Of a stretch of DNA of 64,000 bases, positions 1-64,000 are shown one piece after another. Where the stretch lies: NCBI GenBank assembly GCA_963281255.1, contig OY725501.1, forward strand, positions 2,705,674 through 2,769,673. The letters run 5' to 3'. The DNA is from Aphrocallistes beatrix. Its lineage: Eukaryota; Porifera; Hexactinellida; Sceptrulophora; Aphrocallistidae. The notes below the pieces were generated by a model, which had not been told where the DNA came from, searched no databases, and saw nothing but the letters and a program-made list of their open reading frames with translations. The translations under genes and the position numbers were made by a program. Position 1 is the stretch's first letter. Each line of letters starts with the position of its first letter.

Positions 1-450
1 GTCATATCCATTTTGGCATAACATAGAGAATCAATATTCTGTCAATAGCTTCATACAAACTAAACAGGAATAGGTTGGGCTTAGAGAAGGAATCGTAACT
101 TGTTATCGTGAACTAGGAGGATCTGTTGAGTTTGACTGGTGACTATCATTAATTATATGTAGTAATTGACAGTTTTATTAAAAATGTATTCTGACACTGA
201 CAGTCTCTGCATCTATACATATTATTATTTAACGTTGAATTGAGACCCAACCAACCCAAGGATTAATCGAAAAAAATAAACCCAGTTAAACCCGGGTCAG
301 CCAGTGAGCAAATTTGAAGATTATCTAATGAAGGTTGAATAAGTTATTGATAGGGACAAATTCCAGTAACGCTATCGGGCGGATATTTTCTTTTATTTTT
401 CAATTTATTAACATATTTATCCTTACCTTCCCTCTCAGTATTCATTATTC
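1..450. other. Left edge, no gene recognised
   Basis: AT-rich sequence without a convincing coding stretch. A pyrimidine-rich acceptor (ctctcag) ends at 438, just before the ATG at 451, so an upstream exon of the next gene may lie here or outside the window. Confidence 0.4.
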
Positions 451-1360
451 ATGGCTATTGCAATTAATTGGTAAGCTGAGCCTAAATTATGATAAAACAA
501 TGTTCTGAAAATGAAATTGATACTTCTACTTCTATATTTCCCCTAAAGGAAGGCACAACCTAAAGGAAGGCACAACAAACATTGAGGAATATAAAAAACT
601 TTCACATTTCTCTTATTTTAGGCAAACAACGATTCTATACATTATTCCAGCAATTTGTGTCTTTATATCATTTTCTCTCACTATCAGTGTGATGAAGCTA
701 ACAGTCGCTCAGTTGAAGTTCGTCGATGCGTGGGATCGAGTGAGAGCCTCCCATTACAGATGGCTCCTGGTATCCGTGTTACTTTGGCTGGCTTGCGTTA
801 TATTAGCATTTATTAGCTACACGACTTTATTCGTTCTCCCCATCATCTGCGTAATCACACTGGGCTACTTGCAACAGTTCTATTTGAATACAAAGAGGCT
901 GAGGAGGGCATTGATGCAGTATGCAAACGAAAGGTTAGCTCAATTCGGGCAAAATCGAGCTGAATTGTTACAATTGAAAAGATTCACGTTCACATCTTCA
1001 TTACTGACTCTAGGCTTGTTGTCTGTTGCCCTTAATAGCATCGCCAATGTGATGCTATTTATAGTTGTTTCTATCCTCTATTATGGAGAATGCTTCATTC
1101 CACTAATCTATCCAATCAGCTATACGCCACTTCTTTCCACCACACAACAGCAAGTCATTTTGTTCAAGTTCATTGAATATTTTACGATTGCCTCTGTCTT
1201 AGGCTACGCAGTGACAGCAAGCTCACTCCTAGTTCCGTTCTACATAGCCACATTCGTAATCATGTTTACCGGTCTCTATAAGAAGGTGCGTAAAGTGAAG
1301 ACGAGATTCAGCTATGAATCTCTTGATGAAAACCTGATAAGCCGAACCAGTAAGCAATAG
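451..1360 (+). CDS. Multi-pass membrane protein, family not recognised
   Basis: Proposed model: exon 1 at 451-470 (ATG to a gtaagc donor) and exon 2 at 622-1360 (after tattttag), in phase, giving 252 residues. The joined start reads MAIAINWQTTILYIIPAICV, so the first membrane segment spans the junction. Four or five more hydrophobic stretches follow: RWLLVSVLLWLACVILAFIS, an adjacent LFVLPIICVITLGYL, LLTLGLLSVALNSIANVMLF, and a long one near the C-terminus (FTIASVLGYAV to FVIMFTGLY). The tail is basic (KKVRKVKTRF) and probably cytosolic. A loop of about 40 residues rich in Arg, Gln and Leu separates the third and fourth segments. It could be the C-terminal part of a seven-pass receptor with earlier exons to the left, but no receptor signature was seen. 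The open frame and hydropathy are clear; the exon 1 assignment is inference. Confidence 0.5.
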
Positions 1361-2280
1361 GATGTTAGATAGCGATGTATAGACATCGAAATAATGCTAA
1401 CTAATAATAAGCAGTGCATGTTAATTATATACATCTACTTTAGTAGTAAAGAGTTGTATCTTATTTACATTATTTGCATTTTAATTAAAGTCTAGCATAA
1501 ACTTGTACAAGGGCGCATGTATGCATATTTACCAGAGCGAAGAGATAGGAAGCTTTATCTTTAACTTAATAGTATGAATTAAACTCCAATGAATAATATT
1601 GAGAAGAGATGCCTTATCTGCCTCTATGGTAGCAAAACCCAAGTTATCAATTAAAATTACTTGGCCGAAAATGTATATTCTTAATTATTAAAAGCTGACA
1701 ATAACACCATTGGATTTAGTATGCTATTATCATGTGAGATATGTTTTATACATGCCCTTATTATTTTAATTTGTAACGTATATCATAAAGACAGAATTAA
1801 GACTTCTCATTTAACAAAATTATTTATTACAATGGACATTTATTAATAAAATATATTTTCTCGCTTCAGTCTTGCCGACACTTTGTGTTCACCTTTTTAT
1901 GATATATGCTGTGGGCCGCGGGACGTGACCTGATTTTAAATTGAAAAATAACTCCTAAAACCAATATCTTCGCCCCACCACCTATTCTGTACTAACTGAG
2001 AACCGGATGAACAAACAAAGTTAGTTGGATAGAATTATGAATTAAGAACGTATTGTAGCCACCAAAATCTTACAAAATCTGCTGGCCCCCGTAATTGGAG
2101 GTTTTACTGTATACACATTAATCGAGTTTTAATAGTAAGGATATTTAAATATACCAACCGGACCAAAGTATTTCAACACTTGATATTATCTCCCTTAATT
2201 AATCAATTTAACTCCAGGCACCCAAAGGGCGCCTCCGGCGGACACAAAGTGTCTGCCAGGGATTTAGGCTGGGGGAGCGT
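1361..2280. other. Intergenic; fragments of dispersed repeats
   Basis: No gene seen. At 2093-2113 lies aattggaggttttactgta, the outer end of a pogo-like inverted repeat that recurs at 2888-2908. At 2123-2262 is a fragment of the R1 repeat described at 2905-3400, including its GC-rich end (gcgcctccggcggacac). Confidence 0.5.
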
Positions 2281-2887
2281 AGGGAACACTTTTGGGACTG
2301 CTGAAAAGTGTTCCTAATATGGAGGTGTTCCTGGATAAGAGGTCTGCCTTTTAGGGGCCTGTCATAAACTTTATGCGGTGTATGAATGTTTGTTTGTACA
2401 CGTTTAACAAATCTGTATTATTAAATGTAATAAGTAGTCCAATTGATTAAACTTTGAAAAAGTCAGTGAGACATTTCTGAGACATGTGGCAACGCTTTTC
2501 TACAATATGTCCATAAACAACACTCTCAGTATTGATGATTGACCCGAGGACACTAGGATTGTGAATCGCATATAACTTGAGCACCTCTATAGCACTGATA
2601 ACGTCCTTGTCAGACGGCACTGAAGGTTACGGTAAGTCCTGAGAAGTCTCATCTAGTGTGATGTCCTGATCATTGATACATGAGTGAAGTTCAGCTTCCC
2701 AGTCAGTTGATTCCGAAGTATGAACCTGGTTCCCACTGTCAATGTTCACATACTCCTCGGTGTTACAGGACTCTGTCTCGGTAATTACACCGCATAAAGT
2801 TTATGACAGGCCCCTAAAAGGCAGACCTCTTATTAAGGAACACCTCCATAATAGGAACACTTTTCAGCAGTCCCAAAAGTGTTCCCT
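2281..2887. mobile_element. Foldback element with 102-bp inverted arms
   Basis: 2281-2382 and 2786-2887 are inverted copies of each other with only a few differences, separated by about 400 bp of unrelated sequence. The arms start agggaacacttttgggactg and end near tttatgcggtgta. Each arm carries its own small palindrome (aacacttttgggactgctgaaaagtgtt). The right arm continues into a pogo-like end (aattggaggttttactgta) that the left side lacks, so the left end was probably cut off. There is no transposase in the middle; this is a non-autonomous element. Confidence 0.65.
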
Positions 2888-2904
2888 AATTGGAGGTTTT
2901 ACTG

Positions 2905-3400
2905 TATATATATATATATATATATATATGTAACGAATTGGTTGAAGAAACTGCCAGACACAGAAAGCTGATTTTTTTGTATGTGGGAGTCTTTTGGCTA
3001 TGGCTCCAATAAGTTCTGAGCTCAGACGAAAATATCGACTCATCATGGAATTATGACGTCATTGTCACCTTTTTTAGAATTAGAAATTTTAGTTTTTCGA
3101 CCATAACTCAATCATCTCAAATATGATTCAACTATAATAAAAAAATGATGACTCATCACTCTGTTATGACGTCATCATTACGCATCAAAATTTAAAAAAT
3201 TGACAAATTTGTCGATTTTTCGTGCGATATCGATTATAACAGTAGGACAGATATATTTAGAGATGTTATCTCCCTAATAATTAACAATGTGACCCCAGGC
3301 GCCCAAAGGGCGCCTCCGGTGGACACAAAGTGTCCGCCAGCCGCGCAGCGCAAGCAAGCGAAGCGGCTTGTATATATTAATCGAGTTTTAATAGTAAAAA
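2905..3400. repeat. Dispersed repeat R1, copy 1
   Basis: Begins in a (TA)n run at 2904-2929, contains two TGACGTCA palindromes (near 3053 and 3167), and ends in a GC-rich hairpin (ggtggacac aaa gtgtccgcc) followed by agccgcgcagcgcaagcaag. Copy 2 lies at 16475-17030 with the same order of parts, a truncated copy at 59066-59353, and end-only fragments at 2213-2262, 10083-10155 (inverted) and 53666-53705. No coding capacity seen. Confidence 0.7.
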
Positions 3401-4075
3401 TTTGTATTCGTTTAAAAATAAGAGCAAAATATAATTAGTTCCCTCCAGTGTATACTCTTTAAAATCCTGGATTAATCGCTGAGATGTATTATATTGATGC
3501 AATAATTTTCTGACTAATCAATATTTATGTTACATATTTTTCCAAATTCAATATAGTCCATACATGGCAGATCAATTTCATAGAACTAAACATCCTAAAA
3601 ACAATCTCATACCACTCATCCCTGAGTACGAGTTTGAACACCTCGTTTTGGAGAGTACGGACATGAACTCGGGAAGTTATATCAGCCTCGAGGTATTGCT
3701 ATTCTCGACCTCACGAAGTTAGTATGTATCTCTATGAACTGCAACTACGATCTCCAAATATTCTCATACTAACTCTTCTTTGTAAATGTTTGTATTGTTT
3801 GCTATTCCTGCATTGTAGTTATTCGAGTATGGATATTTGTACAGATTCAATTCATTTATTTTAATATATACTACACGTATATTTCATCTACAGGGGGAGG
3901 ATATCTCAAAGAGTGGGGGCATCAGAAGAGTAAAATGTGTAGGATTTTGCATTTGAAGTACACATTTTAAAGGCTAAACTGCTTATCTAGAAAATTAGCT
4001 TCCCATTTCAAAAATATACTTAGATGTATTTAAAATTGATTTATTTTCCAACTTCATTATTAAATATTCAGGATA
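3401..4075. other. Intergenic, nothing recognised
   Basis: AT-rich with no repeat or gene recognised. It ends in an acceptor-like tattcag at 4071, five bases before the dipeptidase ATG, which may close a 5' untranslated intron. Confidence 0.4.
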
Positions 4076-5687
4076 ATGCAAATTCGCGAATCTGAAAATA
4101 ATGAAGGTAAGATTTCAGAAGCGAAGTTAGTGATCAGAAGAGTAGTAGAAGGAGCTCGGGAGCGGTTGAGGGTAGCGAGCAATGAAATCTGGATGAACCC
4201 AGAAACCTTGATGGAAGAGGTAAAGGCGCACGCAATCCTTACACAATTCTTGGAGAAAGAAGGTTTTGCTGTGGAGAAGTCGTTCGTTCTGAAAACTGCA
4301 TTCAGAGCGACCTTCTCGACCCCGTCCATTCAGAACGACCCTACTGCTATCCATGCGTGCGTGATATGTGAGTATGATGCCTTACCAGAAATAGGACATG
4401 CGTGCGGACACAATCTGATAGCAGAATCGGGTCTGGCTGCAGCTATAGGCATCAAAGCTGTGATGGAAACCAATCCCGATCTCAGACTCAAGCTCATCGT
4501 CATGGGTAGGTTGCCCCTAAAGAGATAGATTTTATCTCAAAAGATACTCGGAATATTGCATATAGCAAATGTATACATACAATTCCATCAAAGGTACTCC
4601 GGCCGAGGAAGGAGGCGGTGGGAAGATCCATCTGATCAGAGCGGGCGCGTTCAAGAATGTAGACTTTGCAATGATGGTGCATCCAAGCAAAAGTAATATA
4701 ATATATCCCAATGTCCTGAGTATAGAACGGTGGAAGATTAACTACAAAGGTAAAGCAGCACATGCAGCGGCCTTTCCTTGGGAAGGAGTCAATGCATTGG
4801 ACGCTGCAGTCAACGCTTACACCGCTGTGTCACACATGCGCCAGCAGCTCAAGCCTAGCTGGAGAGTTCATGGGATTATCACAGATGGAGGAGTAAAGGC
4901 GAATATCATTCCTGAATGTTCTCAGCTCAGTTACATGCTACGTGCGCCGAATAACAAACAGCTGGAGGAACTCAAAAGGAAGATGAAAGGCTGTTTTGAG
5001 GTAATTAGATTTTTCGTTAGTGAGAGAAAATCTAAACTCCCTTTACTGTCAGCGTTAAAATTCACCACAGCATGATTCGAAGTGATTTCTACATTGCTTC
5101 TAGCTCTACTAATATATAAGAAACATTAGGAACAAATTTGGAGAGACACCGGCACTCGTTTGCGGGTCACAAACTCGCAATGAGGTAACAGAAGTTAAAC
5201 TTGTCTGTATAAAGTTCTATTCTTAATATTCCTCAGAATTATCGTATTGCTCCTGTTGTTATTGCCGATGTCTCTACAGGCAGCAGCTCTAGCAACTGGT
5301 TGCACGGTGGAGATAGACACAGCAGGAGATATACCGTATAGCAATATGAAGACGAATTGCATCATGTCAGAACTGTATAGGAATAACGCGGAAGAGTTGG
5401 GTGTCAAGCATCAAGATAGGAATGCAGATAAGGAGACGTCTGGTGCATCTACAGATATGGGGAATGTGTCCTATGAGGTCCCCAGCATACATCCTATATA
5501 CGCTATTAATACTGACTTCTCCCCTCATTCTAGCGGATTCACTGCTGCCGCAAATACAGCAGAAGCACACGAGTCAACTCTGAAGGCGGCTATCTCCATG
5601 GCGTGTACGGTGATAGATATTGCCTCCACTAAGGGAATGGTGGAGAGAATGAAACAAGAGTTCATGAATGCAGAAGATAGTCTATAG
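4076..5687 (+). CDS. PM20D2: Peptidase M20 domain-containing protein 2-like dipeptidase
   Basis: Three exons: 4076-4505, 4594-5000 and 5280-5687, joined in phase by gtaggt and gtaatt donors. They give 414 residues, close to the roughly 436 of the human protein. M20 metallopeptidase motifs are intact: the metal-site segment EYDALPEIGHACGHN (about 99-113), TPAEEGGGGK spanning the first junction (about 145-154, with the Glu-Glu pair), and the dimerisation-domain segment GKAAHAAAFPWEGVNALDA. The C-terminal part carries SGASTDMGNVSYEVPSIHP and FTAAANTAEAH, typical of the PM20D2 branch. Vertebrate PM20D2 hydrolyses dipeptides such as beta-alanyl-lysine in the cytosol and is thought to clear side products of carnosine synthase; transfer of that substrate here is inference. 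No signal peptide is seen. An acceptor-like site just before the ATG leaves the true 5' end open. Confidence 0.88.
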
Positions 5688-7676
5688 GAACACTTGTACA
5701 CGTATTTATTCAAACATTTCCAATAGTACCTTTAGTATATAAGGAACAATCCTAGCCTTTTTATGTGTTTTCTACGATTTTTTATGAAAATGATTGTTTT
5801 AAATAGGAAAATAATGTTTGAAAGAGTGGGGGCGGCATCAGAAGAGTAAAATGTGCAGGATTTTGCATTTGAAGCAGCACAAATCTTAATAATAAATTTA
5901 AGAAGATTTTTTAGATCGATTTATCAAATTATAACCTCCGAACTCGACTTAAATAGTTTTTGTTCTTACCGCGTAAATAATTTTCCAAAAGATAGGAATA
6001 AATACCAAGACGGACCCATTTTTCTAATCACAAATTTGAAAAACAAAACAAATAATAGTGGAAATACTTAATATATGCTTAAACCTCTGATAAAAATAAT
6101 AACTTTTTTATTTAAAAGGGAAATCAAAACTTTTACTGGGTGTTAAGAACTTTACGCTCACTAATTTTGCCTACATTTACAAGCACGTAATATTAATTCA
6201 AATTAGAATTTTAAATTATTTTACTAGTTATAGTGTTAGGATTCAACTCAATATTGCATCGTGTTTTGTTTTTGTTAGTGAACGACCGAAATTGATTTTG
6301 CTAAAATTTCGGTTTTGGTTTCGGTGGTTTTACCGAAATCGTGCCAATATTGTAATACGAAACCACCTTTCAGTGCCGTTTCCCAATATTTAATTTGCGA
6401 AGTATACTTATTGGCCTCATAATTCAGTTATTTATGAGTAATGCAATTCACAATCAGTCAATATTAACAATCTTACAAGCTTTGATTATTTAGCATCTTT
6501 AATGAGAAAAAAACAACATAATTTATCCCACGTAAATTGATTTATAACCAAACTGTATAAACAATTCCTAGTTGGACTACTAAGTTCTATATCAAGGCCG
6601 TAGGCACCAGGTTTGAAGTGGTCCGGTTGAAACCGGGCCAACCGTACCGCTGGCTCCCTGTGTATACATATGTTGAGCACCAGAGGTATTCAAACTGGGG
6701 TACGCTAGGCTTCTAATGGTGGTACGCCGGCTCTAGTGTACGCATTTCTAGTATGTTGGAAGTAGTTGGATTTCAAATGTTAATGTATTAAAATATTCAA
6801 TTTTCGTAATGAATCGGAAAGTGTTTTAGGAACTATAGGATCGGTATAGGCCCGTCGAGATATTATATGTTAAGGTCGTGGAAAATAAATTACTTATTTA
6901 TCATCCCTGATTTTTATCCACCACCCAGAAAACTTATTGGGTATTTAGGTATACTAACAAAAAGATTAACTTACACTCGGCCATCTAAATAATTAAAATT
7001 ATTTATGGAAAAATTATGAACGAATAAATTATGAGAAAGTGTAGTTTTACTTTGTTTAATATATGGTAAGGATATTATATCTGGATTTACAAAGCCATTA
7101 TAATGCGATTATGTACTTGTACGTAGTATACAGATAAGATCACTTATTGAACTACCAGGAGACCAAAAAATGTGATAATAGAGATTTCATCTTAAAAGCG
7201 AGCTCGTCTCAATACAAATCCTATATAAACAATGAAATTCGGACCAGGGAAGGTAGTTCACAATGAGCACATGTTTACATTAAGCGATGTTATTGAATAG
7301 ATTCACACCAAAGTCACCAATTGAATGTTTTTTAATTCAGCACATTGATCTGGACCCCTAGGATTTACTCTAATCCCAATGGAAATGCACCTGATTTGCA
7401 AACTCTACCCCAATCACTTGAGGTCCCCAAATTGATGGCACAGCTAACTGAGCAAAACAGTATACTGAATTTGTAGATTGTAACAATGATATAAAATATT
7501 GAAATAATTCATTCGAAATTAATAAATTGCTCCAGGCCTCGAAAATATAGTAAGGTGGAGATTGTAAAAAATAATAGAAACTATTTTTTAAAAAATATAA
7601 CTATTTTTTAGGCTAAATCTAACTAAACATGTAAACTAGCTACACAGCTAAAGCTAAACGTATTGAGTAGGGGTAG
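5688..7676. other. Intergenic, no gene recognised
   Basis: AT-rich. At about 5822-5860 a stretch (gagtgggggcatcagaagag) repeats one at 3911-3930 upstream of the dipeptidase, so the gene is bracketed by copies of a short dispersed sequence. Near 6687 there is a single hAT-like end (cagaggtattcaaactgggg) with no partner seen. Confidence 0.4.
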
Positions 7677-10025
7677 TTAGAAAAAGAATAAGGAAAGTAG
7701 AAGAGAGAGAGTTAGGTAACTAGCATGTATACTAGCCGCAGAACTAGGTATGAATTCCAACTTCTCATAGAATTCAGTCGTTTCCATACGGAAATTTCCA
7801 CACTGCTGCAAGTTAACTGGAGGTGGATTCTGTCGTTCTGAAGCCTCATTTATAATCAATGACATCCCTTCTAGCATATGTCCGAGGACATGACAGTGCA
7901 ATAACCAAGACCCGGGATTGTTGGAAACAAATCGAATTACGACATAGCCGAATGTTGGAATGATGACGGTGTCTTTCCTTGGAGTTTTCGAGCTCAAACT
8001 TATCTGAGGAGCAATTCCACCAGTCCAGCTTGGTTGAGTACATTGCTGAGGCAGGCAATTAGTGTCTGTGCAAGATTGATCCGAACAAAATATTTCAGAA
8101 TTCTGAGTATCGGTGAATCCTGTAGTATTCGAATAAGTGGGATAACCAACTTTAACGACATAGAAATGATGACCGTGCAAATGAACTGGGTGTGAAAACG
8201 GGATCATTCCACGTGAACTCAGTACAATATCAATTGTTTTGTCATAACCGACCTCTACGATGTGTGTACAAATACAATGCAAGTCAAAAGGGTTACATTT
8301 TGTATCTCGGTCACAAATGACTGCTTGCTTGCTAAATTCCTCCGGCTGTGTCAGTAATGGCACTGGAGGAGAGACGAATTGACGGCCATTTATAGCACTC
8401 GTAGCTGTTTCGGATTCGAAATTAAAATTGAAAAAGAAAGTGTAATCAGCAGTTTGACTCGGTAGCTCTGATGCGGGAGTTTCAATCAATAGCTTGAATG
8501 CACCGACATTAACACACTCTGTATAATATGATGGGTGAAAATACTCAAATGGACAATTCACAACTCGACAAATACTGGGATTTGAGCACACTCTTTGTTG
8601 AGAAGCACGACTGACAGCTTCATAATCACTTGATGCAATTCCTCCATCTCCAGGAGCTGTTTTATAGTGGAGTATAGCCTCGGTTCCAAAGCCTAGGTTT
8701 TCATAAGGAGGATTGCCGTTGGTAATGTTACTGTCAATTGTTTCTAGCCAAATGAGGTAGTTTCCAATGGTCTGGTTAGCTGTGAGTAGAAAATCATAGC
8801 GTTCTCCCGAATGGAACATGATATAGTCTACATTACGAATTGGTTCAATAAAGTAACCGTCTGTGGCTACTACAGTGAGCTTGTGCCCGTCAATAGATAG
8901 CCGATAAATAGATTCCTTTTGAGCACCGATAATACGGAAACGATAGGTTTTGGAGTATTCTACTGTGAATTGAGATAGTCGTGATTGGATATATGGCACA
9001 GATGGATGCCTTCCACGCCCGTTTATTAGGTGAGAATGAATCGGGAAGAATGAAGAGAATGACCTTTCATAGCTATTGATTGGAGCATACAAATCGTGGA
9101 TGCCAGGAATTGGAACTATTCCAAGAGGAGTATCTGGATAAAATATAGTTTTAGCATTTTGCAATATGAATTCTTCATGTGCTGACCTACTAGCCCAGTC
9201 ATTTGCTATTATTGTATGGATATTGGGCAGGTCTTCGAAAGGGCCAATCCCGAAATTTAAACTCAGTTCAGACATTACTTTGTTAGTAGTTTGAGCATTT
9301 TCTCGAATTATTAATGAACCGAAAAGTCCATCTCCTCTCTGGGCACCAGTGTGAGAATGATACCAGAAGGTTCCAGCTGGAACTGCTTTGAAAATGTACT
9401 GAAAACTTGTCAATGGATTTATATGGCATTGAGTTATGCCACCAACACCATCCATCCAAGGTGTATTGAACTGCGGCATGCCATGCCAGTGAATGGAAGT
9501 TCCCTCTTGAGTGAGATTGTTATGGACATTCACAATTACCGTTGCTCCTTCATCAACAATTAAATGTGGCCCAGGCAATTGCCCATTTACGCCTATAATC
9601 AACCTAAACGAGAGACTATTCGTCCAGTTTGGTACAGTACAGTTATAATCTTCATTATTCTCGAAATCGCGACATTTCTGTGGAAGAAAGGTCGGAACTG
9701 GAACTGCATGACCACTCGAATTGATATTAAAAATGACTCCATGAGACCCACGAATCAATGTCCGTTTATCTCCTAGTATTTCGTAACTAGTGAAAGAGTG
9801 GAGTTCATCAATATCCAGTGAGAATTGGCATTCATCATAATCTGACTCGCACTCACAAGTTGGGTTTCCCCATTTACAATCTACTACACAGCGAGATTTT
9901 TGATTGTCCGCGATAAAATTAGATTCACATCTAGCTTCACATTGTTGAATAATGCAAAGGAGAACCGTTATGGATAGAACGATAGATTTGAATCTTGACA
10001 GAATATTCTTAGTGTCGTTCCACAT
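7677..10025 (-). CDS. Multicopper oxidase, laccase-like, probably GPI-anchored
   Basis: Single exon, 782 residues. An N-terminal signal peptide (about 1-31, SIVLSITVLLCIIQQCEA) is followed by a Cys-rich stretch (33-66) and three cupredoxin domains. All four copper motifs are present: HWHG at 179-182, WYHSH at 221-225, HPVHLHGHHF at about 612-621, and HCHVLGHMLEGM ending at 721. The His-Cys-His, the following His and the terminal Met give type 1 copper ligands with an axial methionine. The protein ends in a small-residue stretch plus a hydrophobic tail (TLSLLLSLFFF) with no basic residue after it, which suggests a GPI anchor. Family members oxidise phenols, catechols or metal ions with reduction of oxygen to water, outside the cell; the substrate here is unknown. 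A tatatag site 15 bases upstream of the ATG could be the acceptor of a 5' untranslated intron. Confidence 0.9.
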   Translation of the reverse strand: MWNDTKNILSRFKSIVLSITVLLCIIQQCEARCESNFIADNQKSRCVVDCKWGNPTCECESDYDECQFSLDIDELHSFTSYEILGDKRTLIRGSHGVIFNINSSGHAVPVPTFLPQKCRDFENNEDYNCTVPNWTNSLSFRLIIGVNGQLPGPHLIVDEGATVIVNVHNNLTQEGTSIHWHGMPQFNTPWMDGVGGITQCHINPLTSFQYIFKAVPAGTFWYHSHTGAQRGDGLFGSLIIRENAQTTNKVMSELSLNFGIGPFEDLPNIHTIIANDWASRSAHEEFILQNAKTIFYPDTPLGIVPIPGIHDLYAPINSYERSFSSFFPIHSHLINGRGRHPSVPYIQSRLSQFTVEYSKTYRFRIIGAQKESIYRLSIDGHKLTVVATDGYFIEPIRNVDYIMFHSGERYDFLLTANQTIGNYLIWLETIDSNITNGNPPYENLGFGTEAILHYKTAPGDGGIASSDYEAVSRASQQRVCSNPSICRVVNCPFEYFHPSYYTECVNVGAFKLLIETPASELPSQTADYTFFFNFNFESETATSAINGRQFVSPPVPLLTQPEEFSKQAVICDRDTKCNPFDLHCICTHIVEVGYDKTIDIVLSSRGMIPFSHPVHLHGHHFYVVKVGYPTYSNTTGFTDTQNSEIFCSDQSCTDTNCLPQQCTQPSWTGGIAPQISLSSKTPRKDTVIIPTFGYVVIRFVSNNPGSWLLHCHVLGHMLEGMSLIINEASERQNPPPVNLQQCGNFRMETTEFYEKLEFIPSSAASIHASYLTLSLLLSLFFF

Positions 10026-10082
10026 TTTACTCTCTCCGTTCCTATATAAAATACATTCAATATATTCTTAAGTTTATTTAAT

Positions 10083-10155
10083 ACAAGCGCGCTTCGTTTG
10101 CTTACGCTGCGCGGCTTTCGGACACTGCATGTCCACAGAGTTATCCTACAGGCGC
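10083..10155 (-). repeat. R1 end fragment, inverted
   Basis: Read on the minus strand, this is the GC-rich hairpin end of R1 (ggacatgcagtgtccgaaag, then the gcgcagcgtaagcaaacgaag block and gcgcttgta), just upstream of the oxidase gene. The hairpin stem is partly degraded. Confidence 0.55.
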
Positions 10156-10689
10156 CTGGAGAAAAAAATTTCTAATTCTGTACTAATTTCTAATTTTGTA
10201 CTAAAAAAAGTCATTAATCCACAATGAATCATGAATTCAGAACTGGAGAAGAAAAAATGGGTCCATGATAAAAGGAATTTGAAATAATCTACACACCTAA
10301 AAACCCCATGCCAATACTAGTAGTAAGCTAGTTTCAAGCATATTTTTGAGATTTGTTTACTTTATGTATCTATTGTAAACAAAAGTAAACAAATAATAAT
10401 GTGACATCTGCGGTTATTTAAAGATAATAGTAAGTCGAAATTCTTTAATGGGAACACGAAATAACCGAACATATATTGTATCCCCTACAGGCGAAAATAC
10501 TTTACATATAAATCAGTACTATGTATATAAATGATTGCTTAAGGGGAGTACATACTATTTATCCTGATTGGAAAGTAAACATAATGATACTACATCTATG
10601 AGAGCTATTTATGTACAGACATATATTTACATATTGACGCAATTATATATATATTTATTTAATTAATTATCAATTATATTTATAATTAT

Positions 10690-11017
10690 CAGGGATGGTA
10701 GAAATGCTGTTAACAGAAGTTTTGCTGTGAACTGTTAATAGCAGTGAACAGCAAGACTTTCTTCCTCTAAAGATTCCAATTATAGCGAGATAGTTCCTAC
10801 TTTACTATGACTGTTAAAACAACGAATTAGTTTCTTTCAAAGTTCAATAAATATTTGCTGTTTACAGTTGTTAACAGCAAGTTAGTTGCGATGAAAATTC
10901 CTTCAAAAATTTAACATTGGACATTTGCATCAACGGAAATTGAAAACCTAAATTAAAATCGTAAATATGACTAGTTTTATATCAAAACACGTTTTCGGAT
11001 TGCTGTTTCCATCCCTG
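10690..11017. mobile_element. hAT-type MITE with 8-bp duplication ATAATTAT
   Basis: Starts CAGGGATGGTAG, ends TTTCCATCCCTG, and is flanked on both sides by ATAATTAT (10682-10689 and 11018-11025). Inside are several copies of a tgctgttaacag-like word, also seen at 62275-62470. No coding capacity. Confidence 0.8.
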
Positions 11018-11025
11018 ATAATTAT

Positions 11026-11685
11026 ACATTGATATATTTATGTACAATTATCAATTATATTTATTCAATCATAATTTTGTACATATCACAATGGACCGTT
11101 ATCGAATACGTATAATATTAAGTACAATTGTGCTAGAACTCATCCTAATTAATGATAAATGGAGTAGTATCGTTCTTCTTCACCTGGGTCATGCATGATA
11201 GTGTATAATTATAATTGTTGTGATGGAATTTATATAGTATGGAAAGTAAAACTACGTAATTACATACTTTGTTATTGCTAGTATTGATTTGATGCAAAAT
11301 GTATGAATTTCACGATGACTATATGTAGTACACGAATCTCCACATCCCCACGGCTTCAACAACACTTTCAAATCTTAATCGTTGTGTATTCGAATCAATG
11401 AAAAAGAATATTATAAAATATTAAAATTAAGCTCTCTCACAATCTCCAATCTCACACTTGCATTTGGTAATGGGTGTTAAACCCAGAACAATAGAAATCT
11501 ATTTGCAATACATAGTGTGAGATGAATAAATGATTTTAAAATCAAGTATGTGAAAACATGGTACGTGATAGAAAAAATCTGCAACTGTAGAAAGTGTTAA
11601 AATTTGCTCATGCATCTTATGTACCAAAATTTGATAGAGTTGCCATCATGAATTCTGTGTTTAATACCTTGTCTGGACCTTCAAA
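11026..11685. other. Intergenic, nothing recognised
   Basis: AT-rich sequence without a repeat or gene that I could support. Confidence 0.35.
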
Positions 11686-12496
11686 GCCATCCCATTTTGT
11701 CATTTGGTGTTGGATCAAAAATTATAGAGTACCTTCGTCTGCCCATGAACAATTCAGACCTTCTCTCTTAATTTCATCCTTCTCGCACTTATGGTATTCC
11801 CGAAAAACCCGTTGTGGAGAAAAAAACAAACCCAGTTTGCTTCCACTTTTATCGAGCAGTCGACAACCAGAGATCCCACAAAAGCGGCGGATACCAAGTG
11901 AGTGTCTCCTAGCACAGTGGGACTTATTTGAGAAATAACTGAGCCAGACTATACTCACTTGGTATCCGGCGCTTTGTGGGATCTCCGGGTGGCGACTGCT
12001 TGATAAAGGTGGAGGCAAACTGGGGTATCTTTATGATATTTTGATTCTGTATATAATAATATTATATTGCGTCCCGCCTTTATCATGACTCAAGTTGGCA
12101 TGTATGATAGGCTCGTTGACACATCTAGAAGTTACTTACCTGTTGGTGTATTCAGTTGAAAATAAATGATCAGTAGAGCAATGCTTAATTTGCGAAGTAT
12201 TTTGCTTCGTATTTGTATTTATTAGTAATGCTTCTGTTGCGAGAATACTGTGCAGTTAGGCACAATCGCGGAGGGATCTTGAGTTGCCTAATGTACTACT
12301 TGTATGTATAGTGGCCTAATTCTGAAATGAATGCTTCTCTATATGTTATATTTTTCCTCCATAAAGTTTTTTTTCGGGAATACCATAAGTGCGAGAAAAA
12401 TGAAATTTGGAGAGGTGTTAGATGTTTATCGGCAGACGAAGTTACTATACGATTTTTGATGCGACGCCAAATGACAAAATGAGGAGGTATTAAAAA
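11686..12496. mobile_element. Nested palindromic (foldback) element
   Basis: Outer arms: 11686-11822 is inverted at about 12355-12496; both contain ctcgcacttatggtattccc and cattttgtcatttgg. An inner, separate palindrome has arms 11830-11906 and 11951-12025, sharing gagatcccacaaa and ggataccaagtgagt. Two fold-back elements, one inside the other, fit best. The short open frames here are artefacts of the arms. Confidence 0.6.
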
Positions 12497-12730
12497 GTCC
12501 ATTCCTCATGATCAATCGTCACACTGCGCATGATCAATTGGCACATGAGACATAGGGTGCATAAGACAATTTTAACACCTTCTGCAGCTGCGGATTTTTT
12601 TAGTCCAATCTGACACTTATATGGCTCCTAATAAATTTCGACAAATTTTTGTCGTTTTCTCAATTGTTCTAAGACCGAGCACTGAGGTGGTTTCTGTCAT
12701 GTAATAATGGCACAATCTGACACTTATATG

Positions 12731-12989
12731 CAGAGGCGTAGCTTATACCTATGTCGCCCGGGGCGGATGTATTTCATGCCGCCCCTCAACACATATTTCT
12801 ACCTCAACTTGGCAAGTGTATTAACTTAATTTGTGGTGTGTTTTGTGTGTTAATTTAAAATATTATTCATACTCGTATTAGCTGTAAAAAGCATGTTCAA
12901 ATTCAAAATACCTTGGAAAAATTCTGAGTTTACCAATATATATTTTATGAAACACAAGGTCAAGTGCCGCCCCCCTAGCTACGCCACTG
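12731..12989. mobile_element. hAT-type MITE with 8-bp duplication CTTATATG
   Basis: Starts CAGAGGCGTAGC, ends GCTACGCCACTG, and is flanked by CTTATATG at 12723-12730 and 12990-12997. The duplication is perfect, so the insertion is probably not old. No coding capacity. Confidence 0.85.
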
Positions 12990-12997
12990 CTTATATG

Positions 12998-13888
12998 GGT
13001 CCTAATGGCAGCTTGAGAATTATATTTACATAAGAAGTTTACACTCGGGCTCCTTAATCTTTTTCTCTATCTAAGCCCCAAAGTTCCTTATCAGTTCCTT
13101 ATTACTGTATTACTATATACTAGCAAAATATCCTGTTTTTTATTTATTGATTTGTGATCCACATAATACTTATTGTATGTATCTTCTTAAGATTTGTCTT
13201 GTGATCATTCTTAAAATTTTTATTTTTAATTAATTTAATCTGATTTTAGCTTCCGATGTCAAAAAATCCGACGCAGGTGAATTGTCATTTATTTCATTAT
13301 AGTTAGTTTCTAAATTTGATGTAAACTAGCGACCACTTATTGTCCACAGATTTTTTCTTGCATCTCATTCTCAGCCTGTGTAGTTCATTAATGGTTCTTT
13401 AATTGTTGGACAAAATTCAGGTTGGAGTTTAATATAAAGGGGTATAATTAAATGAAGTGCAGTTAATTTGAAACCGTAGTCATAGCATTCTAATACACTA
13501 AGGCAATGGCGCAGACCTTTTTTTCTGGACCATGGATTGGTTAAACGAGCTAAAAGAATTTTTCTGAAAATGGTTGGATTATGCTGGTATTTAACTTCGT
13601 ATATCATATAATGATCCTTTTCATTAATTCTGCATCGATTTTCTTCAAATTGGTTCGAGGATGGCATTATAGAGAATTTGTGGTTAAACTAATTTTATGC
13701 AACCATATTGCTTATATATTAACATACTACTTACTTGTTTTGTTTTAAAATCAACCACATGAATTATATATTTATTTGCTACCTTGTTGTGAAGTTTTAC
13801 AAATCACTGTCTTTTCCTATACACGACTCAAAGTTGATCCGAAACACTCCACATAAGCATCCATCTGTATTACTCTTCCGGAACGACA
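12998..13888. other. Intergenic with an 80-bp inverted duplicate
   Basis: 13475-13549 is repeated in inverted orientation at 16201-16280 (sharing cattctaatacactaaggca and ctggaccatggattgg). A 98-codon open frame runs on the minus strand at 13371-13667 through this segment, but no family is recognised and I do not call it a gene. Confidence 0.4.
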
Positions 13889-14342
13889 ATGTCCTGTGTT
13901 GTTCCAGGCTGCAAGTCCAGTTATAATAGTGGAGCAGAATATCCCTCTGCTTTTCATTTCCCAAAGAATCGTTTAGGGTAATTCCACGCCCACGGAAAGA
14001 CTAGGAAGTAAACACGCTAATGTGAGTAAGTTTCTATCATTTATGTGTTATACGTATTAACTGATTGTCACATTTACACTTCTACACCGTTTAGATATGT
14101 ATACATTATTTCAAACCAGATGACATCGAGAGAACCATTACCTACAATGACGGGCTTCGTACTGTTACAGTTTCCAGGATAGAATAGCTCTGAAGAAACT
14201 TGAGTACTCATACTCCCCGACTACCCTTCCTATCTTTCTGAATGGAATTCCAAGCCTAAGAGACTATCTTTGGACCACACTGAACGATTGCTGATGGAAT
14301 CTGCCTACTCTACTATGAGCGTAACTGACAACGAAAAAAGGT
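13889..14342 (+). pseudogene. THAP zinc-finger gene remnant
   Basis: The frame from the ATG at 13889 reads MSCVVPGCKSSYNSGAEYPS then AFHFPKNR, the start of a THAP domain (CxxxxC, then FHxFP). The second half, ICIHYFKPDDIERTITYNDG, lies at about 14095-14155 and supplies the domain's third Cys, the His and the Pro-Asp segment. Between them the expected link ends RKD then a TAG where THAP domains usually have Trp, then EVNTLM. A further piece in another frame reads DYPSYLSEWNSKPKRLSLDH. At least one stop and frame changes between pieces indicate a decayed copy, either of a THAP gene or of a THAP-bearing transposase. An intron with unusual borders could explain part of the disruption. Confidence 0.6.
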
Positions 14343-14553
14343 AGATAAGTTCTTAGTTAGTTCATTTTCAGATCTTCTTTCTTAGCTTAGCGACCTCGAC
14401 GCTCGACCTACGAAACGCCTGGATAGCTCATGTGTCCAATAACTATTTTTTATTAAGATAATTATTTCAGAAACCTATATTTACTAACAGGCTCGAATAC
14501 AAAATGATCCATTAAAACGGAATAAAACATCATTTCGGCTTATATTCAAACTA

Positions 14554-14702
14554 CAGTCAGGGTCGCTTATTATGAACTAACCTCCTGGTCCCAATTTCAT
14601 TTTTTAGATAGGATTTGTATTGAATCAAGTTCGCTTAATATAAAGTATATAATGAACAGATTTGTTGGTCCCTTGGTGGTTCACAATAAGCGACCCTGAC
14701 TG
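14554..14702. mobile_element. TA-flanked MITE (pogo-like)
   Basis: Terminal inverted repeats CAGTCAGGGTCGCTTATTAT and its complement, flanked by TA on both sides (14552-14553 and 14703-14704). 149 bp, non-coding. A single related end (cagtcgactccgcttaatag) lies at 16370. Confidence 0.75.
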
Positions 14703-14704
14703 TA

Positions 14705-15186
14705 TAATATTTCTTATTGTCAAATTTTGGATAGTGAACGTCGACTTGAATTATTCAATAATCTCAATTTTTTTTTCGATTAAACAACATTCCAATAATC
14801 CTAGTATTGGACTTTTAATTAGGACCGTGTTTCTCCTCGCCCGCATCTATATTCAGCTACCGCATATATTATGTCATTTGGGATCAGTATCCCATTATAT
14901 TTCAGGTACAAGGGTTTATTGCTAGAGATCGAGTCGATATACCAGCATTTCAAAATATATTGATGGTTATTGAGACTTCAATGCGTGAATTGAATGTTTG
15001 TAGCCAATTATATATCAAATTATCAGCCTTGATTATATTATAAAATAATGAGATAATGGTCATGATGTAACGCCTGCCCGCATCCCCACTGAAGGTCTTT
15101 TTAGAGCTGAAACAACTTTACTATTAACAGTAGTCATAGCTCTTAAAGTATATTTGAATAGTTTGCAGGGATTTTAATGAAATGTA
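14705..15186. other. Intergenic, nothing recognised
   Basis: AT-rich; no gene or repeat boundary found. Confidence 0.35.
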
Positions 15187-15463
15187 CAGTGCACCCTCGC
15201 TAGTCCGAACCCTCGCTAATCCGAACACCCGAAATATAATATTATTCGCCTCTATACTTTAAATCAACGTTTATAACATTATATACTTCAATAAGATTGA
15301 TAAACCTCATTAAAAATGCAATCATAACAAAATATTATCCTTAATATTCTAACAATTCAAATTTTTTATAGCTAATACCCCATTGAATTAGTATTATTTC
15401 ACTAATCCAAACGATTTTTTCGATCATTGGCACAGAGCTGTTCGGATTAGCGAGGGTGTACTG
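15187..15463. mobile_element. Pogo-like MITE, copy 1
   Basis: 277 bp between TA dinucleotides. Inverted ends carry CCTCGCTAATCCGAAC and its complement. The body (aatataatattattcgcctc) matches the copy at 61031-61311 closely. The ends match the pogo/Tigger pattern CAGT...CCTCG...TCCGAA. Confidence 0.8.
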
Positions 15464-15465
15464 TA

Positions 15466-16368
15466 TTTAATAATTCACAAATTGAGTACCTAAATAACGT
15501 GGCTGGGTGTGCAGTTTTCTATTATACAAAAAATCCAACCTATTTAACAACTGATAAGGGATCTCAATAAATTATCATAGATTTATTAGACAGGGGTCAC
15601 GTATGTATCCATATATTGCTGTTATCGACTGCGTTACTACTTGTATTATCCATAAAACTTTCATCAAATTGCTAACTCTCAAGTTCTTCGAAAACAGTTT
15701 TATCCCGGTTCAACTCGTACTAAATTACTAGTATTAATTTTAATCATAGTTGATGACAAATGGATTGATATGTGTGAGAGAATTGTGTTGTTGTGAAGTA
15801 TAATAATTCTTCTCTTTCGTAGGAATGATGTGACAAGACCAGATAAAGGATGAAGAAAGAGAAGTGATGTCTAACGGAATAACAACGTTTTGATCTTCCT
15901 TAATCTCATTAGTAGAATATTATCTTCTCTTCATAACATCCTTCAGTTTACTAATTTTAATTCATGTAATTCACCATTTCAATAATGATTATTCCTACTT
16001 AGTGTCTATTTGTTAGTCTTGCCGTGCTGTGCTATGAATCTATTTCAAATGTATTTGTTTGTTTGCAATTAGTATTATGATTATAATCGCTCATTTATTA
16101 AGTACTTAACCTTTTGGGCTCAATGATATGACTTTAGTAAGTGTGGTGGACAAATAGAAAGCGAATAAATGTTAAATTGATTTAGTGATAAATTCACTTA
16201 GCTCGTTTAACCAATCCATGGTCCAGAAAAAAAGGCCTGCGCCATTGCCTTAGTGTATTAGAATGCTATGCCGTAGTTTATGTAATATATTCTAATTTTC
16301 AATATCACACATACAGCATATGATTGTGAATCCTTACTATTAAAACTCGATTATTGTTTGTGTATATA
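15466..16368. other. Intergenic
   Basis: No gene seen. It contains the inverted 80-bp duplicate at 16201-16280 (partner at 13475-13549) and the word cttactattaaaactcgatta near 16335, the complement of the sequence that follows R1 copy 1. Confidence 0.4.
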
Positions 16369-16474
16369 CAGTCGACTCCGCTTAATAGGGTCACATCGGT
16401 CAGAGGACATTTTGCCCAGATTAAGCGGAGAACCCTATTAACGGAAAATATTTTGTATTAGCCTCTATGTATGA

Positions 16475-16477
16475 GAG

Positions 16478-16530
<53 letters not shown>

Positions 16531-17030
16531 GTAACGAATTGATTGAAGAAACTGTCAGGCACAGAAAGCTGATTTTTGGCATGTGGGAGTCTTTTGGCTA
16601 TGGGTCCAGTAAGTTCTGAGCTCAGACGAAAATGTGGACTCATCATGGAATTATGACGTCATTGTCACATTTTTAAAAGTTAAGCAACACAGTTATTCGG
16701 GCATAACTCAGCCATTATAGGAGATAGAAGGCTGAAATTTTAATAGAATCTGTATACTAACACGTCTCACATATGATGCAACTATCATCAAAAAATGATG
16801 ACACATCACTTTGCTATGACGTCATCATTACTAATCAAAATTTTAAAAATTGACAAATTTGGTGTTTTTTCGAGTGATATCGATTTTAAACTAAGATGGG
16901 CATATTTAGAGATTATATATCCCGTTTAATTAACCAATGTCACCTCCAGGCGATTGAAGGGAGCCTCCGGCGGACACGAAGTGTCCGCCAGCCGCGCAGC
17001 GCAAGCAAGCGAAGCGCGCTTGTATCAATC
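16475..17030. repeat. Dispersed repeat R1, copy 2
   Basis: Starts with a (TA)n run at about 16478-16528 and then follows copy 1 (2905-3400) part by part: gaagaaactgtcaggcacag, two TGACGTCA palindromes, and the perfect hairpin ggcggacac gaa gtgtccgcc, then agccgcgcagcgcaagcaag. A 9-bp stem with a 3-base loop gives a stable hairpin in single-stranded DNA or RNA. Confidence 0.75.
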
Positions 17031-17188
17031 AAAATGCTACGAACCAATAATATTAACATCACTTCTTGCACTTACTGAAATAGTCCAGAACAACATTTAC
17101 AAACTTATCGTAAATATTTACCAATGAAAATAAGATAAATAGTTCCCAAAAGATAGATAGCCAGTACGAATTAAGAAACTTTTCTACC

Positions 17189-19633
17189 TCAATTAGCGAG
17201 AATACAATCTCCAACCGAGATTAGAGAGAGTTTGTCAATAGTCGATATGTCCAATGCCAACTTTGCATAGAGATTAGAATCCTTTGTACCATTTATTGAC
17301 TCAATATTCATAGTTACTTCAGCATTGTTTGCAGAATCAAACATGTAGTTCATCCCAATGCCATTCATAGAGACACGCCTCAACTCGTGTTTAACCAATG
17401 TTTCCATTTCTTTTCTATCCACGACCAGATTCCCTCTCATTCTATCGAGCAAATCTTGTGGACTGCCATCTAGCTCACCAAATCCCTTACTAGTTGGATC
17501 TAGCACACTTCTTTCGCTAGCCTGTGTTGTAAGCAACAGGTGCGTCTTGGACTGAAATGAAGGAATCTCGACAACTTTAGATGCATAATTAGTATCTTCC
17601 TTTGTAAGCGTAACTGGATATCTCAGAGCCTGAGACAACCAATGGTCCACTTCCCGTAGTCTCACTTCATAAGCCCGCCTTTTCACCTGACTGGTGTCGT
17701 CACCTTGATTGAGATTAAAACTGATCGGCTCCATACCGGGATAACTCAGCTGCATGCTACCGGACTCGAGGTCAATCAGGGGCTGGATTCGATACAGATT
17801 CTTATCCACGGTTTGCTTTATCACTACTTTCTTACTGTCCAGGATTGCCCACGTTCTGTCGTAGAGGAAGCCTGTCTCACACACGGGCCACTTCTCCACC
17901 TTCATAGCAGCACAGGACTTTATTGGGTAGATACAAATCTCTGTGATACGCACACTTTCCTTATCTGAGCAGGAAGTGGCGTCTTCTTTAGAGACGACTA
18001 CAGCTTCAATCGGTTGTGATTCTATAAAATTCCTCTTAATCATGGACAGCAACCTATCTGCATCCTCTCTCGTGTTGTAGAAACCAAACGACACTCTCAC
18101 TGCTCCTGTCGGGACTCCGTTCACAAGATCGATCTGATCTCCACATAGATGGCCTGCCTCTAGAAATAAGATGACTTGTTCGTCAGTTACGGACATGTAC
18201 TTCTGGCATGCTCCGCCGTTACAGAAACAGCCAACCCTTAAACTGATTTTATTTAGGTTTGCAACATCGTTCACTTTGATATACCCCACATATGTCCCAT
18301 CAGAACGGAGTATGTTGAAACTAAGAATATGGCCCTGTGTTTTGGGGTCTAGGTGAGGGGAGCTGGTGTAGATCTCAAGCACGGGAGCTCCGTTGTAGTG
18401 TTTGAGTGAGCGGAGCTGTGAGTAGGTGTACTCGACCAGAGAGAAGATGTGTGAACCTATGCGACTGATTGAAAGTCCTAGCGATTTCAATGTTTCAAAA
18501 CCATGGTACAATGCCAATATGCTCTGATACGAGATTGTCCCTTCTTCAAAGAAATCCTGAACCAAATCTTTACGAAAATGAAAGTCGCGTCTACTTGTGT
18601 AACTCCAAACAGTTCCTCCTCCGAAATATTTCTTCCACAATAGATGGTGGGTGTCGTTTCTTACTAACAAGGCGCCAATTCCTGTCGGGAAACCGAATAG
18701 CTTGTAGAACGAAACGGCTAGAAAGTGAGGCGAGTCTTTGCTCAGATCAATCTCACTGCTACTGAGAGCTGCTGCTGCGTCAATGAACACTTTGACAGAG
18801 TTAGGCGGGAAATGGACACCACAGATGTTCACACCTGACCTGGACTGTTTCTCAATAATCCCTATCGGATACTTCTTCCCGGAGAAGTTGCAAGTGGCTG
18901 GATGAGCCAGTAGGTGGAATCCTTCTGACCGTACTTGTTCTTCTCTACTACTGTACTCGTTTCTGAATCGAGCGAATATTTCATTCGTTTTGTCACATTT
19001 TGTTGGCTTTTGCAGCAACTTTAACACATCAATGTTTGCATCACTGCAAACAACATTATCAGAGTCATTTATAGACTTATTAACAGAAGGGGTTACGCTC
19101 CCAAATAGATCTTCTTCTTTTACCCAGACAGAAAGTGCCCCTTTATCCTTTGCAACTTCACGCATTCCAATCACGGAGGTGTGATTTATCTCAAGATAGA
19201 GATAACAGCTTCGTTTCTTCTCCACTGCCTCTTGCAGCACCTGACAATTCTCTCTGAACTCAGGCCGCTCTGAGCTCAGATACACATGTGCAGGATCTCC
19301 ATCCAGACCCTTACCCACACCTCTACCCCAGCAGAACGAGTCTGCCAACAGTTTGCATGCGCTCGTAGTGCCAGCAGTGAATACCACAGTGTACTGAGAG
19401 AGGTCCGTGTGGAGGAAGGAGGCTATCTCCTCTCGCACCCCCTCCACTATTTTACCTGTGCGATCACTGTGTGTGTGCACACTGTGTGGATTCCCGTACA
19501 AGTTCTCTGTCAGATCTTCACTGAAACGCTTCAGATGAGACTTGAGAGGCAGTCCAGCTCCTGCGTTATCTAGGTACACTTCATCTCCCAGGTGAGGAAG
19601 CTCGGTTCCGCGGTCCAATTGGATGTCATTCAT
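17189..19633 (-). CDS. MOCOS: Molybdenum cofactor sulfurase (NifS-like plus MOSC)
   Basis: One exon, 814 residues (human protein 888). The N-terminal part (about 1-520) is a class V aminotransferase/cysteine desulfurase domain: YLDNAGAG near the start, GNPHSVHTHSDRTG, the pyridoxal-phosphate lysine in AVSFYKLFGFPTGIGALLVR (K311), and the persulfide-site region VGCFCNGGACQKYM (about 468-480). From about 560 (RITEICIYPIKSCAAMKVEK) a MOSC N-terminal barrel and MOSC domain follow, including MRGNLVV. The enzyme transfers sulfur from cysteine to the cofactor of xanthine dehydrogenase and aldehyde oxidase. The PCxRC-type cysteine segment usual in MOSC domains is absent; the corresponding stretch reads RRVSMNGIGMNYMF and the only later Cys is four residues from the end. 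The desulfurase part looks complete. Absence of introns contrasts with its intron-containing neighbours. Confidence 0.9.
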   Translation of the reverse strand: MNDIQLDRGTELPHLGDEVYLDNAGAGLPLKSHLKRFSEDLTENLYGNPHSVHTHSDRTGKIVEGVREEIASFLHTDLSQYTVVFTAGTTSACKLLADSFCWGRGVGKGLDGDPAHVYLSSERPEFRENCQVLQEAVEKKRSCYLYLEINHTSVIGMREVAKDKGALSVWVKEEDLFGSVTPSVNKSINDSDNVVCSDANIDVLKLLQKPTKCDKTNEIFARFRNEYSSREEQVRSEGFHLLAHPATCNFSGKKYPIGIIEKQSRSGVNICGVHFPPNSVKVFIDAAAALSSSEIDLSKDSPHFLAVSFYKLFGFPTGIGALLVRNDTHHLLWKKYFGGGTVWSYTSRRDFHFRKDLVQDFFEEGTISYQSILALYHGFETLKSLGLSISRIGSHIFSLVEYTYSQLRSLKHYNGAPVLEIYTSSPHLDPKTQGHILSFNILRSDGTYVGYIKVNDVANLNKISLRVGCFCNGGACQKYMSVTDEQVILFLEAGHLCGDQIDLVNGVPTGAVRVSFGFYNTREDADRLLSMIKRNFIESQPIEAVVVSKEDATSCSDKESVRITEICIYPIKSCAAMKVEKWPVCETGFLYDRTWAILDSKKVVIKQTVDKNLYRIQPLIDLESGSMQLSYPGMEPISFNLNQGDDTSQVKRRAYEVRLREVDHWLSQALRYPVTLTKEDTNYASKVVEIPSFQSKTHLLLTTQASERSVLDPTSKGFGELDGSPQDLLDRMRGNLVVDRKEMETLVKHELRRVSMNGIGMNYMFDSANNAEVTMNIESINGTKDSNLYAKLALDISTIDKLSLISVGDCILAN

Positions 19634-19915
19634 TGGAATATTCCTTAAACTGATAATGCTGGGGGAATATTTGTTAATTCTAATGAATCTGAAGTTGTTT
19701 ATGATATAAATATCATTTTTTCTATCAAAGTAGTGAGTATAGTATATGTCTATCTAAAGTACTACGTACTACTATAATGTAAAATTTTAATATGCATATC
19801 AAGTATAGCGAAGAAAAACATCATTTCCAATGTTTTGCATCAAGCATAATATTTAAATCACCGGTTTTATGAAAATAGTGAAGTGGATTGGTGATTTAAT
19901 TGCAAATTTTAAGGG
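19634..19915. other. Upstream flank of MOCOS
   Basis: AT-rich and probably includes the MOCOS promoter; no motif I can assign. Confidence 0.3.
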
Positions 19916-20073
19916 TAAATGATGGCATAGAGGTCAAAATTGCAAAATTGCAAAAAAATCCCGCTTTCGGAAGGAATGAAGTTAAAATGTAAACTACAAA
20001 TATCATCCTCACTCCCACCCGAAAGTGGGATTTTTTAACAAATTTTCAATTTTGACCTCTAAACCGTGATTTA
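19916..20073. mobile_element. Short inverted-repeat element
   Basis: Ends taaatgatggcatagaggtc and its degenerate complement. Inner arms aaaaatcccgctttcgg / ccgaaagtgggatttttt also pair. A 158-bp foldback MITE; no clear target duplication. Confidence 0.6.
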
Positions 20074-20212
20074 ACATTAAACTACGTATATTTAAACAGA
20101 GTTGAAATGTAATTACCCCCAAATAACTTCTATTTATAATCCATCTGCTGTTGTTACAGATCGGCGCCTGACTTACTCTTAGTGGATGGTCAGATAGTCA
20201 AGTTGCGTAATA

Positions 20213-20474
20213 CAGTAGAACCTCGTTAATACGAACACCGACGATTGAAATTTGTTCGTATTACCGGAGTGATTTACATATATTTTCCTCCGTAGGGGCT
20301 TGAATATATGTTCGTATTATCCGTGTTAGGATTAATTATTAATTAAATTTGCACCTGAGATTTTTCTATTTATAGTAACTACCTCAAACTTGTGGCTTCC
20401 ATATGGCTTCCCTGTTAAAATAGGTTAAACCGGAAATGACGCAGCAAAATTCCAAGGCAACGAAGGTTCTACTG
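20213..20474. mobile_element. Pogo-like MITE
   Basis: 262 bp, TA-flanked, starts CAGTAGAACCTCGTTAATAC and ends AACGAAGGTTCTACTG. Non-coding. Confidence 0.75.
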
Positions 20475-20476
20475 TA

Positions 20477-21137
20477 TATTTCCGTTGAAATTCTAGTTAG
20501 TCAAGATTTGTATTTGACTTCTGCTGTATTTAGTATGTGCCCTTGTACGTAGATAAGTAAAATTTAGAATTAATATACGTAATTGAAAATGTCTACATAG
20601 ACTAATTAAGATATAGCAATGGGCCAGAAACTTGATTGCTACTTGTTTACCACGATAAGATATAGCAATGGGCCAGAATCTGTATAGCTATTTGCTTATC
20701 AGAATGCTTTCTATTGTCATGATTAGATATATCGGATGAAGAGATTATAACCTCAAACAATTTTTAACATTTTTATCGCAACCCGGACTAAATAGGAAAT
20801 TGATCTACATTGAATTTGTATTTATAAAATAACAAAGTGAGTACATCATTTATATGACCAAAGTTGTGGTTGTCACTTCTTTTGTAAAAACTTAATGCAT
20901 TCGCAATCAAATATATTTTAGCTTATTTGACTTATAGTATAGTTGTAATCTGTATTTTCTGCATCATAGCTACTGATTCATGGCTTGTTAATGGGAGATA
21001 GTTCTTCCTGCAACGAATCATATAATGCTTTTCTAGCCACTAATTACAACTACGTAGTATGCCATCAAACAAAGATTAGATGCGTTTGTGGAAGTTGCTT
21101 GTACAACGATTATTTGCATTGGTAGATGATAGAACTA
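20477..21137. other. Intergenic with a short direct duplication
   Basis: A segment starting agatatagcaatgggccaga occurs twice (about 20610 and 20659). Nothing else recognised. Confidence 0.4.
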
Positions 21138-21312
21138 CACTGCCTGGACAAACGTATTCGTACACCTTAATAGTTTCCATCCAAATTTTTATAATACTAA
21201 TCTATTTATGAAGTCAAAAACATTTAATCAGTAACAGATCCACTAAATCTGGCTTCAGATTCGTTTTCTTCACATTCAAATTACTCAGTTTATAAGCTTT
21301 GTCCAGGCAGTA
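21138..21312. mobile_element. Tc1-like MITE
   Basis: TIRs CACTGCCTGGACAAACG and its complement (tttgtccaggcagta), with TA at both sides. 175 bp with no transposase. Confidence 0.7.
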
Positions 21313-21619
21313 TACATGAAACGATACAGACACAATACTCGTACGTACAACCAAAAATTGTGTTGTATGGTGTTGAGTATTCCTGTCGAAAATATTTTTG
21401 TACTTTTGCTTCAGGTTTCTTGTCACCTGTTTTGTGTTTGTGTATATTTGCCATATTCATGTTCACGTTTAGGTTTATGATGTGTATTCGGCAATTGGAG
21501 AAGGTCGTTTTTAATTATACGTCCAAAGATATGCGAAGAAAATTAGATCCGACTCGGATCTAATTAAGGGTTGATTTTCTTCGATCGTACTCGGATCATC
21601 CGAGTACGATCGTCTATCT

Positions 21620-21796
21620 CAGTGGTTCTCAACCTTTCATGGTCCGTGGCCCCCTGCCCCTCAATAAAAAAACGTAGATTTCGTTTTTAATTGGAGATGG
21701 GAGTTAATTTCAATTGGACAGTATGTTTGAGTCAATACTTAAACATAGCCCCCCCAGTGAAGGCCTCTGCTCGTGGCCCCTGGCTGAGAAACGCTG
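21620..21796. mobile_element. hAT-type MITE with 8-bp duplication GTCTATCT
   Basis: Starts CAGTGGTTCTCAACC, ends GGCTGAGAAACGCTG, and is flanked by GTCTATCT at 21612-21619 and 21797-21804. The ends follow the Charlie-type hAT pattern. Confidence 0.85.
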
Positions 21797-21804
21797 GTCT
21801 ATCT

Positions 21805-22834
21805 TATCAATAATTGGCGTACTCAGTAGTTAGATATATTCAGAAATATTCTTCTATACTACAAGTATATATGTAATGCCATTTCGTGATTAGATTTATG
21901 AAATTCATCAGGTTAATATTAGGAGTGTATTAGACATGCTGCATAATGCCTTGATACTTGTAACAATAATAGTCACATCTTTGATGAGAAACGGAAATTA
22001 TATGATCATTTGACGATTAATAATATGGCTTCCCAAGTTCTATAATTAGGCCGGACTTTTTTTTATCCGGACAGTTTTTACGAAAGAGTATAATATTTCG
22101 AAAAATCTGTCCGACCGGACAATTTTCAAATTTTCGAAAACACTATGAACATCTGGCCTCCTCCTGCAACTATGGGTTATATATAGTTACATCATTTTCA
22201 GCCCACAACATCACAACATTTATTAAATATTCTGTCAGTAATGTACAAATATATTTTTTACTTCTGCTGCTAATCATTAATTATTTATCCACTGTTAACT
22301 GTCACAAACCATAACATGCTATGACATAACTTAATTTTTGTTCAGCATCCACGATTTGAACATTTTGTTACATTAAATGGAAGCCATTCGTCAACTCGAA
22401 CATTCGCTATCCCGAACAGATTTTGATTTCTCCTGGGGGTTCGAGTTAAAATGAAACGAATTTGAATACTTATAAATCCAAGGTCTCTACAAAGCATCAA
22501 CTGAGAGCTATTCCCTCCTTCTACTAAAATAATAATTTGCATATGTAAATTATTTATATGTACAGCCGTAACCGGATATTTGCCTCATCGGGTTATTTTC
22601 CCTCATTTCCCGCGCATGATGTTTTTCAGTGATCTTATGTATACAAAGCCTATCGGGTTTTGTTTGATTGTTTCTTTTTTCCCTCAATTATTGTCAGTCT
22701 GGTTAGAGTGGTCCATGCTAACCAGACTATATTGAAATGGAAAATCTTGAACTCAGCATCAGAGAGGTGGTACAACCACTAATTACTGTTTTCCTTCCCA
22801 AAACTGATAGTTCTTCATAATACGTATTCTTATT
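21805..22834. other. Intergenic, nothing firm
   Basis: No gene. A half pogo-like end occurs near 22388-22447 (caactcgaacattcgctatc). Confidence 0.35.
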
Positions 22835-23437
22835 CAGGGGCGGCGCCAGCCTCAAAACCCTGGTGGGGCGAAGCGTGGGCGGGCCGATTTCTGATGGGGC
22901 GAATCAATTTCCCTTTGTTTATCAAAATCGCTGAGACACTTGAAGTTCCCGTAATTATTCAACATTTTTTATATAAATTTTAGTCATACGCTCATACCCA
23001 CATAAATTTTATAAGTTATCCTTACAAGTTACTTAGAATGCAAATTACAATGGTGTGTGCATAGAAAACAGTAAGCGCCGTGTACGGATAAAGATACCTC
23101 GTGGCATATGCGACATGCGGATCTGATTGCATATTCATCAGGCATGTTCGTCTGCATGAACATGCAAGACATGAAATATTGCGCAGTATTTTCAAGGAGA
23201 TGAACATACAATCAGTTTCGCAATTACATCCCGACATTTCTGTCATGTGAGTAGCTGTAGCAATTAATCAGGGACATAACAGCATCGTACCGGTGTATAC
23301 ATACATAATATCAGAATTTTTGACTAAAAATAAAATTTAAATTAAAAATAAATAAATCTCGCCCCACCGGAGGTGGGGCGAGATGTTTGGCTGGTAGGGC
23401 GGTCGCCCTACCGCGCCATACCCTGTCGCCGCCACTG
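22835..23437. mobile_element. hAT-like non-autonomous element, 603 bp
   Basis: Starts CAGGGGCGGCGCCAG and ends CTGTCGCCGCCACTG, imperfect inverted ends typical of hAT elements. Flanks are TTCTTATT and TTTATTAT, not a clean duplication. Short open frames inside are not recognised as transposase. Confidence 0.6.
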
Positions 23438-23470
23438 TTTATTATTCTTTGTTGTTCATGGTTCTTGACT

Positions 23471-23740
23471 CAGAGTGGACCATGGGTCACTGGGTCATGG
23501 GTCATGGGTCACTTGGGTCACATAAATCGCTGGGTCAGTTGGGTCATGGGTCACTGGATTACAGGGTCATGGGTCACTTGGGTCACATAAATCGCTGGGT
23601 CAGTTGGGTCATGGGTCACTGGATTACAGGATCATGGGTCATGGGTCACGTACTGGATCACTGGGTCATGGGTCATGGGTCACGCATGCAATGGGTCAGA
23701 TGGGTCATGGGTCACTGTAAGTGGCCCATGGTCCACTCTG
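23471..23740. repeat. GGGTCA-based minisatellite between inverted ends
   Basis: Built from gggtcatgggtcac words. A 65-bp higher-order unit starting cacttgggtcacataaatcg is present twice (23510 and 23575). The array is bounded by cagagtggaccatggg on the left and its complement cccatggtccactctg on the right, so it may be the inside of a small mobile element. Open frames through it encode only repeats and are not genes. Confidence 0.75.
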
Positions 23741-23741
23741 G

Positions 23742-24980
23742 TTCCTGTACTCTCCATCACGTTGACTTCATAGACTTGAGAAGTACACCATATGTGTAGT
23801 TGAGGATAATTATAGGCAACATCAGATTAGCAAAAAAGTCAGTTCCGACTGTGGTATTTATACAGTATTTGTCTGAATAATCGAAATACGGTCATTATGT
23901 TAACTAGTCGTGTAGATACGTAGTTTACTGTATACTACTATTTAGAAGATATGGTATCACAATTTTATAAGTAGATCTGAGTAATGTGGCGGGGAGGCCT
24001 GAATAATATGAATAAACTTCGTAAAAAATGCGATCCAATATATTCACTGGCTGCGCACCTGAAAATTTAGAGTGTGCTCCCCCTTGGTTCCCCAACCGCC
24101 AGCTCTAAAGGAAGGTCACTTCACTTAACCTTTCTTTTATGCCAAATGTTCTTTGGAAGTGTGCATGGCTTGGAACTATCTAGTTGTTTATAAACACAGT
24201 TCTTTGCCTATATGGTTTTCTCCTCTTTGTGCCGTATATCAAATAGACTAAACGCCAATTTCGATTTTATTACATAACCATGAAAGGTTGTCTAACGATG
24301 ATCGATGATCGGATTGATCGCATAATTAATAAAAAGCTATTATCTCAGAAAATGATGAATTCTCTGAGATTCGAATTTGCGAAGACATCACACAGAAAGC
24401 TCAGACATAGAGCAGAGAAAATATTCATCTAAAAGCTAAACCAGACCCAACCTCGTGGAATAATAACAGAGATCCTATTTTCTAGAACTCTAGAGAGCAA
24501 AAGGGCGATTATTTTTATCTATTGACAACATAGTCAAAATCGTTTAGTCAATTAACAGCATCTCTATGATCCAGTGTTTGCAATAACAGTCATTCTTAAT
24601 TAATACATTACTAATACATTAGTAAAGAAAATGCTTTCCGTGCAGGATTCGATTCAGCTAATTAAATACATCAGAACTATGCTTTTAAATAATTAGTGTA
24701 TTAGTGATAATGGCCCTCATGGAGGAGGTGGGAGTGTGCTTTAAATACATCCTAGAATCATGGCACCATATTAATATCTATTGTATTATGTATCACCTTA
24801 GGAATTTGTAGAAGCCACTACTATATGCAAAAATGCGATTATTAGATTTTTGCTGCTCATCACGATGAAAATGACATAATATTTAATATTGAAGTCAGCA
24901 ATACTAATCACTTCATTAATTAGATATATGTCCAATTTTATACCTAATGCAAAATAAATAAGCTTTGAGCATCTAATGAG
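23742..24980. other. Intergenic, nothing recognised
   Basis: AT-rich; no gene, repeat boundary or RNA gene that I could support. Confidence 0.35.
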
Positions 24981-24982
24981 GA

Positions 24983-25412
24983 ATCGGAATAAGACCTAAA
25001 CCATTCGAAGTAGGAATAAGATCTAAAACGTGCAAAATAGGAATAAGACCTAAAACGTGCAAAGTAGGAATAAGACTTAAAATGTGCGAAGTAGGAATAA
25101 GACCAAAACGTACGAAGTAGGAATAAGACCTAAACCATTCGAAGTAGGAATAAGATCTAAAACGTGCAAAATAGGAATAAGACCTAAAACGTGCAAAGTA
25201 GGAATAAGACTTAAAATGTGCGAAGTAGGAATAAGACCAAAACGTACGAAGTAGGAATAAGACCTAAAACGTACTAAGTAGGAATAAGACCTAAAACGTG
25301 TGAAGTTTTAGGTCTTATTCCTACTTCGAAATTATTTTAGGCTTATTCCTACTTCGCATATTTTAGGTCTTATTCCTACTTCGCACATTTTAGGTCTTAT
25401 TCCTACTCCGAT
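24983..25412. repeat. Minisatellite with a higher-order unit and an orientation switch
   Basis: Monomers of about 27 bp (consensus gtaggaataagacctaaaac plus gtgcgaa). Five monomers form a 134-bp unit that is duplicated without a single difference (25001-25134 and 25135-25268). At about 25306 the array flips, and four monomers run in the opposite direction to 25412, so the two halves can pair as a long hairpin. Confidence 0.9.
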
Positions 25413-26326
25413 CGAATTAGGGATTAGAAGAAGTATAGTATAGATTGGTGATCATAGGTTTTGACTAAATCCTAGATATTTACATTCCCGACTTTTCCCG
25501 GATACGCGCTAAAAGACAATATTTTTTAATTCCTTTTTTGTTGTGCTGATCCTTGGTCTGAACTTTCAATGCCTATATACATACTCTGTCAGTTTGCAGG
25601 AATACACTAGCCACATCACAGCATCTGTATGGAGAAAGTCCAAACACAGATAGAACTATGAATAATGTTCTAAATGTATGGCATTCAAGGTGCAATAGTC
25701 ACTCTAGCTTTGGGCACAATTAAGTTGATATTCTATGTACCTGCAATCATAGGCATAGCTAAGAGGTTGCTAGGGCAGCTGGCAACCTCAGTTCGCTTGC
25801 TAGTAACCCCAGTAATTAATGGTTTACACTTTCAGAAATCCCAATGAGACTGCCAGCAACCCAAACGAGAAGTGCTACCTACGCCTGAGCCTGCAAGACT
25901 GGTGGGTGGGTTGGAATTTACTACATCTACAGTTGTCTAGTAAGAAAGTGTAATGAATGAACCCGAACCCTGCGTAGGATACCCAAAATAAAATAATTGG
26001 AAAGATCTTCTGTTAGGTATTAATTATAAAAATCCATTCAACAAACACTTCAATACTTGACATTCACAAATAAAACTAGAATGATAATTTATTAAACATT
26101 TGAGAGTGCCTACTTCAGTAAAGTAAACATAGAAAATTTCATATTATCCCAATGAACGATTTCACCAATTCTTTCGAACATTTAGCGATTAATTTTGAAC
26201 TGAGAGTACAATGCAGTGATTCTAACACTTGGGGTGAGAGGTGTTGATGGATTAATTAGGTGTAATCCTTTGCTTAATAATGTATTGATTGGGTTTGCAG
26301 TTGTGTCGACAAGATGGAAATGGAGG
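25413..26326. other. 3' flank of the septin gene
   Basis: No gene recognised. On the minus strand an AATAAA lies at 26088-26093, about 235 bases past the septin stop, and is a plausible polyadenylation signal. Confidence 0.4.
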
Positions 26327-29300
26327 CTAGTTTGAAATTCCGAGTTGATGTTGTAGCATGCGCATTTGTTCTTTCATCTTCTCGATCTAAAGTGTAGATT
26401 AGAATTTAAATGTAATGACTCGCTGTGAGTATTCTCTAACGATTGATTTTGTATATTTTAAACATCTGTTGAATGGTTTAACACTGAGAGATTGGATAAC
26501 TCACCTCAAATTCTTTCTCTAACAAGATACTGTCAACTCCATCGGATTCATCTCCCCCTTGAACCGTCGCAGATCTATAAGTACAGGAGTAATTAAATAC
26601 ACATTTACACGTCCTATGTAATTAAGAACCATCAATCCTATGATGTTCTTAATCAGATGAACTTTTGTCCCGACCAGATATCGCCTTTCCCCGAGTATCT
26701 ACTACAATTCATACCTGGCGCCGTTAGTTTCAAGTTGGTTTTGTCTATACTCCTCATAAAGATGTTCATGTGTGGTTTCCTGTAGATCATTCATGTGGGA
26801 CCTATGGAGCAATTGCATTGATAATATAATGTTCTTATCTACATAACCATTAGACAATTAGGTAGCACATATGTCTCCACTGGGATAAACAATCGTGTAA
26901 AATATGCTGGATGCACATGTGAAACAACAAAGCTGTCGCGGTTGGTTACTCGGTTTCATGGCTGAGTTGGGCAAAGTTTGGGATAGAGAGTATGGGTGAC
27001 GCCAATTATAATGCTCTTTGCATATTTTGTTTGTAATTAAAATCCAATTAAAGCAATTTATTGTGGTTTTTAGGACCTACGTGTGATAATTAGGGGGATT
27101 AGCACTAGGATTGTTACTTATGTAAATCTGAACTCTGCACTTCTCAATATATTCTCTGGTAATTTTAGTACGTAGACACTCGTTTAAGAATTTATGCAAA
27201 AATATTTCTCACAATTTTAAGAGCTGAGAGTACATTCAATGAGGTCTTGTGTAGGAGTAATGTATTCAGCTGATTGCATAGTAACATAACCCAACTATTA
27301 GATAATCGACCTATACTTATGTTTTGCTGAGGGAACTAACCTGAGTAACATCGACTTGAGAAAAGTGAAATCACAATGAGCTGGATTCTCAACTAAAAAT
27401 ATAAATTCATATCATTGTAAGATTCTGTAAATTGAAGTCAAAATAAATTTGTGGGATCAGATTTTTATTAATCTTACAAATAAGTGGATGAAATTTAATA
27501 TTACTAGTTACAAATAAGTGAATGAAATTTAATATTACTAGTTCATCAAGTGTGTATACAGTCGAAATCGACGTGAATAAAACAATTTATACTACAAAGA
27601 TTTGATGACAAAAAAACGATTTCGACTGTATTGAATAATAAAATTCATTTAAATCCATTTAACTCACTCTCAACCAGTCCCCACGAGTATTCTCTTGCAA
27701 TCTCATTTCTTCCATTTTTGACAATCACTGTATTTCCTCCAATGACAGAATAGGGGAGCATTTTCTACATTAGGTTAATATATCAATTAAAAATGATATA
27801 CAAATTGTGTATCATGTAAATTTTAATTGAACAATACTTTACCTTTATTTGCTCCCTCTCTTCCTCGCCCAAGTCATCATCATCAGCTGTACAGTCATAA
27901 ATTCGAATATTATTCTCCTCAAATTCTTGTCTCACCTGATATTACATAAGAATAATAATCACAATATTCAGAAAGCTTTCAATTCCCAAACACAGAGTAT
28001 AGACATCACTGTTTAGTCTCTCACAAGAGAAAACTTATTGTTCATTGCATGCATAAGGTTGGGAATGGTGTACTCGTTAGAAGGACTGATTAGTTCAGTT
28101 GTAAAGTGGTTTAAAGATTTCAGTTGACCATGTAGTTATTAGATAATACCATACTGTTAAAAAATGTCAAAAAGTTTTAAACTGGGCTTCCTTTTATAGA
28201 TGAACTTTTTCATGTCCACGTTTTTTCTATGTACTCTACTCGTATTGTATATAGTTTACCTTGGTTTTCAGTGACGTCAATTCACTTTCGCATAAAGTAT
28301 CTGCCTTTGCAATGACCGGGATTATGTTGACGGATTCGCATAGATTCTTGAGAACCAAGATGTCCAGAGGTCGAAGACTAGACAAAAGTGTAATAATCAG
28401 TAGTATCTATCAGCTCGCGAGTTAATATTATTTCTAAGGTTTAAAACTCGACCGAAAACACACTGTTATCGGTCATCTATGAGGAAATGAATTGATCTTC
28501 TCCCTAAATCCATTCCTTTATCAGCCATTGAGTTTTGACCCGATCGCTGTTCAATAAATGAACTTTAACAGGGGTATGCCTAATTTATGGGACGGGACGG
28601 GACCGTCCCTGAAATTAGGTACCTGATGGTTCCGTCCCATCCCGGAAATTAGGTGTCTAGATTTTCCGGGACGGTCTCGTCCCGTCCCGTCCCGGAAATT
28701 AGGTATGCCCCTTTAACAGTTCCAATTTCGACTATTTCAGAATAGAAATCTGATAGAATGTATCATACCAGTATAATTATACCATTCTTTTTTCTCACAA
28801 TTTTTTTCCAAACCTCAATAATATCCCCGCGTTAGATAGCAGGAAGAAGCAACTCACAATACGATGATGGCAGTGCCAAATTCTAACTTATTATCTCTCG
28901 ACCCGAATAACATCACACCTCATAAGGCTCGCTGGCAGATAAAGAGCAACGCCTATATGCACAATACGCGTCCTGTGAGCAAGTTCTCACTAGATTCCCC
29001 GAATGTACACAATGCTTCAAAATCTCCTAAAACGCCGTTGAACAAGAGGATCAGTGTGCTGACAGGGAAATACTGTTCTGTGTATCGGAAGAGTCCCTGT
29101 GAGCTCAGTTCAAACAAGACTCCTGGAGCGAAGAAAAACGTTAAGAACCCCACTCCCGCTCCCAGCAGCAACAGAAAGACCCCTCACCGAGGATGTCGGT
29201 AAGTTTGTGTTATTGTATTTACTTGAGTCACATGTTTAGTGATATTTTTCCAAACAATTACATTTCCGAATTCAAAACTCGTGACTGTAAAATCGTACTA

Positions 29301-32300
29301 AGCCAGTCCAATATCGACAAGGTGTGGACATGCCTAATTTCCGGGACGGGATGGGACCGTCCCGGAAAATCTAGATACCTAATTTCCGGGACTGGACGGG
29401 ATCCCATCCCGGAAATTAGGTATCTTAACCCGTCCCGTCCCGGAAATTAGGTACCTTTTCTGTCCCGTCCCGGAGATTAGGCATCTTGACTCGTCCCGTC
29501 TCGGAAATTAGGTATCTAGACCCGTCCCGTCCCGGAAATTAGGCATGCCCACAAGGTGTATTTTCTAACGTCGTCTTTATGAAAAGAGAAAAAATGAGAA
29601 AATGATCTCAGAAAGACGATATTAGAAAAATACTCCTCTGATTCATGCATCCATCCGTTTCAACGCCACAGTCTCAACATGAGATATGCCAAAATCACAA
29701 CTCTGAATTGTCGAAGTAACCTATTTCCTGAAAGAAAAGTTCCTTGGGGGGGGGAGGGGGACACATTACTTCGAAGTCCTCGCGGACACTTTTCTTCAGT
29801 GGACAGGGTACTCGGAGACAGAGCTTGGGACTAGAGCTTCTGTAGGAGCTGAATCTACTCCAAATTTTTTGAAAAACGCATTGAACCACTTCAATGTCAA
29901 CTTAACCTTCCTTCAGGTTGTGCCATGGAAAGTGAATACAAAGATTTCCTCAATTAAAATGATCGACTCTTTTCTAACCACGATGAACTTTAATTATTGG
30001 AAATTAGTGAAATTCAAAAAGTTTTGGACTTTTCTACTTACTAAGTAGAAACAGGAGTATCTAGTTACATCTCATAATTGAGGGAGGCATTTGAGGTATG
30101 GATGAAAGAATTCTTGATCTCAACTCACATACTGTTACTTTTGTAATTAATAATGATGGAGCAACTTCAAAGAGAACTTCATCAGAAAGCACATATCGTG
30201 TATGAGGCGGACCTAATCTGATTACTGTGTGTGATATACAATTATTTAAATGTAATAATACTCACGCTTTGTTAGATGAGCGACTTGAGCAAAGTAGTTT
30301 GATTTGTGTTCCTATCCTCTCAGGTTCATTCCTAACCGCGGCCATTTGGACACAGAGTTTGCGCGGTTCCAACTCTCCAGCTCTGAGGACGAGCCGGAGA
30401 GAGAAGAGAACTCCCTTTCTCTCAACCTAGACAGCACACGCATCCTTTCCTTCCAACCGGTCAAGAAGCTGAAACCTGAGACGAGCAGCATGGAAACTCT
30501 CTACACTCAGAACTCCGCGGATCTGTTTAATATACGGACGCGGGCCAAATTAAATCGTCAGATCCCCTCCCAGTCAGACAAGATCCTGGATGCACCAGGG
30601 ATTAAGAATGACTTCTACCTCAACTGTCTGGACTGGAATCAGGACAATATCATAGCTATCGCACTGGAAAACGAGGTTAGGACTCAATACGTGTTACAGA
30701 CCTCCCTCAAGGCTATGTCCTGATTTATACTGGGAATGACTGTACTGTGTTGACAGGTTTATTTGTGGAATGCTGGGATCTCTAAAGTGGTGAAACTGAA
30801 CAACGAAGCTATGACGGCCGCCTACGTGTCTAGTGTGAAGTGGTCCCCCGTCAGCTCGTTCCTGGCAGTCGGCACCTCCTCCGCACAGGTGGAGCTGTGG
30901 GACGTTAGGAAGCAGGTGCGGCTACGAGTGATGGACTGTAGCGGTTCGCGGGTGGGGTCTCTCTCCTGGAACGGGAACACCCTGAGTACGGGGTCACGTG
31001 ACGGCACTCTCTGCCACCATGACGTCCGAGTGGCAGACCACCTCTTCATGCAGACACAGCACCACGAGCAGGAGATCTGCGGCTTGGCCTGGTCAGGGGA
31101 TGGCCAGTACCTGGCCAGCGGAGGGAACGATAACATGATCTGTGTGTACAACTCCATCTCGCTAGAAAACCCACTGCACACACTCACCGAGCACACGGCA
31201 GCTGTTAAAGGCATTGCTTGGTGTCCGTGGCAGCCCAATCTCCTCACCACGGGGGGAGGCACTTCAGACAGGTAGTAGCTTTATTCTCAATTACTCGTGC
31301 CGTGGTTCACACGATTATTCCCGCTCCCCATTAGGTACATCCGATTCTGGAATGCTTCTAATGGCAGGTGTCTGAGCTCTGTACACACCCAATCACAGAT
31401 CTCATCTTTGGTTTGGAACCAGGAGTATAAGGAGCTGGTGAGTGGACACGGGTTCGCTAACAACGAGATTTCTGTCTGGAAGTACCCTAACATGGTCAAG
31501 CTGGCAGATCTCCATGGACACACGAACCGTGTCCTCAACATGGCCATCAGCCCTGACGAGACCTCGGTCGCTTCGATCGCTGCGGACGAGACACTTCGTA
31601 TTTGGGACCTCTTCCCACACAGAGAAAGCGGAAACGGAAAAGTCGAATCCAAAAGTACGTCATCGAGCTCACTTTCAAAATTTAGTTCTATCCGCTAGCA
31701 ACTCAACCACTGAGAAATGCCTGCAAAGAGGTGCCTGTAAATTCACCATATTTCAATGCACAGCTACTATTAGGAACACTTGTACTCAAATGTTATCTAG
31801 TTTCGTGCCCTGACACACAATTAAACGCTAACTTATTGCTCTCGTCTTGCTTCACTTTTTACCCATCGACTGAGAGAGTTCGTTATTGAGTTTATTTCCA
31901 TGTCTTACAGGAAAGCAGCACTCATTCCTAGTAGCAACTAGATTTCCATGTTGTAATCCCAATTGTTACAGAATAATCGTTACAAGACCGCGTGACCAAA
32001 TTATGTGATTTGAGTAATAGTTATCAACAATTTACACATTTGTAAAATCCACTTACCAACCCTCCCTTTCTAACCTCGGACGTACCTTATTTCCTCCTTA
32101 AAGGCAAGTTACAAAATAATGCTACGCACACAGATAACTTAAGTTGAATCAGAGCAAGGAATGATGTGATCATTTTTAGGGATCTACAACAGTTCGTAAC
32201 AGAGAGGTTAGGTACGTCATTTAGACACCATGCTGAACAACTTTGATTTAGATATCCACATTCTACGTAATTACATGTTTGCTGATTAGGAATGCAGTTT

Positions 32301-35300
32301 TACATCGGCTATACCATTATACCATAACAGATTATTAGCATTGTCATAACTTGTAATATAATCTTACCCATGGCCGTTAGGATTGATGAAATAGAGACAC
32401 GCGTGTACTCTTGTGTCGTGTATGTTCTTCCTGTTCAGTCCTGACTCGTCTGTGTAGTACCTCTCAAACTGTTCGTTGATGTAATTGAGAATTGGGATAC
32501 AACTACAGGGAAATAGCTCGTAAATATATAGCTATCCTGTCTGCGTTTTTTTAATTAGTATTGAAATTCCACCTTTCTGATAAAAATATACAGTCTCGTT
32601 TTTTGGATTAAGTAAGTATAATTATTCCTTAATTGGCGTTTTTTATACTATAATTCATTAAAGCCATTAGCGATACATGAATATCTCTTTGACGGTCATT
32701 TGGAAACCTGAATTTGTTGCTCTTATCTAACACTATTCAACATTTCAAATAACAAAGAGAGTGCTGTTTAGCTGTGATATAATCAGTGTTGTGCATAGCT
32801 CTGCATATGTTCGTGTGTCGTGATAAGCTTTCAGTCTAGCTAGCTAGCTAGCCTTGAAACACTCGATTGATGCATCCCATTCTAATAACTTCACTTAATT
32901 CAACACCTGAGCAATTCACTATTCATTTTAGTATATTTAGCTTTCTTGGATTAATTAAAGGCATTAATTTGAAAAAAATAGATGGTCTGCTTTGTCCATA
33001 ATAAAGATCTACAGGATGTCTCGTATTCAAGAGTTCGAACGTTTGAATGATCTTCAGATTATCTACCTTGACTCACCCTTTAATTTTCTCAAACAAAAAT
33101 TCCATTATCGCTGTCTGTCAGAAATGGATTAATTTCGTAAACAAATAACGCGTGCCAAAGTGAATGTTTATATTTCAAAGTCACTTCACAATTTAGTTGC
33201 TTATAAAAGGTTCATTACCGCCTTTGCTCAGACTATTACTTACTTAAAAGTGTTATCTCATTTAAAACTATTTGATATGGCTTTCTCATACAAATTGTAT
33301 TACTCAATAATTATGCAACACCCTGGGATTGAATTTGTTTTCTCATTAAGGTAATGACATTTGTTTTTTTTGTAATCAGCTCTATTGAATCAGTTCATTG
33401 AGTGAGGTTAGTGCATAGTACGACTTTTTGTATTAACTGAAACCATACCACTTTTATTTTCATACATTTTTTGCCCAAAGTTTAAGTGTAATGCAAGTCA
33501 GGTCTGGAATGAAACCTTAATTACCGATGTTAGAGTGCGATTTCTAACATAAGCTACCTTGATGTTTTACTTGTTACAATCTATAGAAATTTAATCGACT
33601 TTGGTTGATGATATTTTTACACTCGTACCCGTTTTCATGTATGTATCATCATCTAGACACACGCATAAACCCGGATGGCATTCGTAAGCTGAATGAAACC
33701 TCGCCCAGTGTGTTTACATTCTGTAGATTATAGCGCTGCATAACCTTAATATAACTACATTTTCGTAAACAATTCGAATTCCCATGAATCTCGAATATGT
33801 GACGCTCGAGTAACCATGTTAATGCAGTATGATCGCATTAAGAATTCATTATCCCACTGATAAGGATGATTGCATTCGATTTGTATTTATTACTTCAGAT
33901 AATAATTAAAACTTGAATAAATTGCTAAGATTACTTCCTATTCGATACCCAATTGCTGCTGATATATCAGCTGTAGTTCCATATCACGGCGGTATTATCT
34001 CGACAACATCTGACATTAAATGTTAATGTAACGGGCAGGAAGATGCATTTCTTCATGTACAGGAAATTTCCACCACTAAACTATTGAACTGGTACTTGTT
34101 TGTTACAAATTGTTTGAAATTTTGCTGATCAAATTTACAGGTGCACCATTTTAATGCCTTGTTAGCTTGATTTTAAATTTCAACCAAACAATCTTTTCTA
34201 TGATCAGCTTGCTTTTCTTTAACAAATGTTCCCAAATAATTGCGCACCATCTGGGCACTTGGTATTTAATTTGGTACTGAAGTTTCCTGTAAATTCAATT
34301 ATATTCTATTTAGTAATGGTCATCGTTCTCAAATGCAGCTTTGTTCATTTAATTCAGTTCATAGGTATGTGCAACTTTCTAAATTATGTGCAGTTGGATC
34401 ATCTGCCGTTAGAGTTTAATTAAACCATTTAATTAGCTCTGCTTTGTGAATCGTCTACATCGATCGGTTTTAACTAGTTTTCATATATTTAAATTCTCTA
34501 TTTTAAAAGATTTTGGCTCCACATGTGCTTACAATAGAGACTCTCATTACATATAACGACACATTGAAATATACAAACTGAAATGATTCTTACCTCTCAG
34601 TCCCATCCATCGCATCTCCGAAGCCTGGAGTATCAATAATGTTCACTTTCATGTTAACTCCTCTCTGCACGAGCTCCACTTGGAATTTCTCTATTTGTGT
34701 GGTCTTCTGATTCTCACGTTCTAAGCAGTACAATAATAACAATAGAAATAACTGAATCGAGAATGTACTACACATATCGGACACTTACGCTGTACTGAAG
34801 GTAGATTCCTTGATAGGCAACGGTCCGATTCAAATAGCGAATCAATCAGTGTTGTTTTACCGAGACCAGCTTCTCCTAGACAATAAATAACCAGCTTCAA
34901 CCTCGGTTTACCACACATCATTGCGCAATTCCCGTAGAGTCAGGACTAGACATTATTGGCCCAGTTTCGATCTAATATTGCGTTTTGGTGCAATTAGAAT
35001 CTAGATATAATGGAATGTTTACCCAAACTTTACGCCTGGTCCGAGTGGTCCTGTCTAATAAATATATGTTGAACTCTAGCATAGTACCCTACTGTGTAAT
35101 TGATATGCATCATTCATGAAATGCGAATTTCGATGTTCAAGTTTATGAATATTGACCATATTGGTGGGAACTAATGTTTAATTAATTCTCGTTTCTTGTG
35201 ATTTAGCTAAATGCCTGGTACACACAGATTCGCAATGCATCACTTAGGCATCTGTACTCCTGAGTCCTGTGACGTGTGCATGTGCAACTCTTGATTTCAA

Positions 35301-38300
35301 GTGTGTTAATTTATAATCGTAGAAGTTAATTAATGGATATTATTCGCTCTATTAATTGTAAAATATATTCGTCTAGCGTCTAGCTCTACGTGTGTTCGCA
35401 AATGGAATGCAAATATTCATTTTTTTTTAGGTTTTCAATCTCACACAAGACATCTGCGTTATGTAAACTTGTATCATTCCTGTACTGAATGTGTTACTTC
35501 ATTCTACTCTTAATCTATTCACGGCCTTACTAGTGTGATTCAATGGTCACAGGTAGTAAAATATTGCTCTGGAATGCTGTACTTTTAGAAAATGTGAGAA
35601 TCCTAAACATAAGTATACGGTATTTCTTTTGCTTGTGTAAGATTTATTATCTAAATTTTCTTTTTTTTAATGACAGGGATGTGTATGCGTTGTAATCACA
35701 TATTTTCATGATTAGGGTGAGTTTCACACGCGACAGTCAAAATCATTTTAAACCAGACATATTAATTAATAAAATGCACATACGTTGTTTATGACCTTTG
35801 TTTATGACCTTTTTATCCTTCTATTTTGTCGAAATCATTTCAATTATGTCATCGACATGCGTATGCCACGTGTATGAACAATATAACTTTCCTTAATCAT
35901 TCAAGTTTAACATGTTTTGTCCAGTTCCTTCACTTAGAAGGTTGTTGTTAGAACGTTTTAAGGTTAAACTAACCCTTAGACACAACATGCTAACCCTGAT
36001 TGTATTGATTTAGACTTAATACATACATAATGCCAAAATAAAATCTGAAAATAGGATAGTTGATTTAGTGACAAATGCAAATTCATTATATTTTATTTAT
36101 TACAAGACAATTGTAAGAATATGGTTTTGTCAGTTGTTAAGAAACATTTATTTTTACATTTATTTGTCTAACCCCGCGCTGTAAAGGAAATACGATAAAT
36201 TATGTCGCTAATTGCAATTTAATTTATTTATTTATTATTTCTTACACAAGCGTGCACGTACAATAGGAATTTATCTGGTTAATTAATGGACATACGTATA
36301 GCATTGCTAGTATATGTGGCTATATGTGGCAGAGGGCCAGGTGGGGCTAACAGTCTAAATTCTGCTGTAATGTAGTTTGTGGGAAACGTTTGACCCAGAT
36401 TATTTTGTCCAGATATTTTAGGAATGTACTAAGTTGGAAATGCAACCATGTGGAACATATACTAGATGCTTGTCATTTGATCATCAATTATGTTTTAATT
36501 TAACTTACAATCTGATATCCGAGTCGTAGAAAAATGCTAACTGCAGAATTCTTCTGTCGACAAAACATAAAAATGTTAATTCGCACTTAATTACGAAAGA
36601 AAATTTATTAAATATCTGGATAATTCACAATGTTTGAAAATACCATCGTTATAAAGGAACTGCCATTTGGATTTCTCGAAATGATTACCTTGTTCTTGAT
36701 TTGGGAGCAAGAATACTGCTATGAAGACAATTCAATTCATTATATCTTACAATGTGTATATGTATGTTCTATGTAGCGCTTGTCATTTTCAGCTATTTAC
36801 GCAGTACGAGATTAGAAATCGAAATTCCAAATGTTAAGATTAGTTGTTCAAATAATTTGAATATTTCAAAGCGCTCGGCCCCAAGTTCATTGAAAGTATT
36901 CCGAATTACTACGTGTAATACATCATATATGATACCACTCACAAATCCTTTGAATTATTGAATTATGACGAAGAAGATACAAAAGTCTCCACTAGAAGTC
37001 TAACTAGTGGATGTTATGTCCTCTGAGAATTACAGAAGAACTGTTTCACTTCTACTCTGGTCTGAATAGAGCGGTATGAATTCTCCCAAATGCCACAGAA
37101 ACCTATTTGCTCATTTTGACATATCAATCGGTTCTAATTGCTCGTTGATAACTTAATTAATTAGATATCTTTTTATTTCAATTTCTTAACCTCTGAATGA
37201 AATTAACTTCCTAATGCAATGGAATAACCGTTTTAAATGAGAAATGGAGTATTCGTATTAATATAAACTATTGTACTTACCTACTACCAGAAGCGTGAAC
37301 TCTAATCCTCTCCTCAAGCTCTTTTTGAATATCCTATCGCTTAGCGTATTGAGCTGTATGTAAGAGGATATCGACTTTTCTTCACTTGGAGCAGCTTTAT
37401 CACTTCCAAGCTTGGCTGTTGTCCTGGGGGGAGGAGGAGGGGGAGGGGTCGGGGAGTCGGACTGAGGAGGGGTCGGGGAGTAGGACTGAGGAGGGGTCGG
37501 AGAGGTCGGTGTGATATCAGTAGGTGAGGGCGGGAGGTCATCGGGTGTGATAGGTTCTTCGATCTTTGCTCCTGGTGTGGATGTTTGTTGAGGTGTTACT
37601 GGTTCCTCTGGTACCGGTAGATTTTCTTCTGATATGATGACGACTGGTTCAATTGAGGATTTGGTAGTGGCTGGTTGGGGCTCAGATATCGATTCTTCTG
37701 GCTTAGGGCGTAACTTTGGTTTGGGTTTAACGACTGGAGGCTGGGGAGAGGGGGGTTTCTCTGTTGGCGTAGATGTACGTGCTTCCGTGAGAGAAGGAAT
37801 CGGACTACTGCTTGCTGCTGAGTTAGTAGGGGAAGTACTCCCGGAACTGATGCTGGAATGTTCGATCATTGGCTCGGGTGTTTGGGATTTTGGTTTGACA
37901 AGGTCCCTACTGTCTGGTATTAAGATATGCTCGCTATGATGTCGTATTTTGTTCTTATCGTTTCTTTTCACTACGTAAGACGTTGTGACGGTTTTAGCAG
38001 GAGAACGAGTTTTTATAACGATGCTGGTGACTTGAGATTTAACCGGAGAGTCTAGGGCTGTGGAACCATCGGAGTCCTGGCTTGAAGTAGAGTTGCAAGT
38101 CTGCGGTCTCTCAGAGACTGGAGAAGTTCTAGCCTCAGAAGTGTCTGTGCTGCTAATAGGGGACTTTAGGAAATCGCTCCTGTCTGAGATGGAGCTGATG
38201 TCAGAGTTGGTTGAGGTGTTAGAAGGGTTGCGGAGGCGCCTCTTTACCTCGTTAATCTGTTTGGTAGGAGTGGTGGGCTGAGAGTGGAAGTGTGTCCTGT

Positions 38301-41300
38301 TGTATCGTTTCACAAGCGGACTTCCCTCGATTTTAGTCTCATTATCTTGCATTGCAATGTTATCCTTATACTGCTTGAGACGTTCAGATACAAGGCCTTG
38401 TCTTGGAGTGGATCTTCTCTTGTCGTGTTCAGGATTTATGGCCTTATCACGCATACAATTAAAAGATTGTTGCATTCTGCGGTTGAGAATTGGTTGTTCT
38501 TAGAAATAAAGAGAAATTGTCAAATTCTTGTAATAATGATATTTTCAATGACAAATATGTGATTGATCCAAATTATAAGATTAACCAAAAAGATATAATG
38601 AATATTACAGTTGTGACTTGTGCTTTTATTGCAATAATACGCTGAATGCACAAGTTTTATAGTAAACTAACCTAAGTACTGCTGATGTGGAAGAGCTTCT
38701 ACATAGCTTCTATGTATTCATTAACGTTGCATGGAAACTGTGGTATATGGTAAAATACAACATATGTGGCGTAACTTGATTCTACTGCACTTGCTATTCT
38801 ATTGTGCGTACTCTACTGTGCAAATCATTTTTATGTATACTGAATGCTAGCCCTATTAATTGCGCAACTTTGAGACCAAGGATTTCAACTCAACAAATCT
38901 GGCAAGGAAATTAACACATCACCCAGACTTAAATCAGGAAATTTGGGTTATGAATGGATATGGCGAATGATTTCTGCATGAAGTGGTATATGCTTCATCT
39001 TACGAATATTTGTTGCATAATTATTCTTAAGGAAATGCAAGATTCTAACCTATAAATATTTATTCGACAGAGTAATGTTTAGTAATATATATATACATAT
39101 ATATAATATTATTCATCTACTTATTAACTGAGCTATCCTGTGTTGATTTTTTATCAGGTCGTAAATGGGGCAAAAAAATAATAATCGCCTGGCTACCATC
39201 CGATAATATAGGGTATTCACATTTTCAAATGGTAGAAGACATAATGAGATCTCAACGGATAATATAGTATTCCACTATGTAGAATATTTTCACTTAAACT
39301 ACTAAAACTTCTCCCAATGAAAAGAAGTCAGTTGTACAGACGTAATTACATACGTATGTTCTTATTAAATGTGACTATTCATTACTGAGCTCATAGTGAC
39401 CTATACTAAATCTATTCAAATGGATTGTCTTGTATCATTGATGGTTTCTGAGACTCGTGCCATACAGATTGTCATGTCTTCTGACTGGTCTACTCCATTC
39501 GGAGTAGTGCATGGTCTAAATTGCAATCAAATCTCTTTCCACTTGATCGGATCGAGTCAATATTAGGAACACAATTGCGATAGCTCTTCTAGAGATGATT
39601 ATATGAAAAAAGTAACTATTTTATGATTTACAATCCTATATTCTGAAGCAATATTCCCGTGTGCAGTTTCACTAACACATAATATGTTGATGTACATATC
39701 ATCGACACTACATTACGTATATTCCTTCATTTTAGAGATTCCCGAGTATGCTCTACAAGTCTAATCATAGCAATGTTATTTTTGATTATTTAATGTAATT
39801 TTTAATATTATTTTTGTACTTGTAATTTTGCAATGTTTTTGAAGTTAGATCAGGATAATGTCAGGTTTAGCGATTATATGCTAATGAATGAAATAACAAT
39901 TAATCCGTCTAACATGTAAACTTTCTTAATGCAATAAGACTCAATCAGTCAGGAACTTATTACATTACGTCTGAACTCATGTGTCTACGTCTAGCAAGCG
40001 CAGATTCTAATTAATTTCTCAAAAGAAATAATTGTACGTATGAACCTATAATCATTGAATTTTACTTCCAGAGGTCAGCACTGACTTAGTTGACGGTTGC
40101 ACTAATCATTCACGCGCTACAATGATTTCATCTATTGGTATGAACCTTGCGCTTATTTCAAAAAATTCTGATTTGATGAAGGAATGATTTAGGTAATCTA
40201 GGCAGTAATTACTCTTGTGAGTTGAGAAGTCTCCCTCCGTAAGAGCGAATTTCTCAAATCAATCGCATAGTCAATTATAAGAGTAGTAGTTTGGCTACTG
40301 GACAGATGGAGTGCAGAATGTGGGACTTACAGCTTTCCCGAGAAGCTGAAATACTTTCGTCTGTCCAGGGAGCCAGCGCAGATATCCCATATACGCAGAA
40401 CATTCTATGAAATACTTCTTCTGTAACGGAATACACACTTATGTGATGGCAGATATGCTGCGAGTCCGTGGCGCACGAAATTTTCTGCTTACCCTCCTCC
40501 TACTCCATTCGGATAAAATATGGAAAAAATATTTCCAACACAAATATTTACTTTCATCTCATTGTCCCTTTCTGACCCCTAGTTGACCTAGTATGTACAA
40601 TTCCTCAAGGAGGGAACACTGGTTGAGAACCATTGACTTAGCCGGTATTATGAATTATAATGGATTGGGTTTTTGAATTTGAAGAAGTATTTACAGTATA
40701 TATACATATGTATATATGATTGCCAAAGATAGCACCCAAACGGTCAAAAGGTCGGATTAAGACCTGATATCTTGACTTTGATTCTGAAAATCTTTTGAAA
40801 TGATAACACTTAATTTAACCTGTTCAGATCTCAAAAGACACACTACACATTTATCTGTTCTATCAAAATATTATTTTTTTGGTTTAAAATGCTCTAATAA
40901 TACCTATTTAAAATCCTAAATTCGGCCTAATACGAGTATTAAACAGAACACCTGATAGATCCTAACGCAGACGTATAACACCATCACATGTTCGTACACA
41001 CTGGCATTACTACTTTTACTTCCTTCAAGCATGTTGCTACCTAGAGAGCACCTGCATACCTGCTCGATACGCTACTGTTGGCGCTGTTTTCGTGTTGTGG
41101 TCAGACCTAGCGCACGGAAACCGCAAATCTAGGACAAGTCAGGCTTTGTCTTCACTCATAACCATCTTTCTTGGGAAATTGCAGAATCACTTTCATGATT
41201 ACATCAAATTTATTGTGTATTCGATGAAAAACATTATCAAAGAATTTAATTCTGTGTGTAATAGCAATATCCTACTCAGTACTTGGAAAGCAGTTGAACT

Positions 41301-41801
41301 TAGAGAATTTGTGTCACATTTGAATTCCTTTAGCGAAACTGATTTAATCTTATTTATACAAATTAGCAATCTCTTGTTAAATAATCCAACTAATGTAAAC
41401 AAATCACTTTCACGTGTGCCGTCGCAATTTTTTCATTTCGTCCGTTTTGTACAATACTTGAATATCTCAGAAGAATATTCGTGCTAGATTATGTAGGATA
41501 ATTTTTGGATTCAATTTAGGTAGTATTTCATTGCCTTTAATTAGAATAGTTACATGCAAATCATTGCGTGCGCATAAAATAAATCAACATAAGACTTACC
41601 GAATGTGGTTTCATCTTCTGACGCAGTACTCAACGCGTTCAGACTGCTAATACTCGGGCTCTTCTTCTTGATGATTAGTCTACGCTTTGAGTTCGGACTC
41701 TTTGGCTCGGGCGTGACTGGGGTGGATGTGAATAAAATGTCTTGATACGCAGATCTAGGTGAGTCAGGAATTGAAATATCTTCTAGGTCAAATTTTGACA
41801 T
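26327..41801 (-). CDS. Septin GTPase with long N-terminal extension
   Basis: Twelve exons, all phases agreeing: 41801-41600, 38498-37281, 34875-34789, 34720-34594, 32502-32368, 28377-28260, 27935-27843, 27764-27668, 27392-27341, 26801-26715, 26574-26505, 26386-26327. Together they encode 781 residues. The first ~460 are a Ser/Pro-rich, probably disordered extension ending in a PTPPQS-type repeat and a polyproline run. Then come the polybasic KKSLRRG, GTPase motifs G1 GEAGLGKTT (about 474-482), G3 DTPGFGD and G4 AKAD, and the septin unique element ([45 protein letters not shown]). The C-terminus is a short coiled coil ([20 protein letters not shown]). [10 protein letters not shown] and RVHACLYF resemble the SEPT2/4/5 group. 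Septins form filaments at the cortex and cleavage furrow. Intron 5 contains CDC20 on the other strand. Confidence 0.9.
27559..27628. mobile_element. 70-bp MITE in septin intron 8
   Basis: TA-flanked, ends CAGTCGAAATCG and CGATTTCGACTG. Very short, with no coding capacity. Confidence 0.6.
28571..28710. mobile_element. GTCCCG-rich MITE upstream of CDC20, duplication CTTTAACA
   Basis: Inverted ends GGGGTATGCCTAATTT and AAATTAGGTATGCCC, flanked by CTTTAACA at 28563-28570 and 28711-28718. The inside is a tandem array of gggacgggac/gtcccgtcccgg words that can fold back. It ends 153 bp before the CDC20 start codon. Confidence 0.8.
28864..31698 (+). CDS. CDC20: CDC20, activator of the anaphase-promoting complex
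   Basis: Four exons, 28864-29198, 30324-30675, 30757-31271 and 31335-31698, in phase through gtaagt, gttagg and gtagta donors; 521 residues (human 499). The N-terminus carries KARWQIK. The C-box is split by the first intron and reads CRFIPNR where the family usually has DR(F/Y)IPxR. A Mad2-binding-like RILSFQP follows, then [20 protein letters not shown] and seven WD repeats ([72 protein letters not shown]). It ends in SSIR, the Ile-Arg tail that docks on the APC. CDC20 recruits securin and cyclin B for ubiquitination and is the spindle-checkpoint target. The gene sits inside septin intron 5 on the opposite strand, and its exon borders do not touch septin exons. Confidence 0.95.
29325..29550. 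mobile_element. GTCCCG-rich MITE in CDC20 intron 1, duplication ACAAGGTG
   Basis: Same family as 28571-28710: ends TGGACATGCCTAATTTCC and GGAAATTAGGCATGCCC, with ACAAGGTG at 29317-29324 and 29551-29558. The inside has about six cccgtcccgtcccggaaatt words. Degenerate relatives lie at about 56445-56490 and 58500-58575. Confidence 0.85.
32503..37280 (-). other. Septin introns 2 to 4, nothing else recognised
   Basis: Apart from exons 3 and 4 (34875-34594), this AT-rich stretch shows no second gene. Short open frames on both strands have no recognisable content. Confidence 0.5.
38499..41599 (-). other. Septin intron 1
   Basis: AT-rich intron of 3.1 kb. It holds a single hAT-like end near 40612-40637 (actggttgagaaccattg) and a 131-codon open frame at 41092-41487 (+) with no recognised family. 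No firm gene seen. Confidence 0.5.
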
Positions 41802-42580
41802 CTTTTTAAATTTTCGACTCGATGTATTTTACAATCTAAACTAGCATCTAGGACTATTATAGTACAACGTATATATAGCCAGAAATAAGATACCATGTTG
41901 CCCACTCCTATTCAACACAAATAAGGTATTGCATTACTCGAGTTTGTTCTAAACATAAATACGCCCCTCTATCTCCTCATAGATTGTACTTCAATAAGTG
42001 TCCTGCTACTTACTTGTTTTAAACTCAGGCGTAACTATACATCTTATCGTATAAGATAATACTGCAATAGTCAAAATAACTATTAATTGAGAAAGTTTGA
42101 ACTTTTGAGAGTATTCTGATATAAATGTGTGTGCCAACCTATAAACTGTGATATATTGGGAAGGATTTGGAAGGGTTGCTTTGTAAATATTATATTATTT
42201 TGATATCCGTTCAATAAAATAGGACTAGAGTTTTTCACCAGGGATTATCTATACTATTATCAAACTTCAATGTTTGTTTGTATGCTCAGAATTGATTGGA
42301 AAGACCATACAACATAGAAAACAGATTTGTATACAGGAGTAAGTTTACACACCGGCAACGATATATAGTTTTTGAAGCGATTGTTTAACTTTCTTATTTG
42401 ACCTTGTCAGCTCGAAATTCTGTCAGTATATAGAACCACTTATGTTTAATCGTTCTACTAATTCTCATGTTGTTTTTTCTTGAAAATTTGGAGTGTTCTA
42501 AAAGAATATGTGTTATAAAATTATAGTCACAAGATGTAATTTGGAAGTTTCGCACATCGGATGTTTTAGGCCACAAAATA
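41802..42580. other. Upstream flank of the septin gene
   Basis: AT-rich; the septin promoter probably lies here, but no motif can be assigned. Confidence 0.3.
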
Positions 42581-43248
42581 CAGTAGAACGTCGTTTATCC
42601 AAACCCCTTCAGGGGCGGCACACCCACTCAAAAAGTGGTACGGCGGAATATTTGGCACATATCTTCCAGTACAAATTCAAAACTGATCCGACTACGCCGA
42701 AGCAAGTATTTAATACGGTACAATGGGAATTCACTTAATCATCGTATATTTGCATAGACATATTGCAATTACGTCATTGTTTCACTTAGAACAGATTAGT
42801 ATAGTACAGCAAAGCTGAGCCTTTCTAAAAAGTGGTGTCCTGCAGGACCGGGTATGCCACCCCTACCTCGGTTAACCAAACTTATAAACATTTGGAAATG
42901 GTCCTACTTGAGCCAAGAGAATTGAGAGCATTAAAAGCACCAAATTTTTAACCATTCTCGATAAGACACATTCATAATATGTATGTTGTAAATCGAAATA
43001 AATAAATTACGTACTCCATAGAAATACGTAGCACATCACATTCCTGAGCAGCTGGTTCGTTTCGTCAATTTTCGACTGTATCACATAAATTATTCTCAGT
43101 TCAACACTAATGATACATACTTATCACAGTAGAAAATTGATAAAGGCACTTATCTGAACTCCAGTTTTTCGGACTCCAGTTATCCGAACATTTCACTTAT
43201 CCGAACCCCCTTTGGTCCCATCACGTTCGGGTAACTGACGTTCTACTG
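42581..43248. mobile_element. Pogo-like element interrupted by a hAT-like MITE
   Basis: Outer ends CAGTAGAACGTCGTTTATCC and its counterpart (gggtaactgacgttctactg), TA-flanked at both sides. Inside, 42609 starts caggggcggcacaccc and about 42865 ends gtatgccacccct, an inverted pair of hAT type. The inner insertion has no clean duplication. Non-coding. Confidence 0.65.
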
Positions 43249-45588
43249 TAGATTACTAATCAGAGTTTGTTGTGCCGTCTAATGAGGTTTTACATAGTAA
43301 CAAGGGATGCATAATAATTATCCTTAATTTAATACACGATGCATGAATTTCAAAAAAAGATTAAATAACATTATATTCACTCTTCTACATACAGTGTGTC
43401 TGAAATGCTCTGAAGGCCACGAAGCGGCCTTTGTGAGTGAGTTCCTGTCGCAAAGCGAACTAGCCCTACGGGCAGGGCAGTACTGTAGAATATGCATAAC
43501 CCGATACACTCTTTGGGGATATACTGGGTTGCCATGGGAACGGGAAACTTTTTAGGCATTGGTTGCTATTAATTGGGTTAAATTATACCTGTCGAAACTC
43601 AAATACAGCTTGCTTCCGAGATATCCACTGTACGACGCTAAACAGTATATTATCAATGAAAAATGATGTTTGTATGAACACAAGTGAATACTTATGTGTG
43701 TTTAGATATAACTCAGTTTTAACAAACTATTGAATCACACATTATCATATATGTCAACTGAAGCACGTTATTTACACATGATTTATGTGTCTCAAAATAG
43801 CGCCTCGCGTATCCCAGGCAGGAATCCTGATATAATTTATGATTCAGTTTACGTTATATTTAATGTTTAAGGAAAACTTATACCAATTTTTTCTTAGTTT
43901 AGAATGTTTCAGATGTCATTTTTAAGCTTTTTATCGGACTTCTCGCTTTAAAATAAGTCCAATCGACCTAATTTACATAAGAATTGTAAAATTTTGGTTC
44001 ATTATGCCAAGGTTCACTCAAATTGTGTATGCTATAGAGCCACATCTTTTCCAATCCGAGATAGTTAAAATTATGAAGGTCTTGTTCAAAGAGATTATAT
44101 TTTATTGTGTGATATAACTTCAAAAATTTTGCTGACTCTTGTGAATCTACTCAGCCCTCGTTTAATTCAGTTAAGAGACTAATATTGGTAAAAGTAATCT
44201 TTAGTCACCATAATAATTAGTTGATGGATAAGATAAACCTTCAATCTTGCTTTCTGTTGACATACTATATTAGTAAGTCAAGTAAACCTTGGAATATGGA
44301 TATTAACTTGGATTTGCAGCTGAAGAAACTATTACATTCCGAAAGTGTATCTTTTTACGAGTGTAGAATATTTTGAGAAAACATGTTTTCGATGATCTGA
44401 TGGTTGCTGAGTTTGTAGAAAAACTGACTCTACAAAAATCAGTGCTCTGGGACTTTAATTCCTTACAAGCGAAACCATATCCGCCTATGCATCGCTACAT
44501 CCATGGTTTAGGCAATGCTAATAGACATCCACAGGGGCACAAAAGTGTTCGCCAGCTTAATAGAATTTGAAATTTAACTCATTAATCAATTATGCAAGAA
44601 GATAAATTGTTTGAATTTATATTTAACCAATGAAAATCCTATAATACGTAGATATCATAAAATTAATCAAACCTGAATATAGACCTTTGAGTGATTTTTT
44701 CAGATAAACTTATACCTAAACCAAGTAAATACTTAGTTTTTGCGCTTTCAAATATTTAATTTTAAATACTTGTTCTACTATATTGATGAATTTTAGTATA
44801 GGAATGCCCCACCTGGCCCAATTCACGCTACGCTACAGTATGACACAATCGAAAACTTATAATTCAGAGTGCACCAAAAATATTTTAGAATAAGATCCGA
44901 GTGATATCCTAATGAATTTTATTATTATTCACCAAAATTCAAGTCAGATTCAAATTATTTTTTCATGAGTTCTAAATTCTAAAAATCTTGGAATCGGTAT
45001 TCTAAACGAATTCAAAGAAAAATTCTTAGAATTCGGAGAATTTGAAAAAAAGAACTTGTTGATGCTTTTAGGTCGAGAATGGGATTCTAAGAAATTCTTA
45101 CCAACTCTGATGAAAACATTCATATATAGTTCTTCAATAATAGTGAACTCTATCAGTATGATTAAAACCGGTGGGTTTTTGGAAAAGTATCGAAGATACT
45201 TTGTCAAGCGAATTTGCTGATAACCATATTGTTATTGAAATGATTTTTGTGAAATTGTTTTGGCCAGTTCTGCCAATAAATTTAAGGTAAATGTTTTTGA
45301 ACCTTTTGAACCTTAATCTTATGCCGTCTTTTTTTCTGGAAAGTTTTTACAATCATATTTGTTTTGATATGGTCAAAATAGCTACGATATATGAAAAGAA
45401 CACTAAATGCGGCTAAGGTACAATCTTAGCTATCATTTTACACTCTAGCAACATATTGAATGGTTTGCTAACAATATTGTTTTTAAATTAAAATGTACTT
45501 CTAAAATGTTTGTAGTATCATATAACCAATGTAGCTAGTAATTCAAAGTGGTTTTGTGTTGTCACCTTTTAATTATAAATCTGGATGT
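43249..45588. other. Intergenic, hairpin but no gene
   Basis: A GC-rich hairpin (aaggcc acgaagc ggcctt) lies at about 43413-43431, resembling the structured end of R1. The remaining AT-rich sequence shows no gene; short open frames (44373-44570, 44950-45207) are not recognised. Confidence 0.4.
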
Positions 45589-45732
45589 GTATGTTCCGCT
45601 CCAAGTAGGGATATTCTTACTTGGCACAGCGCCAATAAGAACTCTTGACGCAACAAAAGTTCGAATAAACTTACATCTAGAAAATTCCAATTTTGTTGCG
45701 CCAAGTAAGATTCCTACTTGGTGCGGAACATG
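45589..45732. mobile_element. Inverted-repeat MITE
   Basis: Arms atgttccgctccaagtaggg and the complement of tcctacttggtgcggaacat; a second inner pairing is ttacttggc / gccaagtaa. A relative with the same gccaagtag/ctacttggc ends is at about 53930-54066. Confidence 0.65.
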
Positions 45733-46346
45733 TACATTTAATTAATAAGTAGGTAGAATATAGACAATGAAAATAAACAACAGAACAATACACCAAAAAG
45801 GCCTAAGGTCCAATTCCCACAGAACAAATGCGACTCACCTGAAATATTCCAAATCCCCAATACCTTTTGAGAAACAAAATACCCAAAATTTGTTTCGACT
45901 TAAGGATATCATACAAAATTATAATTACAATATACTAAAATTAGATCTCATCCCGGAATCAAATGATTATGACGTCATTGTCATATTTTTAATGTGCTTC
46001 CTACACTAATACATTGGATCAATAAGCCATTGTAATTGTGTAAAAGCACAAATCAATAAACCATTGTAATAGTGTAAAAGCACAAATCTAAAATGAGTAT
46101 AGCGTCCAGACGTAATTCCCCTAGCAAGACAGAATTCTAAGTATATTTAAATATATCATACGATTTTCGATATTTTCTAAATCATCACGAGTAAGAGTGA
46201 GTTTATAGTTTTTTATATTGTTTATTGTACAAAAAATATCCATCATCAAAGGCATTTATTTACACTAAAGGAAGATAGAGACAGGAATCTGGAATCTGTT
46301 CATTCCCAATTTGATCGGGCAATGCCTTGATTGAATAGTTGAGGTT
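45733..46346. other. Left flank of the RAG1-like element
   Basis: AT-rich. At about 45968-45985 there is an R1-like ttatgacgtcattgtcat. A 50-bp direct duplication (aataaaccattgtaa...gtgtaaaagcacaaat) lies near 46018-46090. Confidence 0.4.
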
Positions 46347-46351
46347 GAAAA
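46347..46351. repeat. 5-bp target duplication GAAAA, left
   Basis: GAAAA directly precedes the left terminal CACAGTG and is repeated directly after the right end at 49777-49781. Five bases is the duplication length known for Transib and RAG transposition. Confidence 0.9.
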
Positions 46352-46378
46352 CACAGTGGTTTAGAACCAAAGAATAGG
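46352..46378 (+). repeat. Left terminal inverted repeat, RSS-like heptamer
   Basis: CACAGTG at 46352-46358, then 10 bases, then AAAGAATAGG at 46369-46378, followed by a run of seven A. The heptamer equals the consensus of V(D)J recombination signals. Confidence 0.9.
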
Positions 46379-47074
46379 AAAAAAATAGATCTCCTTTCCT
46401 ATGATTTTATTCGATTACTTATTGTTTGAATAAAACTTGTTTGAATTTTCTAAGCAATTGAGTGCCTAGAAGCAGTACAATTACACTTACAAATATGCAT
46501 GTTCATTTTAGCTAAAATTGTGGTTCCGGGGAATTCTAAATTTAACCTCAATTCAAATAGAAGCAAAATCATTTTCTAACAATACAAGACGAAAAATTCA
46601 GTTTAGTTTATACATTTAAAGTATGCTGAAACCGAATAACCTGTTTTCATTCAAGTATTTTCAATATTTCAGTTGAGAAATTAAATTCTATACTTGTTGC
46701 TAACTTAGAATCAAAATTTATTTGATAACAAATTCAAAAGTGCTCGCAAAAGTAAACTTCACAAAACTTCAATTAGATATTGATACAATATACCCCTAAC
46801 TAGATCTAAATTCATAGTTTAAACGGATACGCCCCGAAACAGTGCGCAAAGTAAGATTTTATATTGAATTCCATTGTCATATTTTTGTTGTTAGGCAAAT
46901 TCCATTGTCAAATATTGTAACTATGTAACAAAACAAGATATTATTCTTACAACCACACTCATCGTATTTCAACTCAAAGTATGAACACTATACCGATATT
47001 ATAAATAAATGTCTGATGATGTAAAAAGCTTCAGTATTGGAATCTCTTAATCATTATTCATTGACACATTCCTC

Positions 47075-49255
47075 ATGGCTGAGAAGTTATCTTTCCCAAA
47101 TTCCCGTATTGAATTTGCAAGACTCTTAAAAGAAAATAACAATTGTATCTTGACAACGGTGAATTACCTACAACAAAACTTCGAATTAGATTTCGATAAG
47201 AAAAGTTTGGAATCAATACTATTCAGAATTCGAGATAGGGTCAAGAAAGCAAAGAAATCTTTAGATTGTTTAGAGGGAGAATGGTGGCACTCTAACATTT
47301 CCACTGAACCAGAGGTGAAAAGAAATCGCATTTCTGACTCCCTTGAGTTGCCTTCAGACGACGAAGCAGAAGTAGCCACACTTTCTGTGACCCATAGGAA
47401 GACCCTTGATCATCTTTCCATGCAACAGCAACGTTCTCGACTCTCAAGTGTGCTGGAATCTATCAAGTCACTCTCACTGATTGAGAATACCTCTGAAATC
47501 AAAATCGCGGCGCTTGCCTTACAACTGTTATCCAATCTAACAGAGAATCGTGGGATAGCAAATGTTTCAAAGTCAATCGTGTATGATAAGTTCCCCGGTC
47601 AATTCGGGAACATATTGAAGAAAGAACTGGATGTCAGCAAAGCGTTATTCCTTGTAGATATGTTAGAGATTGGGAGGAGAAAGTATACGAACCTACGCCA
47701 TCACTTGCTATCTAGCGATATTTATTTCCCCGCATATCATAAGGTTGTGGAACAAAGGAACAGCATTATTTTACGAAATATTATTCAATTATATCCCAAT
47801 CCTGCTACTCCAGTTGGTGCGCACGTACCATATGCACAATACGTCCGTCATACACTCGACCGAATCTTGTTCACCATACCTCCTCCTGCAGCTCAAGACT
47901 TTCCTCTGCGATTTCAGATTGCAGATGGACTAGATGGCTCCGGAAGTCACAGAATTTACAACCAGTCTAGCACGAATACAGAGACTAAAGCATACATCCT
48001 ATTCTGTTTTAAGGCAGTGCAGATTACAACCTTCAGCGGTCGAGAACTCTGGAAAAACACCAGTCCGAATTCTCCCTTCACCCAGCGACCCATTTTCCTT
48101 CTCGCTGCGAAGGAAAATGAAAATAATATCAAGCAGTTCATGACCGATTTAATCAATCCGGAAACTGAGTTAATGAAGAATGAAGGATTTTCTCTTGGGG
48201 ATAATCAACAAGTGCATATCGACATTGTTCGGTCAATGTTTGATGGGAAAATGTCAGCAATTCTATCTGGAGCAGGTGGGGCAAGTTGCCAATTATGTAC
48301 CGCTACTCACGATGAACTGAAAGATCGTGAATTGATAATACAGGGATTTCCTATCAATAGACGCATCACTGACGCCATTCAACTATTTGGAGAAATCGAA
48401 GATAACGATTCTTTCTTTTCTCTACCCTCAAACGAACGTTATAACCTCACCCACGAACTAACTTCCACTATAAATATCCTTCCAGCATCTCCTCTACACT
48501 CATACACTTGTATCTTCAGGTGGTTTACTCTACTAGTTTATCATTTGAGCTGCGGTAAACTTACATGGTCACCAACATCGACTGCAGTTAAAAATTCGAT
48601 GGTCTTTGTCAGAACTCTCGTACAAGAGAAGACTGGTTTGAAGATAGACCAGCCTGATCCTAAGGGGGGTACTACCTCTACTGGTGGTGTTGCGCGTCGA
48701 GCTTTTTCCTCCGAGTCAAAATTTATTGATTGCGTTTCGTCATGTGTTGCGATTGAGTACAGGGAGACACTTTCACAATTACATACACGATTGTCAGCTA
48801 TTCTTAGAATAATAAATTCAGACAGGAAGATACACACCGAAGAATTTGGCGATCTATGCACGAACACCTATCTCTTAATTCTGGACTCGTTTCCTTGGGC
48901 AGGCGTTACACCGACATTGCATCGCGTATTAGCTCACTCAGAAGAAATTTTGAACGACTTGAATTTCGGACACGGCTTGAAATGCTTCTCTGAGGAAGGT
49001 TCCGAGGCTTGTAACAAGCTAATAAGAAAGTACAGGGAGAATCTCGCTAGGAAGTGTTCATTTGAAGACAATGTGGTCGACATTTTTGTGAGATTGGCTT
49101 CTGAAAGTGACCCCATACTAAATCTATTCCGATCAAAGTTAGTTTGCGAAAGATGTGGAGAACACGGGCACACAAAAAGAGCTAAGTGTTGCAGAAATAA
49201 TTCATCACTTTCATCAATAGATACAATTGTCGATACACTCATAATTAACACTTAG
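47075..49255 (+). CDS. RAG1-like/Transib transposase
   Basis: One open frame, 726 residues, from an ATG at 47075. From recalled RAG1 motifs, the catalytic acids align as D284 (ADGLDGSG, RAG1 D600), D390 (SMFDGKM, RAG1 D708) and E641 (FSEEGSEACNK, RAG1 E962). Zinc ligands C405/C408 (ASCQLCTA) match RAG1 C727/C730, and H616/H621 (LHRVLAH) match H937/H942. The spacing H621 to E641 is 20, as in RAG1. Near the C-terminus CERCGEHGHTKRAKC (691-705) is a CX2CX3GHX5C knuckle like the CCGHC tail of RAG1-like transposases. There is no RING domain. At the position of RAG1 R848, a vertebrate change that suppresses transposition, alignment places Thr (GGTTSTGGVARR). The protein should cut by nick-and-hairpin chemistry at the CACAGTG ends. 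Nothing in the frame is broken. Confidence 0.93.
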   Translation: MAEKLSFPNSRIEFARLLKENNNCILTTVNYLQQNFELDFDKKSLESILFRIRDRVKKAKKSLDCLEGEWWHSNISTEPEVKRNRISDSLELPSDDEAEVATLSVTHRKTLDHLSMQQQRSRLSSVLESIKSLSLIENTSEIKIAALALQLLSNLTENRGIANVSKSIVYDKFPGQFGNILKKELDVSKALFLVDMLEIGRRKYTNLRHHLLSSDIYFPAYHKVVEQRNSIILRNIIQLYPNPATPVGAHVPYAQYVRHTLDRILFTIPPPAAQDFPLRFQIADGLDGSGSHRIYNQSSTNTETKAYILFCFKAVQITTFSGRELWKNTSPNSPFTQRPIFLLAAKENENNIKQFMTDLINPETELMKNEGFSLGDNQQVHIDIVRSMFDGKMSAILSGAGGASCQLCTATHDELKDRELIIQGFPINRRITDAIQLFGEIEDNDSFFSLPSNERYNLTHELTSTINILPASPLHSYTCIFRWFTLLVYHLSCGKLTWSPTSTAVKNSMVFVRTLVQEKTGLKIDQPDPKGGTTSTGGVARRAFSSESKFIDCVSSCVAIEYRETLSQLHTRLSAILRIINSDRKIHTEEFGDLCTNTYLLILDSFPWAGVTPTLHRVLAHSEEILNDLNFGHGLKCFSEEGSEACNKLIRKYRENLARKCSFEDNVVDIFVRLASESDPILNLFRSKLVCERCGEHGHTKRAKCCRNNSSLSSIDTIVDTLIINT

Positions 49256-49460
49256 ATTTATAGGATTAGTACAATATTTGTGTATGTGTGTTGTCATCAT
49301 CATTAAGAACCATTGTGTCTTCATTTGACAATCAAATTATCGTGTACTGCGGGTTTCCCCACTTTTGATGTACAGTTTATCTCATAATATTTATACGATT
49401 TTCTGAGGTTGTGGAAAACTTTTTTGAAAAATGCAATATAAAATATATTCACCAAATTCT

Positions 49461-49726
49461 AGGTAAACCATATCTCGAAAAAACGAAGACATATAACAAT
49501 TCTGAGTGCACTTATGGCTTTCTAGGGGTTGATAACCTATATGAATCTAATACATTTCATGGAGCTAATAGCAAATCTGAAAGAAATATGAGCAAAAGAA
49601 CAAATTTCGGCAAAATATGGGGAAGCCATATCTTGCACAGCTGAAGCCATATAAAATTTTTTATTATGCCAATCGTTTTCCAAGGGTGGATAACCTATAT
49701 GCATATAATACATTTGATAGGGCTAA
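49461..49726 (+). repeat. Degenerate direct repeat in the 3' part of the element
   Basis: Units 49461-49568 and 49619-49726, offset by 158 bp. They are best conserved in gataacctatatg and taatacattt near their ends and ccatatct near their starts. They lie between the transposase stop and the right terminal repeat, where transposase-binding sites are often found; that role is inference. Confidence 0.75.
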
Positions 49727-49740
49727 CGTGCATCTATATA

Positions 49741-49776
49741 CCTATTCTTTACTAACTGTGTTTTTAAACCACTGTG
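49741..49776 (-). repeat. Right terminal inverted repeat, RSS-like heptamer
   Basis: Read on the minus strand: CACAGTG (49776-49770), 19 bases, then AAAGAATAGG (49750-49741). The spacer is 9 bases longer than on the left and contains a run of five A followed by CACAG. Confidence 0.9.
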
Positions 49777-49781
49777 GAAAA
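49777..49781. repeat. 5-bp target duplication GAAAA, right
   Basis: Exact partner of 46347-46351. The predicted empty site is gaggttGAAAAtgatgtg. Confidence 0.9.
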
Positions 49782-50844
49782 TGATGTGTAGTCATCATCT
49801 AATTTGAATATTGCTTAAAGCTTAATAGCTTTTGGATAAGGGAAGATAGAAGTGAAAATATGATTGATGAAATGTTCAAAACAGATAGTTATATAATTTT
49901 ATGACATTATCATAATGACGTCATGCTGACACAGTTAAAAAATTGAAATTCGACGTTTTTATCCTAATAGATGATATAAAAAAGTGTATGGGTTTAATCG
50001 CTGCACTATACTACGTAATCCCAATTTGATTGGATTTTGCCACTTTTCCTTATCTATGTTGCGTCATTTCTATTTTCAAAGGAATAATTATTTAGTAAAA
50101 AACTAAATTGAACATAAATTGTGGAGACAAAATTTACTAAATTCTATGAATTAGACATATATAAATAATCTCTAACCTCTTTCTAGCATCGATCCACTCT
50201 GCTTTAATTCCACCAAAAACGATGCAACAAGGCTGCGGGCATCGTTTCAATTCGCACATACAATAAATACTGTTGTTTGACAATATTTGCGCAACATTGC
50301 AGCTTGCAACATCTTTTTAATGATTTTGCAATGAAGTTCTTTATTGACATTGAATATTATTATTCAATTTTCAGACGTCAATTCTAAAGTGCCTTCAAAT
50401 CAACAACGCGCTCTAAAAATAAACAATTGGTATCTCTAAATTTAGGATCATTCTGTGCTAAGTCAGGAGTGATTTACAAAAAAACTGTAGTGATCATTCT
50501 GATGTGTTATATTTCAGCAAATATTATTTTAGCTCATTAGAACCTTCCCTTGACTAGGATCCATTATATTTATAGTGACCCCACATGTTTATGGCTTCCC
50601 GCCCAAAATGACTTAACCTGACAACTAAATGACAACTAATTTGGTGACAAAGAATGGATTGGTTGAAGTATTCAAGGTTTACATCCCCTTTCTCTCTCTT
50701 AGAATGCAGTGGGACCTCGCTACCCTTGGGAGTTGGTTGTAACGATCTATCAATTGCTGTCAAATACAAATGACCGTTCTGAATATCAGGGTGGTCCCTA
50801 TTCTGAGGCGGTCGTTACGAGGGATTCTGCTGGATTGTATGCAG
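49782..50844. other. Intergenic; degenerate repeat pieces
   Basis: At 49914-49924 there is another TGACGTCA within R1-like sequence. From about 50706 to 50820 runs a GC-richer repeat (gcagtgggacctcgctaccc ... gaggcggtcgttacgag) that looks like a pogo-type end. No gene. Confidence 0.4.
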
Positions 50845-51004
50845 CAGCGGTTTTCAACTTTTTTTGGTTGTGGAACCCTATAGCAATATTTATATATTAT
50901 AAGACTCCTCCCATTAACCGCAATGCAAAATTTCAAACCCTGTGAACCACCTGATGTCTTCCGGGGACAACTTAGAGGTCCATGAACCCCAGGTGGAACC
51001 ACTG
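50845..51004. mobile_element. hAT-type MITE
   Basis: Starts CAGCGGTTTTCAAC, ends GGTGGAACCACTG. Flanks GTATGCAG and GTATTCAA agree at 6 of 8 positions, so it is an older insertion. Confidence 0.6.
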
Positions 51005-51270
51005 GTATTCAAGCATATTCAGCTAATTTATTTTAAAAAAGGACAAAAAGAGGACTGCAAGCATGGAAATATTTCCTTTGGAAAAAAAAGGATACATGGC
51101 AATCGTGGGCTTCTCATCATGATAACACAGCAAAAATAAATTTGGGTCAACTACCGAAATAAGAATAAGTATACTCGACTGATATTATAGTAGAAGTCTA
51201 TGGAACTAAAAAGTATTTAAGCATCGTTTTTTAACCTAACTCAAAGCAACTAAGATTACACAGATAATAA

Positions 51271-51864
51271 ATGGCAGTCTTAACAATTCTTCAATCAATT
51301 GCATCCACTATAGTGTTGATTGTACACTTAACTGAATGGAGAAACCCGAACAACCTGAATGAGTCAGCAAATCCGCCCAAATCAATTCCGCTTGATTTAT
51401 TGTTGCCACGGATTGTGCACATCACTACCATAGCAACACAATTATTCTTTGATCTTCATCTATGGGTAGCATTTCTACATGGGGAGAATGCATGTCTGCT
51501 TAATAGTGTATTCGTGGTGATAGGATTATTTCTGTGCTTAATTGGTGAGTATATAAGGTACTCATGCAAACAAGAATTAGGCCGGTTTTTCACGTATGAG
51601 GTAGGCGTGAGTGAAGGCCAGAAACTCGTCCAGAACGGATTCTACACTTACCTGATGCATCCAAGCTATCTGGGACTATTAAGCATATTCTTGGGTACTG
51701 CAATATTCTATTCTTCAACTTTTCTGCTTGTTTCTTTCCTTCTAATGACCGCTTTAATGATTTATAGAATTTGTATAGAAGAAATCGTACTTGAGAATGG
51801 ATTTGGAAGTGAATTCGTGAAGTACAAGTCTAGGAGGTGGAGGATGGTTCCTTATTTGTATTAA
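51271..51864 (+). CDS. Isoprenylcysteine carboxyl methyltransferase-like membrane protein
   Basis: Single exon, 197 residues. It has an N-terminal hydrophobic segment (about 4-20), two central ones (LHLWVAFLHG; SVFVVIGLFLCLIGEYIRY), then the family core: LGRFFTYEVGVSEGQKLVQN, GFYTYLMHPSYLGLL, a hydrophobic hairpin, and IEEIVLENGFGSEFVKYKSR with RWRMVPYLY at the end. The HPSYLG and EE...FG..Y motifs form the S-adenosylmethionine and lipid pocket in ICMT/PEMT-type enzymes. ICMT methylates the C-terminal prenylcysteine of CaaX proteins in the endoplasmic reticulum. At 197 residues it is shorter than human ICMT (284) and the N-terminus is reduced, so another member of the isoprenylcysteine/phospholipid methyltransferase superfamily is possible. 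The frame starts 267 bp after a MITE. No introns. Confidence 0.75.
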   Translation: MAVLTILQSIASTIVLIVHLTEWRNPNNLNESANPPKSIPLDLLLPRIVHITTIATQLFFDLHLWVAFLHGENACLLNSVFVVIGLFLCLIGEYIRYSCKQELGRFFTYEVGVSEGQKLVQNGFYTYLMHPSYLGLLSIFLGTAIFYSSTFLLVSFLLMTALMIYRICIEEIVLENGFGSEFVKYKSRRWRMVPYLY

Positions 51865-52558
51865 ATGTCAAAGATTAAAGATTGTTTACTGTAAATGTAT
51901 ACCTTAATTCTTAAAACTTATTATCATATAAATATGTTTGTTAAATTGCTGTGTGTATAATTGAAAGACTAATTCCATTTTGTGTAGTAACTTCGTAATG
52001 ATTTCTTATGTAAATTACATTGTTTTGATTAAGTAAATTTCTCTACAATGAATCATCTAGATTCTAGTGTATAGGGTGTAACCGCCGGAAGTAATTTGTG
52101 CAAAGTAGAATATTCCTACTTCATGGCCGGCGCCATGTTTTATCGGCAGTCGGTGTCCTAAGAGGGATTTCCCTAAAAGTGGGTGTCCATTTATGGAGGG
52201 ATATATATTGTGCAATATGATAAAACAAGCGCAGTGACTGTCTGGATACCCAGGACACCCCCGGTGGCGCCGGCCCTGTACTTTACACAGTGCAAAGTCG
52301 GAATTGCACATCGGCAAGATATTACTTGCTTATTTAGTTTCTGCTAGATAGCTAGAATAATCGGGAGTCTACCCTCCGAGGGAAATGTATCCCCATGGGG
52401 ATATATCTCACTGGGGATATGAAGGTAGGCTCGAGTATCAGAGTTACAATGTGAGAGTGCCAGCGATCCCCCCGGATTCGCTGGTGCGGTGTCCCCCGAC
52501 TCCTCACCCTAGTGCCACAAGTCCGGGGACATAGCACTATGACGACATACGTAGTATG
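51865..52558. other. Intergenic, GC-richer repeat-like sequence
   Basis: From about 52075 to 52560 GC content rises and several self-complementary words occur (gaatattcctacttc, ggccggcgccatg, tatccccatggggata). It looks like one or more old elements without clear borders. No gene. Confidence 0.4.
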
Positions 52559-52720
52559 CAGGAGCGTAGACTGGAGTGGGGATAGGCTGGCCTTTGCGCT
52601 ACGACTCAGGATTGGTAGGGCCATTCGGACAATTTGTAGAATGATCAATAGAAGATAATGACTCATGGCAAACTGTTGGTAGGGCCGTGGCCCTACCAAT
52701 CCTATCGATGTCTACGCCCA
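52559..52720. mobile_element. hAT-like MITE with imperfect ends
   Basis: Left end caggagcgtagactgg pairs with right end tcgatgtctacgcccat. Internally ggattggtagggcc and ggccctaccaatcc form a second inverted pair. No clear duplication. Confidence 0.5.
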
Positions 52721-52768
52721 TATATGTATATTTGTTGTTATTCTATCATTTAAAGTATCTTATATATT

Positions 52769-53345
52769 ACTTAGGGCGGTCAGAAAGTTCTAATCAGTGT
52801 TATCATACACTCTTATTGTACCTTATTGGATCGATATTGAAGCTTGAATTTACTTCTTAACACATTCACAAGTGATACCAATTTACAAAATCAAAATCTA
52901 GAGAAAACTCTTTGTATACCACTTCCTATATATTGTGTCGCTTGAGCCACCGTGTAAAATTATGGCCACAAACCACCCGACCTTCCCTCAAGAGTAACGA
53001 CATTACAAGGGCATTACTAAGCGATACGAATGCTCAAATACAAATCAATCTTAGGAAGTTGATGGGACTGATACTCTCTCAGATTCAAATATCTGATAAT
53101 GGAGCCTACTTTTTAGGGAAGGACGAGTGGTGAACGGGTGATTTGTGGCCATAATTTTACACGGTGGCTCAAGCGACACAATATATAGGACGTGGTATAC
53201 AAAGAGTTTTCTCTAGATTTTGATTCTGTAAATTGGTATCACTTGTGAATGTGTTAAGAAGTAAATTCAAGCTTCAATATCGATCCAATAAGGTACAATA
53301 AGAGTATATGATAGCACTGATTAGAACTTTCTGACCGCCCTAAGT
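52769..53345. mobile_element. Long inverted-repeat element, 211-bp arms, about 98% identical
   Basis: Arms 52769-52979 and 53135-53345 differ at only five positions; the spacer is 155 bp. Arms start acttagggcggtcagaaag. No duplication of a recognised length was found at the borders, so the superfamily is open; the long arms suggest a MULE-like or other foldback element. Transcription across it would give a long double-stranded RNA hairpin. Confidence 0.85.
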
Positions 53346-53665
53346 AAAACGTTAGGATTTTGTTTGTGTGAATTGATTGAAGAACTGGCAGGTCGTAGGG
53401 CTATGAAAAGGTATGTAGAGACTAGCTTTCAGGAGTTGAGCTGGGATTTTTAGATATGTAGATTTCGAATACCGTATTTTTGAAACTATTTGATGAATAT
53501 TTTGTTTGTTTTTGCTTACAATAAATACATAAAGTAAACAAATTTTATAAATACTATACGATAGCTTTCAACTGTTTGTATCATGGGCGATATAATCATG
53601 AATATCCAATTTAGAAAGTATGTTTGGATTCTTTGGTTCAAAATGTTATTTTTTGTTATTTTTAA

Positions 53666-53705
53666 GGCCGCGCAGCGTAAGCAAGCAAAGCGAGCTTGTA
53701 TCAAG
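53666..53705. repeat. R1 end fragment
   Basis: Carries ggccgcgcagcgtaagcaag followed by gcttgtatcaa, the terminal block of R1, without the rest of the repeat. Confidence 0.6.
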
Positions 53706-53929
53706 TTAAATCAACTACATACAAGAATATGCATATTATATTTAATAAATTCGATTTCTGAAACTTGCAAACGGACTAGTAATTAGCCAAATGAGATTAC
53801 AGGCAACCCTCTTCTTTCACGAAATTACCAAGCTCGACTATTGGTTTTGCCATTCTAAACGAACAAGGAACATCAATTCCAATATCCAAAGAACACATAT
53901 TCCGGTTTTTCGATTGGCTTAGTCATTAT

Positions 53930-54066
53930 GTTCCATGCCAAGTAGCAATTGCGCAAAGTTGGAATAATTGGCATATCTGGTATTCCTAAAAATTCCTACA
54001 TGGACAGCAAAGTTGAAATCATTTGTATTCTGGGAATATCCTTTACTCAGGAAATATTTCTACTTG
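53930..54066. mobile_element. MITE related to 45589-45732
   Basis: Left end tatgttccatgccaagtag; right side ctacttggcacaac. Degenerate; borders approximate. Confidence 0.4.
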
Positions 54067-54397
54067 GCACAACTTCCACTTGCGTGGAAGACACACGTAC
54101 ATTAATGCGGACGGAAGTGTATATGGAAGCTTGGCTAGAAAATGATAAAATTGCGATTGCGATCATTTTATTGAATCAGAGAGCATTTTTAATTGATATG
54201 ATAACTCAGGCGAGTTGCAATTTTAAAGCTGCTTCAGCAACATTTCAACTTTGTAGATAAACTACCTTACTTATGACACTTAATATGACATAATAAAGAT
54301 GATATGTTTGAGTTGCAAATTTCACTTTCAAAGTCAGTATATTTAGTATATGGCTGTGGCGTAAAAATGATTGCCCAAGCTCTAGCAAGACTCGTGC

Positions 54398-54446
54398 GTG
54401 TTGCAGTCAGAATGCGTTTCCTGGAAACGCATTCTGACTGCAACAC
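54398..54446. repeat. Perfect 24-bp palindrome with a single-base centre
   Basis: gtgttgcagtcagaatgcgt plus ttcc on the left arm (54398-54421) is exactly complementary to 54423-54446, with one T between them. It lies in sequence that ends near 54843 with a mariner-like terminus (cttatggaccaccctgta). Confidence 0.9.
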
Positions 54447-56642
54447 AAGAGAACAAAGATCATTTACTGATACTGTGAAAACAGAAAAAGCATTATCAAT
54501 ACTCAACGAGCCTACAAAAGAAATTATGGTAGTAAATCTGTACTGCTGCCAGAACGATAAAGAAAATGGTTCAGAACTTTGAGCATGGAACTGCTGCAGA
54601 TAAGACCAGAATTGGAGTTCCAAAGACTGCTAGGTCTCTAGAAAGCATCAAACATGCAGAAAACCATCAGAAATCGTGGAGGCAGGATAGAGCACATCAT
54701 CAATGACTAGACCCCTGTTGAGGATGGATTCTATTTCTCCCAAGTGTAGAATATTGAATACTTTTTACCAAATTAAGTTGCCGTTATTCGTTTGGAAATG
54801 ATAGCAAATCAAAATTAGGTCACTACTTATGGACCACCCTGTATGCTATATTTATAAAGACCAAGGATTAATAAAAACTCACAAGCGGGATTGGGTGTGC
54901 TTCCATTAAATATTGGAAAGTATACTTATTTGTACATTCCTGATCTTCTATCAATTTGGACAAATTGGACCACAATAAAACATTCTCCCAGAGCACTTGT
55001 GGCTCATTGTTTTCATGTATGAATGGCGGGTGTGAAGACTTATGATCTGTAGACTGAACAGCATGACTATTTCCTGTGTCCCGTTTTCCCTATCTAGAGG
55101 GTGACTCTTGACCTTGTAGCCAGTCCCGCTTTCTTATCGCACAGGTAGACTCCATAACGGCCGCTCCCACTTCATACCACCCTCAGGTTTTCTAATCAAC
55201 TGGAATATAGCTTATTGCGCAATAGTATGACCAATCATAATTCCAACGGATATGTGTACTTTGCATGTTTGTATACTATGCTGTTAATTTCTTAAGGTTT
55301 ATCTGTATGGTTAACGAGTTTAGGTGATATTAATATATGTACACATTGGACAAAAGTTCCAGGACCCGAGTTGAGAATATCGAAATAATATTTAGTTAGA
55401 TCTTCTTTTTATTATCATTCTGCTACTCTAATTTTAATTATGTAATCATAAATAGTGAAATGTCAATCCTAATCAAATACATATCCTGAAGTATTTTTTG
55501 AATTAAAAAACCCCCTAAAAACTAACAAAATATTAATTACGAAATATTCTCGACAATGTTGCAATCAGCAATAATTGTTTCGTGCATCAGTAGTTTACGT
55601 AGAACAAAGAATAATGTATGGTACAGTTGGATCATAGCTTCAGCTGTACTTAATGGCTTTGCACGTGCCCTGTTTCTTAACCGTCGATGATATTATTCGT
55701 TTGCACTTTTATATCATTAAAATATCCAAAGACTTTTAATCAAACAATCAACCATGTTACGCGCCACAATTAATTTTTGAATAATCAAGAAAACCCCTAA
55801 CCTTCCCAGTAAGCTCGGAGCAGATGGATGAATAAAGTTTAAAGATTGATCCACTCTGTTGAATAGCGCTGCGGTTTGCGATAGTTTTCGATTCTGCTAG
55901 TTTTCGATTCTGCGTTTTCGATTCTGCTTAGACGTTTTGACCTGCGCCCTATCAGATTAGGCAGACTTTGGTCGGTGTGAAACTTGTGATCATGAGGACC
56001 TTTCCTGACTTCAGCAAGATGAATTGCATTTGTACAATACAACATACTAAGCACCTCCTTCCTCACTAGTATCAACACAACGACACGAGCATTCTCAAAA
56101 TGGAAATAAAGCTAATACTGAAGCTCTGTGTTTTATTTCGTTTGTTAGACAGGAATGCAGAACTTATTGTTTGATGGTACATGCCATGCTATTTTCATCA
56201 TGTCAGGACATTGTACCTGCTACCCAACCACTTCCCCCTCCCTACACCACACAGTGGTGGAGTGGTATCGTTTGAAGATAATTGAATACTACATCAGTGT
56301 TTCTATATTTTTCTAATATATCTCGTATCTAGTTTCCAAACCGGACCAGCTTATTCGGATATTTAAAACTTCATTTTCCGGGGCAGATTTGCTCTAGAAA
56401 GAATGCATCTAGTATATTTCCCAGAACCAAACCGACTAAATCCTTAATTTAGGTACTGAGATAATCCCGAAATTAGGTATACCCATATGATATAGATGTA
56501 GTACAGCTCGAACTAAGCTAGCTTTAATGATTTATCAGAATGACCGAAAATGACAATTATAAAAGATTGTATGAAAATATAAATTTCCTACACAAGGTAA
56601 AATGGCAGATTACTTTAAACTTGTAATGGCATCACACGTGTG
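54447..56642. other. Intergenic; mariner-like end and a triplicated word
   Basis: A right end of a Tc1/mariner-type element lies at about 54822-54843; no partner or transposase seen. At 55884-55928 the word ttttcgattctgc occurs three times. Otherwise nothing recognised. Confidence 0.4.
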
Positions 56643-57776
56643 CTAAACTGGTTCGCTGAATTGCAGCGAAACTAACGCAAGTAACATTCTTATCCATGGT
56701 CCGTTTAAGGTACTGGCATAAGGAAAGCATGGAGAATTGCTGATCTTACATCTGCGGCATTTCTGTCCCCACCCCTCCCACGTGTAGCTAGAAGTCCAAT
56801 CCCAGAGACATTCCTTGCACCGAAAGCGTCCATGGTATCTGGTGGGGTGCTTGACACGTTTAGGGAATGAGGCGTAAGAGTGTCGATCTCCATTCTCGTA
56901 AACCGGGATTCTCAAAGGGGTCCCCTCAAGTGGGGAGGGAGTGATCGGGGTGCGGTGTGAATGAGGGTGGAGGGGAGGGGTACATGCGATGAGAGAGCGG
57001 GTGCTCCTTGATAAATGCCCCCTACTGTCCTGGTAGGGAAGCGAGCGTACCTGAGTGAGCGCCTCAGCAGGCTTGGTTTGCAGGTTGGAAGGGACAGATC
57101 GAGAGTTGGTCTTCTCTGCGATTGCGCGTGCTGGGCTGTGTCCCAGCGGAGACTCAACGTCGTACTCAGAGGTCAGGGTGGGAGTGAGAACGCCGGGGGA
57201 GCTGTCTGTGTGACAGAGAGAGGGCAGAGAGGGCAGGGAGGGGAGGGAGGGGTCAGTAGTGAGACTGCTGCTGCTCGGATCTGAGCTAGACACAGAGGAG
57301 ATTTGGCTCCTGAGTCTGAGGTTAGGGCGCCTGGGGTCTGAGGGCTGGCGGAGCGGGGGGTGAGGCTGCATATTCGATACTACACAAGACTCCTTTTTCG
57401 CAGTGGGACTGAGTCCTGCATCCTGTGAAGGAGGAAGGGTGTCTGTTGATGAGACTGGCTGAGGATTCGATTTGTGAGCGTCACGCGGGAAGGGAGACTT
57501 CGTGATTGAGATCTCTTTCTCTTTGTTGACTATCTCAATGCTAGAATGCTCGAGCAAATGTTTGGGTCGAGATATCGTGTATGTGGTGGTGTCGTCAGGA
57601 TTGAGAGTCAGCTTGATTGTGACATGAGACACGTCTCTCAGAATTATTTCTGTCTTGCTGTCAGTGGACTGGCTGGTTGGGTTGCAGAGGGTAAGAGGGG
57701 TACTTTCGTTTGAAGCGACTTTGTAATGTTTGTTTTTTGATTTGAGTTTGGGTTTACGAGATAAACAACTCCCCAT
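56643..57776 (-). CDS. 3CxxC/ZAR1-RTP-type zinc-finger protein, probably N-myristoylated
   Basis: I prefer the ATG at 57776, giving 377 residues that begin MGSCLSRKPKLKSKNK: Gly2 with Ser and Cys plus a basic stretch is a typical myristoylation/palmitoylation signal. The same frame is open upstream to an ATG at 57854 (26 more residues). Residues about 100-320 are Ser/Pro-rich and probably disordered (SLPSLPSLPSL). The C-terminal RYHGRFRCKECLWDWTSS then YTWEGWGQKCRRCK matches the first two CxxC pairs of the 3CxxC zinc finger of ZAR1 and receptor-transporting proteins. The third pair is not in this frame, so a further exon may exist (a weak gtacct donor follows CFPYA), or the domain is shortened. 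ZAR1 proteins bind maternal mRNAs in oocytes and RTPs aid receptor trafficking; which applies is unknown. Confidence 0.6.
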   Translation of the reverse strand: MGSCLSRKPKLKSKNKHYKVASNESTPLTLCNPTSQSTDSKTEIILRDVSHVTIKLTLNPDDTTTYTISRPKHLLEHSSIEIVNKEKEISITKSPFPRDAHKSNPQPVSSTDTLPPSQDAGLSPTAKKESCVVSNMQPHPPLRQPSDPRRPNLRLRSQISSVSSSDPSSSSLTTDPSLPSLPSLPSLCHTDSSPGVLTPTLTSEYDVESPLGHSPARAIAEKTNSRSVPSNLQTKPAEALTQVRSLPYQDSRGHLSRSTRSLIACTPPLHPHSHRTPITPSPLEGTPLRIPVYENGDRHSYASFPKRVKHPTRYHGRFRCKECLWDWTSSYTWEGWGQKCRRCKISNSPCFPYASTLNGPWIRMLLALVSLQFSEPV

Positions 57777-59065
57777 GTTTGAAAATGGACTTGTGAATAA
57801 CCAAAGTGATCTATAGGCTACCAGGCAATAGTCAATAGAATAAAAAGCGGGCATAATTCGAAACTAAAATTCCTAGTCAGCAAAGTAGTCAATCGCGATG
57901 GCTAAAGCTAAAGCGGGCCTGCGTATTTGGAGTTTCAGTAAAAATTCAGTAGAAAGAAAAAATCCGCAGGCCTACATTTGCCCCAAGGAAACTCATGTAA
58001 AGTGGCAAGGCCTTTGTCGTCATTTTAATCAAAGTGGTGCGGCCATCCACCTCATCGTCCATAGAACTAACACAGTTCATAAAAAAAGCTACCAGCCCCA
58101 CCGCTTCCTACAGCCCTGGTTTGAACGACCCTTTTAGAACTAAAAATAACGGTTTGCGATCGGACACTACTGGTAACGGGACAAGTTCGAATAACATCAC
58201 ACCTGGAAAATTAGTATGAGAACGTTGATAGTGGAGCATTGGCAAGACATTACAAAATCTATTTTCAATCGTTATTTAACCTGGTCAAAATTGCTGCAGG
58301 GATTTGAGGGAATCAAAAAAGAAAATCAGGCGGGATGAGCCAGGTGTACAGGGGCGGGCAAAAATTCCGATAAAGCTGCCCACGTAGTCTGAAAAACAGT
58401 TTGGCGCAAGACTGCTAAATAGGATCAGTTAATCGACCCACCGGGTAGATGCCCTGTGTCCTGACGGCCCAATCCGCCCATGCAGGTGTGCGACCTAGAT
58501 TTCTGGAAATAGGTATGACCATATTTCCCGGAACCGTACCGCCTATTTCCGTAAAGTAGGTATACCCTAGAATTAATTTATTTATACTACTGCAAAATCA
58601 CTGAAATACATCGTGTGTGGGAACTAGATATACCAACTCCTGAAGGTGTGAAAAATCAATTTAAAACCTTAATCAGTAAATCCTTAGAAAATCTATTTGT
58701 TATGGGACACCGACTAGTAAGAATCCTTATACGGAGCTGAGTAAGTTAAACCATTTCTTAATTAATACTATATTACTATTATGTACTGTATCTGTATCTT
58801 GTCCACAGCTACCACGCAACCGTAGGAATCAAGAAATTTGCCCGCGTTGTGTCATAACTGGTCCGGCAATGACTAAAGTAAGCTAATTTTGATAATTCTT
58901 GAATAAGTTATTTAGCTAATATTAGAAAAAATGTTCAATATGGATATCTCAATATGGATTGTCACAATATTATGCTAACGTCATCATGATGACGTAACGA
59001 AGACATCGTAAAATACAAATTAGTGGCGAAAAAGTGTCCGGCACAGACGGGATGGGAGTGTCCTT
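57777..59065. other. Intergenic; old MITE remnants
   Basis: A 79-codon open frame at 57898-58137 (+) starts 122 bp from the zinc-finger gene start, but its content is not recognised. 58500-58575 is a remnant of the GTCCCG/TATGCC MITE family (tttcccggaaccgtaccgcc). No gene called. Confidence 0.4.
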
Positions 59066-59353
59066 ATAATTAGAAATTTTAGTTTTTCGACTTCAACTCA
59101 GCCATTTTAGGTGCTAGAAGGCTGAAATTTTAATAGAATGTGTATAGTAACATATCTCAAATATGATACAAGAAGTCTCATTAAAAAAGGATGACTCATC
59201 ACTCTGTTATGACGTCATTATTACACATAAAAAATTGACAAATTTTGTGATTTTTCGAGTGATATCGATTATAACAGTAAGACAGACGTATTTAGAGATG
59301 TTATCTACCTTATAATTAATCAATGTGAGCCTAGGCGCTTTGAAGGTAGGAAT
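59066..59353. repeat. Dispersed repeat R1, truncated copy 3
   Basis: Matches R1 from attagaaattttagtttttc through one TGACGTCA to aatcaatgtgagcctaggcg, but lacks the (TA)n start and the GC-rich hairpin end. Confidence 0.65.
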
Positions 59354-61030
59354 TGTTTGCATCATTTTTATGGGCAGAATCATTCGTGCGTAATTCATGA
59401 CTGCATGTTTAAAATTTAAGATTTATAAACTACGTAGTTGGAATCCAGATTCATCAACAGAAACATCTCAAAACTTGGTCAAAAAATAAAAATTAGTTGA
59501 AACGCTTGAACCCTATCTAAGGAATAAGAGTATATTTAAATGGTGACTTAATCTCAGGATATAGAAGAGAGACGCAATTGGTATCAAAGCGCACATCTTA
59601 AATCTCCTGTGAATAGGTATATATTTTCGTGAATAATTTAAACAATTGTAAAGAGGAAGGCATCGTTATTGAAATATTTGCTCGCGACCATCAATAAAAG
59701 TCAGAAAATAGAGACTATGGAAGATTATATTTATTAAATATTATTATTCGCATTGCCTTAGGTTTAATTTGAGTGTGCGGGAATCTCATTAGGAATGTAA
59801 ATCTCATGATACTTGGATATTCCTGGCATATGATCAATTGAAGAGTGCAAGGATATCATGGGGTGGGGAGATCTCATGTTACTAGGATATTCATGGTCTA
59901 CTAATATAAGGGTGTAAGAATCTCACGGGTGCGGAAATCTCACGCAACAGTGCTAGTAATTAGATTGGCATGTTATTTCCCATGAAGACGTATCCTTATG
60001 CAATATGCTAAATATCATCATGGCCATATGTCCTAAATTTATTTGGCTAAATCTCGTTACGTTGTTCATTCCGCCCTCATAGTAATTATTTCAGTTTGAA
60101 CCAAGTTGTGTCTGACTAGGAGAGTATGATGGATGTGGTCATCATATTTCTATAAATAAGTGGATTATTCTACCAAACCAGTCTTAATGCTACCTTTCGT
60201 ATAATAAAGATGTCCTATTTGGAAGAAATTCACAAGTATTGTACATCTATGGTGAGTGTGTTAGCACATTATACTAGGAAATGTATAACCACTAAACTTA
60301 AGTCCACCATAGGCAACAATGACGCACGTAAAATATTTCTTCATTCAAAGTTGATTTTATAGGCAATTATTGTAGGAAATACTCTTGAAATTCCATTCAA
60401 CGCTTTTCCTCTAGACTTAAATAGACAATATTTTGATTTATTAGTAAATCAATCCTGGTTCTGTATATTTTTTTAAAAAACTCAGGTCAGAACTTAGTGG
60501 AGCCAAGAGGCGGATTGATAATTTTGGTGAAAATATAATAGCTCCATAAATATTACATCAGCTTATTAATCGGGACAAATTCTAAAATCACAAATATAAA
60601 CTTAGCAACTTGGACATTTTATTTTAGCATCGTGGACATAATATGATATAATATTTGTTTACTAACTTTTCTGTTAATGGAACCGATAGCATAATACATA
60701 TTTATTAGTTCAATTTATTCTTAATTATTCGCCAGTGTAGTAAAAAGGTCAGGAGCTAATAAGAACTTTAATTGACAAAGTATATCGTTACAACATACCC
60801 TGCAGCAATTGATCATAGATAGCATCAAGCATCATAAACATCATATTAATTAAGCGGTACCGTTCACTAGCAAATATATAAAACATCTAGACTAATTAAA
60901 TACCACAATTAGCTGAAGTGGATTTAGAGGATGAGTGTACATTATACCGATTATTCAATAAGTTAGAGTAAAATAATATTTCTTGAATTAGGATTTATAG
61001 TACGTATATTAGGGTCATTATTTTGTGATA
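59354..61030. other. Intergenic, imperfect word repeats
   Basis: Between about 59770 and 59945 the phrase aatctcat...ctaggatattc occurs several times in loose tandem. No gene, RNA or transposon recognised. Confidence 0.35.
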
Positions 61031-61311
61031 CAGAACACCCTCGCTAATCCGAACACTTCATTCTTACAATCCGATCACCCAAAATATAATATTATTCGCC
61101 TCTATGCTTTGAATCAATGTTTATGAACTTCAATAAGATTGAGAAATCTCGTTAAATATGCTATCATAACAAAATAATATCCTTAATATTCTAACGATCA
61201 AATTTATAGTTAATACCCTATTGAATTATTCACTAATCGGAACAAATTCACTAATCCGAACGATTTTTTCGATTATTGGTCAGAGCTGTTCGGATTAGCG
61301 AGGGTATACTG
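61031..61311. mobile_element. Pogo-like MITE, copy 2
   Basis: TA-flanked, starts CAGAACACCCTCGCTAATCC and ends GGATTAGCGAGGGTATACTG. Close relative of 15187-15463. Confidence 0.8.
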
Positions 61312-61702
61312 TACTTGTATTTCCAAGAAATAAGCTCCTTATTTGATATTTATGAAAAAATTAAATTCAAAATGTAAATTTGTCGTTCCTCGGAAGACAC
61401 AATTTGTATTGCACCATATAATTTAAGAAGCTAGTTTTTACTCGAAATCCACAAAAATTTTTAATTTGTAGTTAATTATACGTACAGTATATACTTAATT
61501 TGAATTTGATCCAAATTCCTTTTACTCCAACTTATTGGGTCCTCAGTATTATATTGCTATGGTAGATCACTTCATGTACGTACGTACAGACATCCACCTA
61601 AAGGAACTGGGTAATACAGGCGGGGTGTGTTATTACTTGATATTTTCTTTTGATAATCCAATTTGCTCGATCCACTGACGCCATAGTTCAAGATGAATAT
61701 CA

Positions 61703-61973
61703 TTTTTTGTAGAACCTCCATAAGTGGGGGAACTCGGGACGGCGAAAATGTACCTACTCCCCATTCCCCACTCATGATTGTGTACAATAATCACAATATA
61801 TTAAGCTAAAATGGATTGAACAAATCCAATATGTCATTTCTCCCCCATTCCCAACTTCCCCACTTATAGAGATTCATTCGTATGAAAACGAATAAAGATG
61901 GCCTAAATTTCCCCCACATAAAGAGGTTCCCCAAATATAGAGACCCCACTTATGGAAGTTATATTGTATCCAG
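61703..61973. mobile_element. Inverted-repeat element (pogo-like ends)
   Basis: gtagaacctccataagtggg on the left and ccccacttatggaagttata on the right are inverted relatives, with further paired stretches inside (ccttcc/cccc runs). Borders approximate; non-coding. Confidence 0.5.
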
Positions 61974-62005
61974 GAGTGGAAACAGCATTCATTGGTATAC
62001 TATAC

Positions 62006-62148
62006 CAGGGCTGTCCAACTATATTTACTTCAGGCCGCAACTACTTCATTCCATTTAGTGGCGGGCCGCAATACAGGGGCGTGCACTCGGGATGGGTATG
62101 GATAGAGGCATTTTGGACGCAACGCGGGCCGCCTGTTGGACAGCGCTG
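62006..62148. mobile_element. hAT-type MITE, duplication TACTATRC
   Basis: Starts CAGGGCTGTCCAAC, ends GTTGGACAGCGCTG. Flanks TACTATAC (61998-62005) and TACTATGC (62149-62156) agree at 7 of 8 positions. Confidence 0.8.
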
Positions 62149-62156
62149 TACTATGC

Positions 62157-62471
62157 CATACAACTAGTATGTGATCTTCTCAAAAACATTTACTGCAATT
62201 TACAAGTGTAGCTTTAAAAGTTGTTTAATTTTCATCCTTACAATATTGCCAACTATTACCACCGTGTATACTGGATGTTGTTAACAGCTAATTGGAGCTG
62301 TTAACAGCTATAATTGAGTTGTTAATGGTTCAAATTTGAATTAAATCGCAGTTAATTAAGTTATTTTGTGAATTGGTTAAGACATTTTGGCTGTTAACAG
62401 CCAATAAGGTACAGAGTTGGCGAATCAGTTCATCAGTTCAATTTTGGCTGTTTACTGTTAAGAGCACACTA
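62157..62471. other. Repeat of the tgttaacag word
   Basis: Holds six or more copies of gctgttaacagc-like words, the same as inside the MITE at 10690-11017, suggesting a decayed relative of that element. Confidence 0.45.
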
Positions 62472-63327
62472 CAGGGTGTCTCAAAAGTTTTTTCTGGTTT
62501 TATATTTAATCAAAATATTCCTTTTACATCAGTGCTTGTATTTAAACTCGCCCTTTTTTGATAATATTTAACTTGAACGGTCATAATATTTGAATGAAAT
62601 ACAAATCAATTGTATTTTTTGACATCTTGACCTTACTTCATCATCAATATATAGTTTATATAATGGATGTCCAAAATTCCAGAATTGGTAAGAGATTACG
62701 TGCAATCGGTATGTTAGAATCTGGTATTAGCCAGAAACAGATTGCTCAGACCTTAGGAGTTACTATTAAGACTGTTTGGAATTGGAAAACGAAGATTCTA
62801 TCAGGCAAATCCATGGCGGGCAAACCTCGGTCAGGGCGTCAATACTATATAAAAGAAATTTTGGAGAAGTTCCAACCTTAAAGAGAAGGTAAACAGGCCC
62901 AATGACAGAACGGAAAATGTGTCGCTTGATGTCCGAGGCTATTTTTATGCAGGATGGGGATCCTGCCCATACTGCCAAAAAGACGCAAACCTTTTCAATC
63001 ATATTCCAGGCTACTGGGCAAAAGGAATTTGGCCTAGCAATTCACCAGATTTAAATCCCATTGAAAATCTTTGGGCGATTATTCAAGCAGAGTTTGACAA
63101 TATGAGACCAGCCACCAACTTGTTAGAGCTCGCTAATTACCTGAAAAATATCTGGAATGGACTCACGCCGTCGATTTTGGAGAATTTAATCTCAGGAATG
63201 TCTGCTCGAATTAATTCTTGTATCCAACTTAGAGGAGATTATATTGGCAAATAATATAAGATTTCTATACTGTAGTTTACTAGTTATGGGTATTAGTACA
63301 ACCGGAAAAAACTTTTGAGACACCCTG
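62472..63327 (+). mobile_element. Internally deleted Tc1/mariner element
   Basis: TIRs CAGGGTGTCTCAAAAGTTTT and its complement, with TA on both sides (62470-62471 and 63328-63329). 856 bp instead of the roughly 1.3 kb or more of a full element; the middle of the transposase gene is missing. Probably mobilisable only in trans. Confidence 0.85.
62664..63254 (+). pseudogene. Tc1/mariner transposase, deleted and frame-broken
   Basis: The first part, from MDVQNSRIGKRLRAIGMLES at 62664 to a stop at 62881, is the N-terminal helix-turn-helix (SGISQKQIAQTLGVTIKTVW). The second part, open to 63254, is the C-terminal end of the DDE domain with WPSNSPDLNPIENLW, which contains the second Asp region and the last acid of this family. 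The central catalytic portion with the first Asp is absent between them. It cannot make a working transposase. Confidence 0.85.
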
Positions 63328-63329
63328 TA

Positions 63330-64000
63330 TTGGTAAATTTATTCTTAATTTTTTTAAAAATTCTAAATATTTTTAGGTTGTTATGACCCGAAAGATAGAA
63401 AGATAGCATTAAGATTCACAATTCATGGGTAAGCATAAAATGCAAAATACAAAATACACATTCATCCAAAGCATAATACAGTATTTAAAATTAGACTGAC
63501 TTGGGATTAAACGCCTATTTTTGTAGACACTCTTCTTCAGGTTGCTCGAGATTCACACTGGTGAAATGCAGATATATGCTGGTGTCCGTCCATCTCTCAA
63601 GTATACTTGAGAGATTTAGAAAATTTTGAGCCTTTTGAGTACTCATTTCTTTTATATAGATTAACGCATGGATGTTAGTATTCTAGTATTGTTTGGTTGA
63701 CCCATTTTCTATTTTGTAATATGACTCATATGCTTACTGAGTATTTTATGTCTAGTGTACAATATGATTATACCTCCTAAATGCTATCCACTTGTTCTTA
63801 ATAACAATACAAAGTCCACGAGCACTACGAGGGGATATCGTAAAGTTTTAATTATCACCCGGAGGTTATTGAGCTATGTCGATGACATTTTGTCAGTGTA
63901 ATCACTGGTCATTATCCGCATGATGGTGCGAAAATGTTCTTTTAACTTCTTTTACTTTTTTAACTGATGACGCTAGATTTCAGTAACCTGCAAGATGGAG
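63330..64000. other. Right edge, nothing recognised
   Basis: AT-rich; a short palindrome (tctctcaagtatacttgagaga) at about 63594-63615. No gene. Confidence 0.4.

Follow-up and report, generated by a model that had tools for sequence, protein, structure and literature searches.

The enzyme that assembles antibody genes is related to the Transib family. Transibs also exist in bacteria (PMC9435367), and autonomous copies usually number one or a few where they are present, according to PMC4411706. HzTransib has its catalytic residues numbered D126/D225/E436 in PMC6941560, the tail of RAG1L is given as Cx2Cx3GHx4C in PMC7204232, and the ends of AanRAGL, from Aureococcus anophagefferens, consist of a 13-bp element, 4 or 13 bp, and a 10-bp box (PMC9435367). 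Here we describe an element of the glass sponge Aphrocallistes beatrix (Hexactinellida), found in a window of 64,000 nt, which is the whole stretch of DNA analysed (GCA_963281255.1, contig OY725501.1, positions 2,705,674 to 2,769,673). The mitochondrial code and the presence of atp9 likewise point to a glass sponge as the probable host. Code 5 was rejected since ATA stands at usual Ile positions, and the ascidian code on the same grounds, although some AGA codons stand at usual Gly positions; the echinoderm/flatworm code was discarded in view of atp9 on the contig and the small genome. From its sequence, the element is very probably an autonomous, recently mobile cut-and-paste Transib DNA transposon with most of the features of Subgroup I.

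The element and its ends

The complete Transib element, assigned to family A, spans 3,425 bp on the plus strand of the window (46352–49776), an extent supported by four other end-to-end copies. It carries the heptamer CACAGTG at its 5' end (46352–46358, plus strand), which is identical to the RSS heptamer consensus printed in PMC8289069, and again at its 3' end (49770–49776, minus strand). The flanking sequence GAAAA is present on both sides (46347–46351 and 49777–49781). An earlier note on this DNA had given the same coordinates, which proved exact, and had recognized the matched ends and perfect 5-bp duplication. CAC terminal inverted repeats with a 5-bp target-site duplication (TSD) are characteristic of Transibs. 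The terminal sequences of the element are CACAGTGG (left) and CCACTGTG (right), and two direct subterminal repeats of 121 nt, 72% alike, adjoin the 3' end (49448–49726, plus strand). Within the element, no ATG frame of at least 60 aa was found besides the transposase gene.

Among 15 two-ended elements from six families in this genome, 11 have a perfect adjacent 5-bp TSD, two are shifted by one base, and two match at four of five bases; this tally leaves out a head-to-head pair of 5' ends and includes family D1, whose second end was located via its TSD.

The transposase

The transposase gene (47075–49255, plus strand) was identified by translation and homology searches as a single open ATG frame encoding 726 aa. 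Residues D287 (47933–47935), D390 (48242–48244), and E644 (49004–49006), all on the plus strand, align with D126, D225, and E436 of HzTransib, respectively. The zinc ligands C405xxC408 (48287–48298, plus strand) and H616xxxxH621 (48920–48937, plus strand) were read from the sequence, the latter also from the HzTransib alignment. The uninterrupted frame, the three catalytic acids, and both sets of zinc ligands had been picked out in the earlier note, and all were borne out.

Additional regions were assigned by comparison with RAG1-type proteins. The putative alpha11-alpha12 equivalent, residues ∼422–471 (48338–48487, plus strand), appears as a gap in the HzTransib alignment, in which 50 window residues stand opposite 14 in the pairwise comparison and 48 profile positions stand opposite 13. 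Amphioxus RAG1L aligns across this stretch with a three-family profile, and the alpha11-alpha12 region is one of the published marks of Subgroup I. A candidate nonamer-binding domain (NBD)-like region, residues ∼105–165 (47387–47569, plus strand), was located by comparing the same profile with RAG1 structures. The isolated RAG1 NBD (3gna) was matched with E=0.031, which is weak alone, and mouse RAG1 (5zdz) was matched over a stretch including the NBD with an i-E of 5.7e-7. A putative C-terminal zinc knuckle similar to CTT1/CTT* (49145–49189, plus strand) has the sequence CERCGEHGHTKRAKC, that is, Cx2Cx3GHx5C. The published CTT1 motif, Cx2Cx3GHx4C, is shorter by one residue; of the CCGHC-like tail at RAG1-like spacing that had been proposed, the likeness to CCGHC stands and the exact spacing does not. 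The Pfam zinc knuckle gave a weak match (0.034) in one of three family members. The Cx2Cx3GHx5C tail is common to families A, B, and C, and the knuckle is absent from the D, E, and F rows of the same genome. Since a structure model built from a 3-row alignment was too poor (pLDDT 36), these domain assignments rest on sequence alignment. Compared by description, the protein appears to carry most of the features published for Transib Subgroup I, namely the alpha11-alpha12 stretch, the NBD-like region, and the CCGHC-like tail, here one residue longer.

Placement between Transib and RAG transposons

The best solved relative of the 726-aa protein is HzTransib (6pqn), with an E value of 7.3e-24 for the protein alone and 5.7e-41 with the three-family profile. 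With that profile, amphioxus RAG1L (3e-13) and mouse RAG1 (4e-13) scored far weaker. The tree paired amphioxus RAG1L with mouse RAG1 (100/99) and left the window protein outside the pair. This tree has no established root, and the sequences from outside the genome are few, incomplete, and on long branches or rows, the RAG1 type being represented by two partial rows; nine of the 12 own-genome rows were merged from separate open frames, and several are partial. The earlier identification as RAG1-like (Transib) is supported by both results, and the profile searches, which could have placed the protein outside the Transib/RAG1 clade, put it with HzTransib. The element shows homology to the Transib/RAG1 core, a DDE triad at Transib positions, and a single gene with no RAG2-like partner.

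The element could instead be a RAGL transposon of the ProtoRAG type, or a remnant of one that lost its RAG2-like gene. Its asymmetric ends would suit such an origin, as would the CCGHC-like tail and alpha11-alpha12 stretch, two features common to RAG1L and Subgroup I Transibs (PMC9435367). RAGL elements are defined by a RAG1L-RAG2L gene pair and a transposase within the RAG1/RAG1L clade. Here, no second gene lies within the element, the protein is closest to HzTransib rather than RAG1L, and RAG1L and mouse RAG1 pair apart from it in the tree described above, with its few outside rows and no established root. Pfam RAG2 found no match in the genome, in a weak search whose controls were also silent, and none of the 19 genome matches listed for Pfam RAG1 exceeded the cut-off; three of these 19 lie outside the list of 70 matching stretches. 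An NCBIfam search returned nothing useful. We therefore consider a RAGL origin highly improbable and regard the element as a Transib. Because it is a Transib and not a RAG1-RAG2 (RAGL) element, the link to how V(D)J recombination arose, which the earlier note proposed, runs through shared ancestry only. No relative was confirmed in prokaryote genomes (two scans) or viral contigs (one scan); the bacterial Transibs of PMC9435367 lay beyond the reach of these scans, which are thus no test of absence.

Copies in the genome and recent movement

The genome contains 70 listed matching stretches, the window element included. Five of these, the window element and four more, are end-to-end copies with a pairwise divergence of 0.15–0.79% and TSDs of GAAAA, CAAAT, AATGG, AATTA, and TATCC (the last shifted by one base). 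The whole frame is open in three of the five (L001, which is the window element, L002, and L004) and damaged in two, by a stop in L003 and a frame break in L007. A search tolerating up to three mismatches located 13 instances of the 27-bp left end in the genome (nine exact, the rest with 1–3 mismatches) and 10 of the 36-bp right end (seven exact, the rest with 1–3 mismatches), against none for the reversed-pattern controls. Based on these counts, the end sequences are not due to chance. The family copies have the same ends, so that the other refuting condition of the earlier note, genomic copies with different ends, did not arise. The copy number seen here agrees with the one or few autonomous copies described in PMC4411706.

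Because the five end-to-end copies lie 0.15–0.79% apart with their own target duplications, we conclude that the element moved recently, and it may be mobile at present, which would fit the youth of the copies. Among simple coding differences between the five copies, nine of 19 were silent compared to 22.5% expected (P 0.015), with gapped codons and one three-state site excluded. This deficit of amino-acid changes, together with the intact frame, is what a host-domesticated transposase gene retaining old transposon ends might display. However, the ends and TSD are intact at the locus, near-identical end-to-end copies with different TSDs are the signature of a mobile family, and selection on a mobile lineage explains the deficit. 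Domestication thus has a very small probability in our estimation, and a recently mobile transposon is the preferred reading. At C13:1098915-1104563, two 5' ends stand head to head. Symmetric transposition was weighed as the origin of this pair and set aside, since its flanks are inverted too (GATGTATA...TATACATC), so that it resembles an inverted duplication.

Inner box and unequal end spacing

A comparison of the two ends revealed a feature absent from the earlier note, which is that the ends are bipartite and unequal. A common inner box, AAAGAATAGG, is separated from the heptamer by 10 bp at the short 5' end (46369–46378, plus strand) and by 19 bp at the long 3' end (49741–49750, minus strand). 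The 10/19 spacing of family A provides the asymmetric terminal inverted repeats of Subgroup I. Family B, 42–44% identical to family A, has a different box, also at 10/19.

The spacing was tested by shuffling in six families (A, B, C, D1, D2, and E; one copy each), with family F (L039 and L040, partner end not found) and single-ended copies omitted. At a shift of +9, P was 0.0016 for family A and 0.0002 for family B; these values are post hoc, as visual inspection had already pointed to this shift in A, B, D1, and D2. At any shift, P was 0.025 and 0.0024, respectively. The +9 shift is weak in D1 and D2 (0.058 and 0.026 at +9, likewise post hoc; 0.83 and 0.53 at any shift) and was not found in families C and E. 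The best shift in family E is −5, with a score equal to those of A and B (P 0.015). Outside the test, a B-derived copy (L056/L057, C13:2125235-2126755) has a 5' end lacking 2 bp and a shift of 11, not 9.

The uneven distribution of the +9 shift, the different shift favored in family E, and the kinship of families within one genome, which are hence not independent, could indicate that the 10/19 box is a chance or residual likeness between ends that does not function as a second recognition site. On the other hand, families A and B carry boxes of different sequence, in each family the box at one end has its counterpart at the other, at 10 and 19, and the same numbers follow from the published AanRAGL spacing (PMC9435367). 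A box without function is therefore possible but unlikely, and we favor a second recognition site at each end.

Proposed mechanism and significance

By analogy with HzTransib and RAG, a transposase dimer would pair one short and one long end, nick 5' of each CAC, excise the element by a flank-hairpin route, and insert it with a 5-bp stagger. The family-specific inner box would probably be read by the NBD-like region, the knuckle may aid end binding, and the 9-bp difference in spacing could give the complex its preference for unlike ends.

Complete Transibs are already known; the less usual parts here are the paired unequal ends and the glass-sponge host. With an intact young relative of RAG1 that works without RAG2 and whose bipartite ends are unequal and carry RSS-type heptamers, it would be possible to test directly whether unlike ends were already paired, as a forerunner to the 12/23 rule, before RAG2 came in. 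In addition, related families with and without the tail knuckle coexist in one genome, which permits comparison of a part of the protein with the part of the end that it reads. The spacing equals that worked out for the algal RAGL transposon, and the host is an early-branching animal. It is conceivable, though we would sooner doubt it, that the signals of the whole Transib/RAG lineage go back to a heptamer with an inner box at a short and a long spacing (10/19). A RAG1-like protein that had an NBD, and no RAG2 beside it, would then already have read this layout, mobile elements of sponges would preserve it, and the 12/23 signals used in V(D)J recombination would be a later stretching.

Comparison with known systems

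HzTransib of Helicoverpa zea (6pqn and others) shares a homologous transposase, the D/D/E triad, and the zinc ligands. However, its chain can be aligned only from position 11 (residue 188 of the window protein), about 36 residues of the alpha11-alpha12 stretch are missing, and its ends are described as symmetric in PMC8289069, whereas those of the window element are unequal. Transib Subgroup I (PMC9435367) is similar in its asymmetric ends, alpha11-alpha12 stretch, and NBD equivalent, and has a CTT1-type tail that the window element resembles with one residue more (Cx2Cx3GHx5C); the host here, a glass sponge, differs. The family D, E, and F rows of the same genome lack the knuckle, and D1 and D2 show the +9 shift weakly. 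Drosophila Transib5 and Anopheles Transib2 and N1-N3 are also Transibs with unequal spacers, reported as 12/23 ±1 rather than 10/19 in a figure legend of PMC8355894.

Among RAG-type systems, ProtoRAG of amphioxus and the vertebrate RSS likewise combine a CAC heptamer with a second element at two spacings. These spacings are 27/31 and 12/23, respectively (PMC8289069), compared to 10/19 in the window element, and both systems work with a RAG2-like protein or RAG2. AanRAGL has RAG2-like and RAG1-like genes and other box and terminal sequences, whereas the window element has one gene. With its first 7 bases counted as the heptamer, the AanRAGL end has its box set 10 or 19 bp further in, as in the element from the glass sponge.

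Element structure and transposase identity

The element lies at window positions 46352-49776, where the earlier note had placed it, and its ends and flanks were read in the sequence. It starts with CACAGTGG and finishes with CCACTGTG, and GAAAA stands on each flank, which bears out the claim of matched ends and a perfect 5-bp target-site duplication (TSD). The sole large gene is the open 726-codon ATG frame reported before (47075-49255, 726 aa), and no second ATG frame of at least 60 aa was found elsewhere in 46352-49776. Adjoining the 3' end of the element are two 121-nt direct repeats that share 72% of their sequence (49448-49568 and 49606-49726).

Against solved structures, the top match of the 726-aa protein was the Helicoverpa zea Transib transposase (HzTransib, 6pqn; 7.3e-24), followed by amphioxus RAG1-like protein (RAG1L, 5e-10) and then mouse RAG1 (~5e-4). 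A profile of three open frames from different families, all of the host genome, gave 5.7e-41, 3e-13, and 4e-13 for the same three proteins, respectively. The Pfam RAG1 model scored 18.3 bits with the protein and did not reach its cut-off of 25. The same model has 19 listed matches in the host genome, all below this cut-off, and three of them fall outside the list of transposase matches (host contig positions C2:5043448, C13:1830299, and C2:5497970). The three catalytic acids claimed earlier fall at D287, D390, and E644, which align with D126, D225, and E436, the catalytic residues of HzTransib (PMC6941560), and a single numbering offset suffices for all three HzTransib acids. The proposed zinc ligands are likewise present as C405xxC408 and H616xxxxH621. 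Residues ~105-165 match the RAG1 nonamer-binding domain (NBD), with an E value of 0.031 for the isolated domain and an i-E value of 5.7e-7 within a longer mouse RAG1 stretch using the three-family profile. The overall reading as a Transib transposon was upheld.

Genomic copies and mobility

The host genome (100.5 Mb, 28 contigs) contains at least 70 stretches matching the transposase, the window's own included, and several may belong to one copy. A search for further copies with the same ends, suggested in the earlier note, recovered 13 left ends (nine exact) and 10 right ends (seven exact) with up to three mismatches; reversed-pattern controls in the same genome search gave 0 and 0. Five copies including the window's are present end to end and differ pairwise by 5 to 27 substitutions (0.15-0.79%). 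Their TSDs are GAAAA, CAAAT, AATGG, AATTA, and TATCC, the last shifted by one base. The frame is wholly open in three (L001, which is the window copy, L002, and L004) and is broken by one stop in L003 and by a frame break in L007. Excluding codons with gaps and a single site with three states, the 19 simple coding differences comprise nine silent, nine amino acid-changing, and one stop, a silent share of 9/19 versus 22.5% expected (P 0.015, ratio about 0.32), which is modest evidence that functional copies give rise to new ones. Judged by its sequences, the family is mobile and the enzyme intact. At C13:1098915-1104563, two 5' ends of this family are arranged head to head at a distance of 5.6 kb, and their flanks are inverted as well, which probably reflects an inverted duplication.

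Four elements of 1.5 to 2.2 kb have the ends of a second Transib family of this genome, family B (C1:10713826-10715339, C6:2541174-2542676, C10:2880024-2882182, and C13:2125235-2126755). Only their ends were read, and none is among the transposase matches listed; two have perfect 5-bp TSDs, one a one-base shift, and one four of five bases, and all look like non-autonomous derivatives. Three short stretches (C3:1719450, C3:2317187, and C12:482137) match transposase residues ~579-725 alone at 53 to 54%. An end of the family C type, CACAGTGGTTTGGGG, lies about 0.9 to 1.0 kb upstream of each, and the stretches are perhaps a short derivative still coding for the tail.

Unequal bipartite ends

Both ends of family A, which includes the window element, carry the 10-base box AAAGAATAGG beyond the heptamer, at 10 bp on the 5' side and 19 bp on the 3' side. 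Family B, whose protein is 42 to 44% identical to the window protein, has a different box, AGGGAGTTG, with likewise 10 and 19 bp. These positions show that the paired ends are unequal. A shift test was run on the six two-ended families, with the heptamer and the five bases that follow it excluded and the 3' end shuffled. P at a +9 shift was 0.0016 (A), 0.0002 (B), 0.058 (D1), 0.026 (D2), 0.42 (C), and 0.44 (E), and when any shift was allowed the best one gave 0.025 (A), 0.0024 (B), 0.46 (C), 0.83 (D1), 0.53 (D2), and 0.015 (E). The +9 shift had already been noticed on inspection of A, B, D1, and D2 before testing, so these values are not blind, and the families are related, so the trials are not independent. 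The best shift was +9 in A, B, and D1, -1 in C, and -5 in E, and +9 and -8 tied in D2. The short end precedes the transposase start in A, B, D1, and D2.

Subgroup, tail, and sister families

Transib Subgroup I, in which all ends are asymmetric, has the alpha11-alpha12 region and the C-terminal zinc-knuckle tail CTT1 and is nearer to RAG1L than Subgroup II, which has lost alpha11-alpha12 and has a different tail (PMC9435367). In the present alignments HzTransib lacks the alpha11-alpha12 stretch, with 13 residues opposite 48 profile positions between aligned blocks, and amphioxus RAG1L spans it with few gaps. As far as sequence can tell, the window protein retains it. The CCGHC-like tail claimed before is, in families A, B, and C, Cx2Cx3GHx5C, one residue longer than the published Cx2Cx3GHx4C (PMC7204232). 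This knuckle was not found in the D, E, and F rows extending to that region (L034, L037, L038, L039, L041, L042, and L043), of which D1 alone is an unbroken frame (L034:2994-5153 on C17, 720 aa). D1 has HxxxxQ instead of HxxxxH, and its kin L036 has HxxxxH.

A tree of 12 host loci and three outside proteins (HzTransib, amphioxus RAG1L, and mouse RAG1), the outside rows being partial and long and amphioxus RAG1L of odd make-up, paired A with C (96/99), grouped the D rows (99/100), separated the 12 host loci from HzTransib (98/98), and paired amphioxus RAG1L with mouse RAG1 (100/99). E and F are weakly placed (bootstrap 41-76). If CTT1 is the ancestral tail, the families of this host may have lost it repeatedly.

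Host genome and surroundings

A contig of 17,996 bp has COX1 and an atp9 match. The 167 COX1 codons read contain three TGA and no TGG, five AGA where Arg is unfitting and Ser or Gly would fit, and 12 ATA versus six ATT plus ATC. The ATA codons stand mostly where Ile is usual. This codon pattern and atp9 match the set described for glass sponges in PMC2267718 (AGR as Ser, AUA favored for Ile, UGG nearly absent, atp9 kept), which also gives a 17.4-kb circle for Aphrocallistes. Published glass-sponge genomes are likewise small, at 80 and 61 Mb (PMC10282587). On these grounds the host is probably a glass sponge (Hexactinellida). Among the papers listed on Transib or RAG1-like with sponge or Porifera, titles and abstract openings showed none on a sponge Transib, and a term search of the main texts of two glass-sponge genome papers (PMC10280926 and PMC10282587) did not return Transib.

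Pfam identified host genes in the window for a multicopper oxidase (7677-10067) and a molybdenum-cofactor-sulfurase-like protein (aminotransferase V and MOSC_N, 17189-19753), each a single long open frame, as well as a Cdc20/Fizzy WD40 protein (30754-31275) and an ICMT/PEMT-type methyltransferase (51271-51864). A Tc1/mariner-like DDE_3 fragment at 62853-63254 scored 25.2 bits, under the curated cut-off of 28.6, and 27-bp tandem repeats at 24986-25407 reverse orientation from about 25306.

Proposed mechanism and comparison with known systems

Nicking, flank hairpin formation, excision, and 5-bp staggered insertion are established for HzTransib and RAG, and by analogy the transposase would follow the same course; 5-bp duplications are seen at the insertions of the element. 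By the same analogy, the NBD-like region may recognize the inner box, and one short and one long end may be preferred as partners. Of particular value is that the element unites an RSS-type heptamer, 10/19 ends, and an NBD-like region in a single-gene unit with a probable sponge host. The ends of algal AanRAGL consist of a 13-bp and a 10-bp element with 4 or 13 bp between (PMC9435367), which by calculation sets the box at 10 and 19 bp inward of the heptamer, the same as in our element. In contrast to this 10/19 spacing, the published values are 27/31 for ProtoRAG and 12/23 for RSS (PMC8289069), and 12/23 ± 1 for a few insect Transibs (PMC8355894).
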